In this document: positions 1 through 64,000 of the stretch, one piece after another
Layout: each line of letters begins with the position of its first letter
Numbering within the stretch: position 1 is the stretch's first letter
Origin: Paracoccus spongiarum
GTDB lineage: Bacteria; Pseudomonadota; Alphaproteobacteria; Rhodobacterales; Rhodobacteraceae
Direction of reading: 5' to 3'
DNA length: 64,000 bases
NCBI RefSeq assembly: GCF_030732095.1
Contig: NZ_JAVAMQ010000003.1
Coordinates: forward strand, 186,001 to 250,000
Made by a program: the position numbers and the translations under genes
Notes under the pieces: model-generated
What the model was told of the DNA's origin: nothing
The model's database searches: none
What the model saw: only the letters and a program-made list of their open reading frames with translations

Positions 1-1
1 G

Positions 2-616
2 CGCTGCTATCTCGGACTTGACCTGTCGTCGACAGTCGACCTGACCGCGCTGGCGGCTTTCTTCCCCGATACCGGCGATCTGCTGGCATGGTTCTGGAAG
101 CCCAAGGACGGGCTGGACGAGGCCGAGCGGCTGGACCATGTGCCTTACAAGACATGGGTGCGGCAGGGCTTCATCGAGGCGACGCCGGGCAGGGCCATCG
201 ACAAGGGTTTTGTCGTCTGCCGTCTGGCCGAGATTGCGGCGCTGTATGACGTGCAGGGCGTTGCGTTCGACCGCTGGGGCATGAGGGAAGTCGAGCGGAT
301 CATGGCCGACGAGGGCGTCAAGCTGCCCATGGAAGCATGGGGGCAAGGCTATCAGGATATGGCGCCCGCGCTGGATGCGGTCGAAAAGCTGGTCCTGCAA
401 GGCGAACTCAGGCACCCGAACAATCCGGTCCTGACCATGTGCGTCGCCAATGCCATCGCCACGCTGTCACCGGCAGGCGGTCGCAAGCTGGACAAGGCCA
501 AAGCGACAGGCCGGATCGACGGGCTGCAAGCGGCGGCAATGGCAATCGGTCTGGCCGCAAGGACGCCCGCACCGAAGAAATCCGTCTATGCGCAACGTGG
601 CGTTTTCGTTGCTTAA
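2..616 (+). CDS. terL: Phage terminase large subunit, C-terminal part (cut by window start)
   Basis: The frame is open from base 2, so the start and the ATPase domain lie before the window; 204 residues are visible. They cover the RNase H-like nuclease domain. GLDLSSTVDLT near the beginning carries the first metal-binding Asp (D7) of the terminase nuclease fold, and RIDGLQAAAMAIG near the end matches the last acidic position and following helix of that domain. Large terminases drive DNA into the prohead and cut it. The stop at 616 is followed by a 92-nt AT-rich gap and then the capsid gene, so this is the end of the packaging gene and it looks intact at its C-terminus. Family call is from motifs and from the head genes next to it. 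Confidence 0.85.
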   Translation, partial: RCYLGLDLSSTVDLTALAAFFPDTGDLLAWFWKPKDGLDEAERLDHVPYKTWVRQGFIEATPGRAIDKGFVVCRLAEIAALYDVQGVAFDRWGMREVERIMADEGVKLPMEAWGQGYQDMAPALDAVEKLVLQGELRHPNNPVLTMCVANAIATLSPAGGRKLDKAKATGRIDGLQAAAMAIGLAARTPAPKKSVYAQRGVFVA

Positions 617-708
617 TAACCCTTGTTAGGTCAGTATTATTGACTTATTATGGACCCGTTCGAACAGGCCCGTCGTGATGACGCGCTAGTCCCTGAGAAG
701 GATACAGA

Positions 709-1959
709 ATGAAGCTTCATGACTTGCAAGAACAGCGCAGTCAGGCGGTCGCGGAGATGCGCCGCTTGGCTGACGCCGTTGAAACCCGTGGCGACGACTA
801 TACCGCCGAAGAGGAAAAGCGTCACGCCGACCTCAAGAAAGACATCACCAATCTCGACGCGAAAATTCAGCGCGCCAAGGACATCGCCGACATCGAACGC
901 AGTGCACCTGCCGTCGTGTCGGGCCGTGGTGATGGCGCCTATGAAGACCGCGCCCGCGATTTCAGTGTCACGACCGCGATCCGCGCCGCCATGGGCGAAC
1001 GTGTGGACGATGGCCGGGAACGCGAACTCTCGACCGAACTGAAACGCCGTTCGGCGCGTGCCTTCACCGGCATTGCCGTCCCGGACGAAGTGTTCATGGA
1101 AAAGCGCACGCTGATGACCTCTGGCGCGGCGGCTGACCTTGTGCCGAACGTCCATCGCGGCGACCTGTTCATCGACATGCGCCGCAGCGCCATCATGACC
1201 GCGCGACTGGGCGCGACCGTGCTGGACGGACTGACCGGCACCATCGACATTCCCAAGCAAACCGCATCCTCGGCGGCTCAATGGGTGGCGGAAGACAGCG
1301 CGCTGACGGAAACCGACGCGAACTTCACCGACGTGAACCTTGCACCGAAGACCGTCGGCAGCCTGACCAGTTATTCCCGGCGCACGCTGATCAACGCCGT
1401 CCCTGCCGTCGAACAGCTTGTCCGTCGCGATCTGGCGGCTGTTGTGGCCCGTGCCATCGACTATCAGGCAATCTTCGGTGATGGCAGCGCAGGCACGCCG
1501 ACGGGCGTCGTCAATGCCTCTGGCGTCGCGACCTCGACACTGGCGACCCCTAGCTGGGCCGAAGTGCTGGCAATGATTGCGGCGATCCAAAGCGAAGACG
1601 CCGACATCGGTTCGCTGAACTGGGCCATGAACCCGGCGGCGGTCGCCAAGCTGCGCGCCACGAACAAGGTCGCGGCGGAACCTGAACACGGCTTCCTGAT
1701 GACCGAACCCGGCAGTCTGGCGGGCTATGGCGTCGGAACCTCGACCGCCATTCCCACGACCGCAACGCCAGACACGACCGTCATCTTCGGGGCATGGCCG
1801 CAACTGCTCATCGGTCGCTGGTCTGGCACCGACATTCTGGTCAACCCGTATGGCTCAGGCTATGCGGCGGGCCGTGTGCAGGTTCGCGCGATGCAGGATG
1901 TCGATGTCGCTGTCCGCCATGGCGAAAGCTTCGCCGTCGCGGCTGATCTGGCGGTCTGA
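709..1959 (+). CDS. Phage major capsid protein, HK97 family
   Basis: The protein has 416 residues, normal for HK97-type capsids that carry a scaffolding delta domain. Residues 1 to about 70 are charged and helical (coiled-coil-like), as expected for the delta domain removed by the prohead protease. The remainder has the phage_capsid pattern, including the segment around IDIPKQTASSAAQWVAEDSA and a PTGVVN motif. A GAGAAGGA ribosome site sits just before the ATG at 709. The protease gene begins 1 nt after this gene, so both are surely one operon. The capsid stands directly after terminase, before protease and portal, which differs from the common terminase-portal-protease-capsid order. Confidence 0.92.
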   Translation: MKLHDLQEQRSQAVAEMRRLADAVETRGDDYTAEEEKRHADLKKDITNLDAKIQRAKDIADIERSAPAVVSGRGDGAYEDRARDFSVTTAIRAAMGERVDDGRERELSTELKRRSARAFTGIAVPDEVFMEKRTLMTSGAAADLVPNVHRGDLFIDMRRSAIMTARLGATVLDGLTGTIDIPKQTASSAAQWVAEDSALTETDANFTDVNLAPKTVGSLTSYSRRTLINAVPAVEQLVRRDLAAVVARAIDYQAIFGDGSAGTPTGVVNASGVATSTLATPSWAEVLAMIAAIQSEDADIGSLNWAMNPAAVAKLRATNKVAAEPEHGFLMTEPGSLAGYGVGTSTAIPTTATPDTTVIFGAWPQLLIGRWSGTDILVNPYGSGYAAGRVQVRAMQDVDVAVRHGESFAVAADLAV

Positions 1960-1960
1960 C

Positions 1961-2476
1961 ATGGAGCGGCGGACGGCGATTGAACTCCGGGCCGCAGGGC
2001 GGAAGCTGGAAGGCTATGCCGCCATCTTCGGACAGGACGTGCGCATTCGGGACTTCACCGAAGTCATCCTGCCCGGCGCTTTCTCGCAAACACTGGCAGA
2101 GGGCAGGGACATCCTTGCCCTTGCCGATCACGATGCCCGCGCCGTTCTGGCCCGCACCCGATCCGGGACGCTGCGGCTTGCCGAAGACACGCGCGGGCTT
2201 CACTTCGAACTGGACGTCCCGAATACCAGCGCAGGCCGCGACATCCTCGAACTTGCGGATCGCGGCGATATTGGCGGGGCGTCTTTCGGATTCACTGTGA
2301 AGGATGAACGCTGGACGAACGACCGGCGCGAACTGCGGGCCATCAATCTTCACGAAGTCAGCATTGTCTCGGCGTTCCCTGCCTACGACGGGACAATAGT
2401 GCAGGCGAGGCGGCGGCTAGACGGATGGACTCCCCGACTGGTCGCTGCCCGCCGCTTTTTGGATTCCTGCCAATGA
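1961..2476 (+). CDS. HK97-type prohead protease
   Basis: A protease of 171 residues that would cleave the capsid delta domain during head maturation. I start it at ATG 1961, one base after the capsid stop, because the upstream in-frame extension overlaps the capsid gene and does not look like the family. The sequence shows the family pattern: LEGYAAIFGQ at the N-terminus, the His box ALADHDARAVLART, the Ser box GGASFGFTV and the C-terminal LHEVSIVSAFPAYDGT. Together these supply the expected catalytic His and Ser. The portal start overlaps the stop as ATGA (2473-2476), suggesting translational coupling. Confidence 0.9.
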   Translation: MERRTAIELRAAGRKLEGYAAIFGQDVRIRDFTEVILPGAFSQTLAEGRDILALADHDARAVLARTRSGTLRLAEDTRGLHFELDVPNTSAGRDILELADRGDIGGASFGFTVKDERWTNDRRELRAINLHEVSIVSAFPAYDGTIVQARRRLDGWTPRLVAARRFLDSCQ

Positions 2477-3699
2477 GCATCTTCGACCGCCTCCTTCGGC
2501 GCAATCGTCACGACGTCGTGACAACTGAAACCCGCGCATCGTCCTGGGACTTGCTGGCGAGCATGGGCCTGCCGACGCTGGCCGGGGGCTATATCGCGCC
2601 CGCCGTCATCGAAGGCAACGCCGCTGCCTTCAACGCCATCACCATCATCTCCGAGGCCGTGGCCGCGCTGCCGCTGAACGTCTATCGCAAGGACGGCGAC
2701 GGCGTGCGCAATGCCGAGGCGTCGCATCCCGTGGCCCGACTGTTCGGTCACGCGCCGAACGATCTACAGACCCCGACGGAACTGGTCGCAATGATGCAGG
2801 CAAACTGCCTTGTCCATGGCGCGGCATATGCCGAGATCGAGCGCGACGGCAACGGGCGCCCTGCGGCGCTGTGGCCGATCCATCCGGGGCAAATCAGCAT
2901 CGAGCGCATTCCCGGCACCCGCCGCATTCGCTATCAGGTCAGCGACGAAATCGGTTCCCGTCGCCTTTTGCCGGATGAAGTGTTCACTCTTCGCGACCGA
3001 TGGGACTGCCCGTTCACGCCGCGCAGCCGCCTTGACCGTTGCCGCGAGGCGCTGGGCGGTTCCGTGGCGACTGAACGCTTCGCGCAATCGATCTGGCGCA
3101 ACGGCGCCCGCCTGTCGGGCTTTGTGAAGCACCCGGAACAGATTGGCCCGGATGCCGCAAGGACGCTCAGGGACAGCCTGAACGCGCTTTACGGCGGGGC
3201 AGAGAATGCGGGCAAGATCGGCGTTCTGGAAGAAGGCAGCGACTGGGTGCCGGTATCATCAACCGCGCATGATGCCGAACTGTCCGAAGCCCGCCGTCTG
3301 GCCGTGCTGGAAGTGGCCCGTATCTTCAACGTCCCGGCGCCGCTGCTCAATGAACTGACCAACGCGAATTACAGCAATGTCGTAGAGATGCGGCGACAGT
3401 TTGCGGCGGGAACGGTGCAGCCTTGGCTGGTCCGCTGGGAAGAGGCGATCATGCGCGACCTGTTCAGCGAAGCAGGCCGTCGCAGCCATGAGGTCGAATT
3501 CGACACCGACCTGTTGGTCCGGGCCGATTATCTGACCCGCCTGCAAGGCTACCGCATCGGGCGCGAAACCGGGCTCTACAGCGCCAATGACCTGCGCCGC
3601 TTCGAGCATATGAACCCGCGCAGCGATGCCGACGCCGACGTCTTCCTCAGCCCGATGAACATGCAGTCCGAACAAAAGGCCGCACCCAAAGAGGAATAA
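2473..3699 (+). CDS. Phage portal protein, HK97 family
   Basis: The portal is the dodecameric ring at the capsid vertex through which DNA enters. From ATG 2473 it has 408 residues, typical of the HK97 portal family. Supporting segments are AFNAITIISEAVAALPLNVY (N-terminal wing), the LWPIHPGQISIERI strand, and the stem and clip region ending in IFNVPAPLLNELTNANYSN, a family signature. The ATGA overlap with the protease fixes the start. No head-tail connector, tape measure or tail gene follows; instead two Cys-rich proteins come next and then the tRNA. Confidence 0.9.
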   Translation: MSIFDRLLRRNRHDVVTTETRASSWDLLASMGLPTLAGGYIAPAVIEGNAAAFNAITIISEAVAALPLNVYRKDGDGVRNAEASHPVARLFGHAPNDLQTPTELVAMMQANCLVHGAAYAEIERDGNGRPAALWPIHPGQISIERIPGTRRIRYQVSDEIGSRRLLPDEVFTLRDRWDCPFTPRSRLDRCREALGGSVATERFAQSIWRNGARLSGFVKHPEQIGPDAARTLRDSLNALYGGAENAGKIGVLEEGSDWVPVSSTAHDAELSEARRLAVLEVARIFNVPAPLLNELTNANYSNVVEMRRQFAAGTVQPWLVRWEEAIMRDLFSEAGRRSHEVEFDTDLLVRADYLTRLQGYRIGRETGLYSANDLRRFEHMNPRSDADADVFLSPMNMQSEQKAAPKEE

Positions 3700-3702
3700 G
3701 CG

Positions 3703-4215
3703 ATGCTGGTCATGACACCCGCTGCCAAGGCCATGCTTCGAAAGGAACGGCGGCGGGAACGTGACGCCATGCGCGGCAAGCTGGGCGAGACCCGGCACCG
3801 GGCGCTTGTGGATCGGCTGGCCAAGACGATCAGGACCGAACGCGAGGCCGGGCGGATTGCCACGCTCTTCAATCTGGAAGGGCCGCTGCGCCACGCGATC
3901 CGGTCCAAGCTGTGCCTTCAGGGCTGGCGCTGGTCCGATGCCGACGCAATGGCCCGCGATCTGCTGGACGCGACATTCATCCGCCTGGGTGCGAATAGGC
4001 CGTCGTGGAACGAAGGCCAGCCCGAGTGGCTGATCGACGGCGGCGGGCTGATTGGAAGGCTGGTATGCGCGCGGCGCGGATGCGACAGGCCGCTGCCGGA
4101 AGGTCACCGAAAGTTCTGCGGCAAGCTATGCCGCGATGCACATCATACCAGCATTGAACGGCTCTTGCGGGCCGGCGAAAATGCCGCCCTTGATATGGCC
4201 GTTGGCCGCGAATGA
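3703..4215 (+). CDS. Phage-associated protein with C-terminal Cys-rich zinc module
   Basis: I do not recognise this 170-residue protein. The first 60 residues are very basic (KERRRERDAMRGK) and probably helical, followed by a mixed middle region. The C-terminal part, about residues 119-147, has CARRGCDRPLP and then FCGKLCRDAHH, a Cys/His cluster that could bind zinc. The same [FYW]C-x3-C signature recurs four times in the next protein, so the two may be related or work together. It starts 3 nt after the portal stop and overlaps the next gene as ATGA, so it belongs to the head operon. A role in head completion, DNA processing or regulation cannot be told from sequence. Confidence 0.75.
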   Translation: MLVMTPAAKAMLRKERRRERDAMRGKLGETRHRALVDRLAKTIRTEREAGRIATLFNLEGPLRHAIRSKLCLQGWRWSDADAMARDLLDATFIRLGANRPSWNEGQPEWLIDGGGLIGRLVCARRGCDRPLPEGHRKFCGKLCRDAHHTSIERLLRAGENAALDMAVGRE

Positions 4216-4715
4216 CCGACCCGCTATTCCAAACATTCTGCAAGGGCTGCGGGACCGAATTGCCGAGCGGACCTTATGCCGAGGTTCGGGAATGGTGCGG
4301 CGCAAAATGCTACAACGACCATTATCACGCACTTGAAAAAGCCGCCCGGCTGGACGCCAAGCGCAACCGTCCGCCCTGCAAGCAATGCGGCGGACCTGTC
4401 GCCATCCACAAGGACCGGCGGGCTGTCTATTGTTCGTTGCCCTGCCAGCAAAAAGGCGTGCGTGCGGAATGGCGGCTCAAACTGGCCCGCATCTGCGAGC
4501 ATTGCCGCAAGCCCTATGTCCCGAACACTAAGGATCAGCGGTTTTGTGGTCAGTGGTGCCGGGCGCAGGCAACGATCCGAAAGCACCAACCGCGACCGTG
4601 CCAATGGTGTGACGCCATGATCCAGAAACCCAAGCTGGCAGCGACGAAATACTGCTGTAGCACCTGCGCAGCACGGGCGCGCGAGGCAGCGCGTAGGGCG
4701 AAACGCGAAACCTGA
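4212..4715 (+). CDS. Cys-rich protein with four tandem zinc-like modules
   Basis: This 167-residue protein is unrecognised but has clear internal structure. Four modules each have CxxC followed about 15-17 residues later by a C-x2/3-C pair: CKGCGTELP with WCGAKC, CKQCGGPVA with YCSLPC, CEHCRKPYV with FCGQWC, and CQWCDAMIQ with YCCSTC. The spacing and short size suggest repeated small zinc ribbons or knuckles. The C-terminus is basic (AREAARRAKRET), which would suit nucleic acid binding. It is the last gene of the element; its stop at 4715 lies 81 nt before the 3' end of the tRNA-Ala. An HNH nuclease was considered, but no HNH motif is visible. Confidence 0.75.
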   Translation: MTDPLFQTFCKGCGTELPSGPYAEVREWCGAKCYNDHYHALEKAARLDAKRNRPPCKQCGGPVAIHKDRRAVYCSLPCQQKGVRAEWRLKLARICEHCRKPYVPNTKDQRFCGQWCRAQATIRKHQPRPCQWCDAMIQKPKLAATKYCCSTCAARAREAARRAKRET

Positions 4716-4796
4716 ACCTTGTTCCCCCAGTGTTCCCCGAAGGGCGAAGGGGTGCTGACCGTTCGGTCACAATATCGTCTAACTGTCTGATTTTAT

Positions 4797-4872
<76 letters not shown>

Positions 4873-4915
4873 ACCGGAGGTCCGCGGCGGGCGTTCGCCT
4901 GTCCGCGTGGGGGGT

Positions 4916-4944
4916 CGTATAGGGGGGGGCGGGGCGGGGTGCAA
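4916..4944 (-). promoter_or_regulatory. Predicted promoter of tRNA-Ala
   Basis: On the minus strand TTGCAC (4944-4939) and TATACG (4921-4916) are separated by exactly 17 nt, and the -10 lies 43 nt before the tRNA 5' end. The spacer is almost pure C. This fits a sigma70-type stable-RNA promoter; the call is from pattern only. Confidence 0.55.
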
Positions 4945-5006
4945 GCGGAAAATTCGCGAAGGCGGCGCGGTTTTTCCGGCGCCGCGATGCGGTCCCGCCG
5001 GATGCG

Positions 5007-5030
5007 AAAACGCGGCCCTTCCGGGCCGCG
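5007..5030 (-). terminator. Rho-independent terminator of the FYDLN protein gene
   Basis: On the minus strand an 8-bp stem CGCGGCCC/GGGCCGCG with a GGAA tetraloop is followed by TTTT. It begins 48 nt after the stop of the gene ending at 5078. Confidence 0.75.
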
Positions 5031-5077
5031 TGTCTCTGGCATCGGGCGATGAATGGCCGCTGCGGGCCGCGGCGCGA

Positions 5078-5392
5078 TCAGTCGTCGTCCTCATCCGCGA
5101 CATCGGCGATCTCGTCCAGAGAGACATCGCCGTCGTCGTCGTCCTCTTCCAGCAGATCGTCGTCGAGATCGCCGCCCTCGTCGTCGAGATCCTCGTCATC
5201 ATCGGTCAGGTCGTTCGTGGTCTGCGTCGACGCCTTCTCGCTGACCAGTGTGCGGCCGCGTCCGTCGGTCAGGCTTTCCAGCGTGAACTGGTTGCCGCAG
5301 GCCGGGCAGGTCATCGGATTGCTGCGCAAATCGTAGAACCGGGTCGTGCAATGCGGGCACAGGCGTTTCGTGCCCCATTCCTCTTTGGGCAT
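5078..5392 (-). CDS. FYDLN acid domain protein (TIGR02300-type)
   Basis: A 104-residue protein of the alphaproteobacterial TIGR02300 family, whose function is unknown. The N-terminal half has two CxxC pairs (CPHCTTRFYDL and CPACGNQF), likely one zinc ribbon, with the name-giving FYDL next to the first pair. The C-terminal half, from about residue 60, is almost entirely Asp and Glu (for example DDDEDLDDEGGDLDDD). A strong site AAGGAG precedes the ATG at 5392, fixing the start. It is a single gene between the tRNA-Ala and the protease gene, with its own terminator. The acidic tail might mimic nucleic acid or bind basic proteins; that is speculation. Confidence 0.9.
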   Translation of the reverse strand: MPKEEWGTKRLCPHCTTRFYDLRSNPMTCPACGNQFTLESLTDGRGRTLVSEKASTQTTNDLTDDDEDLDDEGGDLDDDLLEEDDDDGDVSLDEIADVADEDDD

Positions 5393-5493
5393 GGTAATCT
5401 CCTTCCGCCGCGATTAGGGAATTTGGCGACCCCGTGCCACAGCCATGCGGGGCTGTCAAAGGCTTTTCTGGGTGCGGGTGGCGGGCAGGACGG

Positions 5494-6180
5494 ATGGGCG
5501 AGCAGATTATCCTGGCCTGCGGGATGCGGATCGCGCTTCGGCGGTCGTCGCGGGCGCGGCGCATGACGCTGCGGGTGCCGCGCGACGGCGGCGACGCGGT
5601 GCTGACCCTGCCCAGTCAGGTGGCCCTGGCCGAAGGCCGCGCCTTTGCCGAGATGCGGCGCGACTGGCTGATGCAGGCCGCGGCGCGCAGGCCGGCGCCC
5701 CTGCTGGCCGAGCATGGCGCCCTGCTGCCGGTCGAGGGCGTCCCGCGCAGGCTGGTGCCTGCCGCAGTCGCCGCCGCGCAGCTGCAGCCCGACGCCCTGC
5801 TGCTGCCGGCACGGCGGGCCTGCGGGCCGGTGGTGCAGGGCTTCTTGCGGCATCTGGCCCATCAGCGGCTGTGCGTGGCCTGCGACCGCCATGCGGCGCG
5901 GCTGGGGCGCGCGGTGCGCGCGATCACGCTGCGCGACACGCGGTCGCGATGGGGCAGCTGTACGACCGGCGGCCGGCTGATGTTCTCGTGGAGGCTGGCG
6001 ATGGCGCCGCCTGAGATCCTCGATTATGTCGCCGCGCATGAGGTCGCGCATCTGGCGCATATGGACCATTCGGACCGTTTCTGGACGGCGGTGGCGCGGC
6101 TGATGCCCGATTACGCCCCTCGCCGCGCCTGGCTGCGCCAGCATGGCGGCGGCCTGATGGCGTGGAAATTCCGCGATTGA
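5494..6180 (+). CDS. YgjP-like zinc metallopeptidase (DUF45)
   Basis: From ATG 5494 the protein has 228 residues. SRWGSC at 151-156 and HEVAHLAHMDHS at 182-193 are the two signatures of the DUF45/YgjP family; HEVAH supplies the zinc-binding His pair and catalytic Glu, with a further His close by. There is no signal peptide or membrane segment, so it should be cytosolic. In-frame sequence upstream of 5494 lacks a good ribosome site. It is divergent from the FYDLN gene and followed by a GntR regulator 31 nt later. The family's natural substrates are not well established. Confidence 0.85.
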   Translation: MGEQIILACGMRIALRRSSRARRMTLRVPRDGGDAVLTLPSQVALAEGRAFAEMRRDWLMQAAARRPAPLLAEHGALLPVEGVPRRLVPAAVAAAQLQPDALLLPARRACGPVVQGFLRHLAHQRLCVACDRHAARLGRAVRAITLRDTRSRWGSCTTGGRLMFSWRLAMAPPEILDYVAAHEVAHLAHMDHSDRFWTAVARLMPDYAPRRAWLRQHGGGLMAWKFRD

Positions 6181-6211
6181 CCCGCGCCGCGCCGCTCATC
6201 ACAGATAGCGC

Positions 6212-6856
6212 ATGACCGCGTCCCGCCCGACCGATCCCGCCGCGCATGAGCGCCTGTATCGCAGCCTGCGCAGCCGCATCATGCTGGGCGAGGTGGCACC
6301 GGGGCAGGCGATGACGCTGCGCGGGCTGGCGCGCGACTATCACCTGTCGATGACGCCCGCCCGCGAGGCGGTGCGGCGGCTGGTGGCCGAGGGGGCGCTG
6401 TCGCTGTCGGCCTCGGGCCGGGTCTCGACGCCGGAACTGTCGGACGAGCGGATCGAGGAACTGGCTGCGCTGCGGGCCCTCATCGAGCCGGAACTGGCCG
6501 CGCGTGCCCTGCCGCGGGCGCATTTCGCCCTGATCGACCGGCTGGCCCAGATGAATGGCCGCATCGGCGACGCGGTCGAGCGGCACGATGCGGTCGGCTA
6601 TATCCGCTGCAATCTGGATTTCCACCGCATGCTGTATCTGCGTGCCCAGGCCCCCGCGATGCTGGCGATGCTCGAGACGATCTGGCTGCAGCTGGGGCCG
6701 ACGATGCAGGCGCTGTACGGCCGGGCGCGCCGGAACGAGCCTCCGCGCCATCACCGGATGATCCTGGCGGCGCTGCGGGCCGGGGACGAACCCGCGCTGC
6801 GGCTGGCGGTCCGGGCCGATGTGACGCACGGGCTGCGGCTGCTGACCGCCGGCTAG
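6212..6856 (+). CDS. GntR family transcriptional regulator (FCD type)
   Basis: This regulator has 214 residues. Residues 10-75 form a winged helix: LRSRIMLGEVAPGQAMTLRG is the typical GntR start, and MTPAREAVRRLVAEGALS is the recognition helix and wing. The remaining all-helical part with repeated acidic and His residues (for example FHRMLYLR) fits an FCD ligand domain, which often binds a metal and a small carboxylate. It lies 31 nt after the protease gene and could be co-transcribed with it. The target genes are not evident from the neighbours. Confidence 0.85.
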   Translation: MTASRPTDPAAHERLYRSLRSRIMLGEVAPGQAMTLRGLARDYHLSMTPAREAVRRLVAEGALSLSASGRVSTPELSDERIEELAALRALIEPELAARALPRAHFALIDRLAQMNGRIGDAVERHDAVGYIRCNLDFHRMLYLRAQAPAMLAMLETIWLQLGPTMQALYGRARRNEPPRHHRMILAALRAGDEPALRLAVRADVTHGLRLLTAG

Positions 6857-6892
6857 GTCGCCGCGCCCGGCTGTGCCTGCGGCCGCCGCGGC

Positions 6893-7528
6893 CTAGCGGC
6901 GCGGCATCGTCGGCAGCGCCGGCATCTGCGGCAGCGCCAGCCCGGTCGGTTGCAGAAGGGACGAGGGGATGATGCGCGAATACTTGGTGCCCTCGATCGC
7001 GGCCCCGGCCATCAGCCCGGCCTGCCCGAAGATCATCGCCACCACCGGATATTGCGCGGTGATCGTGTCCGCGCCAAGCGCCATGCCGCCCGCCGGGATC
7101 GCATAATAGGCATCCGCCCCCGCCACCCAGCCCGGTGCCGCGCGGAACGCCGAAAGCGCCGCATCGCTCTGGAAGATCAGCACATGGGCGAATTGCTGGG
7201 CGCCCGCCTGAAACCCGAACGAGGCCTGCGTCGCCGAATAGTAATCGACCGTGGCGCCGCCGATCCTCAGCGCCCCCTCGCCATAGGCGCCACCGACGCC
7301 CAGCGCGGCCTCGGTCATCAGCGGCATGTAGAGAACGCCCCTGGCGGCCTGCACCAGCGGCCCGGCCGAGGGGTAGTTCTGCAACAGGTATTGATGCGTC
7401 TGGTCGACCCGCGCATCAAGCTGTGCGCCGGCATTGCTGCCAACCGCGTTCGTGCAGCCTGCCACGGCCAGCGCCGCGCCTGCGGACGCGATCATGCCGC
7501 GGCGGGTCATCATCCCGGATCTGCTCAT
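6893..7528 (-). CDS. YSC84-type lipid-binding lipoprotein with Tat-like signal
   Basis: I start at ATG 7528, giving 211 residues; an ATG 30 nt upstream is possible. The N-terminus reads MTRRGMIASAGAALAVAGC: a twin-arginine pair, a hydrophobic core and a lipobox ending in Cys, so the protein is probably exported and lipid-anchored. The remainder is rich in Gly and Ala and resembles the Ysc84 lipid-binding domain (GVLYMPLMTEAALGVGGAYG and SFGFQAGAQQFAHVLIF). The bacterial role is unknown. It is convergent with the GntR gene, and its stop is 36 nt from that gene's end. Confidence 0.75.
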   Translation of the reverse strand: MSRSGMMTRRGMIASAGAALAVAGCTNAVGSNAGAQLDARVDQTHQYLLQNYPSAGPLVQAARGVLYMPLMTEAALGVGGAYGEGALRIGGATVDYYSATQASFGFQAGAQQFAHVLIFQSDAALSAFRAAPGWVAGADAYYAIPAGGMALGADTITAQYPVVAMIFGQAGLMAGAAIEGTKYSRIIPSSLLQPTGLALPQMPALPTMPRR

Positions 7529-7598
7529 CTCGTCGCCTCGCGTTTCGTGATCCGGCATTGACGGCCGGTTGCGCGCAACGATACGCGAGCCGGCCCCC

Positions 7599-8594
7599 TC
7601 ACGCCAGCATTTCGGCCACCGCCGGCGCGAAATAGCTCAGGACGCCGTCGCAACCCGCGCGCCGGAAGCCCAGCAGGCTTTCCAGCATCGCTTCGCGCGA
7701 CAGCCAGCCGTTGCGGATCGCGCCTTCCAGCATCGCGTATTCGCCGCTGACCTGATAGGCGAAGGTCGGAGCGCCGAATTCGTCCTTCACGGCCCGGCAG
7801 ATGTCCAGATAGGGCATTCCCGGCTTGACCATCACCATGTCGGCGCCCTCGGCCAGGTCGCGGGCCACGCAGCGCAGCGCCTCGCCCCGGTTGGCGGGGT
7901 TGATCTGATAGGTCTTCTTGTCGCCGATCAGCCGCCCCGAGGCCCCCACCGCATCGCGGAACGGGCCATAGAAGGCGCTGGCGAATTTTGCCGCATAGGA
8001 CAGGATCGCCACCTGCTTGTGGCCGTGGGCCTCCAGCGCGCCGCGCAGCGCGCCGATCCGGCCGTCCATCATGTCCGAGGGGCCGAGGATGTCGGCCCCC
8101 GCCTCGGCCTGCACCAGCGCCATCCGCACCAGCGCGGTGATCGTCTCGTCGTTCAGGATCTCGCCATCGACCACGATGCCGTCATGGCCGTTGGCATTGT
8201 AGGGGTCCAGCGCGATGTCGGTCATCACCGCGAGATCGGGCACCGTCTCCTTGACGGCGCGGATCGCGCGGTTGCCGATATTGTCGGGGTCCCATGCCCG
8301 CTCGCAGCCCTCGGTGCGCAGGTCCTGGTCCGAATGGGGAAAGATGCAGATGGCGGGAATGTTCAGCCGCGCGGCCCGCTCGGCGGCCCGCCGCGCGCCA
8401 TCAAGGGTCAGCCGCTCGACCCCGGGCATCGAGGCGATCTCGCCCTCGGCACCGGCGACCTCGGTCACGAAGATCGGCCAGATCAGGTTGGCGGAGGCGA
8501 GGTTCACCTCGCTGACCATGGCGCGCAGATTGGCGGTGCGGCGCAGCCGGCGCAGGCGCGAGGCGGGAAAGGGGGCGATGATCGGGCTGGCCAT
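7599..8594 (-). CDS. hemB: Delta-aminolevulinic acid dehydratase (porphobilinogen synthase)
   Basis: HemB condenses two 5-aminolevulinate molecules to porphobilinogen in the haem, bacteriochlorophyll and B12 pathway. From ATG 8594 it has 331 residues, the usual length. The two active-site lysines are K203 (ILSYAAKFASAFYGP) and K257 (DMVMVKPGMPYLD). The metal loop reads MTDIALDPYNANGHDG: it has Asp where zinc enzymes have Cys, so this is the Mg/K-dependent, zinc-free type known from Rhodobacter. Upstream in-frame sequence overlaps the divergent promoter, and MASPI is the natural start. It is transcribed alone and divergently from the membrane protein gene at 8693. Confidence 0.97.
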   Translation of the reverse strand: MASPIIAPFPASRLRRLRRTANLRAMVSEVNLASANLIWPIFVTEVAGAEGEIASMPGVERLTLDGARRAAERAARLNIPAICIFPHSDQDLRTEGCERAWDPDNIGNRAIRAVKETVPDLAVMTDIALDPYNANGHDGIVVDGEILNDETITALVRMALVQAEAGADILGPSDMMDGRIGALRGALEAHGHKQVAILSYAAKFASAFYGPFRDAVGASGRLIGDKKTYQINPANRGEALRCVARDLAEGADMVMVKPGMPYLDICRAVKDEFGAPTFAYQVSGEYAMLEGAIRNGWLSREAMLESLLGFRRAGCDGVLSYFAPAVAEMLA

Positions 8595-8692
8595 GGCGGC
8601 GTCCTTTCTGGCGGGCGGCGGGCTGGCAGATGCTTTCCCTTGCCGCGCTGTCGTTCTAAGGTCGCGCGCGACCAAGGACAAGGAACCGCCGC

Positions 8693-9265
8693 GTGCCGCA
8701 ATTCGACGGAGTGATCAGCTTTCTGGACAGCCGCTCTTTCGGCACGATCTGGTTCTGGCTGGCGCTGCTGGGCATGTGGTCGGCCTCGGGGCGCAGCGTG
8801 CTGGGCGTGCCCGCCGAGGTGCTGTCGGCCGCAAGGCGCGCGCAAGGCGCGGGCGAGCCCGAGGCCCCCGCCGTGATCGCGCTTCTTGACTGGCTGTCGC
8901 TGTGCCTGCCGCGCTGGCGGCTTGGCCCGCGCGAGGGTGCGGTCTTTGCCGGCGCCGCGGGCTTCCTGCTGACATCGCTGGCGATCATGGGCTTCGGCTA
9001 CGGGCTGGAGCTGGCGCAGGCGCTGACGCTGCTGCTGGCGCCCTTCGTGATGCTGTTCTGGATGCGCGTCCGCCTGGCGCGGCGGCTGGCGCCGGTCCTT
9101 GCAGCGGGCCACAGCGGCGAACGCCCCCTCGCGGGGGTCGGCGCCGAGGCGGTGCGGCAGATGCAGAGGCATCGCAGGCTGGCCACGCTGCTGTCGATCC
9201 TGGCGGTTGCCGCCACCGCGATGTGGGCCGCGCTGTGGGCGGTGATGAACCCGAACGGGCTGTGA
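8693..9265 (+). CDS. Conserved membrane protein of unknown function
   Basis: A protein of 190 residues with hydrophobic segments near residues 17-35, 83-125 (two helices) and 165-185. It starts with PQFDGVISFLDSRSFGTIWF, a pattern I associate with a Rhodobacteraceae family sometimes labelled component of SufBCD complex. No Suf genes are present here, and I see nothing in the sequence that supports an Fe-S role. It stands 38 nt before mfd and probably shares its transcript. Its function is unknown. Confidence 0.7.
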   Translation: MPQFDGVISFLDSRSFGTIWFWLALLGMWSASGRSVLGVPAEVLSAARRAQGAGEPEAPAVIALLDWLSLCLPRWRLGPREGAVFAGAAGFLLTSLAIMGFGYGLELAQALTLLLAPFVMLFWMRVRLARRLAPVLAAGHSGERPLAGVGAEAVRQMQRHRRLATLLSILAVAATAMWAALWAVMNPNGL

Positions 9266-9303
9266 CGCTTGACACCGCCGCCACGCGCCTTACGTCAGCG
9301 GCC

Positions 9304-12300
9304 ATGTCCGATCCCGTGATCCTCTCCGGCGCCCCCGAGGGCTATGATGCAGCCCTGCTGGCCCGCGAGGCCGGCCGCGGCCAGCCGGTCATCCACATCG
9401 CCCGCGACGACCGCCGGATGGCCGCGATGCGCGCGGCCCTGCGCTTTCTCGCACCCGATGTGCCGGTGCTGGACTTTCCGGCATGGGACACGACGCCCTA
9501 TGACCGCATCTCGCCCGCCCCCGAGGTGCAGGCGGCGCGCATGTCCACCCTGGCCGGGCTGGCGCAGGGCGCCATCAAGGGGCCGTTCGTGCTGCTGACC
9601 ACGCTGAACGCGGCGATGCAGCGCGTACCCGCCCGCGACCTGGTCGCCACGACCAGCTTTGCCGCCCGGGTCGGCGACCGCATCGACGAGGCGGGGCTGC
9701 GCGATTTCCTCGTCCGCATGGGCTTTGCGCAATCGCCCACGGTGACCGAGCCGGGCGATTACGCGGTGCGCGGCGGCATCATCGACATCTATCCTCCGGG
9801 CGGGGCGGGACCGATCCGGCTGGACCTGTTCGGCGATGTCCTTGACGGCGCGCGCCGCTTCGATCCGGTCAGCCAGCGCACCACCGACAAGCTGTCGGCG
9901 GTCGAGATCGCGCCGATGTCCGAGGTGATCCTGGACGAGGGGGCGATCGCGCGGTTCCGGCAGAACTATCGCGCCGAATATGGCGGCGGCACCAGCGATC
10001 CCCTGTATGAATCGGTCAGCGCGGGCCGCAAGGCCGCGGGGATGGAACACTGGCTGCCGTGGTTTCACGACCGGATGGAAAGCCTGTTCGACTATCTGCC
10101 CGGCGCCTCGGTGATGCTGGACGATCATCTGGGGCAGGTGGCCGACGCCCGGCGCGGGATGATCCGCGAACAGTTCGACGCGCGCTGCGCCGCGATGGCA
10201 GCGAAGGGGCGCGCCGACACCGTCTACAAGCCGGTGCCACCCGAGCGGATGTTTCCGACCGAGACCGAATGGCAGGGCTGGCTGGCCGGTCGCCGGGTGC
10301 TGCGCCTGTCGGTCTTGGCGCAGCCGCCCGGACCCGGGGTGCTGGATGCCGGCGGCCGCCCCGGCCGCAGCTTCGCGCCCGAACGGCTGGCCGAATCGGT
10401 GAACCTGTTCAGGGCACTGGCCGACCATGTTAAGGTCTTGTCCCGCGATCGCCGGGTGGTCATCGCCAGCTTTTCCGACGGCGCGCGGGACCGGCTGGCC
10501 GGGCTGCTGGCCGATGAGGGGCTGACCGGCGCGACGGGCCTTGCCGATCTGCGCGACCTGCCCGACCGGCCCGGCGCGATCGGCCTTGCGGTCTGGCCGC
10601 TGGACGAGGGCTTCGTCGCGCAGGGTCAGGCGCTTGGCGCGATCGCGGTGATCTCGGAACAGGACGTGCTGGGCGATCGGCTGATCCGCGGCGCCAGAAA
10701 GCGCCGCCGGGCCGAGAACTTCCTGCAGGACACCACCAGCCTGACGCCGGGCGATCTGGTGGTGCATGTCGAACATGGCATCGGCCGCTATACCGGCCTC
10801 GAGACGATCACCGCGGCCGGGGTGCCGCATGATTGCGTGGCGCTTGAATATGCCGGCGGCGACCGGCTGTTCCTGCCGGTCGAGAACATCGAACTGCTGT
10901 CGCGCTATGGCCATGAAGAGGGGCTGCTGGACAAGCTGGGCGGCGGCGCCTGGCAGGCGCGCAAGGCGCGGCTCAAGGAACGCATCCGGCTGATCGCGGA
11001 CAAGCTGATCCGGGTGGCCGCCGAACGCCTGCTGCGACCCGCTCCGGTCCTGGAACCCGAGGACCACGACTGGCAGGCCTTCGCCGCGCGCTTTCCCTAC
11101 AGCGAGACCGACGATCAGGCCTCGGCCATCGAGGATGTGCTGGAGGATTTGGCCGCCGGCCGGCCGATGGACCGGCTGGTGGTGGGCGATGTCGGTTTCG
11201 GCAAGACCGAGGTGGCGATGCGCGCCGCCTTCGTCGCCGCCTCGCAGGGCATGCAGGTCGCGGTCGTGGCGCCCACCACGCTGCTGGCGCGCCAGCACTA
11301 CCGGACCTTCGCCGAGCGGTTTCGCGGCACCGCCATCACCGTGCGCCCGCTGTCGCGTTTCGTTTCGGCCCGGGATGCGGCGGCGACCCGGACCGGCCTC
11401 GGCGATGGCAGCGTCGATATCGTCGTCGGCACCCATGCCGTGCTGGCCAAGGGCGTGCGGTTTCGCAACCTGGGCCTGCTGGTCATCGACGAGGAACAGC
11501 ATTTCGGCGTCGCCCACAAGGAACGCCTGAAGGAGTTGCGCAGCGACATCCATGTGCTGACGCTGACCGCGACGCCGATCCCCCGCACGCTGCAACTGTC
11601 GCTGACAGGCGTGCGCGACCTGTCGATCATCGGCACGCCGCCGGTCGACCGGCTGGCGATCCGGACCTATGTCAGCGAGTTCGACAGCCTCACCATCCGC
11701 GAGGCGCTGCTGCGCGAGAAATATCGCGGCGGGCAAAGCTTCTTCGTGGTGCCGCGCCTGTCCGACCTGCCCGATGTCGAACACTGGCTTGCCGAGAACG
11801 CGCCCGAGATCAGCTATATCGTCGCGCATGGCCAGCTGGCTGCGGGCGATCTGGATACGCGGATGAACGCCTTCTATGACGGCAGCCATGACGTGCTGGT
11901 GGCCACCTCGATCGTGGAAAGCGGGTTGGACATCCCGACCGCGAACACGATGGTTGTCTGGCGGGCCGACATGTTCGGGCTGGCGCAGCTGTATCAGATC
12001 CGGGGCAGGGTGGGGCGCGCCAAGACCCGCGCCTATTGCTATATCACCACCACCCCGCGCAGCCCGCTGACCCCGCAGGCGATCCGGCGGCTGAAGTTCC
12101 TCGGCTCGATCGACAGCCTCGGGGCGGGCTTCAACCTGGCCTCGCAGGATCTCGACCTGCGCGGCGCCGGCAACCTGCTGGGCGAGGAACAGTCCGGCCA
12201 TATCCGCGAGGTCGGCTTCGAACTGTACCAGCAGATGCTGGAGGAAACGATCGCCAAGCTGAAATCCGGCGAGATCGAGGGGACGCCCGAGGACGAGTGG

Positions 12301-12804
12301 GCGCCGCAGCTGAACCTCGGCGTGCCGGTGACCATCCCCGAAAGCTTCATCCCCGATCTGGACGTCCGGCTGGGTCTGTACCGGCGGCTGGCCGCGCTGA
12401 CCACCAAGGTCGAGCTCGAGGGCTTCGCGGCCGAGCTGATCGACCGCTTCGGGCCGCTGCCGCGCGAGGTCAACACGCTGCTGCTGGTCATCCGCGTGAA
12501 GGCGATGGCCAAGCGTGCCAACATCGCCCGGCTGGATGCGGGACCGAAGGGGGCGACGGTTCAGTTCCATGACGACAAGTTCCCGAACCCCGCCGGCCTG
12601 GTCGAATTCCTCACCGATCAGCGCGGCGAGGCCAAGGTCGAGGGCAACAAGATCGTGCTGCGCCGCGAATGGGGCTCGGATGCGGATCGCATCAAGGGTG
12701 CCTTCGCCATTGCCCGCGACCTCGCGGCCAAGGTGAAGGCCGGCGCCCGGGTGGATGCGGGCACGCGGGCCGGGCCGGGCGCCAGGGCCGGGGCGGGGAC
12801 GTGA
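9304..12804 (+). CDS. mfd: Transcription-repair coupling factor Mfd
   Basis: Mfd removes RNA polymerase stalled at lesions and recruits UvrA. The 1166 residues are the normal length. The N-terminal UvrB-like part is followed by the polymerase-interaction region (PGDLVVHVEHGIGRYTGLE). The RecG-like translocase has Walker A VGDVGFGKTEVAM near residue 628, a DEEQ box near 728 and the motif VI region QIRGRVGRAKTRAYCY. The TRG/UvrA-masking C-domain closes it. ATG 9304 starts the conserved MSDPVIL. The last 25 residues are a low-complexity Ala/Gly/Arg tail. The stop overlaps the pabB GTG start (GTGA at 12801). Confidence 0.97.
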   Translation: MSDPVILSGAPEGYDAALLAREAGRGQPVIHIARDDRRMAAMRAALRFLAPDVPVLDFPAWDTTPYDRISPAPEVQAARMSTLAGLAQGAIKGPFVLLTTLNAAMQRVPARDLVATTSFAARVGDRIDEAGLRDFLVRMGFAQSPTVTEPGDYAVRGGIIDIYPPGGAGPIRLDLFGDVLDGARRFDPVSQRTTDKLSAVEIAPMSEVILDEGAIARFRQNYRAEYGGGTSDPLYESVSAGRKAAGMEHWLPWFHDRMESLFDYLPGASVMLDDHLGQVADARRGMIREQFDARCAAMAAKGRADTVYKPVPPERMFPTETEWQGWLAGRRVLRLSVLAQPPGPGVLDAGGRPGRSFAPERLAESVNLFRALADHVKVLSRDRRVVIASFSDGARDRLAGLLADEGLTGATGLADLRDLPDRPGAIGLAVWPLDEGFVAQGQALGAIAVISEQDVLGDRLIRGARKRRRAENFLQDTTSLTPGDLVVHVEHGIGRYTGLETITAAGVPHDCVALEYAGGDRLFLPVENIELLSRYGHEEGLLDKLGGGAWQARKARLKERIRLIADKLIRVAAERLLRPAPVLEPEDHDWQAFAARFPYSETDDQASAIEDVLEDLAAGRPMDRLVVGDVGFGKTEVAMRAAFVAASQGMQVAVVAPTTLLARQHYRTFAERFRGTAITVRPLSRFVSARDAAATRTGLGDGSVDIVVGTHAVLAKGVRFRNLGLLVIDEEQHFGVAHKERLKELRSDIHVLTLTATPIPRTLQLSLTGVRDLSIIGTPPVDRLAIRTYVSEFDSLTIREALLREKYRGGQSFFVVPRLSDLPDVEHWLAENAPEISYIVAHGQLAAGDLDTRMNAFYDGSHDVLVATSIVESGLDIPTANTMVVWRADMFGLAQLYQIRGRVGRAKTRAYCYITTTPRSPLTPQAIRRLKFLGSIDSLGAGFNLASQDLDLRGAGNLLGEEQSGHIREVGFELYQQMLEETIAKLKSGEIEGTPEDEWAPQLNLGVPVTIPESFIPDLDVRLGLYRRLAALTTKVELEGFAAELIDRFGPLPREVNTLLLVIRVKAMAKRANIARLDAGPKGATVQFHDDKFPNPAGLVEFLTDQRGEAKVEGNKIVLRREWGSDADRIKGAFAIARDLAAKVKAGARVDAGTRAGPGARAGAGT

Positions 12805-13940
12805 CCGAGGCCGCGGGCAGGCAGATCCGCTTTGATCGCGGGCCGCTGCCCGCAGGCACGCTGTTCGCCGACCCGGTGGCGATGATCCGCGCCGACGATC
12901 CGGCCGAGGTGCCTGACGCGCTGGCCGCCATCGAAGACGCGCGATCCGCCGGACGCTGGATTGCCGGCTATCTGGGCTATGAGCTGGGCCATGCGCTGAT
13001 CCCGCGCCTGGCGCCGCTGATGCCTGCGGGGCGGCGGATGCCGCTGATCCTGATGGGCGTCTTTGCGGCGCCCCGCCCCGCGCCGCCGTTTCCCGATCCG
13101 CGGGGCGTGGCGGTGGGCGCGCCCCGGCCGCTGTGGTCGCGGGCGCGCTATGACGCCGCGCTGGCCGAGGTTCACCGGCTGATCGAGGCCGGCGACACCT
13201 ATCAGATCAACCTGACCTTTCCCGCCGAGGTCGAGGTCGCCGGCGCGCCGCTGGCGATCCATGCGGCACTGGCGGCGCGACAGCCGGTGGGCGAGGGGGC
13301 GTATGTCGATCTGGGCGGGCCGGTGGTGCTGTCGCGCAGCCCCGAGCTGTTCTTTGCCGTGGATGCCGCGGGCCTCATCCGCACCAGGCCGATGAAGGGC
13401 ACCGCGCGGCGCGGCGCGACGCCCGAACTGGACCGCGTGGCGGCGGCGGCGCTGCAGGCATCCGAGAAGAACCGGGCCGAGAACCTGATGATCGTCGATC
13501 TGCTGCGCAACGACATCAGCCGCGTCTGCCTGCCCGGAAGCGTTCGGGTGCCGAGCCTGTTCCGCATCGAGGAATACGCGACCCTGCACCAGATGACCTC
13601 GACGGTCGAGGGCAGGCTGCGCGCCGGGGTGACGCTGGCCGATATCCTCGCCGCGCTGTTTCCCTGCGGCTCGATCACCGGCGCGCCGAAGATCCGCGCG
13701 ATGGAGATCATCGCCGGCCTCGAGGCTGCCCCGCGCGAGATCTATTGCGGCGCCATCGGCTGGATCGACCCGGCCGGGCCGATGCGGTTCGGCGTCGCGA
13801 TCCGGTCGCCCTGGATGATCGCGCCCGACCGGTTGCGCCTGAATGTCGGTGGCGGCATCGTGCATGACAGCGAGGCCGGATCGGAATGGGAGGAGGCGTT
13901 GTGCAAGGCCGCATTCCTGGACCTCGCCCCGACGGGCTGA
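12801..13940 (+). CDS. pabB: Aminodeoxychorismate synthase component I
   Basis: PabB makes 4-amino-4-deoxychorismate from chorismate for folate synthesis. Starting at GTG 12801, which overlaps the mfd stop, it has 379 residues. Chorismate-enzyme signatures are GDTYQINLTF, TRPMKGTARRG, ASEKNRAENLMIVDLLRND, the FPCGSITGAPKIRAMEII block and GGGIVHDSEAGSEWEE. The length is shorter than TrpE and lacks an N-terminal feedback domain, favouring PabB over anthranilate synthase. The next gene, a class IV aminotransferase-fold lyase, supports the folate assignment. Confidence 0.93.
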   Translation: MTEAAGRQIRFDRGPLPAGTLFADPVAMIRADDPAEVPDALAAIEDARSAGRWIAGYLGYELGHALIPRLAPLMPAGRRMPLILMGVFAAPRPAPPFPDPRGVAVGAPRPLWSRARYDAALAEVHRLIEAGDTYQINLTFPAEVEVAGAPLAIHAALAARQPVGEGAYVDLGGPVVLSRSPELFFAVDAAGLIRTRPMKGTARRGATPELDRVAAAALQASEKNRAENLMIVDLLRNDISRVCLPGSVRVPSLFRIEEYATLHQMTSTVEGRLRAGVTLADILAALFPCGSITGAPKIRAMEIIAGLEAAPREIYCGAIGWIDPAGPMRFGVAIRSPWMIAPDRLRLNVGGGIVHDSEAGSEWEEALCKAAFLDLAPTG

Positions 13941-14542
13941 GGGTCATCGAGACCATGCGCGCGGGCGCCGACGGGCGGATCGCGCATCGCGACCTGCATC
14001 TGGCGCGGCTTCGGCGCGACTGCCGGGCGGTGGGCTTTCCGCTGGACATGGCCGCGGTCGGCACCGCCCTTGATGCGGTGCCCGCAGGGGCCGAGCTGCG
14101 CCTGCGGCTGAGCGTGGATCAGGCGGGGCGGATCGCGATCGAGCGGGCGCCGCGCCCTGACAACCCGGCCTTCTGGCGGGTCGCGGTCGCGGGGCCGCGG
14201 CTCTGCTCGGGTGATCCCTGGCTGCGGGTCAAGACCTCGCACCGCCCGGTCTATGACGCGGCCCGCGCCGCACTGGCGCCGGGGGTGGACGAGGCGATCC
14301 TGCTGAACGAGCGCGACGAGATCTGCGAGGGCAGCATCACCAGCCTGTTCCTGCGCCGCGGGGGCGTGCTGCTGACGCCGCCTTTGTCCTCGGGCCTGCT
14401 GCCGGGGGTGCTGCGCGCCGCGCTGATCGCCAGCGGCGCGGCGCGCGAGGCGGTGCTGCGCCGCGCGGATCTGGACGGGGCCGGCTTGCTGTGCGGCAAT
14501 GCGCTGCGCGGGTTGATCCCGGCGCGGCTGGTCGCGACCTGA
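13901..14542 (+). CDS. pabC: Class IV aminotransferase-fold protein, probable aminodeoxychorismate lyase
   Basis: From GTG 13901 it has 213 residues and overlaps the end of pabB by 40 nt. I choose this start because GGGAGGAGG lies 4 nt before it, inside pabB. The fold is class IV PLP: a lysine in LRVKTSHRP that fits the Schiff-base site, LLNERDEICEGSITSLFLR (the Glu-Gly-Ser cofactor region) and LLTPPLSSGLLPGVLR. As neighbour of pabB it most likely splits aminodeoxychorismate to 4-aminobenzoate and pyruvate. Branched-chain or D-amino acid transaminase activity is less likely at this short length. Rhodobacteraceae often keep pabB and this gene adjacent. Confidence 0.85.
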   Translation: MQGRIPGPRPDGLRVIETMRAGADGRIAHRDLHLARLRRDCRAVGFPLDMAAVGTALDAVPAGAELRLRLSVDQAGRIAIERAPRPDNPAFWRVAVAGPRLCSGDPWLRVKTSHRPVYDAARAALAPGVDEAILLNERDEICEGSITSLFLRRGGVLLTPPLSSGLLPGVLRAALIASGAAREAVLRRADLDGAGLLCGNALRGLIPARLVAT

Positions 14543-14631
14543 CCGCCCCGCGCGGGTGGGGGCGGCTGGTCCCGCCCGGCAGCGGGGCAGGGGTGGCGTC
14601 GACGCCCCCCATCGAGGGGGCCGCCGACGCC

Positions 14632-14648
14632 CGGGGGCTGCGCCCCCG
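14632..14648. terminator. GC hairpin between convergent pabC and prpE
   Basis: CGGGGGC and GCCCCCG flank a TGC loop, 10 nt beyond the prpE stop and 90 nt beyond pabC. Further GC palindromes lie at 14595-14630. There is no T run. It probably ends transcription from both sides. Confidence 0.45.
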
Positions 14649-14657
14649 CGCCTGGCC

Positions 14658-16547
14658 TCAGCCTTGCGGATAGCCGAGGCCGCGCAGGGCGGTGGCGATT
14701 TCGTCGAGGATCGCGGGATCGTCGATCGTCGCGGGCATCCTGAACTCTTCGCCATCGGCGATCTTGACCATGGTCGCGCGCAGGATCTTGCCCGAGCGCG
14801 TCTTGGGCAGGCGGTCCACCACGCAGGCCAGCTTGAAGGCGGCGACCGGGCCGATCTGGTCGCGCACGCGCTGCACCACCTCGCGCACGACCTGGGCATC
14901 CGGCGTGTCGACCCCCTTCTTGAGGCAGAGGAATCCGACCGGCATCTGCCCCTTGAGGCTGTCGGCCACGCCGATCACTGCGCATTCGGCCACCGCAGGA
15001 TGGCCCGACAGCACCTCCTCCATCGCGCCGGTCGAGAGCCGGTGGCCCGCGACATTGATCACATCGTCGGTGCGCGCCATGATGTAGAGATAGCCGTCCT
15101 CGTCCACATATCCTGCGTCGCCCGTCTCGTAGAAGCCCGGGAAATGCGCCAGATAGGATGCGCGGAACCGGTCCTCTGCGTTCCACAGCGAGGGCAGGGT
15201 GCCCGGCGGCAGCGGCAGCCGGACGGCAATCGCGCCCAAGGTGCCCGGCGCGACGGGATGGCCGGCCTCGTCCAGCACCTGCACGTCATAGCCCGGCATC
15301 GGCACCGAGGGGCTGCCCTTCCTGACCGGCAGCGCCTCGATGCCCAGCGGGTTGGCGGCGATGGCCCAGCCCGTCTCGGTCTGCCACCAGTGGTCGATCA
15401 CCGGCAGGTGCAACCGGTCCTCGAGCCACTGGATCGTGTCGGGATCGGCCCGTTCCCCGGCCAGGAACACCGCCTGAAGGCATGAGAGATCATGGCGCCG
15501 GATGAAGTCGCCCTTCGGATCCTCGCGCTTGACGGCACGGATCGCGGTGGGGGCGGTGAAGAAGCTTTTCGCCTTGTGGTCCTCGATGACCCGCCAGAAG
15601 GTGCCGGCGTCGGGCGTGCCGACGGGCTTGCCCTCGAAGACGATGGTGGTCGCGCCGGCGATCAGCGGGCCATAGCAGATATAGCTGTGCCCGACGACCC
15701 AGCCGACATCCGAGGCGGCCCAGAACACGTCGCCAGCCTCGATGGCGTAGATGTTGCGCATCGACCAGGCCAGCGCGACCAGATGCCCGGCAGTGTGGCG
15801 GATCACGCCCTTGGGCTGCCCGGTCGTGCCCGAGGTGTAGAGGACATAGGCGGGGTGGTTGCCCTCGACCGGCAGGCAATCGGCGGGGGTCACCCCCTTC
15901 TGGATGCTGTCCCATGCGAAATCGCGGCCGGGCACCAGCTGCGCGGGCTGCTGGTCGCGTTGCAGGATGACGCAGAATTCCGGCTTGTGGCGGGCGCCCT
16001 CGATGGCCGCGTCCAGAAGCGGCTTGTAGGGCACGACCCGGCCGGGCTCGAGCCCGCAGGAGGCCGCGATGATCGCCCGGGGCCGCGCATCGTCGATGCG
16101 CACCGCCAGTTCATGCGCGGCGAAGCCGCCGAACACGACCGAGTGGATCGCGCCGATCCGCGTGCAGGCCAGCATCGCCTCGAGCGCCTCGGGCACCATC
16201 GGCATGTAGATGATGACCCGGTCGCCCTTGCCCACGCCCCGGTCGCGCAGCGCCCCGGCGAGGCTGGCCACCCGGTCGCGCAAGGCGCGATAGGTGATGC
16301 TGGCGGTGGTTCCGGTGATCGGACTGTCGTGGATGATCGCGGGCTGATCGCCGCGCCCGGCCTCGACATGGCGGTCCACGGCGTTCCAGCAGGTGTTGAC
16401 CAGGCCGTCGGCGAACCATTCGCCCGCCGGACCCTGATCGAAATGGGCGCGCGAGGGGGCGCGGTCCCAGTCGATGGCGGCGGCCGCCTGCATCCAGAAG
16501 CCCTCGGGATCGGCCTTCCAGCCTGCGTACAGATCCTTGTATGCCAT
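14658..16547 (-). CDS. prpE: Propionyl-CoA synthetase (acyl-AMP-forming)
   Basis: A 629-residue member of the acetyl-CoA synthetase family, with the PrpE rather than Acs pattern: MAYKDLYAGWKADPEGFW at the start and a length near 630. It activates propionate, and probably acetate, to the CoA ester through an acyl-adenylate. ATP-binding P-loop-like YTSGTTGQPKGVIR, the WWQTETGWAI core and PKTRSGKILRATM with the acylatable lysine are all present. ATG 16547 is preceded by GGAGGAGG. It is convergent with pabC. Its upstream region holds two TTTGCAAA palindromes, pointing to control by a short-chain acyl-CoA regulator of the PccR/RamB kind. Confidence 0.92.
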   Translation of the reverse strand: MAYKDLYAGWKADPEGFWMQAAAAIDWDRAPSRAHFDQGPAGEWFADGLVNTCWNAVDRHVEAGRGDQPAIIHDSPITGTTASITYRALRDRVASLAGALRDRGVGKGDRVIIYMPMVPEALEAMLACTRIGAIHSVVFGGFAAHELAVRIDDARPRAIIAASCGLEPGRVVPYKPLLDAAIEGARHKPEFCVILQRDQQPAQLVPGRDFAWDSIQKGVTPADCLPVEGNHPAYVLYTSGTTGQPKGVIRHTAGHLVALAWSMRNIYAIEAGDVFWAASDVGWVVGHSYICYGPLIAGATTIVFEGKPVGTPDAGTFWRVIEDHKAKSFFTAPTAIRAVKREDPKGDFIRRHDLSCLQAVFLAGERADPDTIQWLEDRLHLPVIDHWWQTETGWAIAANPLGIEALPVRKGSPSVPMPGYDVQVLDEAGHPVAPGTLGAIAVRLPLPPGTLPSLWNAEDRFRASYLAHFPGFYETGDAGYVDEDGYLYIMARTDDVINVAGHRLSTGAMEEVLSGHPAVAECAVIGVADSLKGQMPVGFLCLKKGVDTPDAQVVREVVQRVRDQIGPVAAFKLACVVDRLPKTRSGKILRATMVKIADGEEFRMPATIDDPAILDEIATALRGLGYPQG

Positions 16548-16676
16548 TGCATGCCTCCTCCACGACGCTGTCGGTCTGTTAGCGGGCCGGGGCGCCGCCA
16601 CGCAACCATGTTAGCGGGATCGCCCGGCCCGCAGGCGCGCGATTATGCAGAAATCGGCGGCCAGATGCGACAGGGC

Positions 16677-16732
16677 TTTGCAAACATGGCCGCGCCGCAA
16701 AAAGGCCCATGCTGCGCCGCGTCATTTGCAAA
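16677..16732 (-). promoter_or_regulatory. Two TTTGCAAA palindromes upstream of prpE (ScfR/PccR-type sites)
   Basis: Perfect 8-bp palindromes TTTGCAAA stand at 16677-16684 and 16725-16732, 130 and 178 nt before the prpE start. TTTGCAAA is the established core of ScfR-family binding sites (PccR of Rhodobacter sphaeroides, RamB of Paracoccus), which control propionyl- and acetyl-CoA use. The known PccR site has two copies 4 bp apart; here they are 40 bp apart, so looping or two separate sites are possible. The stretch between the maeB stop and the prpE start (16548-16801) holds no gene. Confidence 0.6.
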
Positions 16733-16801
16733 GCGGCCGATCGCCCGGCGGGGCGCGGTGATTCGCCCCGCCCCGCCCCGGCCCCGGCAGGGCGGCGGCG
16801 C

Positions 16802-19081
16802 CTAGCTGTAATGCGTCACCGGCGTTCCGGCCAGAACGCTCATGTTCAGCAGGCCGCGCGTGGTGATCGAGGGGGTGACGATATGCGCGCGGTTGCCCAT
16901 GCCCATCAGGATCGGCCCGACCTCCAGCCCGTTGGCGCGCATCTTCAGCGCGTTGCGCACCGCCGAGGCGGCATCGGTTCCGGGGAACAGCAGCACGTTC
17001 GCGGTCCCCTCCAGCCGCGAGCCGGGGAAGATGCGGTCGCGCAGATCGGCGTCCAGCGCCGCGTCGACATGCATTTCGCCGTCATACATGAAGTCGGGTT
17101 CGCGTGCATCCAGCAGCGACAGCGCCTCGCGCATCTTGCGGCCGGTATAGGTGTCGAGATTGCCGAATTGCGAATGGCTGCACAGCGCGATCTTGGGGGT
17201 CAGGCCGAAGCGGCGCACATGCCGGGCCGCGCCGATCGCCACCTCGGCGACCTGCTGGGGCGTCGGGTCGTTGTGGCATTGCGTGTCGGCGATGAACAGC
17301 GGCCCGTCCTCGAGGATGATCATCGACAGCGCGCCCACCGGATACAACCCGTCGCGCGCCAGCACCTGGCGGACATATTGCAGGTGCCAGTTATACTGCC
17401 CGAAGGTGCCGCAGATCAGGCTGTCGGCCTCGTCGCGATGGACCATCACGGCGCCGATGGCGGTGGTGTTGGTGCGCATGATCGCCCGTGCGATGTCGGG
17501 GCTGACGCCGCGCCGCGCCATCAGCTGATGATAGGTTTCCCAATAATCGCGATAGCGGGGGTCGTTCTCGGGGTTCACGATCTCGAAGTCGCGTTCCGGG
17601 CGGATCGGCAGGCCGGCGCGTTCTGCGCGGGCCGCGATCACCTCGGGACGGCCGATCAGGATGGGCGTGTCGGTGGTTTCCTCGAGCATCGCGTTGGCGG
17701 CGCGCAGCACGCGCTCGTCCTCGCCTTCGGCGAAGACGATGCGGCGTTCGGTGGTGGCGGCCGCCTCGAAGACCGGCCGCATGATCATCGCCGAGCGGAA
17801 GACCGATCCGTCCAGCTTGCGCTTGTAGCCGTCAAGATCCGCGATCGGGCGCATGGCGACGCCCGACTCCATCGCGGCACGGGCCACGGCCGAGGACACG
17901 ACCCCGACGAGGCGCGGATCGAAGGGCTTGGGGATCAGGTAGTCGGGGCCGAAGGTCAGCGTCTCGCCGCGATAGGCGGCGGCGGCCTCGGCTGCCGTCG
18001 TGGCGCGGGCCAGCGCGGCGATGCCCTCGATGCAGGCCAGTTCCATCTCGTCGTTGATCGTGGTCGCGCCCACATCCAGCGCGCCGCGGAAGATGAAGGG
18101 GAAGCACAGGACGTTGTTCACCTGGTTGGGAAAGTCGCTGCGGCCGGTCGCGATGATTGCGTCGGGGGCGACGGCGCGGGCCTCGTCGGGCTGGATCTCG
18201 GGGTTGGGGTTGGCCAGCGCGAAGATGATCGGACGCGGCGCCATGCGGGCGACCATCTCGGGCTTCAGCACGCCGGGGCCGGAAAGGCCGAGGAACAGGT
18301 CGGCGCCGTCGATGACCTCGGCCAGCGACCGCTTTTCGGTGGCCTGGGCATAGGCGGCCTTCTGGGGGTTCATGTCCTCGGCCCGGCCCTCGTGGACCAG
18401 ACCGTGGATGTCGCACAGCCAGACGTTCTCGCGCCGCACGCCCAGTTTCAGCAGCATGTCGAGGCAGGCGATGCCCGCCGCCCCGCCGCCGGTCGAGACG
18501 ACCTTGATCTGGTCGAAGGCCTTGCCGGCGACATGCAGCGCATTGGTGGCCGCAGCGCCCACCACGATGGCGGTGCCGTGCTGGTCGTCGTGGAAGACCG
18601 GGATGTTCATGCGCTCGCGGCACAGCTTTTCGACGATGAAGCAGTCGGGCGCCTTGATGTCCTCGAGGTTGATCGCCCCGAAGGTCGGCTCGAGCGCGCA
18701 GACGATCTCGGCCAGCCGCTCGGGGTCGGATTCGTTCACCTCGATGTCGAAGCAGTCGATATTGGCGAATTTCTTGAACAGGACGGCCTTGCCCTCCATG
18801 ACCGGCTTCGACGCCGCGGCGCCGATATTGCCGAGGCCAAGCACCGCCGTGCCGTTCGAGACGACCGCCACGAGGTTGCCCCGGGCCGTGTAGCGGCTGG
18901 CATTGGCGGGATCTGCCTTGATCTCGAGGCAGGCTTCGGCCACGCCGGGCGAATAGGCGCGGCTGAGGTCGCGGCCGTTGGCCAGCGGCTTGGTCGCCCG
19001 GATCTCCAGTTTTCCCGGCCGCGGAAACTCGTGATAATCCAGTGCCGCCTGACGCGCGGTATCCTGCCTGCGCTCTTCCAT
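16802..19081 (-). CDS. maeB: NADP-dependent malic enzyme with C-terminal phosphotransacetylase-like domain
   Basis: The 759 residues form a hybrid MaeB: a malic enzyme of about 430 residues ([44 protein letters not shown](P) motif [15 protein letters not shown]) joined to a phosphotransacetylase-like domain ([19 protein letters not shown] onward). It converts malate to pyruvate and CO2, making NADPH; in this family the PTA part is regulatory and responds to acetyl-CoA. ATG 19081 is preceded by GGAGGGG. It lies next to prpE on the same strand but 254 nt away, so it is probably a separate transcript with a shared acetate/propionate theme. Confidence 0.95.
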
Positions 19082-19239
19082 CTTCGCCCCTCCGTCTGAG
19101 TAGATAGTTCACCGTTAAACCAAATCTCGGGCGGGGAACAGGAGGGTTCCTCTTGTGTTAGCGCAGGACGATGCGCAAAACTTGCCGGGCGGGACGGGTC
19201 GCGGTTGGCGGCCTGCGCGGCGGGCAGAAGGGAACGGCG

Positions 19240-19635
19240 ATGTCACTGCTGGATGCGGCGCGCGAGGTGCGCGAGATGGCCTATGTGCCCTATTCGCGTT
19301 TCAAGGTGGGCGCGGCGGTGCGCGGCCGGTCGGGGGCGGTCTATCGCGGCTGCAATGTCGAGAACGTGGCCTATCCCGAGGGCACCTGCGCCGAGGCAGG
19401 CGCCATTGCCGCGATGGTCGCCGCGGGCGAGACCGAACTGGTCGAGGTGGCGGTCATCGCCGACAGTCCGGGGCCGGTGCCGCCCTGCGGCGGCTGCCGG
19501 CAGAAGCTGGCCGAGTTCGGCCGCCAGGAGACACCGGTGCTGCTGGCGACCGTGGATGGGGCCAGCATGGCCACCACCATCGGGGAATTGCTGCCCGGAC
19601 GCTTCGATATCAGTCATATGAGCCATGTCAAATGA
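19240..19635 (+). CDS. cdd: Cytidine deaminase
   Basis: Cdd turns cytidine and deoxycytidine into uridine and deoxyuridine. From ATG 19240 it has 131 residues, the usual size of the homotetrameric type. The zinc site is CAE at 50-52 plus C83 and C86 in PPCGGCRQ. The catalytic Glu is E52. An AGGGAA site precedes the ATG; an upstream in-frame ATG at 19171 gives an Arg-rich extension unlike the family. It is the first gene of a salvage operon whose members overlap by 4 to 8 nt; the deoA ATG overlaps its stop (ATGA at 19632). Confidence 0.95.
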   Translation: MSLLDAAREVREMAYVPYSRFKVGAAVRGRSGAVYRGCNVENVAYPEGTCAEAGAIAAMVAAGETELVEVAVIADSPGPVPPCGGCRQKLAEFGRQETPVLLATVDGASMATTIGELLPGRFDISHMSHVK

Positions 19636-20921
19636 CCGATCCACGCCCCGTGATCGCGGCGCTGCGCGACGGCCGCGGGCTTGACGGCCCGGGTGCCGCG
19701 CTGATCGCGCAGGGGCTTGCCGACGGGTCGGTCAGCGACGCGCAGGCCGGCGCCTTCGCGATGGCGGTGCTGACGCGCGGCACCGGCGACAAGGGCCGGG
19801 TGGCGCTGACGCGGGCGATGCGCGACAGCGGCCATGTGATGCGCTGGGACCTGCCCGGCCCGGTGGTGGACAAGCATTCGACCGGCGGCATCGGCGACAC
19901 GGTCAGCCTGATCCTCGCGCCCCTGCTGGCCGCTTGCGGCGTTCATGTGCCGATGATCTCGGGGCGCGGGCTGGGCCATACCGGCGGCACGCTGGACAAG
20001 CTCGAGGCGATTCCGGGCTTCATTTGCGACCAGGCCGAGGAACAGTTTCACCGGATCGTTGAAACCGTGGGCTGCGCCATCGTCGCGGCGACCGGCGATT
20101 TCGCGCCCGCCGATAGGCGGCTTTATGCAATCCGCGACGAATCGGCCACGGTCGAGTCGATCGACCTGATCACGGCCTCGATCCTGTCCAAGAAGCTGGC
20201 GGCCGGTCTGGACGCGCTGGTGCTGGACGTGAAGGCCGGCAGCGGCGCGTTCCTGAAGACGCCCGAGGCGTCCGAGCGGCTGGCGCGCGTGCTGGTGCAA
20301 ACCGCCAATGGCGCCGGCTGCCGCGCCTCGGCGCTGATTACCGACATGGATCAGCCGCTCGCCCGCTCGGCCGGCAATGCGCTGGAGGTGGCCGAGGCGA
20401 TCCGCGTGCTGCGCGGCGAGACGGGGGCCCTGCGCGACCTGACGCTGGCCCTGGCCGGAGAGGTCCTCTTGCTGGCGGGACAATCGACCGAAGGACTGAC
20501 AGACGCGCTGGATTCGGGCGCGGCCGCCGACCGCTTTGCGCGGATGGTGGCCGCGCAGGGCGGCCCCGCCGATCTCGTGGACTGGCCCGACGCGCATCTT
20601 CCGCGGGCCCCGGTGCGCTGCGCGGTGCCCGCGCCGCCGGGCCATGTGGCGCAGATCGACGTGACCGCGCTGGGCCATGTCGTCGTGGCGCTTGGCGGCG
20701 GTCGGGTGCGCGCTGGCGAAGGGATCGACCACGCGGTCGGGCTGGACCGTCTGGCGAAGCTGGGCGAGGCGGTCGGCCCCGACGCGCCGCTGGCCGAGAT
20801 TCACGCCGCCGACGAGACCGCCGCCCGGATCGCCGTCGCGGCAGTGCAGGCCGCCTACCGCGTCGGCACGGCGTCGGCGCCCGGCCCCCTCGTGCGCGCC
20901 CGGATCGCCCCGGATGGCTGA
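19632..20921 (+). CDS. deoA: Thymidine phosphorylase
   Basis: DeoA cleaves thymidine and deoxyuridine with phosphate to the base and deoxyribose-1-phosphate. The 429 residues are normal. Signature DKHSTGGIGDTVSLILAPLL binds phosphate, and MISGRGLGHTGGTLDKLE follows. The start ATG 19632 overlaps the cdd stop. Upstream in-frame sequence belongs to the cdd region and is not used. The product deoxyribose-1-phosphate feeds DeoB, the next gene, which overlaps by 8 nt. Confidence 0.96.
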   Translation: MTDPRPVIAALRDGRGLDGPGAALIAQGLADGSVSDAQAGAFAMAVLTRGTGDKGRVALTRAMRDSGHVMRWDLPGPVVDKHSTGGIGDTVSLILAPLLAACGVHVPMISGRGLGHTGGTLDKLEAIPGFICDQAEEQFHRIVETVGCAIVAATGDFAPADRRLYAIRDESATVESIDLITASILSKKLAAGLDALVLDVKAGSGAFLKTPEASERLARVLVQTANGAGCRASALITDMDQPLARSAGNALEVAEAIRVLRGETGALRDLTLALAGEVLLLAGQSTEGLTDALDSGAAADRFARMVAAQGGPADLVDWPDAHLPRAPVRCAVPAPPGHVAQIDVTALGHVVVALGGGRVRAGEGIDHAVGLDRLAKLGEAVGPDAPLAEIHAADETAARIAVAAVQAAYRVGTASAPGPLVRARIAPDG

Positions 20922-22101
20922 GCCGCGCGCCTTTCTGGTCGTGATGGACAGCGCGGGCATCGGGGGTGCGCCGGATGCCGCGCGATTCTTCAACGGCGAT
21001 CTTCCCGACAGCGGCGCCAATACCATCGGCCATATCGCCGAGGCCGTGGACCTGGCGATGCCCAACCTCGACCGGCTCGGGCTGGGCGCGGCGATCCGGC
21101 TGGCTTCGGCTCTGGCACCGCGGGGGCTGGGCAGCCAGCCGCAGGGCCTGTGGGGCGCCGCGACCGAGATCTCGCCCGGCAAGGACACCCCCTCGGGGCA
21201 TTGGGAGATGGCCGGGGTGCCGGTGCCCTGGCAATGGCATGTCTTTCCGAAGACGGTGCCGGCCTTCCCGCCCGACGTGACCGCCCGGATCTGCGCGCTG
21301 GCCGGGACCGAGGGCATCCTTGCGAACTGTCACGCCTCGGGCACCGAGGTCATCGAGGCGTTCGGCAGCCGGCATCTGCGGACCGGCTGGCCGATCTGTT
21401 ACACCTCGGTCGACAGCGTGCTGCAGATCGCCGCGCATGAAGAACGCTTCGGCCTCGACCGGCTGATCGCGCTGTGCGAGGGGCTGGCACCGATGCTGCA
21501 CGCGATGCGGGTCGGGCGGGTGATCGCGCGCCCGTTCCTGGGCGATGCGCCGGGCGCCTTCACGCGCACCCCGAACCGGCGCGACTTCGCCATCGCGCCC
21601 CCCGGCCCCACGATCCTCGACATCGCCGCGGGGGCAGGGCGCGTCACCCACGCCATCGGCAAGATCGGCGACATCTTCAGCCATCGCGGCATCGCCCGGC
21701 TGCACAAGGGCCGGTCGGACGCCGATCTGGCCGAACATCTGATCCGGCTGGGCCACGAGGCCGAAGCGGGCAGCCTGACATTCGCCAATTTCGTCGAGTT
21801 CGACACGAATTTCGGCCATCGCCGCGATATCGCGGGCTATGCCGCGCAGCTGGAATGGTTCGACGGCATTGCCGGGCGGCTGATCGCGGCGCTGCACCCC
21901 GGCGATCTGGCGATCTTTACCGCCGATCACGGCAACGATCCCAGTTGGCACGGCACCGACCACACCCGCGAACGGGTGCCGGTGCTGGCTGCGGGGCTGG
22001 GTCCGCGCGCCATCGGGCTGGTGGGTTTCAGCGATATCGGCGCCTCGGTGCTGGCGCATCTGGGCCTGCCTGCGCCGCAGCATGGAAGGTCATTCCTGTG
22101 A
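20914..22101 (+). CDS. deoB: Phosphopentomutase
   Basis: DeoB moves phosphate between C1 and C5 of ribose and deoxyribose, linking nucleoside breakdown to central metabolism. The protein has 395 residues. Metal-binding motifs of the alkaline-phosphatase superfamily are present: VVMDSAGIGGAPDA with the first Asp, DTPSGHWEMAG, and FTADHGNDPSWHGTDHTRE at the C-terminus. Its start lies within the last codons of deoA. A deoxyribose-phosphate aldolase (deoC) is not in this window. Confidence 0.96.
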   Translation: MAEPRAFLVVMDSAGIGGAPDAARFFNGDLPDSGANTIGHIAEAVDLAMPNLDRLGLGAAIRLASALAPRGLGSQPQGLWGAATEISPGKDTPSGHWEMAGVPVPWQWHVFPKTVPAFPPDVTARICALAGTEGILANCHASGTEVIEAFGSRHLRTGWPICYTSVDSVLQIAAHEERFGLDRLIALCEGLAPMLHAMRVGRVIARPFLGDAPGAFTRTPNRRDFAIAPPGPTILDIAAGAGRVTHAIGKIGDIFSHRGIARLHKGRSDADLAEHLIRLGHEAEAGSLTFANFVEFDTNFGHRRDIAGYAAQLEWFDGIAGRLIAALHPGDLAIFTADHGNDPSWHGTDHTRERVPVLAAGLGPRAIGLVGFSDIGASVLAHLGLPAPQHGRSFL

Positions 22102-23057
22102 AGAAGACCGAACTGCACCTGCATCTGGAAGGCGCGGCGCCCCCCGGCTTCATTCGTTCCCTTGCTGCGGAAAGGCACGAGGATCTGTCGGGCATCTTTG
22201 ATGCGGCCGGCAATTATGCCTATCGCGGGTTCGAGGATTTCCTGCGCGTCTACGAGGCCGCCAGCAGCGTGCTGCGCGGCCCGCGCGACTACGCCCGCCT
22301 TCTGGCCGAGGTGCTTGAACGCAGCGCCGAAGAGGGCGTCATCTATACCGAGCTGTTCGTGTCGCCCGAATTCTGCGGCTGCGGCGATCTGGCGGCGTGG
22401 CGCGACCATCTCGCCGCGATGGACGAGGTGGCCGTGCGGATGCGCGCCCAGGGCATCGACAGTCGCGGTATCGTCACCTGCATCCGCCATTTAGGCCCCG
22501 ACCGGGCGCGCCGCTCGGCCATCTGCGCGGCCGAGACCGCCGGGACCTGGATCACCGGCTTCGGCATGGGCGGCGCCGAGGCGGTGGGCCGGGCGACCGA
22601 TTACGCCTGGTCCTTCGACTGCGCGCGCGAGGCGGGGCTGGGCCTGACCTGCCATGCCGGTGAATGGTCCGGGCCGGACAGCATCCGCGATGCGCTGTCC
22701 CTTGGCTGCACGCGGATCGGGCATGGCGTCCGCGCCACCGAGGACGCCGCGCTGATGCGCGATCTGGCCGAAGGTCAGGTCACGCTCGAGGTCTGCCCCG
22801 GCTCGAACATCGCGCTTGGGTTGTTTCGCGGCTGGTCCGCCCATCCGATCGCGCGGCTGGCGGATGCCGGCGTCCGGGTCACCGTCTCGACCGACGATCC
22901 GCCGTTCTTCCACACCACGATGCGCCGCGAATACGACCGTCTTGCCTCGGCCTTCGGCTGGGCAGACGACGAATTCCGGCAGATGAACCGATGGGCCATC
23001 GACGCCGCCTTCTGCGACGAGGCCACGCGCGACCGGCTGAGAAAGGAGTTTTCGTGA
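22098..23057 (+). CDS. add: Adenosine deaminase
   Basis: Add hydrolyses adenosine and deoxyadenosine to inosine and deoxyinosine. Starting at GTG 22098, which overlaps the deoB stop as GTGA, it has 319 residues. Zinc ligands and catalytic residues are in HLHLEGA (H7 and H9), [14 protein letters not shown] and [10 protein letters not shown]. It is a little shorter than E. coli Add but complete at both ends. Adenine deaminase is the main alternative in this superfamily. The operon context favours nucleoside salvage. Confidence 0.9.
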
Positions 23058-23689
23058 CCCAGCAGCACCTGACCGTCATCACCCATCCCCTGGTCCAGCA
23101 CAAGCTGACGATCATGCGCCAGAAGGATGTCTCGACCGCCGGTTTCCGCAGGCTCCTGCGCGAGATCAGCCTGCTGCTGGCCTATGAGGTCACGCGCGAG
23201 CTTGAGGTCACCACCATGACCATCGAGACGCCGCTGTGTTCGATGCAGGCCCCGACGCTCGAGGGCAAGAAGCTGGCGCTGATCTCGATCCTGCGGGCGG
23301 GCAACGGGCTTCTGGACGGAATCCTCGAACTGATCCCCTCGGCGCGGGTGGGGTTCGTGGGGCTTTATCGCGATCCGCAGACGCTGACGCCGGTCGAATA
23401 TTACTGCAAGGTCCCGAACATGCTGGACCAGCGCATGACCATCGTGGTCGATCCGATGCTGGCCACTGGCAATTCCTCGGTCGCGGCGATCGACATGCTG
23501 AAGCAGCGGGGCGCGCGGAACCTGCGCTTCCTGTGCCTGCTGGCCGCACCCGAAGGGGTCGCGCGCATGGCCGAGTCCCATCCCGACGTGCCGATCTTCA
23601 CCGCCGCGCTGGACGAGAGGCTGGACGACCACGGCTATATCGTGCCCGGCCTCGGCGATGCCGGAGACCGGATGTTCGGCACCAAATAG
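23054..23689 (+). CDS. upp: Uracil phosphoribosyltransferase
   Basis: Upp makes UMP from uracil and PRPP, so it recovers the base released by DeoA. The protein has 211 residues from GTG 23054, which overlaps the add stop as GTGA; GAAAGGAG lies 9 nt before it. The PRPP loop is [17 protein letters not shown], the N-terminal part has [12 protein letters not shown], and GLYRDPQTL with the C-terminal [16 protein letters not shown] completes the family pattern. It is the last gene of the operon, followed by a terminator. Confidence 0.96.
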
Positions 23690-23690
23690 G

Positions 23691-23718
23691 CCGGGCTTAA
23701 CGCCCGGTTCAGGTTTTT
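23691..23718 (+). terminator. Terminator of the cdd-deoA-deoB-add-upp operon
   Basis: CCGGGC/GCCCGG with a TTAAC loop starts 2 nt after the upp stop, and TTTTT follows 6 nt beyond the stem. The stem is short but correctly placed. Confidence 0.6.
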
Positions 23719-23757
23719 GGCCTATTCGTGGCCATCAGGAAGATTCGCGGGTGGGTG

Positions 23758-24816
23758 ATGCGGCTGTCGTGGTCAGTGTTTGGGTTCGTGGTGCTGTCGG
23801 GCGCGGCAGGTGCGGCGCCGGTGCCGGCGCCGCCCGAGGGATTTGCCGGTCTGCAATATGTCGATGGCCGGGGCTGTGTCTGGCAGAAATCGGGGTTCGA
23901 CTGGACCGCGCGCCTCGACGCGGCCGGGGTCGCGGTCTGTGGCTTCCCGCCAACCGCTTCGGCCCGGCGCACCGATCCCGCGCTGGACCGGGTGCTGGCG
24001 CCCGAACATCCGGCGCAAGCTGCCTCGGCCGAAGACCTGCTGGTGGAGCAGCTGGCATCAGGTCTGCGGCAGGGTGAATTCCGCGCAGATCCCCGCCCGC
24101 CCGAGCCACGCGCCGCGCCGCCGGCCGCGACCGCGCCCGATCCCTTGGCGACCAGCCTGAAGGGGCTTGCGGAACGCGAGGCGTTGTTGCGCAGCGCGCT
24201 GTCGGGTGGCGAACGCGCCGGCTCGGGGCTGTGCGCCCGTCTGGGCTATGTGCCGGCCGACAGTCCGATTCCGGTCATCGGCGGCGATGTCACCCAGGGG
24301 CTATGCCCCGGAATGCGCGCGCCGCGGCCCGAGGAACGGATCACTGCCGGCTTCGCCGGCGACACCCGCCCGCGCGCGGCTGCCGCGGCGGCCGGCGCGG
24401 CGGCCCCGCCGGCCGGGCCCGCGACCGCCGCCGCCCGAACCGTCGTCCCATCCCCTGCCGCAGGTTCGGTCGCCACGCGCGCCGCGCCGAGCGTCGCCGG
24501 CCGGGGCGCACGGGCGACCAACTCGATCATCGCCCGCCGCGGGCAGCCCGGCCCCAAGGCCGTCGACGAGACCGTCGAGATGATCCCGGCATCGGCGCGC
24601 TATGTCCAGGTCGGCAGCTTTGCCGATGACGCGAACGCGACGGTCGTCATCCGGCGGCTGTCGTCGATGGGCTTCCGCGTCGCGCAGCAGCGCATCCGCA
24701 AGGGCGATGGTCCCGCGCGGACCATCCTTGCCGGCCCGTTCACCGACCGCCGCGCGCTGGTCGCGGCGCTGGATCGCCTGCGCCGGCAGGGCTATCCGCG
24801 GGCTGTCGCGCGCTGA
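23758..24816 (+). CDS. Exported SPOR-domain protein
   Basis: From ATG 23758 the protein has 352 residues; a GTG at 23728 in the same frame has no ribosome site. Residues 1-20 are a signal peptide (MRLSWSVFGFVVLSGAAGAA). A Cys-containing N-terminal domain is followed by a long Ala/Pro-rich, probably disordered linker (about 200-265). The last 75 residues form a SPOR domain (ARYVQVGSFADDANATVVIRR and ILAGPFTDRRALVAALDRLR), which binds denuded glycan strands of septal peptidoglycan. It is thus likely a periplasmic or outer-membrane cell-division protein. It begins just after the upp terminator. Confidence 0.8.
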   Translation: MRLSWSVFGFVVLSGAAGAAPVPAPPEGFAGLQYVDGRGCVWQKSGFDWTARLDAAGVAVCGFPPTASARRTDPALDRVLAPEHPAQAASAEDLLVEQLASGLRQGEFRADPRPPEPRAAPPAATAPDPLATSLKGLAEREALLRSALSGGERAGSGLCARLGYVPADSPIPVIGGDVTQGLCPGMRAPRPEERITAGFAGDTRPRAAAAAAGAAAPPAGPATAAARTVVPSPAAGSVATRAAPSVAGRGARATNSIIARRGQPGPKAVDETVEMIPASARYVQVGSFADDANATVVIRRLSSMGFRVAQQRIRKGDGPARTILAGPFTDRRALVAALDRLRRQGYPRAVAR

Positions 24817-24922
24817 GCCACGACCGACGGCGCCGAGCGGCCAGGGAACGAAAAGGGGGACACGACCGCCCCTCCGTGCCGCCTTCTGCGCGATGGCGCG
24901 GCCGCCCCGGGCCGCCGCGCGC

Positions 24923-25072
24923 TCAAGCGGCGCGGGCGGTGTCGAGATCGGTCCAGACGGGGCGCGGGGCAGCCTCGCGCCGGAAATAGCCGTACATCTG
25001 ATCCAGCACCGCCTCGATCTGGGCGTTGCGTGCCATGTCGGCGATGCTGATCGGCCTCTTGTCCTGTGCCAT
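24923..25072 (-). CDS. Small conserved-type protein of 49 residues
   Basis: I do not recognise a function. The protein starts MAQDKRPISIADMARNAQIE and has a helical, amphipathic middle and an aromatic stretch QMYGYFRREAA. A good site GGAGACAGG lies 5 nt before ATG 25072. Longer upstream starts run into sequence without coding character. It is downstream of tyrS on the same strand, separated from it by 121 nt and a hairpin. Confidence 0.55.
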   Translation of the reverse strand: MAQDKRPISIADMARNAQIEAVLDQMYGYFRREAAPRPVWTDLDTARAA

Positions 25073-25142
25073 GTCCTGTCTCCGGTTGGAGTGTGTTCCT
25101 CCGTGCCGATCACCTAGGCAGCACGGCGCGGCACCGCCAGAG

Positions 25143-25161
25143 GGATGACGCGGCGTCATCC
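25143..25161 (-). terminator. Hairpin downstream of tyrS
   Basis: GGATGACG and CGTCATCC flank a CGG loop, 32 nt after the tyrS stop and 70 nt before the small gene. No T run follows, so it may be a weak or factor-dependent end. Confidence 0.45.
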
Positions 25162-25193
25162 GCCCCTGCAACGCGGCCATGCGCCCCGCGCAA

Positions 25194-26438
25194 TCAGCCG
25201 ATCCGCACCAGCCGGTGCTTCTTGCGGCCGACCGAGACCTTCAGCCCGTCGCCGATCAGCGCCGCATCGACGGCCATCTGCGGATCGTCGACCGCGGCAT
25301 TGTTCAGCCGCAGCCCGCCCTCGGCCACCAGCCGCTTGGCCTCCTTGCCGCTGGCGGTGATGCCGGTCTGCACCAGCATCTGCACGACGCTGAGACCCGA
25401 GGCCAGCAGCGAGGCCGGCAGCAGCGACACTTCCAGATCCCCCCCCGCACCGCCTTCCTCGAAGACCTGCCGCGCCGTCGCCGCGGCCCGCGCGGCGGCG
25501 TCGGCCCCGTGCAGCAGCGTCGTGACCTCGTTGGCAAGCCGCACCTTGGCCTCGTTGATCTCGGCGCCCCGCAGCGCGCCGAGGCGGTCGCATTCCGCAA
25601 CCGGCAGTTCGGTGTACAGCTTGAGGAAGCGGCCGACATCCGCATCGGTCGTGTTGCGCCAGAACTGCCAGAACTCGTAGGGCGGCAGCATCTCGCCGTT
25701 CAGCCAGACCGCGCCGCCCGCCGACTTGCCCATCTTGCGCCCGTCCGAGGTGGTCAGCAGCGGCGAGGTCAGGCCCCAGATCACCGCATCGTCGACGCGC
25801 CGCGTCAGGTCGATGCCGTTGACGATGTTGCCCCACTGGTCCGATCCGCCCATCTGCAACCGGCAGCCATGGCGGCGATGCAGTTCGAGGAAGTCGTAGG
25901 CCTGCAGGATCATGTAGTTGAATTCCAGGAAGGACAGCGACTGCTCGCGGTCCAGCCGGGATTTCACCGATTCGAAGGCCAGCATCCGGTTGACGCTGAA
26001 ATGCCGGCCGATGTCGCGCAGGAATTCCAGATAGTTCAGCCCGTCCAGCCATTCGGCGTTGTCCAGCATCAGCGCGCCGTCACCGCCATACTCGAGATAG
26101 CGGGCAAAGACCTTCTGCATCCCGTCGATATTGCCGCGGATCGCGGCGGCATCCAGCAGCGGGCGTTCGTCCGAGCGGAACGAGGGATCGCCGACCTTGG
26201 TGGTGCCGCCGCCCATCAGGGTGATCGGGCGGTTGCCGGTCTTCTGGAACCAGCGCAGCATCATGATGTTCAGCAGATGGCCGACATGCAGCGATGCCGC
26301 CGTCGCGTCATAGCCGATATAGGCCGTGACCGGCCCGGCCAGCAGCGCCGCGTCCAGGGCCGCGATATCGGTGCAGTCGGCCATGTAGCCGCGCTCGGTC
26401 ATCACGCGCAGGAAGTCTGACTTGGGCTGGTAGGTCAT
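25194..26438 (-). CDS. tyrS: Tyrosyl-tRNA synthetase
   Basis: TyrS charges tRNA-Tyr. From ATG 26438 it has 414 residues, the bacterial TyrS length. HIGH-type motif HVGH is at 51-54 and the KMSKS-type motif KMGKS at 235-239. The tyrosine-binding region includes [11 protein letters not shown] and [10 protein letters not shown]. The C-terminal S4-like RNA-binding domain is present ([18 protein letters not shown]). GAAGGAAA precedes the start. It is divergent from anmK, sharing a 60-nt promoter region. Confidence 0.97.
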
Positions 26439-26498
26439 GGGCTGTTTCCTTCTCGACGGGCCGGATATACCGGCAGGCAGGTCAAAGGAAAAGGCGCG

Positions 26499-27635
26499 AT
26501 GATCCGGGCTTTGGGAATGATGTCGGGCACCTCGCTGGACGGGGTGGACGCGGCGATGATCGAGACCGACGGGCGCCGTATTGCGGGCTTCGGGCCCAGC
26601 CGGTTCCGCGCCTATTCGGACAACGAGGCCGCCGTGCTGCATGGCGCGCTGGGGCGCTGGCCCGGCGCGCCCGGGGTCGATGAGGTCGCCGAGATCTCGG
26701 TTGCCGGCCATGCGGCGCTGGCGCAGGACTTTCCCGAGGCCGAGGTGATCGGCTATCACGGCCAGACGCTGGCGCATGAGCCGCAGGGTCGCGGCACGCA
26801 TCAGGCGGGCGATGGCGCGGCGCTGGCCGGCCTGACCGCGCGTCCGGTGGTCTGGGATTTCCGCAGCGAGGACGTGCGTCGCGGCGGCGAGGGGGCGCCG
26901 CTGGTGCCGTTCTTCCACTGGGCCTGCGCCGAGTGGGCGGCGGGTCGGGCTGCGTTGCCGCGGGCGCCGGTCGCGTTCCTGAACCTTGGCGGCGTAGGCA
27001 ACATCAGCTGGGTCGATCCATCGGCCGCCGCGCCGGAGATGCCGGGGGCCTGCCTGGCCTTCGACACCGGGCCGGCCAACGCGCCGCTGAATGACCTGAT
27101 GCGCCGGCGCCGGCGCCAGACCCACGACGCCGGAGGTGCGCTGGCCCTTGCGGGCCGGGCGGATGCGGGTATCGTGGCGCGGTTCATGGGCAATCCGTTC
27201 TTCGATCGGCCGCCGCCGAAGTCGCTGGACCGCGACCAGTTCGCGACGCTCGCGGCCGAGGTGGACGGCCTGTCGGATGCCGATGCGGCGGCGACCCTCG
27301 TGGCGGCGCTGGCCGCTGCGGTCGGTGCGGGCTGGCGATGGCTGCCCACGCCGCCCGCGATGGTCCTGGTGTGTGGCGGCGGGCGGCACAACGCGGCGGT
27401 CATGGCCGCGCTGCGGGCGGCATTGCCGGCCGAGGTGGCCCCGGTCGAGGCGATCGGGCTGGATGGCGACATGCTGGAGGCGCAGGCCTTCGGCTGGCTG
27501 GCGGTGCGGGTGCTGCGCGGGCTGCCCACCTCGGGGCCGATGACGACCAACGCGCCCGAGCCGGTTTGCGGCGGTCGCATCAGCCGGCCGCGCCGCGCCG
27601 CGGGGGCGCCCGATATTTTTCCGATGCGCCCTTGA
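26499..27635 (+). CDS. anmK: Anhydro-N-acetylmuramic acid kinase
   Basis: AnmK opens and phosphorylates 1,6-anhydro-MurNAc from cell-wall turnover, giving MurNAc-6-phosphate. The 378 residues start with [17 protein letters not shown], the family's phosphate-binding signature. Also present are [26 protein letters not shown] and the late LVCGGGRHN loop of the ASKHA fold. AAAGGAAAAGG precedes the ATG. The last ten residues overlap the predicted tRNA-Asp promoter. Confidence 0.95.
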
Positions 27636-27660
27636 CGCGAAGATGCGCTCTGCGTAAACC
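27632..27660 (+). promoter_or_regulatory. Predicted promoter of the tRNA-Asp pair
   Basis: TTGACG (27632-27637, overlapping the anmK stop) and TAAACC (27655-27660) are 17 nt apart. The -10 is 42 nt before the first tRNA. Pattern only. Confidence 0.5.
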
Positions 27661-27702
27661 GCCCCTCACCCCGGCGGGCGATCAGCCGGGGAAGGTGAGT
27701 GT

Positions 27703-27779
27703 GCGGTTGTAGCTCAGTTGGTTAGAGTACCGGCCTGTCACGCCGGGGGTCGCGGGTTCGAGCCCCGTCAACCGCGCCA
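27703..27779 (+). tRNA. tRNA-Asp(GTC), first copy
   Basis: A 77-nt cloverleaf with encoded CCA. The acceptor stem is GCGGTTG/CAACCGC with discriminator G, the anticodon loop CTGTCAC is closed by CCGGC/GCCGG-type pairs, and the anticodon is GTC. Discriminator G73 and anticodon GTC are the aspartate identity elements. Confidence 0.97.
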
Positions 27780-27805
27780 CACACACCCTTCGCCCGGATT
27801 GATGC

Positions 27806-27882
27806 GCGGTTGTAGCTCAGTTGGTTAGAGTACCGGCCTGTCACGCCGGGGGTCGCGGGTTCGAGCCCCGTCAACCGCGCCA
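27806..27882 (+). tRNA. tRNA-Asp(GTC), second copy
   Basis: This copy is identical to the first over all 77 nt and lies 26 nt after it, so the pair arose by tandem duplication kept uniform by gene conversion. No promoter is visible in the short spacer; both are probably cut from one transcript. Confidence 0.97.
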
Positions 27883-27944
27883 TTCCCCCCCGATTCATGC
27901 GTCGGTCGCGCGGGTTCGCGCGGAAATCCCGAACTCGGCCGGGT

Positions 27945-28001
27945 AGGGGGCGCCGCCCCCGTCCTTCGGACTCCCCCGGGATATTTCGGCCAAGGCAAGA
28001 C
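27945..28001. repeat. Palindromic extragenic element
   Basis: Two nested hairpins, GGGGGC-GCC-GCCCCC (27946-27960) and GTCC-TTC-GGAC (27961-27971), are followed by CTCCCCCGGGATATTTCGGC. Elements of this shape, with a final CCCCCGGGATATTT-like box, are common between genes of Rhodobacteraceae; that recognition is from memory. Here it probably ends the tRNA-Asp transcript. Confidence 0.4.
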
Positions 28002-28097
28002 GGCGGGCCGGATCTGCCGGATCGGCGCCGATGCGCGGTTGATCATCGCGGTGCGGCGGGGCATATCGGGGGCCGAGCCGGGGTGAGAGTGGGTGGC

Positions 28098-29363
28098 ATG
28101 GGCGACAGGGACGATGCAGCGGCGCTGATCGCGCGGATGGGCGAGGCGGCCCGTCTGGCGGCGCATGATCTGGCACTGGCGACGGCCGGGCGGAAGCGCG
28201 ACGCGCTGATCGCGGCCGCCGATGCGATCCGCGACCAGGGGGCCGCGATTCTGGTCGCCAATGAGCAGGATCTTGCCTTCGGGCGCGAGAAGGGGCTGAG
28301 CGGGCCGATGATCGACCGGCTGCGGCTGGATGAGACCCGGCTGCGCGCGATCGAGGACAGCCTGCGCACGGTGGCGGACCAGCCGGATCCGGTTGGCGAG
28401 GTGGTCGCCGAATGGGACCGTCCGAGCGGTCTGCATATCCGTCGGGTGCGCACGCCCATCGGGGTGATCGGGGTGATCTATGAAAGCCGGCCCAACGTCA
28501 CAGCCGACGCGGGGGCGCTGGCGTTGAAGTCCGGCAATGCGGTGATCCTGCGCGGCGGCTCGGAAAGCCTTCATTCCAGCCGGGCGATCCACGGCTGCAT
28601 GGTGGAGGGTCTGCGCAAGGCGCGCCTGCCCGAGGCGGCGATCCAGCTGGTGGACACGCGCGACCGCGCCGCCGTCAGCGCGATGTTGCAGGCGCAGGGG
28701 CTGATCGACGTCATCATTCCGCGCGGCGGCAAGGGACTGGTCGGGCTGGTGCAGCGCGAGGCGCGGGTGCCGGTCTTTGCTCATCTGGAAGGCATCTGCC
28801 ACGTCTATGTCGACCGCGACGCCGATCCCGGGAAGGCGCGGCGGGTGCTGGTGAACGCCAAGACCCGCCGAACGGGCATCTGCGGCGCCGCCGAGTGCCT
28901 TCTGATCGACCGCGCCGCCGATCCGGCGCTGCGGGCCGCGCTGGTTGGGGATCTGGTCGCGGCGGGCGTCGAGGTGCGGGCCGAGGGCGAGCTGGCCGCT
29001 CTGCCCGGCACGGTGGAGGCGGTTCCCGAGGATTTCGGCCGCGAATTTCAGGACATGATCATTGCGGCCCGTCTGGTCGACGGCGTCGAGGGGGCGATCG
29101 CGCATATCCGCCGCTTCGGCAGCCAGCACACCGAGTCGATCCTGACGGAGAACGACGCGACCGCCGACAGCTTCTTCGCCGGACTGGACAGCGCCATCCT
29201 GATGCGCAACGCCTCGACGCAATTCGCCGATGGCGGCGAATTCGGAATGGGGGCCGAGATCGGCATCGCCACCGGCAAGATGCACGCGCGCGGCCCGGTC
29301 GGGGCGGAACAGCTGACCAGCTTCAAGTATCTGGTTACGGGCGACGGCGCCGTGCGCGCCTGA
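28098..29363 (+). CDS. proA: Gamma-glutamyl phosphate reductase
   Basis: ProA reduces glutamyl-5-phosphate to the semialdehyde in proline synthesis. From ATG 28098 it has 421 residues. It shows [27 protein letters not shown], the catalytic Cys in [13 protein letters not shown], and the C-terminal [20 protein letters not shown]. The kinase proB is not adjacent here; the preceding 215 nt hold a palindromic element and no gene. chpT follows in the opposite direction. Confidence 0.96.
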
Positions 29364-29415
29364 TCAGGGCGGGTCGGGGGACCGTTCCGTCCGGCGCCTG
29401 TGGGGCGCGCGGGCC

Positions 29416-30048
29416 TCAGAAGGCGATCTCGGCGCCCTGTTCGTCCATGTCCCAGGACAGGCGGCGCCCGGCGGCGCGGGCGGCCTCGGCCAGCAGGGCG
29501 AACTGCACCTCGGCCGGCGAGGGGTGGCGGGCAGGGCCCGCCTCGTCGGGGCCAAGCCAGGACCACAGCGCCGGATCGGGCCGCATCCGGTCGGATTCGG
29601 CGATCAGCCGCCAGCCCGGCGTGCAGCGCAGCACCACGATGCGGCCGCCCCAGGGCATCGCCGTTTCCAGGCACATCAGCGCCAGCATCACCATGCGGAT
29701 CTCGGGCCGGGCGAAATCGCCCTCGCCATCCAGTTCGATCCGCAGCCGGCCCTGCGCGGCGGCGCCGTCCAGAAGGCGCGCCAATTCGGCGCGGGGGATG
29801 CGCTGGTCGCCCTGCGCCTGGCCGAAGGCCATGCGAAACGCCTGGATCCGGCTGCGCGCGGCGGCCACGGATTCGGCGATCAGCTGCATTTCGGGACATT
29901 TGGTGAGGCCGGGGAAGTCGGGCGACATCTCGAGCAGTTCGACACCGTTGCCGATGGCGCCGAGGGGCGAGATCAGGTCGTGGCAGAGGCGCGATCCCAG
30001 AAGCGCGGCAAGATCGCCCGGTGCGATGCGCGTTGTGTCGATGCTCAT
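29416..30048 (-). CDS. chpT: Histidine phosphotransferase ChpT
   Basis: ChpT relays phosphate from the CckA kinase to CtrA and CpdR, the alphaproteobacterial cell-cycle and, in Rhodobacteraceae, motility and gene-transfer-agent pathway. From ATG 30048 it has 210 residues. H23 and D24 in LCHDLISPLGAIGNGVELL are the phosphorylated His motif. The C-terminal half is a degenerate ATPase-like domain that lacks ATP-binding motifs, as known for ChpT. It is convergent with proA and divergent from the DUF3553 gene. Confidence 0.92.
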   Translation of the reverse strand: MSIDTTRIAPGDLAALLGSRLCHDLISPLGAIGNGVELLEMSPDFPGLTKCPEMQLIAESVAAARSRIQAFRMAFGQAQGDQRIPRAELARLLDGAAAQGRLRIELDGEGDFARPEIRMVMLALMCLETAMPWGGRIVVLRCTPGWRLIAESDRMRPDPALWSWLGPDEAGPARHPSPAEVQFALLAEAARAAGRRLSWDMDEQGAEIAF

Positions 30049-30087
30049 GCGGGGATACCCTTCGCGGCGGGAAACGGAGTTGCGGCA

Positions 30088-30267
30088 GTGAACGAGATCC
30101 TCGAACCCGGCATGATCGTGCGCCACCCCGGCGCGCCGGAATGGGGCAACGGGCAGGTGCAATCGCGCATCGGCGACCGGATTACCGTGAACTTCGCCGA
30201 GGCCGGCAAGCAGGTGATCGACGGGCGCCGGGTGGCGCTGGAAATCGTGGGCGCCGCGGGGGCATGA
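30088..30267 (+). CDS. DUF3553 protein
   Basis: From GTG 30088 a protein of 59 residues starting MNEILEPGMIVRHPGAPEWG and containing NGQVQSRIGDRITVNFAEAG. This small SH3-like barrel family is typically found next to chpT in this group and is of unknown function. AACGGAG lies 10 nt before the GTG. It is divergent from chpT with only 39 nt between starts, so the two share a promoter region. Confidence 0.85.
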   Translation: MNEILEPGMIVRHPGAPEWGNGQVQSRIGDRITVNFAEAGKQVIDGRRVALEIVGAAGA

Positions 30268-30423
30268 AATTGGTTAATCATGCGATCAGCTTTGCAACCT
30301 CGAATTGTGTTAGGCAAGTGCTGATTGCGACATCGCGGCATCCGGCTGCGGGGCTGTGTTGCATTGGCCGCGCCCGCCGCCTAGACAGGCGCGCGCCAGC
30401 CCGGCCCGCAGCATGAAGTCCGC

Positions 30424-31206
30424 ATGAAGTCTGACCCCGCCTATTTCGACATCCGGATCGCGACCTCCGAGCAGGACCTGCTGGCCGCGCAGCGGCTGCG
30501 CTATCGGGTGTTCGTCGAGGAGCTGGGCGGCGATGGTCCTCTGGTCGATCACGCGGGCCGCTTCGAGCGTGACGAGTTCGACCCGGTCGTGGACCATCTC
30601 TGCCTGATCGACCGGCGCCGGCCCGCCGAGGCGCTGGATCATGTGGTGGGCGTCTATCGCCTTCTGCCGGGCTCGCGCGCCGAGGAATTCGGGCGGTTCT
30701 ACTGCGATGGCGAATATGACCTGACGGCCCTGCGGGCCTCGGGGCGATCGCTGCTGGAACTGGGGCGGTCCTGCGTCGATCCGGCCTGCCGCGGCGGATC
30801 GGGCATGTTCCTGCTGTGGAACGCGCTGGCCGATTACGTCCTGGATCACGGCATCGAGATCCTGTTCGGCGTCGCCAGCTTTCACGGCACAGACACCGAG
30901 GCGCTGGCCCCGGCGCTGAGCTGGCTGCATCATCACCATCTGGCGCCCGAGGCGCTGCGTCCGGTGGCCCGGCCGAAGGGCTATCAGTCGATGGACCTGA
31001 TCCCGGCGGGGCAGGTCGATCGGCGCGCCGCGATGGTGGGGATGCCGGCGCTGATCAAGGCCTATCTGCGACTGGGCGGCCTGGTCGGCGACGGCGCCTT
31101 CGTCGACCGGGCCTTCAATACCACCGACGTGTTCCTGCTGATGGACACCAAGGCGATGTCCGACAAGCACCGCAGGTTCTACGAAAGCCGCTGGCAGGCG
31201 ACATGA
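30424..31206 (+). CDS. olsB: Ornithine N-acyltransferase (first step of ornithine-lipid synthesis)
   Basis: OlsB joins a 3-hydroxyacyl chain from ACP to the alpha-amino group of ornithine, giving lyso-ornithine lipid. The 260 residues have the GNAT-like acyltransferase core LLAAQRLRYRVFVEELG, VVGVYRLLPG and LLELGRSCVDPACRGG. The ATG lies in the second unit of an 11-bp tandem repeat whose first unit also offers an ATG. That first ATG opens a four-codon frame MKSA whose stop overlaps the olsB start (ATGA at 30424-30427). olsA overlaps the end by 4 nt. The upstream gap 30268-30423 is AT-rich and probably holds the promoter. Confidence 0.9.
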   Translation: MKSDPAYFDIRIATSEQDLLAAQRLRYRVFVEELGGDGPLVDHAGRFERDEFDPVVDHLCLIDRRRPAEALDHVVGVYRLLPGSRAEEFGRFYCDGEYDLTALRASGRSLLELGRSCVDPACRGGSGMFLLWNALADYVLDHGIEILFGVASFHGTDTEALAPALSWLHHHHLAPEALRPVARPKGYQSMDLIPAGQVDRRAAMVGMPALIKAYLRLGGLVGDGAFVDRAFNTTDVFLLMDTKAMSDKHRRFYESRWQAT

Positions 31207-32084
31207 GCCAGACCCCCGCAGCGCGTGTCGACGCCGGCCGGGCTGCCGCGACCTGGCGCGAGGCCGCGCCTCCGCCGCTGCCGCGGCCGCAGGGCGTGCG
31301 GGCCTGGGCCCGGGTGCTGCGGCGCGGCGGCGCGGCGGTTGCCGTGCTGCTGGCTGGGGTGCTGCTGATCCTGCCGATGCGCGGGGCCGAGCGGCTGCTG
31401 CACGGGCCCCGCCGGCCCTGGACGGGGCCACATGTGCAATTTGTCTGCCGGCTGGTGCTTGGCTGCATCGGGCTGGGCCTGCGCCGCAGCGGTGCGCCGG
31501 CGCGCGGGCCCGGCGCGGTGGTCGCCAACCACGCAAGCTGGCTGGACATCCTCGTGATGAACGCCGCGATGCCGGTGTTCTTCGTCAGCAAGGCCGAGGT
31601 GCGCGGCTGGCCCGGCATCAACATCCTGACCGCCGTGACCGATACGCATTTCGTCGTCCGCGATCCCCGCCATGCCCGCACGCAAGCGCAGGAATTCGCC
31701 CAGCGCGTCGGCGCGGGGCATCGGCTGCTTTTCTTTCCCGAGGGCACCTCGACCGACGGGCTGCGGGTTCTACCCTTCAAGCCGACGCTGTTCCAGGGTT
31801 TTCTTGATCCCGCGCTGCCCCGCGATCTGGCGATCCAGCCGATGAGCGTGGCCTATCACGCGCCGCCCGGCGCCGATCCGCGCTTTTACGGATGGTGGTC
31901 CGACATGGCGCTTGGCCCGCATCTGCTGTCCGTGCTGGCCGCACCGCACCAGGGCCGCGCCGAGGTGACCCTGCATGATCCGATCCCGGTGGCGGGGCAG
32001 ACACGCAAGACCCTGGCCGCGCAGTCCGAGGCCGCCGTGCGCGCCGGGCTGGCGATTGCGCTGCCCCATGCGGAACGAACTTGA
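31203..32084 (+). CDS. olsA: Lyso-ornithine lipid O-acyltransferase
   Basis: OlsA adds the second acyl chain to lyso-ornithine lipid and belongs to the PlsC family. From ATG 31203 it has 293 residues. A membrane helix spans about residues 43-60 (AAVAVLLAGVLLILPM). Catalytic NHASWLD is at 109-115 and the glycerol-phosphate-type box FPEGTSTDG at 178-186. ATGA overlap with olsB supports the paired function; alone it could be taken for a phosphatidate-forming acyltransferase. Confidence 0.88.
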   Translation: MSQTPAARVDAGRAAATWREAAPPPLPRPQGVRAWARVLRRGGAAVAVLLAGVLLILPMRGAERLLHGPRRPWTGPHVQFVCRLVLGCIGLGLRRSGAPARGPGAVVANHASWLDILVMNAAMPVFFVSKAEVRGWPGINILTAVTDTHFVVRDPRHARTQAQEFAQRVGAGHRLLFFPEGTSTDGLRVLPFKPTLFQGFLDPALPRDLAIQPMSVAYHAPPGADPRFYGWWSDMALGPHLLSVLAAPHQGRAEVTLHDPIPVAGQTRKTLAAQSEAAVRAGLAIALPHAERT

Positions 32085-32097
32085 TCCTGCCCAGCTG

Positions 32098-32110
32098 CCA
32101 CAATATGTGG
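32098..32110 (+). promoter_or_regulatory. Near-palindrome resembling an NrdR box before nrdJ
   Basis: CCACAATATGTGG lies 38 nt before nrdJ. The CACAATAT core resembles the NrdR box consensus, which controls ribonucleotide reductase genes. Only one copy is seen, whereas NrdR boxes usually come in pairs, so this is tentative. Confidence 0.35.
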
Positions 32111-32147
32111 TATGCTATCACGCTTACCCCCACCAAGGAACGCCCCG

Positions 32148-34412
32148 ATGACCCGATTTGCCGCCCCCATTGCCGAACAGATCTGGGACATGAAATACCG
32201 CATGAAGGATGCCTCGGGTCAGCCGGTCGACGCCACCGTCGAGGACAGCTGGCGGCGCGTGGCGCGCGATCTGGCCTCGGTCGAGAAGGATCCGGCGGCG
32301 TGGGAGCCGGCCTTCTTCGCCGCGCTCGAGGATTTCAAGTTCCTGCCGGCCGGGCGCATCCTTGCCGGCGCGGGCACCGGCCGTGCTGTGACGCTGTTCA
32401 ACTGCTTCGTGATGGGCACAATCCCCGACAGCATGGCCGGCATCTTCGACATGCTGAAGGAAGCCGCGCTGACCATGCAGCAGGGCGGCGGCATCGGCTA
32501 TGACTTCAGCACCATCCGCCCGCGCGGGGCGGCGGTGCATGGCGTGGCGGCGGATGCGTCGGGGCCGCTGAGCTTCATGGATGTCTGGGATGCGATGTGC
32601 CGCACGATCATGTCGGCGGGCTCGCGCCGCGGGGCGATGATGGCCACCATGCGCTGCGATCACCCCGATATCGAACAGTTCATCGAGGCCAAGCAGGACA
32701 GCGCAAGGCTGCGCATGTTCAACCTGTCGGTCCTGGTCACGGACGCCTTCATGGAGGCGGTCAAGGCCGACGGCCCATGGGATCTGCAATTCGGCGGCAA
32801 GGTCTATCATACGCTGAACGCGCGCGACCTGTGGAACCGCATCATGCGGGCGACCTATGACTTCGCCGAGCCGGGGGTGATCTTCATCGACCGGATCAAC
32901 AAGGCCAACAACCTGCATTACGCGGAAACCATCGCCGCGACCAATCCCTGCGGCGAACAGCCCCTGCCGCCCTATGGCGCCTGCCTGCTGGGATCGGTGA
33001 ACCTGGCCAGGCTGGTGACCGAGCCCTTCACCGACGCGGCCCGGCTGGATCCCGAGGCGCTGGACAGGCTGGTGCGCACCGCGATCCGCATGATGGACAA
33101 TGTCGTCGATGCCTCGAAATTCCCGCTGCCCCAGCAGCAGGCCGAGGCGCAGGCCAAGCGCCGCATCGGGCTGGGCGTGACCGGCCTGGCCGATGCACTG
33201 CTGATGCTGGGGCTGCGCTATGGCGCGCCGGACGCGGTCGAGCAGACGCGGGCGTGGATGAAGGCGATCGCGCATTCGGCCTATCTGGCCAGCGTCGATC
33301 TGGCGCGCGAGAAGGGCGCCTTCCCGCTGTTCGATGCCGACCGGTATCTGGCCTCGGGCTTCATGTCGAAGATGGATCCAGTGGTGCGCGACGCCGTCGC
33401 GGCACATGGCATCCGCAACGCGCTGCTGACCTCGATCGCGCCGACCGGCACGATCAGCCTCTACGCGGGGAACGTCTCTTCGGGGATCGAGCCGGTCTTC
33501 GCCTATGCATATCGCCGCAAGGTCCTGCAGAAGGACGGCTCGCGCAGCGAGGAAGAGGTGGTCGACTATGCCGTTCAGATGTGGCGCGACCTGCATGGCG
33601 ACGCGGCCCTGCCCGATTATTTCGTGAACGCCCAGACGCTGGCGCCGCGCGATCACGTCGCCATGCAGGCGGCCGCGCAGGACTGGGTCGACAGCTCGAT
33701 CTCGAAGACCATCAACTGCCCCGAGGACATCTCGTTCGAGGATTTCAAGGATGTCTACCTGGCCGCATGGGATCTGGGCTGCAAGGGCTGCACCACCTAC
33801 CGGCCGAACGACGTCACGGGCAGCGTGCTGTCGGTCAGCGAGGCGACCGAGGCCGCGCCCGAGGCAGACAAGGGCGCCGATGTCGTCTACCTGACCGAGC
33901 CGCTGGACCGGCCGGCGGCGCTAGAAGGCTCGACCTACAAGCTGAAATGGCCGGGCAGCGAACACGCCATCTACATCACCGTGAACGACATCGTGCAGGC
34001 GGGCCACCGCCGCCCCTTCGAGGTGTTCATCAACTCGAAGAACATGGAGCATTATGCCTGGACGGTCGCGCTGACGCGGATGATCTCGGCGGTGTTCCGG
34101 CGCGGCGGCGATGTCAGCTTCGTCGTCGAAGAGCTGAAGGCGGTGTTCGATCCGCGCGGCGGCGCCTGGATGGCGGGACGCTACGTCCCCTCGATCCTCG
34201 CGGCGATCGGCGGCGTGATCGAACGCCACATGATCTCGATCGGCTTCCTCGAGGCCGAGGGGATGGGCCTGAAATCCGACCCCAAGGCCGAGGCGGTGGC
34301 CGTGGGCGAGCCCCCGCGCGGCCCGTCCTGCCCGTCCTGCGGCCAGTACGGAATGAGAATGATCGAGGGCTGCATGACCTGCCCCAGCTGCGGCCATTCG
34401 AAATGCGGCTGA
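32148..34412 (+). CDS. nrdJ: Adenosylcobalamin-dependent ribonucleotide reductase (class II)
   Basis: This enzyme makes deoxyribonucleotides using adenosylcobalamin instead of a tyrosyl radical, so it works with or without oxygen. From ATG 32148 it has 754 residues. The active-site Cys pair is LFNCFVMGTIPD early and NPCGEQPLPPYGACLLGSVN in the barrel, and the C-terminus has the two-CxxC tail GPSCPSCGQYGMRM and CPSCGHSKCG for reductant or zinc. AAGGAA precedes the start. No cobalamin riboswitch fits in the 63-nt gap before it. A perfect hairpin follows. Confidence 0.95.
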   Translation: MTRFAAPIAEQIWDMKYRMKDASGQPVDATVEDSWRRVARDLASVEKDPAAWEPAFFAALEDFKFLPAGRILAGAGTGRAVTLFNCFVMGTIPDSMAGIFDMLKEAALTMQQGGGIGYDFSTIRPRGAAVHGVAADASGPLSFMDVWDAMCRTIMSAGSRRGAMMATMRCDHPDIEQFIEAKQDSARLRMFNLSVLVTDAFMEAVKADGPWDLQFGGKVYHTLNARDLWNRIMRATYDFAEPGVIFIDRINKANNLHYAETIAATNPCGEQPLPPYGACLLGSVNLARLVTEPFTDAARLDPEALDRLVRTAIRMMDNVVDASKFPLPQQQAEAQAKRRIGLGVTGLADALLMLGLRYGAPDAVEQTRAWMKAIAHSAYLASVDLAREKGAFPLFDADRYLASGFMSKMDPVVRDAVAAHGIRNALLTSIAPTGTISLYAGNVSSGIEPVFAYAYRRKVLQKDGSRSEEEVVDYAVQMWRDLHGDAALPDYFVNAQTLAPRDHVAMQAAAQDWVDSSISKTINCPEDISFEDFKDVYLAAWDLGCKGCTTYRPNDVTGSVLSVSEATEAAPEADKGADVVYLTEPLDRPAALEGSTYKLKWPGSEHAIYITVNDIVQAGHRRPFEVFINSKNMEHYAWTVALTRMISAVFRRGGDVSFVVEELKAVFDPRGGAWMAGRYVPSILAAIGGVIERHMISIGFLEAEGMGLKSDPKAEAVAVGEPPRGPSCPSCGQYGMRMIEGCMTCPSCGHSKCG

Positions 34413-34417
34413 GGCAG

Positions 34418-34442
34418 GACGGGCGCCGGTGTGGCGCCCGTC
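34418..34442 (+). terminator. Terminator hairpin after nrdJ
   Basis: A perfect 10-bp stem GACGGGCGCC/GGCGCCCGTC with loop GGTGT starts 5 nt after the nrdJ stop. No T run follows. It separates nrdJ from the convergently transcribed CRISPR array; 34443-34583 shows no other feature. Confidence 0.6.
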
Positions 34443-34583
34443 AACTCCTGGCCATCGCAGGGCATAACCTGGCCTTTGGGCAGCCGATTGCTGACCATCG
34501 CAGAAATTCTTGCGCGACCACGGTCTAAGGCCCGCTCCTGCCGCTCTGCCGCAGCATCTGTGGCTCCAACTCGCACTCAGCCG

Positions 34584-34978
34584 CGGTTCATCCCCGCGCG
34601 TGCGGGGAACAGGAAACCGGACCCGGTTACCCCTCGGCCGACACCGGTTCATCCCCGCGCGTGCGGGGAACAGATCAGATCGACAAAGCGTTCGGCCAGC
34701 AGCGTCGGTTCATCCCCGCGCGTGCGGGGAACAGTTCGTGTCCTTGACCGGGTAGCAGCCGCATCTGGGTTCATCCCCGCGCGTGCGGGGAACAGATTGA
34801 CTGGCTCAACGTCGCCATCTGGGGCGCCGGTTCATCCCCGCGCGTGCGGGGAACAGCCTGACGATCAAGACCGACGAGCGAGAATACGCGGTTCATCCCC
34901 GCGCGTGCGGGGAACAGCGTTGGTCCCGCCATGAACGATCCGGCGCCACCGGTTCATCCCCGCGCGTGCGGGGAACAG
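34584..34978 (-). CRISPR. Type I-E CRISPR array, 7 repeats and 6 spacers
   Basis: Seven 29-bp repeats start at 34584, 34645, 34706, 34767, 34828, 34889 and 34950, an exact 61-bp period with six 32-bp spacers. Read on the minus strand the repeat begins CTGTTCCCCGC and ends GGGGATGAACCG, the I-E pattern with a stem CCCCGC/GCGGGG for Cas6e. The array follows cas2 in the same direction, so the leader-proximal repeat is 34950-34978. Six repeats are identical; the one at 34767 differs only at its first plus-strand base, which is the last base of the repeat in transcription direction. None of the spacers visibly matches the phage genes at 1-4715 or other sequence in the window. Confidence 0.98.
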
Positions 34979-35056
34979 TCTTCCTGTAGATCCCTGATCC
35001 ACCGGGATTATTCGATTGTCAAACAGCTTACCGTGGCGAGCGCCTCGTGTATGCCC
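34979..35056 (-). promoter_or_regulatory. CRISPR leader
   Basis: The 78 nt between the cas2 stop and the first repeat contain an AT-rich core with TTGACA (minus strand, 35022-35017) followed by ATCGAATAATCC. A clear -10 is not visible. Its position makes it the leader and promoter of the array; it is short for an I-E leader, so leader function may extend into the 3' end of cas2. Confidence 0.6.
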
Positions 35057-36279
<1,223 letters not shown>

Positions 36280-36282
36280 GGT

Positions 36283-37034
36283 TCAGGCTCGGCGGATGAG
36301 CATGAGCCCGCAGCCGAAGCCCCGCGCCCGTCCGAACCCCTGCCCGAGCTTTTCCACGAAGACCGCAGGATCGGTCACGGTCAGGGAGCCCGACATGTCC
36401 AGGATGCCGTATTGCGGCTGCCCCTTCCGCCGCCCGACATGGCCCGGCAGTGCGGCGGTAGAGTAGTCGCCTACCGTCACGTCATCCGGCACGAATCCGG
36501 CCTCCACGCCCTGACGACCGAGCCATTCCGTCGCCGCGTCCTGCGCCATCGACAAACGCTGCTTCGGGCGCTCGCTTTCCACGCCCGGGGGCAGGTCGCG
36601 TTGGCCGGGAAGCGGGCGCAGGCGGTCCATGACCAGGTCGATATGCTTTCGCTTCCGCTTACCGTTGGGGGCCAGTTCCGTAGACTTGACCGTTCGCGTG
36701 GCGTTAGCCCGCAGGGTGAAGGCAAGCCGGTCGCCCGGCTCCAGCGCCGGAGCAAGCTCGCGGGTTTCCGGCGACTCGAAGAGACGCGAGGGCGCGGGCG
36801 GCCGGTGCGACAGCAGCGTGAAGCGCCCGCCGCCCTCGTCGCGCCAAAGGAAGTCGCGCGTGCGGTCCGGCGTGTCGGCGAAGAGCGTCCAGATCAGCCG
36901 GTGATGCGCATCGCTGCGGCACCCGCGCTCGCGGGTGTCCATGCCGCCGGCATGCCGGGATGCCGGATCGAGAAGCGGGCGCAGCGCGTCCAGGTCCGGG
37001 CCGTGCGCCAGGCGCAGGCGAGACAGCCAAAGCG

Positions 37035-37038
<4 letters not shown>
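36283..37038 (-). CDS. cas6e: Cas6e (CasE/Cse3), crRNA endonuclease
   Basis: Cas6e cuts pre-crRNA at the repeat stem and stays bound as part of Cascade. From ATG 37038 it has 251 residues. The early His pair in SDAHHRLIWTLFAD (H45, H46) fits the catalytic His region of the family, and the Gly-rich GQGFGRARGFGCGLMLIRR at the end is the RNA-binding loop. The start overlaps the cas5e stop as ATGA. In-frame sequence further upstream lies inside cas5e and is not used. Confidence 0.95.
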
Positions 37039-39316
<2,278 letters not shown>

Positions 39317-39320
<4 letters not shown>

Positions 39321-40765
39321 GCTGCTGCCTCCTTCTTCTTTCCGGGAAGCGGGAGCACCAACTCGGCGAAGGCTTTTCGGCCGAGCGGGGTGAAGCCATC
39401 GAAAGCCATCGCCAGCCCCTTGTGTGCGTCCACGATCGCCTTCTGATCCGGCACCCTGCGATCGGCGAGCCCATCCATCGCCAGTCGTTCGAAGATCGCC
39501 ATGCCGACCCGGCGCATGTCCTTGAGCCATCGGCGCGCGACATCCTCGGCGGGCTCGGTCGCCAACTCCAGCAATCGAGCCTCGAACGGGCCCTGGGTAC
39601 GGGTGTAGAATTCCTCGCGCGCGGCTTCACGCGCCTCGCCCCGGGCTTGAACAGGCGCCAGCGCGCCGCGCAGGGCCGCTGCCAGATGCTCTGCCGCACC
39701 GACCATGCCGTTGGCCCGAACCGCCTTTTTATCAGGCAGGTTGACCAATGGCGGACGGGCGTGGACGTAGTCGAGAGCCTTCATGTTCTCCATCGCCCAT
39801 CCGGCAACGATCAAATTGGCGGCGCGCTCCGGGCTTCGACTTTCCCACGCGCGGACCATCGCAGGGCGCTCCCGCAGGCCGTCCATGGCCTGCACGGCTA
39901 CGCCGAGCCAGTGGCGATAACCGAAAAACCCGGCGCGCGGCCGGACGGGTAACGGATCATCCCCGGCCTTCTGCCGGTAATAGCCGGTCAACGGGTGCGT
40001 CCAGCCAGTGTACCGCGTGCCGTTCGGACGCTGAATCACGGCAGTCACCCGATCCCCATCCGCCACCAGCCAGAACCTCCGGGGCATGCCGAAGAACACC
40101 TCCGCCCGATGGGCCTGGTGCGGGTATCGCGAGGCCCCGCCCTCAGACGTGACGGTGGATCGCGTCCAAGGCAAATCCTCGGGCCGAGCAGGCCGGCCGT
40201 CCGGCACGTTGGCCCAGACGAGTGGCCAGAGGCCGCCGCCCGGGTCGACGAGCACTGTCATAGGCCCCCCGCCCCGGAGCGACGTGAGGTTCCCCCGCCC
40301 GCCCGACGGGGCCTGGGTCTGCATTGTGTAAAGCGCCATGGCCGCCAGCGGCAGGTCGAGCGCCTGATAGCGCCCCTCACGGACGGTCAGCGCGCCGCCC
40401 TCTCCGCCCGAGTCGATGAACAGGAGGTCGGTGGCCCGCGCCTCGCCTGCAAGCCCGCCCAGTTCCTGCATGAACCGGGGCCCGTCGCCCAGCAGATCGA
40501 ACGCCGGTGCGAAGGGCATCAGACGCGAGCGAAGCCGTTCAGCGTCCGGTTCTTGGCGGTCCTGCCAGTCGTCCACATGGGCGGGCGGATCGGCGAGCGC
40601 CACCAAGCCGATGAGCAGTTCAAGGCAAGCAATGTTCAGGTCTGGGCGTGGCCAGTCGGGACGAAGAAGCGCAGAATCGGCCATCTGCCACGGCGCGATC
40701 CGCCGGCGATCACCAGATGTGTCGATCACCGGGATCCAGGCATCGGAAATGAGATTCAGGGGCAT
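39317..40765 (-). CDS. cas8e: Cas8e (CasA/Cse1), Cascade large subunit
   Basis: Cas8e reads the PAM and recruits Cas3. The 482 residues begin MPLNLISDAWIPVIDTSGDR, the Cse1 signature, and continue with NIACLELLIGLVALADPP and the PAM-side FMQELGGLAGEARATDLLF region. The C-terminal four-helix bundle is present. ATG 40765 is preceded only by a weak AGG site and a run of T. It is the first gene of the seven-gene Cascade-adaptation operon; its predicted promoter lies about 215 nt upstream, leaving a long structured 5' leader. Confidence 0.95.
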
Positions 40766-40801
40766 GAAAAAAGCCTGTGTGTCAGGACTGCCGAAGTCAA
40801 A

Positions 40802-40854
40802 CCTTGCCTGACCGTAAGTGCCGCGGTAATATTGGCGCGCTCAGGCAGGCAAGG
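40802..40854 (-). promoter_or_regulatory. Inverted repeat in the cas8e 5' leader
   Basis: Nine-base arms (plus strand CCTTGCCTG at 40802-40810 and CAGGCAAGG at 40846-40854) enclose 35 nt. On the minus-strand RNA the first arm begins 2 nt after the tiny frame ends, and the second arm is followed by TTT. It could end or attenuate transcription before cas8e. Confidence 0.4.
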
Positions 40855-40855
40855 G

Positions 40856-40884
40856 TTATATCAGACCCATCTTCGGAACCTCCT
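40856..40884 (-). CDS. Four-codon reading frame MGLI with perfect Shine-Dalgarno (CreT-like candidate)
   Basis: On the minus strand AGGAGG (40884-40879) is followed, after 8 nt, by ATG GGT CTG ATA TAA (40870-40856). The ribosome site is the strongest in the cas region, much better than that of cas8e itself. The frame ends with AUA, a very rare isoleucine codon in a genome of this GC. CreT RNA toxins known from CreT-CreA systems have this layout: a strong ribosome site and a few rare codons that trap a scarce tRNA. A leader peptide controlling the downstream inverted repeat is an alternative. Expression is unproven. Confidence 0.45.
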
Positions 40885-40892
40885 GTGTCGGT

Positions 40893-40922
40893 GCTCTCTG
40901 AACGCTGCAACGATCAGAGAGC
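40893..40922 (-). promoter_or_regulatory. Perfect 9-bp hairpin in the cas3-cas8e gap
   Basis: GCTCTCTGA (40893-40901) and TCAGAGAGC (40914-40922) flank a 12-nt loop. A third inverted repeat, CGCCGAG/CTCGGCG, spans 40941-40970. All lie between the predicted promoter and cas8e, so the leader RNA should be structured; as DNA they could be operators. Confidence 0.45.
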
Positions 40923-40977
40923 TGCCTTTGGGCCTACCAGCGCCGAGTCAGGGGAAGCCTTGGCTCGGCGCGTGTGT

Positions 40978-41006
40978 ATTTGAGCAGAATCAGTGCCCCC
41001 TGTCAA
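40978..41006 (-). promoter_or_regulatory. Predicted promoter of the cas8e-cas2 operon
   Basis: On the minus strand a perfect -35 TTGACA (41006-41001) and TCAAAT (40983-40978, four of six consensus bases) are exactly 17 nt apart, giving a start near 40971. It is the best promoter match in the gap. The guide target described next covers its -35 box. Confidence 0.65.
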
Positions 41007-41031
41007 TGATGCGCTGTCGCGCTCTTAGCTT
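40997..41031 (-). promoter_or_regulatory. Predicted target of the mini-CRISPR guide, with AAG PAM
   Basis: On the minus strand AAG (41031-41029) is followed by CTAAGAGCGCGACAGCGC (41028-41011). The mini-CRISPR spacer begins CTAAGGGCGTGTCAGCGC. They agree at positions 1-5, 7-9, 11 and 13-18, with mismatches at 6, 10 and 12; beyond 18 the match is at background level. The full 32-nt protospacer would span 41028-40997 and cover the -35 box at 41006-41001. AAG is a canonical I-E PAM in E. coli, and positions 6 and 12 are flipped out in Cascade and need not pair. Confidence 0.65.
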
Positions 41032-41121
41032 CGGTTCATCCCCGCGCATGCGGGGAACGGTTCGGCGCACTTCAGCGCTGACACGCCCTTAGTGGGTCAT
41101 CCCCGCGCAGCCGGGGATGAA
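41032..41121 (-). CRISPR. Mini-CRISPR: two divergent repeats around one 32-nt spacer (CreA/CreR-like)
   Basis: The repeat at 41032-41060 differs from the main-array repeat at 2 of 29 bases, and the one at 41093-41121 at 8 of 29. They are exactly 61 bp apart, enclosing a 32-bp spacer (41061-41092), and have the same orientation as the main array. On the minus strand the degenerate repeat comes first. Both keep a hairpin, shortened to 5 bp in the degenerate copy. The cas3 stop codon lies inside that copy, so the unit forms the 3' end of the cas3 message. No third repeat follows at the next 61-bp step. A dedicated promoter is not obvious; read-through from cas3 or a promoter within its 3' end is likely. 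Confidence 0.85.
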
Positions 41122-43610
41122 AACAGCAAGCCCTCTTTGCCGCTGTAATGCAACCCCTCTGCGATCCTTCCATCCTGATTGACCGGGCAGACCGTCACCG
41201 CCTTGCGCCTCCAGTCCGGCCAGCCCGTCGTAAACGCCACGATTTCCGGCGCGCCCTGGTCGGGCAACCCGGAGGAGGCCAGGCGCGCTGCCGCCGCGGT
41301 AAGCTCGGAAAGCGCGAGGCTGTCCGCCAATGTCTCGCCCTCCGCCCAAGGGGTCAGGCGACCGGCCTGCCAGCGGGCGAGGACCAATCGCAGCACCGGC
41401 TGCCCAAGTCGAGTCGGGAACTCGCTGTCTTCCCATCCCTCCGCCCCGTCCCGATAGCCCAGCGCGAAATCGAGTTTGTTCCGCTCGCCCTGCGCCCGCG
41501 CCGCATGGTCCTTGCCCTCGGCCTCCATCTCGGCCCTCACCAGCGCTGCGGGGACATCGCCCGCGTCCAAGCCATGAACCGCCTCGATCAGGCCGCGCAA
41601 GTCACCCGGCGGCTCGATCTTGCCGGCACGGAACAGCACATCGGCCGTCCGCCATTGCAGTCCCGGCGGGTAGACATGCGCTCCGGCCCCCAGCACGGGC
41701 TGGAGCCAGCGCGCGTCACGCACGTCTTCCGGGTCCGCGGACAACACATGAAGAACAGGCTCGGGGACGGAGCGCGACCCGTGTGGGCGCAGGTCCATGT
41801 GCCGCCAGAGCCGGCCCATCCGCTGGATCAGCGCCGCCATCGGGGCGAGGTCCGACACCATCACATCGAAATCCAGATCCAGGCTCGATTCCAGGATCTG
41901 CGTCCCGACAAGAACCCTGGCTCCCCGGTCTTTGCTGCTCTTCCCGAAAAGGTCGAGCGCAAGGGCCTCGTGTCGCTTTCGATCGGCCAACGCAAAGCGG
42001 GCATGGAGCACGTCCGCCACGACTCCTTTTTCCCGCAGTGCCTGGACAGCGGCGATCGCCTCATCGACCGCATTCCGGATCCACACGCAGGCCGCGCCTT
42101 CAGCGACCTGCGTGGCGAGCAGGTCGACGACCTCCTCGGGGGAGCCGATTCGCCTGACCCGGACGGCACCCCGATCCCCGGTATGACAGGGCAGTTCCGG
42201 CGCTCCGCCGCCCACCACCGTGAGCGCCGGATAAGCCCGATCCGTCAAGGGCGCCGCTGGCCGGTCCGCACCATCCTCGAAGGCCGCCACCAGCCGCGCC
42301 CGAAGGCCGAGCGGCAGCGTCGCAGTCAGCAGGATGGCCGAGCCGCCCATTGCGGCATGGATGCTCAGCAGCGTGACGAGCAACTCCTGAAGATAAGGGT
42401 CGCCCATCTCATGGACCTCATCGACAATCAGGATCTTCGACGAGAGACCATAGAGCCGCAGGCATGAATGTCGGGTCGGCAGTACGGCAAGCAGCGCCTG
42501 ATCGACAGTGCCCACGCCAACGTCGGCAAGGAGCGCCCGGCGCCGATCCTCCGCCAGCCATTCCGAGCAGCCAGGCTCGTCCGGGGATGGCCGGTCACGT
42601 CCGATCAGGTCGCGAAACCCGACCGACAGCCCCGCCCGCCCATGCGCCAGGGTGAGCGATGGTCCACTTTCGAACATCCTGCCGACGCAATCCCTGTTGC
42701 GCAGGAACATGGCGTCCGCTGTCGCCATCGTTGGCAGGGCAAAGAAAAGGCCGCGTCCCTTTCCTGCCGCCATCATCCGCTGCGCCAGGATCAGCGCAGC
42801 CTCGGTCTTGCCGGCGCCCGTCTCGTCCTCGATCACGGCGAGCATCGGACCCTCACAAAGCGCCACGGTCGAGCAAGCTTCCTGCATGGGCCGCAGGTCG
42901 AAGTCGAAAAGATCTGCAGTTGAAGCTGCGGGCCAGGAAAAGCCTGCTTTTTCTACCGCCGATGCTGCTTGGGGCCGCGTCTTTGCAAGGTATTCAGCCG
43001 GGCCGAGAATGGGTGAATGCGCGCCAAACCAATTTCCGTTCGACCCGATCCAATCCGCCGCGGCGATCAGACCGGGCAACCACCACGACAGTCGGATCAT
43101 CTCGTCACGGGTCAGATCGGCCAGCGAGGCCTGCGGCCAAAGATTGGAAAACTCCTGGATCACTGATGCAGCATCCGCGAGCGACTCCGCGCCTGCGACA
43201 TCCAGCATGCGCCCGATCTCGTCGGCCGAGGCCCTCGGCGGGCGGCCGTGGTGCCCCGCCGTCGCGGCATAGAGCGAGAACCGCCATGTCTGGCGAACGT
43301 CGCCCCACACCCTCGCCAAAAGCGCATCGTGATGGCGCAGCAGCGCCTCGGTTACCTTCCAGTGGGAGCCGAAATGCTGCGGCGTACCGTTCAGAATGCA
43401 ATCGCGGAACGCACCCCCGATCTTGCCGAGGTCATGCAGGGCCGACAGCAGAACAAGCGCTTCTTTGCGATGCTTTGGCATATCCCAGGTTGCGAGCATC
43501 ACTTCGGCAACCGCGGCAACGTCCAGCATGTGATAGACAGCCGCGTGGTGCAATCCGCCCGGCTCCTGCGGGCTCTTGCCGGGCCAATTTTCGATCCATT
43601 CGATCGTCAT
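41097..43610 (-). CDS. cas3: Cas3, type I-E nuclease-helicase
   Basis: Cas3 nicks and degrades DNA marked by Cascade. From ATG 43610 it has 837 residues (an in-frame start at 43688 would add 26). HD-nuclease residues are H21-H22, H59-D60 in LLSALHDLGKIG, AGHHG at 119-123 and D187. Helicase motifs are DETGAGKTE (262-270), DEVH (397-400) and QRMGRLWRH. The C-terminal domain is complete. The last seven residues and the stop are encoded by the degenerate CRISPR repeat at 41093-41121. It is separated from cas8e by 331 nt and so can be expressed independently. Confidence 0.96.
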   Translation of the reverse strand: MTIEWIENWPGKSPQEPGGLHHAAVYHMLDVAAVAEVMLATWDMPKHRKEALVLLSALHDLGKIGGAFRDCILNGTPQHFGSHWKVTEALLRHHDALLARVWGDVRQTWRFSLYAATAGHHGRPPRASADEIGRMLDVAGAESLADAASVIQEFSNLWPQASLADLTRDEMIRLSWWLPGLIAAADWIGSNGNWFGAHSPILGPAEYLAKTRPQAASAVEKAGFSWPAASTADLFDFDLRPMQEACSTVALCEGPMLAVIEDETGAGKTEAALILAQRMMAAGKGRGLFFALPTMATADAMFLRNRDCVGRMFESGPSLTLAHGRAGLSVGFRDLIGRDRPSPDEPGCSEWLAEDRRRALLADVGVGTVDQALLAVLPTRHSCLRLYGLSSKILIVDEVHEMGDPYLQELLVTLLSIHAAMGGSAILLTATLPLGLRARLVAAFEDGADRPAAPLTDRAYPALTVVGGGAPELPCHTGDRGAVRVRRIGSPEEVVDLLATQVAEGAACVWIRNAVDEAIAAVQALREKGVVADVLHARFALADRKRHEALALDLFGKSSKDRGARVLVGTQILESSLDLDFDVMVSDLAPMAALIQRMGRLWRHMDLRPHGSRSVPEPVLHVLSADPEDVRDARWLQPVLGAGAHVYPPGLQWRTADVLFRAGKIEPPGDLRGLIEAVHGLDAGDVPAALVRAEMEAEGKDHAARAQGERNKLDFALGYRDGAEGWEDSEFPTRLGQPVLRLVLARWQAGRLTPWAEGETLADSLALSELTAAAARLASSGLPDQGAPEIVAFTTGWPDWRRKAVTVCPVNQDGRIAEGLHYSGKEGLLFSSPAARG

Positions 43611-43717
43611 GTCTGGGCTCTTGTGTGCATGGGGCCGAACGCCCAGTCCTCTATGCGCAACATGTCCGGTCAATGAGACCGACGGCAAGGCACAACCGTT
43701 GCCTTGACTTCAACCGG

Positions 43718-43885
43718 ATCTGCATATCTTCGACGGAGCCTGGCCGCCGTCCGGAACCGCGTCGTGCATTTGCGGAACTTCGCCATACTCGTCGCGTGCT
43801 TGCGGAAAACATCGGACGTTGGCATTTCGCCCTCCTGCTCCGTCGGCATCCCGATGATCTGATCGGCCGCGAACCTCGGTCGCTT
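43718..43885 (-). pseudogene. Relic of an IS3-family transposase OrfA
   Basis: The minus strand reads KRPRFAADQIIG, then EQEGEMPTSDVFRKH and AKFRKCTTRF. This follows the OrfA helix-turn-helix of IS3-type elements (KRPRF..EQIIG, ADVCRKHGIS, FYKWKA.FG) for about 45 residues, without a start and with a shift near the end. No OrfB or terminal repeats are visible nearby. It lies between cas3 and the molybdenum genes, marking a likely insertion boundary. The rest of 43689-44097 shows no gene. Confidence 0.55.
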
Positions 43886-44097
43886 TGTGGTCCGCCTCTT
43901 GGGTCGGTGGGAAGGAACCGGTCTCAGGTCAGGGCAGTCCGCCAACTTGAAGGAGACCACGAAGAGCGGTTGGGGGTAGGACCCGGGCAGATTTTCAGGC
44001 AGAAGCCAGACGACAATAGGCCGTTCGCTGAATCTGTCCTGAGGGGTGCCTTGGTGTCCGCCACGCCCTCGCATTCGGGCGGGCCGATCGGCCTTGA

Positions 44098-44652
44098 TCA
44101 GGGCAAGGCGTGGCGGAGGTCCTCGATCGTGTCGATGTCCAGAGCTTCCGCAGAGGGGATCGGCAGCAGGCGTGCGGGGGGCAGGGCGGCGATCAGGGCG
44201 CGGGCGCCGTGGTCGCCCTCGGACAGGGTGAGGGCGTGGGCGAAATCCCCGGCCGCGATCAGGGCGGGCGGAAGGCGTCTTGTGCCCTGAAGGCAGGCGG
44301 CGGTGCCGTGCATCCCGCTCAGCCGGTGCAGCAGGCCGGGCGTCACATTCGGCATGTCGCCGAGGCACAGCACCAGCCCCCGTGCCTTGCGGCGCCGTGC
44401 CTCGCGCAGCGCGGCGCCGAACGAGGCCGACATGGGCAGGCCGGTCCCGACCGACAGGCAGCGCATCCCGGCCGGCAGCACAGCGGCCACCGACGGGGAG
44501 GACACCACCGCGATCACCATGTCGCAGCCCGCCGCGCACAGCGCGCGGGCGGGCCAGGTGACCAGTGGCTCGCCCCGCCACGCAGCCAGCAGCTTGTCCT
44601 CGGCGCCGAATCGGGTCGAGGCGCCGGCCGCCAGCAGGGCGCCCATCAGCAT
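44098..44652 (-). CDS. MobA/MocA-like nucleotidyltransferase
   Basis: A protein of 184 residues of the NTP_transf_3 family. It starts MLMGALLAAGASTRFGAEDKL, the nucleotide-binding Gly-rich loop, and has LVLCLGDMPNVTPGLLHRL (the metal-binding Asp). Such proteins attach CMP or GMP to the molybdopterin cofactor; beside XdhC and a molybdenum hydroxylase, a MocA-type CMP transfer is the best guess. It starts on the last base of the xdhC stop. A second ATG two codons in is possible. Confidence 0.8.
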   Translation of the reverse strand: MLMGALLAAGASTRFGAEDKLLAAWRGEPLVTWPARALCAAGCDMVIAVVSSPSVAAVLPAGMRCLSVGTGLPMSASFGAALREARRRKARGLVLCLGDMPNVTPGLLHRLSGMHGTAACLQGTRRLPPALIAAGDFAHALTLSEGDHGARALIAALPPARLLPIPSAEALDIDTIEDLRHALP

Positions 44653-45656
44653 CAGCCCCTGCCCGTTATCGCGGCCGCGTCCCGAACGGGCCCGTGGTCG
44701 CAGGCGATCGCGGCCTGCAAAACCTCGGACAGGGCCGATACGGCCAGCATGCGCGGATCGCGGGATGACGGGATCAATCCGATCGGCCCGCGCACCCGTG
44801 CGCGCGCGGCAGCCGGCACGCCGATCTCGGCCAGTCTTTGCAGTCGTGCCGCATGGGTCGCGCGGCTGCCCTGCGCACCGATGTAGAGGGCGGGCCGGTC
44901 CAGCAGCCCGCGCAGGATCTGCGGCTCGTAATCATGGTCGTGATAGAACAGCAGTGCGGCGCAGCGGTCGTCGGGCACCAGGTCCGCGAAGTCGGGCAGG
45001 TTGTCCAGACGGCGGATCCGGCAACCCATCGCCTCGGCCGCGGTGAGGGTCTGATCCTCGTGCGACACCAGCACATGATCATGGCCAAGTGCGCGGACCA
45101 GATCGGCAAAGACCGCGGCCTCGGCGCCAGCGCCAAAGATGACGAAGCGCAGAGGCCGCTTGAAGGGGATGGCGGCCGCCGGACGGTCGGGCGCATCGCA
45201 GGCGGTGCGCAGACCGGGGTGCAGCGTCATGCGTCCGCCTGCCGAAAGGCACAGCGTCACCGGCTGTCGCGCGGCCCTCGCGCGGGCCAGCTCGACCAGG
45301 ATGTCGAAGTCGCGAAGCGCGAACAGCAGGACCTCGATCGCACCGCCGCAGGGAAGGCGCAGGTCGATGAAGGGCGAGCCGGCGCCATAGCGAAGGCGCA
45401 TCGGCGCGCCGGACTCGCGCAGACGGCCGGCATGCAGGATCAGGTCTGCCTCGATGCAGCCCGAGGACAGCGCGCCCGCAAAGCGGCCGTCGGGCGCGAT
45501 GGCCATGGCTGCCCCGGCGTTGCGATAGGCGGGCCCCTCGGTCGCGGTCAGCACCGCCATCACGGTGCCGGCGCCCTGCGCCAGCGCGAATGCCCAGGGG
45601 TCGGTCAGGGCCGGGTGGCAGCTGTCCTGTCCGCGCGGGGCAGCGGCATGTGTCAC
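44652..45656 (-). CDS. XdhC/CoxI family molybdenum-cofactor insertion protein
   Basis: XdhC-type proteins bind, sulfurate and insert the Mo cofactor into xanthine-dehydrogenase-family enzymes. From GTG 45656 it has 334 residues, with AAGGAGG just upstream. The N-terminal XdhC part has GCIEADLILH and LPCGGAIEVLLF, and the C-terminal Rossmann part FVIFGAGAEAAVFADLVRALG and YIGAQGSRATHAARL. It is divergent from the GntR gene and presumably shares its operator with the structural genes opposite. Confidence 0.9.
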   Translation of the reverse strand: MTHAAAPRGQDSCHPALTDPWAFALAQGAGTVMAVLTATEGPAYRNAGAAMAIAPDGRFAGALSSGCIEADLILHAGRLRESGAPMRLRYGAGSPFIDLRLPCGGAIEVLLFALRDFDILVELARARAARQPVTLCLSAGGRMTLHPGLRTACDAPDRPAAAIPFKRPLRFVIFGAGAEAAVFADLVRALGHDHVLVSHEDQTLTAAEAMGCRIRRLDNLPDFADLVPDDRCAALLFYHDHDYEPQILRGLLDRPALYIGAQGSRATHAARLQRLAEIGVPAAARARVRGPIGLIPSSRDPRMLAVSALSEVLQAAIACDHGPVRDAAAITGRG

Positions 45657-45740
45657 GGCAAATCCTCCTTCTTCGCGTCAAGGCGGCCGAGGGCCTGAAC
45701 AAGATCGTTGACAATCTTTGCCCGAATCTGCAAGCTTAAA

Positions 45741-45752
45741 ATTGTCGACAAT
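45741..45752. promoter_or_regulatory. Palindromic operator candidate in the xdhC/gntR divergent region
   Basis: ATTGTCGACAAT is a perfect 12-bp palindrome 12 nt before the gntR start. It fits the TTGT-n2-ACAA core of FadR-subfamily GntR sites. A degenerate second copy TCGTTGACAAT lies at 45705-45715 and contains a -35-like TTGACA. Binding by the neighbouring GntR protein, with autoregulation, is likely. Confidence 0.55.
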
Positions 45753-45763
45753 CGGAAAGGCTC

Positions 45764-46468
45764 ATGGATCAGATCGTTCCCCGCACTGCAGACGTCCTGC
45801 CTTCGGCCCCGGAATGGCGCAAAAGCGGCCCCGAGGCGGAGGAGCGCGTCGTGCGCCTTATCACCGAGGCAATTCAGCAGAATCGCCTTCAACCTGGTGA
45901 TCGGCTTGTCGAACGAGAGTTATCGGACGGTGCCGTGGCCAACCGCCAGGCGGTGCGTCAGGGCCTTGCGCGGCTGGCGCAGGCCGGGCTGGTGGTGCTG
46001 ACCCCGAACCGCGGGGCGACCGTCGTGCAATACTCGCCAGAGACGATTCGCCAGATCATGCAGGCGCGGATTGTCAACGAAGGCGCGGCGCTGCGCGACC
46101 TGGCCGAGACGATGGACGATGCCGGACGCGACCGGCTGGTGGACATCCTGCGCCGCGAGGCGGCCGCCTATGACGACGGCCGCGTGACCGAGGCGCGGCA
46201 TCTGTCGCGGGCCTTCCATGCCACGGTGATGGAACTGGCCGGCAACGAGATGATGACCCGCTTTGTCAACGAACTGATCGCCTGCCAGCCGCTGCTGGGC
46301 AACAGCAGGACCGGAAAGCAGTCCAGCTTTTCGGGCGTCATCGCCCATACCCGCACGGTTGCCGCCCTGCTGCGCAAGGACGGCGCCGAGGCCGAGGCCA
46401 TCAACACGCAACTGCTTCTGGCGCTGGAACGCGAATTCCTGCGCGAAGCCACGGCAGAGCCCGGCTGA
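45764..46468 (+). CDS. GntR family regulator of the molybdenum-hydroxylase cluster
   Basis: The 234 residues have an N-terminal winged helix (RVVRLITEAIQQNRLQPGDR, then NRQAVRQGLARLAQAGLVVL) and an FCD ligand domain rich in helices (ARHLSRAFHATVMELAGN). FCD regulators usually respond to organic acids or related metabolites, which may be the substrate or product of the enzyme encoded next. It is divergent from xdhC and 95 nt before the FAD subunit. A palindrome in its own promoter suggests autoregulation. Confidence 0.85.
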   Translation: MDQIVPRTADVLPSAPEWRKSGPEAEERVVRLITEAIQQNRLQPGDRLVERELSDGAVANRQAVRQGLARLAQAGLVVLTPNRGATVVQYSPETIRQIMQARIVNEGAALRDLAETMDDAGRDRLVDILRREAAAYDDGRVTEARHLSRAFHATVMELAGNEMMTRFVNELIACQPLLGNSRTGKQSSFSGVIAHTRTVAALLRKDGAEAEAINTQLLLALEREFLREATAEPG

Positions 46469-46563
46469 GGAGCAGACAGGAAAGACACGACCCCCGGCGT
46501 AGCCCCGATCGGTAAGCGGCCAGGCATCACGACCAAGCTTGCGACCAGCCAGAGGAGGGCGAA

Positions 46564-47427
46564 TTGCGACGATTCGAATATCACGAGCCGGCGACGCTGG
46601 AGGAGGCGTCCCGCCTGATGGGGACGCTGGGGCAGGGGGCCTTCCTGCTGGCAGGGGGCACCGACCTGTTCGTGGAAATCCGCGAACGCCTGCGCAGCGT
46701 GGCCCATCTGGTCAACATCAAGCGCGTCCCGGGCCTTGACCGGGTGGAATGGTCCGACCGCGACGGGCTGCGCTTTGGCGCGCTGGTGACGGCGGGCCAG
46801 CTGGAAGCCTCGGCCGACGTGGCCGCGCGCTATCCGAACCTGCATGCGGCGATGCGTGCGCTGGCCTCGATCCAGGTGCGCAACCGCGCCACCGTCATCG
46901 GCAACATCTGCCGCGCCTCGCCCTCGGCCGATTCGATCCCGCCGCTGGTTGCCGACGGCGCCAGCATCGAGACCTTCCGCCCCGAAGGCGGTCGCAGCAT
47001 CCCGCTGGCCGAGTTCTTCACCGGGCCGGGCCGGTCGGTGCTGGAACCGGGCGAGATCGCGGTGGCCATCACCGTGCCGCCGCCCGCGCCGGGCAGCCGC
47101 CGCGCCTATCTGAAGCATGGCCGGCGCAAGGCGATGGAACTGGCCACGGTCGGCGTCGCGGTCAGCCTCGACACCGCTGACGGCATCTGCACCGGGGCGC
47201 GCATCGCGCTTGGCGCGGTGGGGCCGGTGGTGCTGCGCGCGCCGCAGGCCGAGGCGATCCTGACCGGATCGCGGCTGGATGCCGCCACCATCGAGGCCGC
47301 GGCCCGGCAGGCGATGCAGGAATGCACCCCGATCAGCAATGTCCGCAGTTCGGCGGACTACCGGCGCGAGATGGTGGGCGTTCTGACCCGCCGCGCCGTC
47401 ACCCAGGCAATGGAGCAAGCGGCATGA
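46564..47427 (+). CDS. Molybdenum hydroxylase FAD-binding subunit
   Basis: The medium subunit of a three-part xanthine-dehydrogenase-family enzyme, 287 residues. FAD loops are AFLLAGGTDLFVEIRER and NRATVIGNICRASPSAD. The start is TTG 46564, chosen because AGAGGAGGG lies 4 nt before it and the sequence MRRFEYHEPATLEEA is the family opening. It passes electrons from the Fe-S subunit to the acceptor. Start, spacing and overlaps show one operon of four genes through 51257. Confidence 0.9.
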   Translation: MRRFEYHEPATLEEASRLMGTLGQGAFLLAGGTDLFVEIRERLRSVAHLVNIKRVPGLDRVEWSDRDGLRFGALVTAGQLEASADVAARYPNLHAAMRALASIQVRNRATVIGNICRASPSADSIPPLVADGASIETFRPEGGRSIPLAEFFTGPGRSVLEPGEIAVAITVPPPAPGSRRAYLKHGRRKAMELATVGVAVSLDTADGICTGARIALGAVGPVVLRAPQAEAILTGSRLDAATIEAAARQAMQECTPISNVRSSADYRREMVGVLTRRAVTQAMEQAA

Positions 47428-47924
47428 CCAAGACGCTTCTGGAACTGACCGTGAACGGCGAGGATCGCAGCCTGGCCATCGAACCCTATCGTTCGCTTCT
47501 CGACGTGCTGCGCGAGGAGGCCGGGCTGACCGGCACCAAGAAGGGCTGCGACGTGGGCGATTGCGGGGCCTGCACGGTGATCGTGGACGGCCAGCCCGTG
47601 AATGCCTGCCTGATGCTGGCCGTCGAGGCGCAGGGCGCCAGCGTGCAGACCGTCGAGGGGCTGCAACCCGGACCGGACGAGTTGCACCCGCTGCAGGATG
47701 CGTTCATGGAACACGGCGCCTCGCAATGCGGCTTCTGCACGCCGGGCATCCTCATCATGGCCAAGCATCTGCTGGACCAGAACCCGCTGCCCACGGACGA
47801 GGAAATCCGCTTCGGGCTGTCGGGCAACATCTGCCGCTGCACCGGCTATACCAAGATCTTCGACGCCATCCGCACCGCCGGCCGCCGCATGGCGGCCGCC
47901 AAAAGCCAATCCGTGGAGGCATGA
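47424..47924 (+). CDS. Molybdenum hydroxylase 2Fe-2S subunit
   Basis: The small subunit, 166 residues, with two 2Fe-2S clusters. The plant-type cluster ligands are in GCDVGDCGACTV plus NACLM, and the second cluster is CGFCTPG with ICRCTGY. It relays electrons from the Mo centre to FAD. ATG 47424 overlaps the FAD-subunit stop. There is no signal peptide, so the enzyme is cytosolic. Confidence 0.95.
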   Translation: MTKTLLELTVNGEDRSLAIEPYRSLLDVLREEAGLTGTKKGCDVGDCGACTVIVDGQPVNACLMLAVEAQGASVQTVEGLQPGPDELHPLQDAFMEHGASQCGFCTPGILIMAKHLLDQNPLPTDEEIRFGLSGNICRCTGYTKIFDAIRTAGRRMAAAKSQSVEA

Positions 47925-47926
47925 CG

Positions 47927-50218
47927 ATGACCAAGCAGGATTTCCGCATCGTCGGCAAAAGCGTCAAGCGCCAGGACGTGATCGAGAAGGTCACGGGCGA
48001 GGGTCGCTATACCGGGGACTATCACCTGCCGGGCCTTCTGCACGGCAAGATCAAGCGGGCCGAGATCGCCCATGCGCGCATCAAGCATATCGACGTCTCG
48101 AAGGCACTGGCCTATCCGGGCGTCAAGGCGGTTCTGACCCATCATGACGTGCCGAAGGTGCTGCATTACGGCTCGCCGCATCCGCGCTCGGCCTCTTGCA
48201 CCAAGGATCAGTACATTCTCGAGGACAAGGTGCGCTTCTGGGGCGAAGGCGTGGCTGCCGTGGCCGCGGTCAGCGAAGAGATCGCCGACGAGGCGCTGGA
48301 CCTGATCGAGGTGGAATACGAACCGCTTCCCGCGGTTCTCGACATCGACGCGGCCCAGCAACCGGGCGCGCCGCTGATCCATGATGTCGGACCGGGCGGC
48401 AACCTGGTGATCCCGCCGGTCCATATCGAACGCGGCGATGTCGAGGCGGGCTTTGCCGAGGCGGACCTGATCCTCGAAGGCGTGTTCGAGGGCGGCCGCC
48501 CGGTTCCCACCTACATGGAGCCGAATGTCTGCGTCGCGGACTGGGACGGGTCGGGCAAGCTGACCTTCTGGACCTCGACCCAGACCTCGTTCATGGTTCG
48601 CGGCGCGCTGGCCGAGGTGCTGGACCTGCCTCAGAACAAGGTCCGCGTCCTCGTCGATCACATGGGCGGTGGCTTCGGCGCCAAGCAGGACCTGTTCCAG
48701 CACGAATTCCTCTGTGCGCTGCTGGCCAGGCAATGCCGCCGGCCGGTGAAGATGGAGTTCACGCGCAAGGAAACCTTCATCGCCGGGCGCTCGCGCCACC
48801 CGTTCCGCATGTGGCTGAAACAGGGCTTCCGCAAGGACGGCACCCTGACCGCGCGCGACATGAAGATCGTGTATGAATCGGGCGCCTACGGCTCGCACAG
48901 CCCCGGCGTCACGAATGTCGGCACGGCCTCGGCCACCTCGCTCTATCGCTGCCCGAATGTGCGGCTGGACGGGCGGGCGGTCTATACCAACACGCCGATC
49001 GCGGGGGCCTATCGCGGCTATGGCGTGGTGCAGACCTATTTCGCCATCGACATCCAGATCGACGAGGCGGCCGAAAGGCTGGGGATCGACCCCGCGCAAA
49101 TGCGGCTGCTGAACGCGGTGCGCGAAGGCGATATCGCGCCCTCCGGCCATCCCATCGTCGGGCGCGGGCTGGAAGCCTGCATCAGCCGCGGCATCGAGGC
49201 CTTCGACTGGCCAGGCAAGCGCGCGGCCGGCCGCGGCGATCCCGCCAACCCCGCGATCCGCAAGGGCTGGGGAATCGGCTGCGAGATGCACGGATCCTCC
49301 GCCTATCCGGGCATCAGGGAACAGGGCAACGCCACCGTCAAGATGAACGAGGACGGCAGCGTCACCCTGCTGACCGGGGCTGCCGGCCTCGGCACCGGCG
49401 CGCACACCGCCCTGGCGCAGATCGTCGCCGAGGAACTGGGCGTCACCTTCGAGTCGGTCTCGGTCGTGCATGGCGACACGGATGTCGTCCCCTGGGACAT
49501 CGGCGCCTTCGCCAGCCACACGACCTATCTCGTCGGCAGTGCGGCAAAGATGGCCGCCGCCGATCTTCGCCAGCGGGTTCTGGCCCGCGCGGCCGAGCGG
49601 TTGCAGGAAAGTCCCGAGCATCTGGCGATGGTCGACGGCGTCATCACCGTTCAGGGCAAGCCCGGCCAGACCCTGACGGTGGCCGAGGCGATGGGCCCAT
49701 CGCGCGGCATCCCGGCCGAGCATCTGATCGCCAACGGCACCTACATGCCGACGAAGTCCTATTCCTTCGCCGCGCATTTCGTCGAGGTCGCCGTGGACAC
49801 CGAGACCGGCATCATCGAATGCCGCAAGGTGGTCCCGGTCCATGACGTGGGGCGCGTGATCCACCCCATTGCCGCACAGGGCCAGATCGAGGGCGGCATC
49901 CAGCAGGGCATCGGCCATACCCTGACCGAGGACTACATCATCGACCGCAGCACCGGCCGGTCGCTGAATGCGGGGCTGGTCGACTACAAGATGCCGCTGT
50001 CGATGGACATGCCGGACATCGACACGATCATCCTCGAGGCCGCGCCCGATCCCGGCGGTCCCTGGGGTGCCAAGGGCGTGGGCGAGGACCCGATCATCGC
50101 CATCGGCCCGGCCATCGCCAACGCCGTCCACGACGCCATCGGCGTGCGCTTCCACCACTATCCCATCACCCCCGAGGACGTGCTGAACGGCCTGCGGCAG
50201 AAACAGGAGAACGCTTGA
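47927..50218 (+). CDS. Molybdenum hydroxylase Mo-cofactor-binding subunit
   Basis: The large catalytic subunit, 763 residues from ATG 47927; an ATG at 47921 overlaps the previous stop, but GGAGG at 47915-47919 is better spaced for 47927. Cofactor motifs are [19 protein letters not shown] and the C-terminal GVGEDP with the catalytic Glu. The loop is AYRGYG, not the AYRCSF of aerobic CO dehydrogenase, so CO oxidation is unlikely. The enzyme should hydroxylate an aromatic, heterocyclic or aldehyde substrate; which one cannot be read from sequence. Confidence 0.93.
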
Positions 50219-50219
50219 C

Positions 50220-51257
50220 ATGCAGGTTTACGAAATCCAGGACCAGAAGATCCCCGTCACCATCCTCACGGGCTTTCTCGGCGCCGGCAAGACGACGCTG
50301 CTGAACTACATCCTGACCGAGCGGCACGGCCACCGCATCGCAGTGATCGAGAACGAGTTCGGCGAGATCGACGTGGATTCGGATCTGGTCCTCGCCTCGG
50401 ACGAGGAAATCTTCCAGATGAAGAACGGCTGCATCTGCTGCTTCGTGGATGTCCGCAACGACCTGATCCAGGTGATGAAGAAGCTGCTGGCGCAAAAGGA
50501 CCGCTTTGACCATGTGATCGTGGAAACCAGCGGGCTGGCCGACCCGACGCCGGTCGCGACCAGCTTCTTCATCGACCCCGAGGTGACCGAGGCCGTCCTG
50601 CTGGATGCCATCGTGACGCTGGTGGATGCCAAGCATTTCGGCCAGCACCTGCACGACAAGCAGCTGGACGGGCGCGAGAACCAGGCCGTCGATCAGGTGG
50701 TCGCCGCCGACCGGATCATCGTGAACAAGACCGATCTGGTCAGCGAAGCCGAACTGGATGCGCTGGATGCGGATCTGCGCGAGCTGAACCAGACCGCCGA
50801 GATCCTGCGCGCCCAATATGGCAAGGTCGATCTGGACGCGATCCTGGGGATCAGCGGCTTCACCCCCTCCTATGTCGAGGAACGGGCCAAGCTGCTGGAT
50901 CTGGACGGCGCGCATGGCCATCACCACAATCACAGCCACGATCCCAGCGTCTCGTCGGTCTCGTTCACCTTCGACCGGCCTTTCGATCAGGACCGGCTGA
51001 TGGCGTTCCTGAAGCGCCATCTGGCCGAGAACGCCGAAAACGCCTTCCGCACCAAGGGCATCCTGTGGATGGAGGGCGACGAGCGGTTCTTCGTGCTGCA
51101 GGCCGTCCACGAGTTGATCGACCTGCGCCCCGATCACCCCTGGCGCGCCGACGAACGCCGCGAGAGCCGCATCGTCTTCATCGGCCGCCAGCTTGACCGC
51201 CCGGCGCTGGAGGCCGAACTGCGCGCCTGCCTGTCGCCGCTCGAGGTGGCCGCCTGA
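50220..51257 (+). CDS. COG0523 (CobW/P47K) GTP-binding metal chaperone
   Basis: A G3E-family GTPase of 345 residues. Walker [10 protein letters not shown] is at 18-26, the metal-binding CICC motif at 71-74, NKTD at 169-172, and a His-rich loop at about 232-240. The C-terminal CobW_C domain is complete. Family members deliver Zn, Co or other metals. It starts 1 nt after the Mo-subunit stop, so it is the last gene of the operon, an unusual partner for a molybdenum hydroxylase. Confidence 0.9.
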
Positions 51258-51276
51258 CCACGGCACCCGCGATGAC

Positions 51277-51300
51277 CGGCCGGCCGCCCGCGGCCGGCCG
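51277..51300 (+). terminator. GC-only hairpin after the molybdenum operon
   Basis: CGGCCGGCCG arms flank a CCCG loop, 19 nt after the stop of the COG0523 gene; there is no T run. The following 51301-51472 show no gene. Confidence 0.5.
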
Positions 51301-51472
51301 ATGCGGCGCCCCGCGCAACGCCGCCGCGCGTTGCGTGGTGGCCGGCGCAACGGGGCGGCAGCGCCGCGCCCGGCAAATGCAGGGATTTTCGCCGCACAGG
51401 GCGTGCACCGGGCAGGCACGGCGCGTGCACAGGCTGTACACCGACAACGCACGGTGGGTTAGTGAACCGTTG

Positions 51473-52459
51473 TCACGGTGCGCGTTGACTGGGCCTCAGC
51501 GCATTCCTCACGCTGGTCTGGGCCTCTGCGCAAAAGGCAAACAACCGCTGCTCCCTGCGGCGGCGTCGTTGCTCGGAAAAGGTGATCAGATTGTGAACGG
51601 TCCCCGCGCCAGGAACGAGATTCAAGGTCTGGTTGAGCAGATAGGAAACCGACACCTTCCGAAGGCTGCTTTCGCTGATCCCGGCGCGGCGCAATCTGTG
51701 GTCGAACTCTTCCGTGTGCCCGTTCAGTTCATCGGCGATAGCCGCGATCGTCTGATTGTCGAGACGTGTGTCTTGCCTTGCAGCCCATGACCTGAACTCC
51801 TCAACGAAATCGTGGTTCCTGAGTTCTTCGAGCACCGGGTGATACGGTCCATCCTTGCCGACAATGTCATAGAGATTGGGGAGCCTGAGCGTTTTTTCGG
51901 CAAGGTCGGAAATGATGCTCGCATTGCGAGAATCCAGATACTGATACGGGGACGGCCCGCACAGGTTGCATGTGATGGCGTTGAAGCAAGGGTCAAGCTG
52001 CAAGTCATTGAAGTCGTCGAAGTGGTCGATGATGATCATGTCGGCGGCCAGGCGTTCGACAACCGGCTTGGCAGAGATGCTTTCGCCCAGAAAGTCGACA
52101 TGCTGACTGTGATAGTCGTAACGCCCTTTGCCGCCAAACGACGTGAGAAAGTCGTCATACGTCGTGTTCTCTGCGAGGACATCCAGTCGCGGGGGCGGTT
52201 CGTCGTCATTCAAAAGGCAGGATACCCGTTCATCGAGGTTCAGCTGCGCGCCCGGAAACTCGTCGCAGATGAACTTCACGTACTCCAGGTCCCGCATATT
52301 TCGAGGGCAGACCACCGGATGGGCAAACCAAATTTCGTCGTAGAGAATGAGCAATCCTGTACAGCCGATCAGGACCGGCGGTGGCCCGGCGTCGTCCCGA
52401 TCAGGGGCGTTGTAGTCGAATCCTACCGGGGTGGAAAAGCCGACGAAGGCACGCCGCAT
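51473..52459 (-). CDS. Unrecognised 328-residue protein of lower GC
   Basis: I do not recognise this protein. AAGGAGAAGGAA precedes ATG 52459. There is no signal peptide or clear membrane helix. It is rich in Asp and aromatic residues (LLILYDEIWFAHPVVCPRNM, MIIIDHFDDFNDLQLD) and has a pair of Cys in ITCNLCG. The C-terminus is basic. Codon use is plainly less GC-biased than the neighbours, with many A/T third positions, which suggests recent acquisition. It stands alone between the molybdenum operon and an Lrp regulator. A defence or mobile-element role is possible but not shown. Confidence 0.75.
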   Translation of the reverse strand: MRRAFVGFSTPVGFDYNAPDRDDAGPPPVLIGCTGLLILYDEIWFAHPVVCPRNMRDLEYVKFICDEFPGAQLNLDERVSCLLNDDEPPPRLDVLAENTTYDDFLTSFGGKGRYDYHSQHVDFLGESISAKPVVERLAADMIIIDHFDDFNDLQLDPCFNAITCNLCGPSPYQYLDSRNASIISDLAEKTLRLPNLYDIVGKDGPYHPVLEELRNHDFVEEFRSWAARQDTRLDNQTIAAIADELNGHTEEFDHRLRRAGISESSLRKVSVSYLLNQTLNLVPGAGTVHNLITFSEQRRRRREQRLFAFCAEAQTSVRNALRPSQRAP

Positions 52460-52477
52460 TTCCTTCTCCTTCGCAGA

Positions 52478-52978
52478 TTACCCCGCCTCGCGCACCCTCT
52501 CCTCGACCACCTCGAAGGGCACCGAGGGGTCGTCCTTGGCGGCGCGGATGACCAGCGAGGTCTTGACGCTGGCGACGTTGGGGGCGGCGGTCAGCTGTTC
52601 GGTCAGGAAACGCTGGAAGCCGGACAGGTCGGGGGCCACGCATTTCAGGATGAAGTCGATCTCGCCGTTCAGCATGTGGCATTCGCGGACCAGCGGCCAG
52701 CCGCGCACGCGGGCCTCGAAGGCCGACAGGTCGCGTTCGGATTGCGAGGCCAGGCGCACCATCGCGAAGACCTGCACCTCGAAGCCCAGCTCGCGCGCGT
52801 CGATGTCGGCGTGGTAGCCGCGGATATAGCCCAGTTCCTCCAGCGCGCGGACGCGGCGCAGGCAGGGCGGCGCCGAGATGCCGACGCGGCGCGCAAGCTC
52901 GACATTGGTCATGCGCCCGTCGGCCTGCAACTCGGCCAGGATCTTGCGGTCGATGACATCCAGTTTCGCGCCGGCCAT
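52478..52978 (-). CDS. Lrp/AsnC family transcriptional regulator
   Basis: The 166 residues have an N-terminal helix-turn-helix (LDVIDRKILAELQADGRMTN, then GISAPPCLRRVRALEELG) and a RAM/AsnC ligand domain (VQVFAMVRLASQSERD, HMLNGEIDFILKC). Such proteins form octamers and respond to amino acids. It is divergent from trxB, with about 156 nt between starts, so trxB or itself may be its target. Confidence 0.92.
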   Translation of the reverse strand: MAGAKLDVIDRKILAELQADGRMTNVELARRVGISAPPCLRRVRALEELGYIRGYHADIDARELGFEVQVFAMVRLASQSERDLSAFEARVRGWPLVRECHMLNGEIDFILKCVAPDLSGFQRFLTEQLTAAPNVASVKTSLVIRAAKDDPSVPFEVVEERVREAG

Positions 52979-53134
52979 GCTGCTCTTTCTTGATTGGGGT
53001 TCTGGCGTTTCCGGAAACTACAATGCGGGGCTGTTGCGCGCAACATTGTTTCCTGGACCGGCGCGCATCGCGGCACGTTGCAGAAGCCGCCGCAAGCGAT
53101 TACCTGATGCACCAGGTTGATGACGGGGCGCAAG

Positions 53135-54139
53135 ATGACTGACGGCACGCATGTGAAACTTCTGATCGTGGGCTCGGGGCCGGCGGGCTATACGGCGGCA
53201 GTCTATGGCGCGCGGGCGATGCTGCGGCCGATGCTGATCCAGGGGATGCAGCCGGGCGGGCAGCTGACGATCACCACCGAGGTCGAGAACTGGCCCGGCG
53301 AGACCGAGATCCAGGGCCCGGAGCTGATGGTGAAGATGGAGGCCCACGCCGCCGCGATGGGCGCCGAGATCGTGACCGACGTGGTCACCCGGCTGGACCT
53401 GGGCGTGCGGCCCTTCGTGGCGGAATGCGACAGCGGCCGGCGGGTTACGGCGGATGCGGTGATCCTGGCCACCGGCGCGCAGGCGCGCTGGCTGGGGCTG
53501 CCCTCGGAAGAGAAGTTCAAGGGCTTTGGCGTCAGCGCCTGCGCCACCTGCGACGGCTTCTTCTATCGTGGCCGCGAGGTGCTGGTGATCGGCGGCGGCA
53601 ACACCGCGGTCGAGGAGGCGCTGTTCCTGACCAAGTTCGCCAGCAAGGTGACGCTGGTGCATCGCCGCGACAGCCTGCGCGCCGAGAAGATCCTGCAGGA
53701 ACGGCTGTTCCGCAACCCCAAGGTCGAGGTGATCTGGGACCACGCGCTGGTCGAGGTGCAGGGTGCCGAAAGCCCGATGGGCGTCACCGGCGCGGTGCTG
53801 GAATCGGTCAAGGACGGCGCCCGGCGCGAGGTCGCGGCCGATGGCGTCTTCGTGGCGATCGGGCATGCGCCGGCCAGCCAGCTGGTCGCCGACCAGCTGG
53901 AGCTGCATCACGGCGGCTATGTCAAGGTCGAGCCGGGCAGCACCCGCACCTCGGTTCCCGGCGTCTTCGCGGCGGGCGACCTGACCGACCACGTCTATCG
54001 GCAGGCCGTCACCAGCGCCGGCATGGGCTGCATGGCCGCGCTGGACGCCGAGGCCTGGCTGGCCGAGCACGAGGCGGCGGGCCAGCCCGATCCGGCGGCC
54101 GCCGAACTGCCGCAGGCCGCGACCGCCAGCGCCGGCTGA
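53135..54139 (+). CDS. trxB: Thioredoxin reductase
   Basis: TrxB reduces thioredoxin with NADPH. From ATG 53135 it has 334 residues; an ATG at 53120 is also in frame. FAD motif GSGPAG is at 13-18, the redox pair CATC at 136-139, and the NADPH motif [11 protein letters not shown] follows, with the second FAD motif [16 protein letters not shown] near the end. The C-terminal 20 residues are an Ala/Pro tail. Confidence 0.95.
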
Positions 54140-54218
54140 GCGGCGTCGGGGGCATTATCGCGGTGGCGGCGGCGGCGCGGCGGCGCTACAACAGCCGCGC
54201 AATCGAGAAGGTGTTCCC

Positions 54219-55550
54219 ATGTCCCATTCCGCCGAACCCCGCCCCATGTCCTCGCGCCGCAGCGGGCCGCTGCGCGGCACCGCGCAGGTGCCGGGCGACA
54301 AGTCGATCAGCCACCGCGCGCTGATCCTTGGCGCGCTGTCGGTCGGCGAGACGCGCATCACCGGGCTTCTGGAAGGGCAGGACGTGCTGGATACCGCCAG
54401 GGCGATGGCCGCCTTCGGGGCCGGGGTGGCGCGGCAGGGCCCCGGCGCGTGGACGGTGCAGGGGGTGGGCGTCGGCGGCTTTTCCGAGCCCGAGGGCGTC
54501 ATCGACTGCGGCAATTCCGGCACCGGCGTGCGGCTGATCATGGGCGCGATGGCGACCACGCCGATCACCGCGACCTTCACCGGCGATGCCAGCCTGTCGC
54601 GCCGGCCGATGGCGCGGGTGACCGATCCGCTGGCCGAATTCGGCGCCCGGATCACCGCGCGCGAGGGCGGGCGGCTGCCGATCACCATCGAGGGCGCCGC
54701 CGATCCGCTGCCGCTGCGCTATCGCACGCCGGTCGCCAGCGCGCAGATCAAGTCGGCGATCCTGCTGGCCGGGCTGAACGCGCCCGGCGAGACCGTGGTG
54801 ATCGAGGCCGAGCCGACGCGGGATCATTCCGAACGGATGCTGGCGGGATTCGGCGCGCAGATCCGCAGCGAGACCACCGCCGAGGGGCATGTGGTCACGC
54901 TGACCGGCCGGCCCGAGCTGCGCGCCCAGCCGGTCGCGGTGCCGCGCGATCCCTCGAGCGCGGCGTTTCCGGTCGCCGCGGCGCTGATCGTGCCCGGCTC
55001 GGAGATCCGGGTGCCGGGCGTCAGCCGCAACCCGACCCGCGACGGGCTGTATGTCACCCTGCAGGAGATGGGCGCCGACATCGCCTTCGAGAATGTCCGC
55101 GAGGAGGGTGGCGAGCCGGTGGCCGACCTGGTGGTGCGGCATGGCCCGCTGCGGGGCGTCACGGTGCCGGCCGGGCGCGCGGCCAGCATGATTGACGAGT
55201 TTCCGATCCTGTCGGTGATCGCCGCCTTCGCCGAGGGCGAGACGGTGATGAACGGCGTGGCCGAGCTGCGCGTGAAGGAAAGCGACCGCATCGACGCGAT
55301 GGCCCGCGGGCTGCGCGCCAATGGCGTGCAGGTCGAGGAGACGCCGGACAGCATGACCGTGCACGGCATGGGCCGCGTGCCGGGCGGGGGGCTTTGCGAG
55401 AGCCACCTGGACCACCGGATCGCGATGTCCTTCCTGGTCCTCGGCCTCGCGACCGGGCAGCCGGTGGGCGTCGATGACGGCGGCCCGATCGCGACATCCT
55501 TCCCGGATTTCGTCGCGCTGATGCAGGGCCTGGGCGCCGATCTGGGCTGA
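54219..55550 (+). CDS. aroA: EPSP synthase (class II type)
   Basis: AroA makes 5-enolpyruvylshikimate-3-phosphate in aromatic synthesis. The 443 residues follow the class II pattern known from Agrobacterium CP4: [55 protein letters not shown] and [20 protein letters not shown]. At the glyphosate-selectivity position, where CP4 has Ala100, this protein has Gly101 ([11 protein letters not shown]). The gene is 79 nt after trxB. cmk and rpsA, often next, are absent; a decayed region follows. Confidence 0.95.
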
Positions 55551-56177
55551 GCGCCTCGGCCAGGCCGGGGGCAGGGGGGCGCAAGCCGCCCCAGGTCGAT
55601 CGGCCCCGCGGCCGCCGGCATGGGCCAAGGCCCCGTCGCGGTCGCTGGCTCGTTTCGGGTTGCGCGACACGACCCCGGGCGACGCGCGGTTTCTCGGGGT
55701 GGCTCGGGGTGAACGGTCCTGGAGGAGAGGGGCGCCGGTCCGCCCTTCGGACGAGGCTGACCTTCCACAAAAGGCGGCTTCGGGTGCGGGCAGACAAGCG
55801 GTCCTTGTGGCCAAGCCCAGAAACCCTTCGGTCCTGGCGCCGTCTGCGACGCCAGCCGGACGGGCAATCCCATGAGGCCTGCCTCATTCTCCGGCGAGAC
55901 CTGGCCGAGACGTCGGGCCGCCGGGCCAGCCGCTTGCGAAAAATGGTGATATCCCCGCGCCGTGAGGGCCGCGGCGGGGACGTCAGCAGATCCTGTCGGC
56001 AGGATGGTGGCGCCTCGTGCCAAGGTCGATGCGGGTGATGGTGTCGATCCCATCGACCTTTGCGAACGGCATTGCCGCAGAAGTCCAGGCGGGCAGGACA
56101 CACAGCGCGCATCCATGCGGTGAGACGGCCGGCCTGAGCAAGCCCAAGCCCGCCCGCTGCAGCACCCCTCGCCGGTC
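55551..56177. other. ORF-poor stretch after aroA
   Basis: No reading frame here resembles a known protein on either strand, and codon bias does not favour any frame. GC-rich repeats of short words are present but no tRNA or clear operon signal. I see nothing I can name in it. Confidence 0.5.
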
Positions 56178-56762
56178 TGACGAGAACACTGCGCCGAGAC
56201 AGCGTGATCCACCGCTGATCTGGCTGGACAGGAAAAGTGCCTTGCACGCGCCGCATGAAGGCCGCCCGGGGCGCCCGCCGTTGTTCTCGAACGCCGCGAT
56301 CCGGTTCTGCGTCGATCGAGGTGCTGTTCAGGCTGCCGCTGGGGCAGACCGCCCGGACGGGGCACGAGCCTCCATCGCCAGGCCGGGCCGGACTGGCCGG
56401 TTCCAGACGACTCCATGCCATGCCGCAGGCGGAAGACCTGCCGGAGGACAGCACCGGTATCACGTTCCCGGGCGATCGCAGCGGCAAGCCCGCGAGCATG
56501 GCGTTCAGGGCCGCCGCCAAGGGCGCAAGGTCCATCTGGCCATGGAAACCGCCACCTCGGACATCCGTGCCGTGGCGTTCGCCAACAGCCCGGAAGGCGA
56601 CAGCCGTGTTCTGCCGGACCTGATGGACCCGATCCCCAGGGGCGAGGACATCGGCACCGTGACCGCGGACGGCGTTTCTGACACGCGCCGCTGCCACCGC
56701 GCGATCATCGCGCGCGGCGGCGCCGCGATCATACCGATCCGAAGGAGCGGCCGGCCGTGGTG
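56178..56762 (+). pseudogene. Relic of an IS5-family DDE transposase
   Basis: Pieces of one transposase appear in all three plus frames. Frame 1 has PPLIWLDRKSALHAPHEG and GRPGRPPLFSNAAIRFC, frame 2 continues with EVLFRLPLGQTA, frame 3 has the CRRRKTC box, and frame 1 resumes with HGVQGRRQGRKVHLAMETAT, TVTADGVSDTRRCH and PIRRSGRPW before a stop. The segment that should carry the first catalytic Asp (VDSTG) is missing, and several frameshifts are needed. The rest of the C-terminus is lost or rearranged. It cannot be active. Confidence 0.8.
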
Positions 56763-56799
56763 ACGGGTGGCGCGCAGGGTTTCGTTGCGCGCCACCCGT
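56763..56799. repeat. Perfect 13-bp hairpin carrying an inverted transposase box
   Basis: Arms ACGGGTGGCGCGC and GCGCGCCACCCGT flank an 11-nt loop. On the minus strand it encodes ARNETLRATR, the box that should follow GRPW in the plus-strand IS5 transposase. The loop therefore seems to have flipped between the arms. Confidence 0.6.
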
Positions 56800-58700
56800 G
56801 GGCGATGCGCCCATCGCGCCCTGCCGGCTGGCAAACGCGCGGCGGCTGCCCGACCCCGGAACCCCGTCGATCGCACCCGTGTCAGGGCCAGCCGCGGACA
56901 GGGCGCGCCGCACGGCCATGCGCTCGTTCAGGCTCATCTGGGGTGCTGGGGCCGGGGTTGCCGGGCGACCGCCCGGCGTTGTGGCGGTGTCGCCGATTGC
57001 TGGTGGCGCTGCTGCTGAGATTGCATGCGCTGCGGCGGCCGCAGTTGCGGCTGACGAACCTGTCCCTTGACAACCTGACCGGCGAAGGTGCCGAACCGCC
57101 TGTTCAGGTCGTCGCCCGCAACGGGCTTACGAAAACCGGAGGAGAACGAAAGGCCGGACATGACCCGCTGGATCGTCCCACGCATCGTGAACCTCTCACA
57201 TCGCGCGCTCGGCGGTTCTCGTCGAACCGTTCGTCCCTGATGTTGCACCGTGCCGATGAACCTCTTCTGGCGAGGTCGGCATCCGATCACGCGGGCCTGG
57301 TCTGCACGTCGGACGGGACGAGGGCGTCCTTGATGTCCATCTGGAGGCTTTCCTGAACCGCGCGGCGAATATCCGCCATCGCCCCGACCCGCCGGCAAAG
57401 GGCATAGCCTCCTCGAGCCGTCCGCCCGGCCAGTGGACATGCATCGTCGGCGCCGTCAGGCTGATCCCGGATTTCCGGGTGCAGATCCGACGGATCTTCG
57501 CAGGCTGACCGGCCTGATCGAGGGAATGCGTCTTGATGACGGTGACGGGATCGATGTTCGGGTCGAACTGCCGCGTCGATCCGCAAGGCGTAGCCACGGC
57601 GCATATCGGCCGGGACGCAGAACGGTCGGGGGGTCGGGCGCCGATCGGGACGCCTTTCCCATGTGAGCGAAATCGTGACGTCATCCCGGGCGATCCGCAT
57701 CAGGATGAATCGGCCTGACCCTTCCGACGTCTGCTTCCACGCCCTCGGCTTCGCGCGTTCGAAGGCCAGCAGCGTCGGCTCCAGCCGGACGATGCGGCTG
57801 TCGGGACGGCTTACGCGATTTGCCCGGCGGTATCCGGATCTGCCCAACGCCGCCGCATGGTCGTGATGCTGCCGCCAGTGACGATGCACCGCAGGATGCG
57901 CAGGGTGTCGGTCCGCGTCTTCCAGGTCCGAGGGTCCGGGGATACCGGAATGCGCGCGCGGCCGGCCCTTGCAGGGGCGATGGATGAGGCGGACGCCCGA
58001 AGACCTCGCCTTCCTGCCATTGCCGCCGGTCCGCGCCTTCCGGCTCTGCGGCTGACGATGACCTCGTCCGGACGGTCGAGACAGCGGATTCCACACGCCC
58101 CGCGGCCGGGCCTTCCAGGCTGCGATTGACGGAGCGCAGCCCTCGATCCTCCTCGCCGAGGCGCGTTCGAGACGATGACGAAGCCGATGTCGCAGACACC
58201 GTTGCCTTGATGATGTGCGCATTCCATCCTGCGGCCATGATCCAGCCGGCAGGATCATCCCCGTCTTCCAGAGCTTCCGATATTCGCGGGTATCGATCGT
58301 CGCTCGACAGGGTGTGGGCGCCGAGGCCGGTGGACCGCGCCGATACTCTGGCCGCCGCCGCCGGGCGCCGGCTCGTGGCATGCTTGCCCCTGACAACGGG
58401 GGTGGGGACGTCATGAGCGGTCCCGACATTGCCGCAGTCGGGAGCCCCGAGGGATCAGGTCGAAATTGCGGGCAGTCTCGGGCCAGTCTTCTGCAAGGCT
58501 TATTGGCGACGCTTCCTGATCACGCGATCTCCGGTCTTTCGACCGTGATCCGTGGTCAAGAAGGCCCCCCGACCGAAGCGAGCCTGGCCGTCGGTGACGG
58601 CGCAGACATCCGCGAAGGATTTTTCCGGCCGGTGTTGCGGCGGGACAGGACTCGCGCGACGGCATCGGCCGGACCGGACAAATCATCCCTCGGATAGGAC
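56800..58700. other. Decayed stretch without recognisable genes
   Basis: About 1.9 kb with only short or low-quality frames. On the minus strand two overlapping frames between 57287 and 57684 keep some protein-like text (RICTRKSGISLTAPTMHVHW and AVQESLQMDIKDALVPSDVQ), suggesting a frameshifted former gene I cannot name. No terminal inverted repeat, tRNA or intact transposase was found. Confidence 0.45.
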
Positions 58701-58726
58701 GGCTGCCGGGAGATTTCCCGGCAGCC
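58701..58726. terminator. Perfect 11-bp hairpin
   Basis: GGCTGCCGGGA and TCCCGGCAGCC flank a GATT loop. On the plus strand a T-rich tail CTCGTTGCTGTTT follows, as if ending a lost plus-strand gene; it may also stop clpA read-through. Confidence 0.5.
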
Positions 58727-58767
58727 CTCGTTGCTGTTTCCCAAGACCCGGAACGACCCGGGCGGTC

Positions 58768-58793
58768 GCGGCGGGGGCCTTGTCCCCCGTCGC
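58768..58793 (-). terminator. Hairpin downstream of clpA
   Basis: GCGGCGGGGG and CCCCCGTCGC (one G-T pair) flank CCTTGT, 24 nt after the clpA stop. No T run follows. Confidence 0.45.
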
Positions 58794-58816
58794 GCGGGGC
58801 GCGCGCGGCGCCGCGG

Positions 58817-61141
58817 CTATTCCGCGGTCAGCAGCGGCGTGCGGGCCTTGCCGATGCGCGGCGCGTCGGGGCCCGAGATGTCGAAGACCGGCTTGTCGTC
58901 CTCGATCTTGACGCGCACCACGCCGCCCTTGGTCAGCCGGCCGAACAGCAATTCCTCGGCCAGCGGTTTCTTGATGTTTTCCTGGATGACCCGGCCCAGC
59001 GGGCGGGCGCCCATGCGGTCGTCATAGCCCTTTTCGGCCAGCCAGTCGGCGGCTTCGGGCGTCAGCTCGATATGCACGTTGCGATCCATCAGCTGGGCTT
59101 CCAGCTGCAGCACGAATTTCTCGACCACATGCACGACCACTTCGCGCGACAGCGGCGTGAAGCTGATGACGGCATCGAGGCGGTTGCGGAATTCGGGCGT
59201 GAAGGTGCGCTCGATGGCGGCGGTATCCTCGCCCTCGCGCTTGTCGCGGCCAAAGCCGATCGCGGCCTTCTGCATGTCCGAGGCCCCGGCATTGCTGGTC
59301 ATGATCAGGATGACATTGCGGAAATCCACCTGCCGGCCGTTATGGTCTGTCAGCCGGCCGTGATCCATCACCTGCAGCAGGATGTTGTAGACATCCGGGT
59401 GCGCCTTCTCGATCTCGTCCAGCAGCAGCACGCAATGGGGGTGCTGGTCCACGCCGTCGGTCAGCAGGCCGCCCTGATCGAACCCGACATAGCCCGGGGG
59501 CGCGCCGATCAGCCGGCTGACGGCGTGCTTTTCCATGTATTCGGACATGTCGAAGCGCAGCAGCTCGACCCCCAGCGTCGAGGCAAGCTGCTTGGCAACT
59601 TCGGTCTTGCCGACGCCGGTGGGGCCGGCGAACAGATAGTTGCCGATCGGCTTCTCGGGCTCGCGCAGCCCGGCCCGCGCCAGCTTGATGGCCGAGGACA
59701 ACGCCGAGATCGCGGCGTCCTGGCCAAAGACCACGCGCTTCAGCGTCACCTCGAGATCGCGCAGCACCTCGGCATCGTCCTTGCTGACATTCTTCGGCGG
59801 GATGCGGGCGATCTTGGCCACCACGGCCTCGATCTCCTTCGGGCTGATGGTCTTGCGGCGCTTGCTTTCAGACAGCAGGTGCTGGGCCGCGCCGGCCTCG
59901 TCGATCACGTCGATGGCGCTGTCGGGCAGCTTGCGGTCGTTGATGTAACGATGCGCCAGTTCCACCGCGGTGCGGATCGCCTCGTTGGTATAGCGCAGGT
60001 CGTGATGCTTTTCGAAATGCGGCTTCAGCCCCATCAGGATCTTGACGGTGTCGGCGACCGAGGGCTCGTTCACGTCGATCTTCTGGAACCGGCGGCTGAG
60101 CGCGCGGTCCTTTTCGAAATGCTGACGGTATTCCTTGTAGGTCGTCGATCCCATGCAGCGCAGCTTGCCGCCCGCCAGCGCGGGTTTCAGCAGGTTCGAG
60201 GCATCCATCGCCCCGCCCGAGGTGGCGCCGGCGCCGATCACGGTATGGATCTCGTCGATGAACAGGATCGCGTCGGGATGGGCCTCGAGCTCCTTTACGA
60301 CGGCCTTCAGCCGCTCTTCGAAATCGCCGCGATAGCGGGTTCCGGCCAGCAGCGCGCCCATGTCCAGCGAGAAGATCGTGGCGCCAGACAGCACCTCGGG
60401 GGTCTGCCCCTCGACGATCTTCTTGGCCAGCCCCTCGGCGATGGCGGTCTTGCCGACGCCCGGATCGCCGACCAGCAGCGGGTTGTTCTTGCGGCGCCGG
60501 CACAGCACCTGGATGCAGCGTTCGACCTCGTCCTCGCGGCCGATCAGCGGGTCCACGTCGCCCTTGCGCGACTTGACGTTCAGATCGACGCAGAATTTCG
60601 ACAGGGCGGTTTCTTCCTTGGCCTCCGGCGGGGCCTCGGCCTGTTTCTGGCCGGCCGGCTCGTCCGAGCCGACGACCTTGCGATTCTCGCTGAAGGAGGG
60701 GTTCTTGGCGACGCCATGGGCGATGAAGTTCACCGCGTCATAGCGGGTCATGTCCATTTCCTGCAGGAAGAACGCGGCATTCGATTCCCGTTCGGCGAAG
60801 ATCGCGACCAGCACGTTCGCGCCGGTCACCTCTTGCCGGCCCGAGCTTTGCACATGGATCGCCGCGCGCTGGATCACCCGCTGGAAGGCCGCGGTCGGCA
60901 CCGCCTCGGAGCCCTCGACATCGGTGATCAGGGTGGACAGGTCATCCTCGATGAAATCGATCAGCAGCTTGCGCAGTTCGTCCAGATTGACGTTGCAGGC
61001 GCGCATGACCTTCACCGCGTCGGGTTCGTCGGTCAGGGCCAGCAGCAGGTGTTCCAGCGTCGCCAGCTCGTGTCGATGTTCGTTTGCCAGAGCAAGTGCC
61101 TGGTGAATGGCCTGTTCCAGGGAGGTCGAGAAGCTTGGCAC
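58817..61141 (-). CDS. clpA: ATP-dependent Clp protease ATPase ClpA
   Basis: ClpA unfolds substrates and feeds them to ClpP. The 774 residues have the Clp N-domain (1-140), AAA module 1 with Walker A GDPGVGKT at 225-232, AAA module 2 with GPTGVGKT at 506-513, and the IGF loop at 628-630 that docks to ClpP. There is no ClpB-type middle coiled coil. The adaptor clpS, often just upstream, is not seen; the upstream 225 nt to gloB hold only promoter-like sequence. Confidence 0.97.
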
Positions 61142-61366
61142 GGTCGTCTCCTGTCAGTCGGCTGGCGGTATGGGCATATCTTGCGGCCCACCTGCCCAGA
61201 CTGTCACGATACAGTTAAGATTTGGTGGAATTCGCCCGGCATCAAGTTCTTTTTGACGAAACGCGCGCGTTTTTCCCACGGATGAGGCAGATGTGATGCC
61301 CGTGCCGGCGATTTTCAAGTCGGGCCGGCGCGCGGGCCGAATTGGCTTGGCTGTGGCCGGGCCGCA

Positions 61367-62113
61367 TCAGAAGCGGTCCTTCATGGCGCGCAGCCGCCCG
61401 AACACCGCCGCGTCCGAGGCGTCCTGCATCTCCAGCCGGTCGCGCAGCGCGTCGACGCGCAGGAAGGGGTTGGTGGCGCGTTCGCAGGCCAGTGTCGCGG
61501 GGGCGCAGGGCTGGCTGGCCGCGGCGATGGCGGCCAGGCGGGCGCGCAGGTCGGCATTGTCGGGATCGACACTGGTCGCGAAGGCGCCGTTGCCGGTGCA
61601 GTAGTCATGGCCGGAACAGATCAGCGTGTCGGCGGGCAGGGCGTTCAGCCGCGACAGACTGTCCCACATCATCGGCGCGTCGCCCTCGAACAGGCGCCCG
61701 CAGCCCAGCGCCATCAGGCTGTCGGCGGTGAAGGCCAGCCCCGAGTCCGGGAAGTGGAAGGCCAGATGGCCGATGGTGTGGCCCGACACGTCGATCGCCT
61801 GCGCCGTCTCGCCCAGCACCTCCAGCCGCTCGCCGGGGGCCACGGAGAGGTCCAGCGGCGGCAGGCGGTGGGCGTCGGCGGCCGCGCCGATCACCCGCGC
61901 GCCCGTCTCGGCGACGATCCGGGGCACCGCCTGCACATGGTCGTCGTGGTGATGGGTCAGCAGGATCGCGTCCAGCCGCCAGCCGCGGGCCGCGATCTCG
62001 GTCAGCACGGGCGCCGCCTCGGGGGCGTCGACCAGCACGGTGCCCGCCGCGCCGTGCAGCAGATAGGCGTAGTTGTCCGTCAGGCAGCGCAGCGTGACCA
62101 GTTCCAGCGGCAT
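61367..62113 (-). CDS. gloB: Hydroxyacylglutathione hydrolase (glyoxalase II)
   Basis: GloB hydrolyses S-lactoylglutathione in methylglyoxal detoxification. From ATG 62113 it has 248 residues. The binuclear metal site is THHHDDH at 53-59, with DVSGHTIGHLAFHF, FTADSLMALGCGRLFEG and CSGHDYCTGN supplying the other ligands. The C-terminal glutathione-binding region (ATNPFLRVD) is present. AGGGGA precedes the start. It is divergent from the methyltransferase gene. Confidence 0.94.
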   Translation of the reverse strand: MPLELVTLRCLTDNYAYLLHGAAGTVLVDAPEAAPVLTEIAARGWRLDAILLTHHHDDHVQAVPRIVAETGARVIGAAADAHRLPPLDLSVAPGERLEVLGETAQAIDVSGHTIGHLAFHFPDSGLAFTADSLMALGCGRLFEGDAPMMWDSLSRLNALPADTLICSGHDYCTGNGAFATSVDPDNADLRARLAAIAAASQPCAPATLACERATNPFLRVDALRDRLEMQDASDAAVFGRLRAMKDRF

Positions 62114-62171
62114 TGGCAAATCCCCTGCTGTGTGATGTGGTTCAGCCTGACAAAAGCCGGGCCGGGGCGCA

Positions 62172-62969
62172 ATGCACCACGACATCGACGATCTGCGACG
62201 GTTCTACTACCAGCGCGCCCTGGGCCGGGTCGTGCAGCGGATCCTGCGCGACCGGCTGACGCAACGCTGGAGCCCGGCGGGCAGCACCGGCATGGCCGTC
62301 GCGGGGTTCGGCTTTGCCGCACCGATGCTGCGGCCCTACCTGACCGAGGCGCGGCGCGTCACCGCGCTGATGCCGGGGCCGCAAGGGGTGATGGCCTGGC
62401 CCGCGGGGATGCCCAATCACAGCGTGCTGTGCGACGAGACGGCCTGGCCGGTCGATACGGGCAGCATCGACCGGCTGGTGATGCTGCACGGGCTGGAGAC
62501 CAGCGACCACCCCGCCGCGCTGCTGCGCGAGACCTGGCGGGTGCTGGGCCCGGGCGGGCGGATGATGCTGATGGTGCCGAACCGGGCCGGGCTGTGGGCG
62601 GCCTCGGACCGCACGCCCTTCGGCTTTGGCCGCAGCTATACCGCCGGGCAGATCGAGGCGCAGACGCGGGCCGCGGGCTTCACCACCGAATGGCACGGCT
62701 CGGCGGTCTACATCCCGCCCTCGGACCGGCGCTTCTGGCTGCGCAGCGCGCAGATGTGGGAACGCACCGGCCTGCGCATCAGCCGGGTGCTGATCGCCGG
62801 CGTCACGCTGGTCGAGTTGTCCAAGCATGGCCGCGCCCCCGCCGCGCCGGGGCTGAAGGTGCATGTCCCCAGCCCGCTGGACATCCTCGACGGCGTGGGC
62901 CTGCCGCGGCCCGGCCGCGCCCCGGCGACACGGCGTCCCTCGGGGGCGGGGCGATCGCCCGCGCGCTGA
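62172..62969 (+). CDS. Class I SAM-dependent methyltransferase
   Basis: The 265 residues have a degenerate SAM-binding fold: VAVAGFGFAAPMLRPYL in motif I, then LPGPQGVMAWP, a VMLHGLET motif IV region and LLRETWRVLGPGGRMMLMVP, typical of motif VI. Motif I lacks the usual GxGxG. The family is found divergent from gloB in this group and has no fixed substrate. The last 40 residues are Pro/Arg-rich and probably disordered. Confidence 0.8.
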   Translation: MHHDIDDLRRFYYQRALGRVVQRILRDRLTQRWSPAGSTGMAVAGFGFAAPMLRPYLTEARRVTALMPGPQGVMAWPAGMPNHSVLCDETAWPVDTGSIDRLVMLHGLETSDHPAALLRETWRVLGPGGRMMLMVPNRAGLWAASDRTPFGFGRSYTAGQIEAQTRAAGFTTEWHGSAVYIPPSDRRFWLRSAQMWERTGLRISRVLIAGVTLVELSKHGRAPAAPGLKVHVPSPLDILDGVGLPRPGRAPATRRPSGAGRSPAR

Positions 62970-63094
62970 CTGCGCCCGACCGCTGGTTGAGCAAGGCAGC
63001 CAATCGCGCAAAACCTGTCCATAAGGTGAGGTGTCCCATCGGCGGAAAATCGCCTAGACTGACCAAGTGGTAAGTTTTTAGGTGGTATGGTGTC

Positions 63095-63856
63095 ATGTGT
63101 GCTGTTTGCGTCTCGCCGGCCCTGGATGGCTGGCCCATTTTTGTCCTCTGCACGGCGGGCGTTCAGCGCCGTGAAGGGCGGCTGACCGAAACCTTGCGAT
63201 CCCGCGGCCTGCCGTTTCGTGTGCTGGAAACGGTGAGGGGTGCATCGTGCCGCGGCTGGCGCGCGCAGCTGCACCGCCGCGCCTGGCAGCAGCTGCGCGA
63301 CGAGGATCTGCCCGGGGGCATCATGATCGAGGACGGGGCCCGGCTGATGCCGGGCTTCGTCGAATTCCTGCTGGCCCGCGGCTATCTTCATGCCGACCTG
63401 ACCCAGTTCAGCCACGGCCGGGCCCGCGCCTGGCTGTGGGGCGGCTGCGAGGCATCCGCGAATGTCGCGCTGCGGCCGCTGGCGGCCAGCACGGGGCTGG
63501 CCTCGGGCTATGCGCTGTCCTGGCGCGGCGCGGGAACCCTGCTGGCCGCGGCCGAGGGCGCCGCCCCGGCCGCCTCGGCGCAGCAGGCCGACTGGCCCTG
63601 CGACATCGCCCGGCTGGGCGCACTGGTGACCCGGCCGATGCTGGTCGAGCCGCCGGACTGGCTGGCCGATGCCGCGCCGATGCCGGCGCGGGCCGAGCAG
63701 CCAGCGCGTCCCTTCGAGATCGCGGCCCGGCGGGCCGAGGGTCCGGACTGGCGCGACCTTGCGGCCGCGACCCTGCCGGTCGCCGCCCCCGATCCGGGTC
63801 GCGCGGCGGGACGGGCGCGCGCCGCCTTCGCCCCGTCGCTGCCGACCGCGTTCTAG
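63095..63856 (+). CDS. Glycosyltransferase family 25-like protein
   Basis: The protein has 253 residues. The opening WPIFVLCTAGVQRREGRLTE and FRVLETVRG, then GIMIEDGARLMPGFVEFLLA, follow the GT25 pattern in which an acidic motif binds nucleotide sugar. The C-terminal 60 residues are Ala/Arg/Pro-rich. It has a single-gene position near the window end, after 125 nt of relatively AT-rich sequence that likely holds its promoter. A role in surface polysaccharide or LPS modification is suggested only by family. Confidence 0.6.
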   Translation: MCAVCVSPALDGWPIFVLCTAGVQRREGRLTETLRSRGLPFRVLETVRGASCRGWRAQLHRRAWQQLRDEDLPGGIMIEDGARLMPGFVEFLLARGYLHADLTQFSHGRARAWLWGGCEASANVALRPLAASTGLASGYALSWRGAGTLLAAAEGAAPAASAQQADWPCDIARLGALVTRPMLVEPPDWLADAAPMPARAEQPARPFEIAARRAEGPDWRDLAAATLPVAAPDPGRAAGRARAAFAPSLPTAF

Positions 63857-64000
63857 GCCGCCGCGACCGCGAATCCCGACCATCGCCGCCGGGTCCGTTC
63901 CGCGGGCCCGGCGTCGTCGCATCCGCGGGGGTGCGACCGCCTGCCGCACCCCCGCGACAGCGCCCTGTCGACCAATTCTCCCATGCCCCTGAATGCAGGC

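Follow-up and report, generated by a model that had tools for sequence, protein, structure and literature searches.

This analysis indicates that a CRISPR-like unit at 41032-41121 of the window (the whole 64,000-nt stretch of Paracoccus spongiarum DNA that was analysed) is probably a CreA-like guide, which would send the cell's own type I-E Cascade to the predicted promoter at 40978-41031 of a likely toxic, CreT-like RNA at 40802-40971. The observations that carry this reading are the anatomy of the unit, the match between guide and target, the uniqueness of that match in the genome, the co-variation of guide and target among relatives, and the co-occurrence of the guide with a mini-ORF. The known kind is thus CreTA, and what is new here, as far as the literature covered extends, is its type I-E, alphaproteobacterial form.

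Guide unit, target and predicted promoter in the cas3-cas8e gap

The type I-E locus of the window runs on the minus strand in the order cas3, cas8e, cas11, cas7e, cas5e, cas6e, cas1e, cas2e and array, and the guide unit with its adjoining target lies in the gap between cas3 and cas8e (Table 1). The first-pass annotation, made from the sequence alone, had described two degenerate type I-E repeats 61 bp apart around a 32-nt spacer; this start-to-start distance and the coordinates were confirmed on the minus strand. When 30 shuffles were compared to the array repeat, the best reached 18/29, versus 21/29 for PsiR1 and 27/29 for PsiR2, and by reading both repeats retained the CCCCG/CGGGG arms. The repeat-spacer-repeat RNA folded better than 200 of 200 shuffles (z -4.2). 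The unit therefore has the form of a crRNA-like guide gene with degenerate repeats linked to a cas locus, as in CreTA. An ordinary CRISPR array was considered and rejected, since PsiR1 and PsiR2 are unlike one another and neither is identical to the array repeat; the resemblance of the leading 18 nt of the spacer to its own neighbouring sequence also speaks against an ordinary array.

Table 1. Features of the type I-E locus and its cas3-cas8e gap, in minus-strand order (window coordinates)
Feature	Coordinates	Strand	Basis or remark
cas3	41097..43688	-	I-E locus annotation
PsiR1, degenerate first repeat of the creA-like guide unit	41093..41121	-	21/29 to array repeat
PsiS, 32-nt guide spacer	41061..41092	-	
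PsiR2, second repeat	41032..41060	-	27/29 to array repeat
Target PAM AAG	41029..41031	-	directly after PsiR2
32-nt protospacer	40997..41028	-	positions 1-18 match spacer 15/18
Predicted creT promoter: TTGACA 41001-41006, 17 nt, TCAAAT 40978-40983	40978..41006	-	read from sequence
Hairpin 1, at predicted 5' end of short RNA	40940..40971	-	
Hairpin 2, whose perfect 9-bp stem is the longest in the gap	40893..40922	-	
Ribosome-binding site AGGAGG	40879..40884	-	
Mini-ORF AUG GGU CUG AUA UAA, CreT-like RNA core	40856..40870	-	
Hairpin 3, directly after mini-ORF	40802..40854	-	region conserved in Haematobacter
cas8e (cse1)	39317..40765	-	PF09481, TIGR02547 matches
Remaining I-E operon: cas2e, cas1e, cas6e, cas5e, cas7e, cas11	35057..39530	-	
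I-E CRISPR array, seven 29-nt repeats	34584..34978	-	

The spacer and the target at 41011-41028 agree at 15 of 18 positions behind the AAG, with mismatches at 6, 10 and 12, just as had been proposed earlier; within the seed (positions 1-5 and 7-11), nine of ten positions match and position 10 is mismatched. The pair is unique in the genome, as the pattern CTAAGNGCGNGNCAGCGC has only two occurrences in 3.93 Mb, namely the spacer and the target. Of Markov-1 sequences derived from 50 loci, 1 of 1000 contained a PAM-flanked pair that matched at 14 or more of the 15 unflipped positions.

The TTGACA begins at protospacer position 23, in line with the earlier claim that the protospacer covers a -35 box; the -10 box is poor, and a consensus-rule promoter scan of 40700-41400 returned no sigma-70 site. 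The scan misses the predicted creT promoter because its -10 candidate, TCAAAT, fits poorly. The promoter call rests on TTGACA, on the spacing and on the recurrence of TTGACN in relatives, where 12 of the 17 guide-bearing loci described below have this motif within protospacer positions 21-38 and the other five (L015, L030, L032, L049 and L052) lack it near the target. The -35 box of the window starts 241 nt before the cas8e start, and the targeted promoter precedes cas8e on the same strand, with the CreT-like element between them. The earlier proposal that cas8e is the gene regulated by the guide thus did not find support.

Two minor results concern the surroundings of the gap. A 303-aa ORF (43670-44581, minus strand) lies just upstream of cas3, overlaps it by 19 nt and gave no match in Pfam, NCBIfam or PADLOC. 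An Rfam scan of 40600-41300 yielded two sub-threshold matches only, which were taken as chance.

Recurrence and co-variation of the design among Cas8e loci

The Cas8e loci surveyed came from a contig profile search (8 loci), whole genomes and plasmids. Cas8e was present in 21 of 394 genomes of the family, 13 of 390 of the order, 8 of 385 of the class and 15 of 125 of the genus, these sets being overlapping and each including the window's genome, and 12 of 40 matching plasmid records entered the survey. After the removal of repeats and of loci whose Cas8e start was not matched, 63 loci, including the window, were counted; those dropped before counting were L009 and L010 (the window's own place), L037, L043 and L054 (duplicates), and L026, L029 and L058 (Cas8e start not matched). 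The 13 genus loci were added without a duplicate check, and among them L067 and L070, both guide-negative, look alike. As the surveyed loci are related, the counts below are not independent events.

An earlier, looser pair scan gave 15 of 50 loci, some of them false matches caused by simple repeats in L003, by repeats within coding sequence in L020, L028 and L041, and by genuine array repeats in L056, and it also picked up 24 of 127 control segments; handle and PAM requirements were therefore added. The resulting loose scan demanded a handle-like octamer (5/8), an exact 5-base seed recurring 35-190 nt on behind a PAM (AAG, ATG, AGG or GAG) and at least 8/10 seed positions, and it detected 17 of the 63 loci, versus 367 of 12,600 null sequences and 12 of 185 control segments. 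The PAM in these 17 guide-bearing loci was AAG in 14 and ATG in 3. The strict scan, with a handle of at least 6/8, AAG or ATG as the PAM and at least 9/10 seed positions, retained 16 of 63 Cas8e loci, compared with 3 of 18,900 Markov sequences and none of 185 control coding segments. These data demonstrate that the guide-target design in the window is not chance. The other 46 of the 63 loci carry no such guide by scan, including L001, whose Cas8e is the second closest to that of the window (69% identity); four loci scored guide-negative appeared guide-like (L041, L050) or decayed (L042, L044) by eye.

The match of each guide with its own target was 9.47/10 across the 17 loci, whereas the 272 cross-locus pairs had a mean of 2.82/10 and a maximum of 7. 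Positions 13-17, which lie outside the selection, matched in 54 of 85 cases. Counted per position over the 17 loci, matches numbered 4 at position 6, 5 at 12, 17 at 7, 16 at 8, 15 at 9, 12 at 10, 16 at 11 and 13 at 13, with positions 1-5 imposed by the scan and 7-11 partly imposed. The match rate at positions 6 and 12 is near the quarter expected without constraint, which bears out the earlier statement that these two spacer positions are unconstrained. A Cascade guide does not read every sixth base, and the freedom of positions 6 and 12 is a Cascade signature. Similarly, a seed of positions 1-5 and 7-11 suffices in a haloarchaeal CreTA, positions 6 and 12 being free (PMC8501985).

Guide and target have changed together despite a homologous downstream element, both between the window and Haematobacter and among L038, L069 and L071. 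When the window and Haematobacter were compared in blocks of 40 columns, identity was 47-53% from the middle of the spacer through the target and promoter. Across the creT element, as far as column 320, it was 68-85%, and 25 consecutive nt spanning the ribosome site and start are identical. In L030, L038 and L040, just 11 of the first 18 positions match. Free drift of the spacer from the promoter, named beforehand as the outcome that would speak against a functional guide, was not seen in the 17 loci bearing the design.

The position of the cas3 stop codon was recorded as a separate observation. In the window, it sits in the 5' handle of PsiR1, ATGACCCA, and ends 4 nt before the spacer. PsiR1 contains it in 11 of the 17 guide-bearing loci (window, L002, L015, L019, L030, L038, L049, L052, L064, L065 and L069), and it ends 3 nt past PsiR1 in L025 and L071. 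In the window and four other loci, the handle's own TGA serves as the stop and lies downstream of the site where Cas6e is expected to cut, from which arises the idea that guide maturation from the cas3 transcript would leave a cas3 mRNA with no stop codon.

The CreT-like element between target and cas8e

Between the targeted promoter and cas8e, the window contains a 170-nt element made up of hairpins, a strong ribosome site, a four-codon ORF and a further hairpin, so that, as in CreTA, an RNA with start signals, a mini-ORF and a stem-loop is encoded downstream of the target. For the 215-nt interval as a whole, the gain in folding over shuffles is only modest (z -2.5; 3 of 200 shuffles fold equally well), and its fold pairs part of the ribosome site. 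The mini-ORF contains one rare codon (AUA), and no other ORF of 30 codons or fewer between the target and cas8e has a ribosome site that passes the 5-of-6 filter. No canonical terminator was found between the short RNA and cas8e in the window; therefore, read-through into cas8e is possible. The target-cas8e interval has no minus-strand ORF of at least 80 aa. CrePA, in which the guide controls a protein toxin, was rejected, as there is no protein ORF between the target and cas8e.

The same element is present in a Haematobacter massiliensis plasmid locus, whose Cas8e is 78% identical to that of the window, with AUG GGU CAG CUU UAA as the mini-ORF; its codons GGT CAG CTT include none of the five rare codons scored (ATA, AGA, AGG, TTA and CTA). 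Altogether, 14 of the 17 guide-bearing loci were assigned a mini-ORF element, including three judged by eye (L005, L019 and L069), where the ribosome site is too weak for the 5-of-6 filter. Under the combined automated rule, the element was detected in 9 of 17 guide-bearing loci and in none of the 46 guide-negative loci, with 5 of 1890 in the null. The mini-ORFs are diverse: AUG AGA AUC UUA AUA GCC UAA in L059, AUG ACC AUC AGG AUA UAA in L052, a 17-codon ORF with AGA AGA in L005 and, 106 nt before cas8e, AUG GCC CAA UUA UUA UUA CAA AAC UGA in L030. The three consecutive UUA codons of L030 might sequester a leucine tRNA; the UUA codon was not met in the CreT descriptions that were compared.

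Of 90 mini-ORF codons, 22 were rare, versus 248 of 3402 when these triplets were counted in the gaps around the mini-ORFs (binomial p 4e-7, a value that ignores shared ancestry); in 33 ORFs of the window, they account for 0.9% of 15,790 codons. All five are absent from the mini-ORFs of two of the 14 loci, L015 and L040. Each of the 14 loci has a perfect inverted repeat of at least 8 bp upstream of its mini-ORF, compared with 27 of 700 Markov sequences; such per-locus repeats with nulls were used in place of a covariance model because the MAFFT alignments, one of twelve creT regions and one of eight, mis-registered the hairpins by eye. A narrow CreT motif was found in 2 of 394 family genomes, both times next to cas8e with a guide, and it misses other mini-ORF loci of the set (L015, L019 and L030).

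Proposed mechanism, alternatives and related systems

If the pair is expressed as its arrangement suggests, the precursor transcript would probably arise by read-through from cas3, and Cas6e would cut it at both degenerate repeats. The guide would then pair at positions 1-5, 7-11 (9/10, with position 10 as a possible U-G wobble) and 13-18, and with pairing ending at approximately position 18, Cascade would be expected to stop RNA polymerase at the -35 box while leaving the DNA uncut by Cas3. Upon loss or blockage of Cascade, the short RNA would be made, and its combination of a strong ribosome site with a four-codon ORF that ends in AUA-UAA would trap ribosomes and a rare tRNA, resulting in growth arrest. 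Toxicity of this sort could follow the mode of archaeal CreT or that of the lambda bar minigene, and the toxicity mechanism is the weakest step for the window. The CreTA reading has against it the mismatch at position 10, the weakly fitting -10 box and the lack of a terminator; in one archaeal CreTA, the antitoxin effect was lost whichever of the ten seed bases was changed (PMC8501985).

With archaeal type I-B CreTA of Haloarcula hispanica and Halobacterium hubeiense (PMC8501985), the window shares two divergent repeats (mostly so in CreTA), PsiR1 being the more degenerate, as is described for CreTA (PMC9458426), and a mini-ORF with a stem-loop downstream (PMC8501985). Of the archaeal seed match at positions 1-5 and 7-11 to a PAM-flanked promoter, the window has the AAG, nine of the ten seed positions and a predicted promoter that fits the consensus only in part. 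Unlike the archaeal systems, the window is bacterial and type I-E, its guide is upstream of and co-directional with the target, and its mini-ORF has three codons after AUG, one of them rare, whereas the archaeal mini-ORF carries consecutive rare codons (AGA, AUA; PMC8501985) and the relative L030 carries a UUA run. In Acinetobacter type I-F CreTA, the gap between cas3 and the large-subunit gene csy1 similarly holds two repeats, a ribosome site, a mini-ORF and a hairpin, and CreT reportedly needs the ribosome site and hairpin; its 33-bp mini-ORF is divergent from creA (PMC10097628), while the window has a 15-bp mini-ORF co-directional with creA. The lambda bar minigene, AUG AUA UAA, is likewise a very short ORF ending in AUA-UAA and is toxic in cells short of peptidyl-tRNA hydrolase, but it is a phage gene that is not CRISPR-linked and has two codons versus four in the window (PMC8012679). 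Among the matches listed, titles and abstracts on CreTA, CreR and type I-E included no type I-E CreTA of Alphaproteobacteria.

The main alternative is CreR, whereby Cascade, directed by the guide, would repress its own cas8e operon, the interval being simply a long structured leader. This possibility draws on the position of the promoter, upstream of and co-directional with cas8e, with no canonical terminator between them, on reports of CreR in types I-B, I-E and V-A (PMC13131331), and on loci at the same site that lack a toxin element (L064 and L049, with targets 98 and 83 nt before cas8e; L041 is alike by eye). CreR guides are crRNA-like with a partial promoter match in the cas locus, type I-E being included, yet they are reported to be generally uncoupled from toxin genes (PMC12737573, PMC13131331), and the window has a CreT-like element, with a mini-ORF of predicted toxicity, directly downstream. 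A ribosome site, mini-ORF and hairpin that occur in 9/17 guide-bearing versus 0/46 guide-negative loci would be superfluous in a plain cas8e leader, and so would mini-ORFs rich in rare codons. Furthermore, L071 has a hairpin and T-run between the mini-ORF and cas8e, and L025 has, by reading, a second TTGACC-17-CAGCAT near cas8e. Since the interval contains a CreT-like RNA element and the -35 box is 241 nt off, CreTA is likelier than CreR, which we regard as unlikely for the window. The proposal of a CreR/CreA-type guide in the first-pass annotation is therefore retained as to the leading-part match with a nearby PAM-flanked promoter, but not as to cas8e self-repression of the CreR type, given the CreT-like element. 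Repression of cas8e by read-through is possible in the window as well.

A leader-peptide attenuator, in which the mini-ORF and hairpins would control cas8e by translation-coupled termination with the guide as a second layer, is improbable: it would suit an operon preceded by alternating hairpins and by a short ORF that has a strong ribosome site and often rare codons, but the rare codons vary by locus (ATA, AGA, AGG, TTA, CTA) and thus give no common amino-acid signal, and the automated rule finds the element in none of the guide-negative loci. A decayed two-spacer array, or mere accidental resemblance of its second spacer to the first, can practically be dismissed, because, although local duplication could leave an AAG and seed copy directly after PsiR2, the same layout recurs with unrelated but internally matching pairs in 16/63 loci versus 3/18,900, and among the first 13 positions the mismatches cluster at 6 and 12, which is not expected of decay.

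If the CreTA reading is correct, an RNA toxin would be set free once Cascade is lost or an anti-CRISPR blocks it, and the cell would probably be poisoned, a good share of alphaproteobacterial type I-E systems would be addictive, and CreTA would be extended to a new subtype with a new toxin set (AUA, AGA, AGG, UUA and CUA codons). In addition, a PAM and seed copy beside degenerate repeats provides a search rule, checked against nulls, for finding more such units. More tentatively, and with less confidence than in the CreTA reading itself, the cas3-cas8e gap of alphaproteobacterial type I-E loci might be a switchable guard slot, in which a guide co-evolving with its target controls either a minigene toxin (CreTA) or cas8e (CreR), with lineages switching between the two; the toxin of the window would then be a bar-like ribosome poison, and guide cutting would strip the cas3 stop, tying the guide supply to the Cas3 level.

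Guides with and without a toxin element share one slot in the surveyed loci, which suggests passage between CreTA and CreR; if so, the passage from toxin guard to cas regulator could be compared across loci at one syntenic site. In L064 (Paracoccus), the target starts before the homology-inferred cas8e start at the distance given above, with no toxin element, and the same applies to L049 (Roseomonas marmotae), where the annotated cas8e start is 18 nt further upstream than the inferred one. The units occupy the last 150 nt before cas8e in L064 and the last 160 nt in L049. These two loci may represent CreR, as perhaps does L041, in which a similar guide unit with a weaker PAM, AAA, was seen by eye in the last 190 nt before cas8e. 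The guide of L065 matches 16 of the first 18 positions, and its mini-ORF fails the filter, with only a decayed-looking AUG CCC UGA present. In L050 (Acidiphilium cryptum pACRY02), a guide-like pair, CGTGAAGACCTGTCATT / AAG-TGTGAAGATCTTTCATT, lies 290-160 nt before cas8e; its position 1 is mismatched, and it was missed by the scan. In L060, L061 and L063, which belong to the genus of the window, a CRISPR array lies directly upstream of cas8e.
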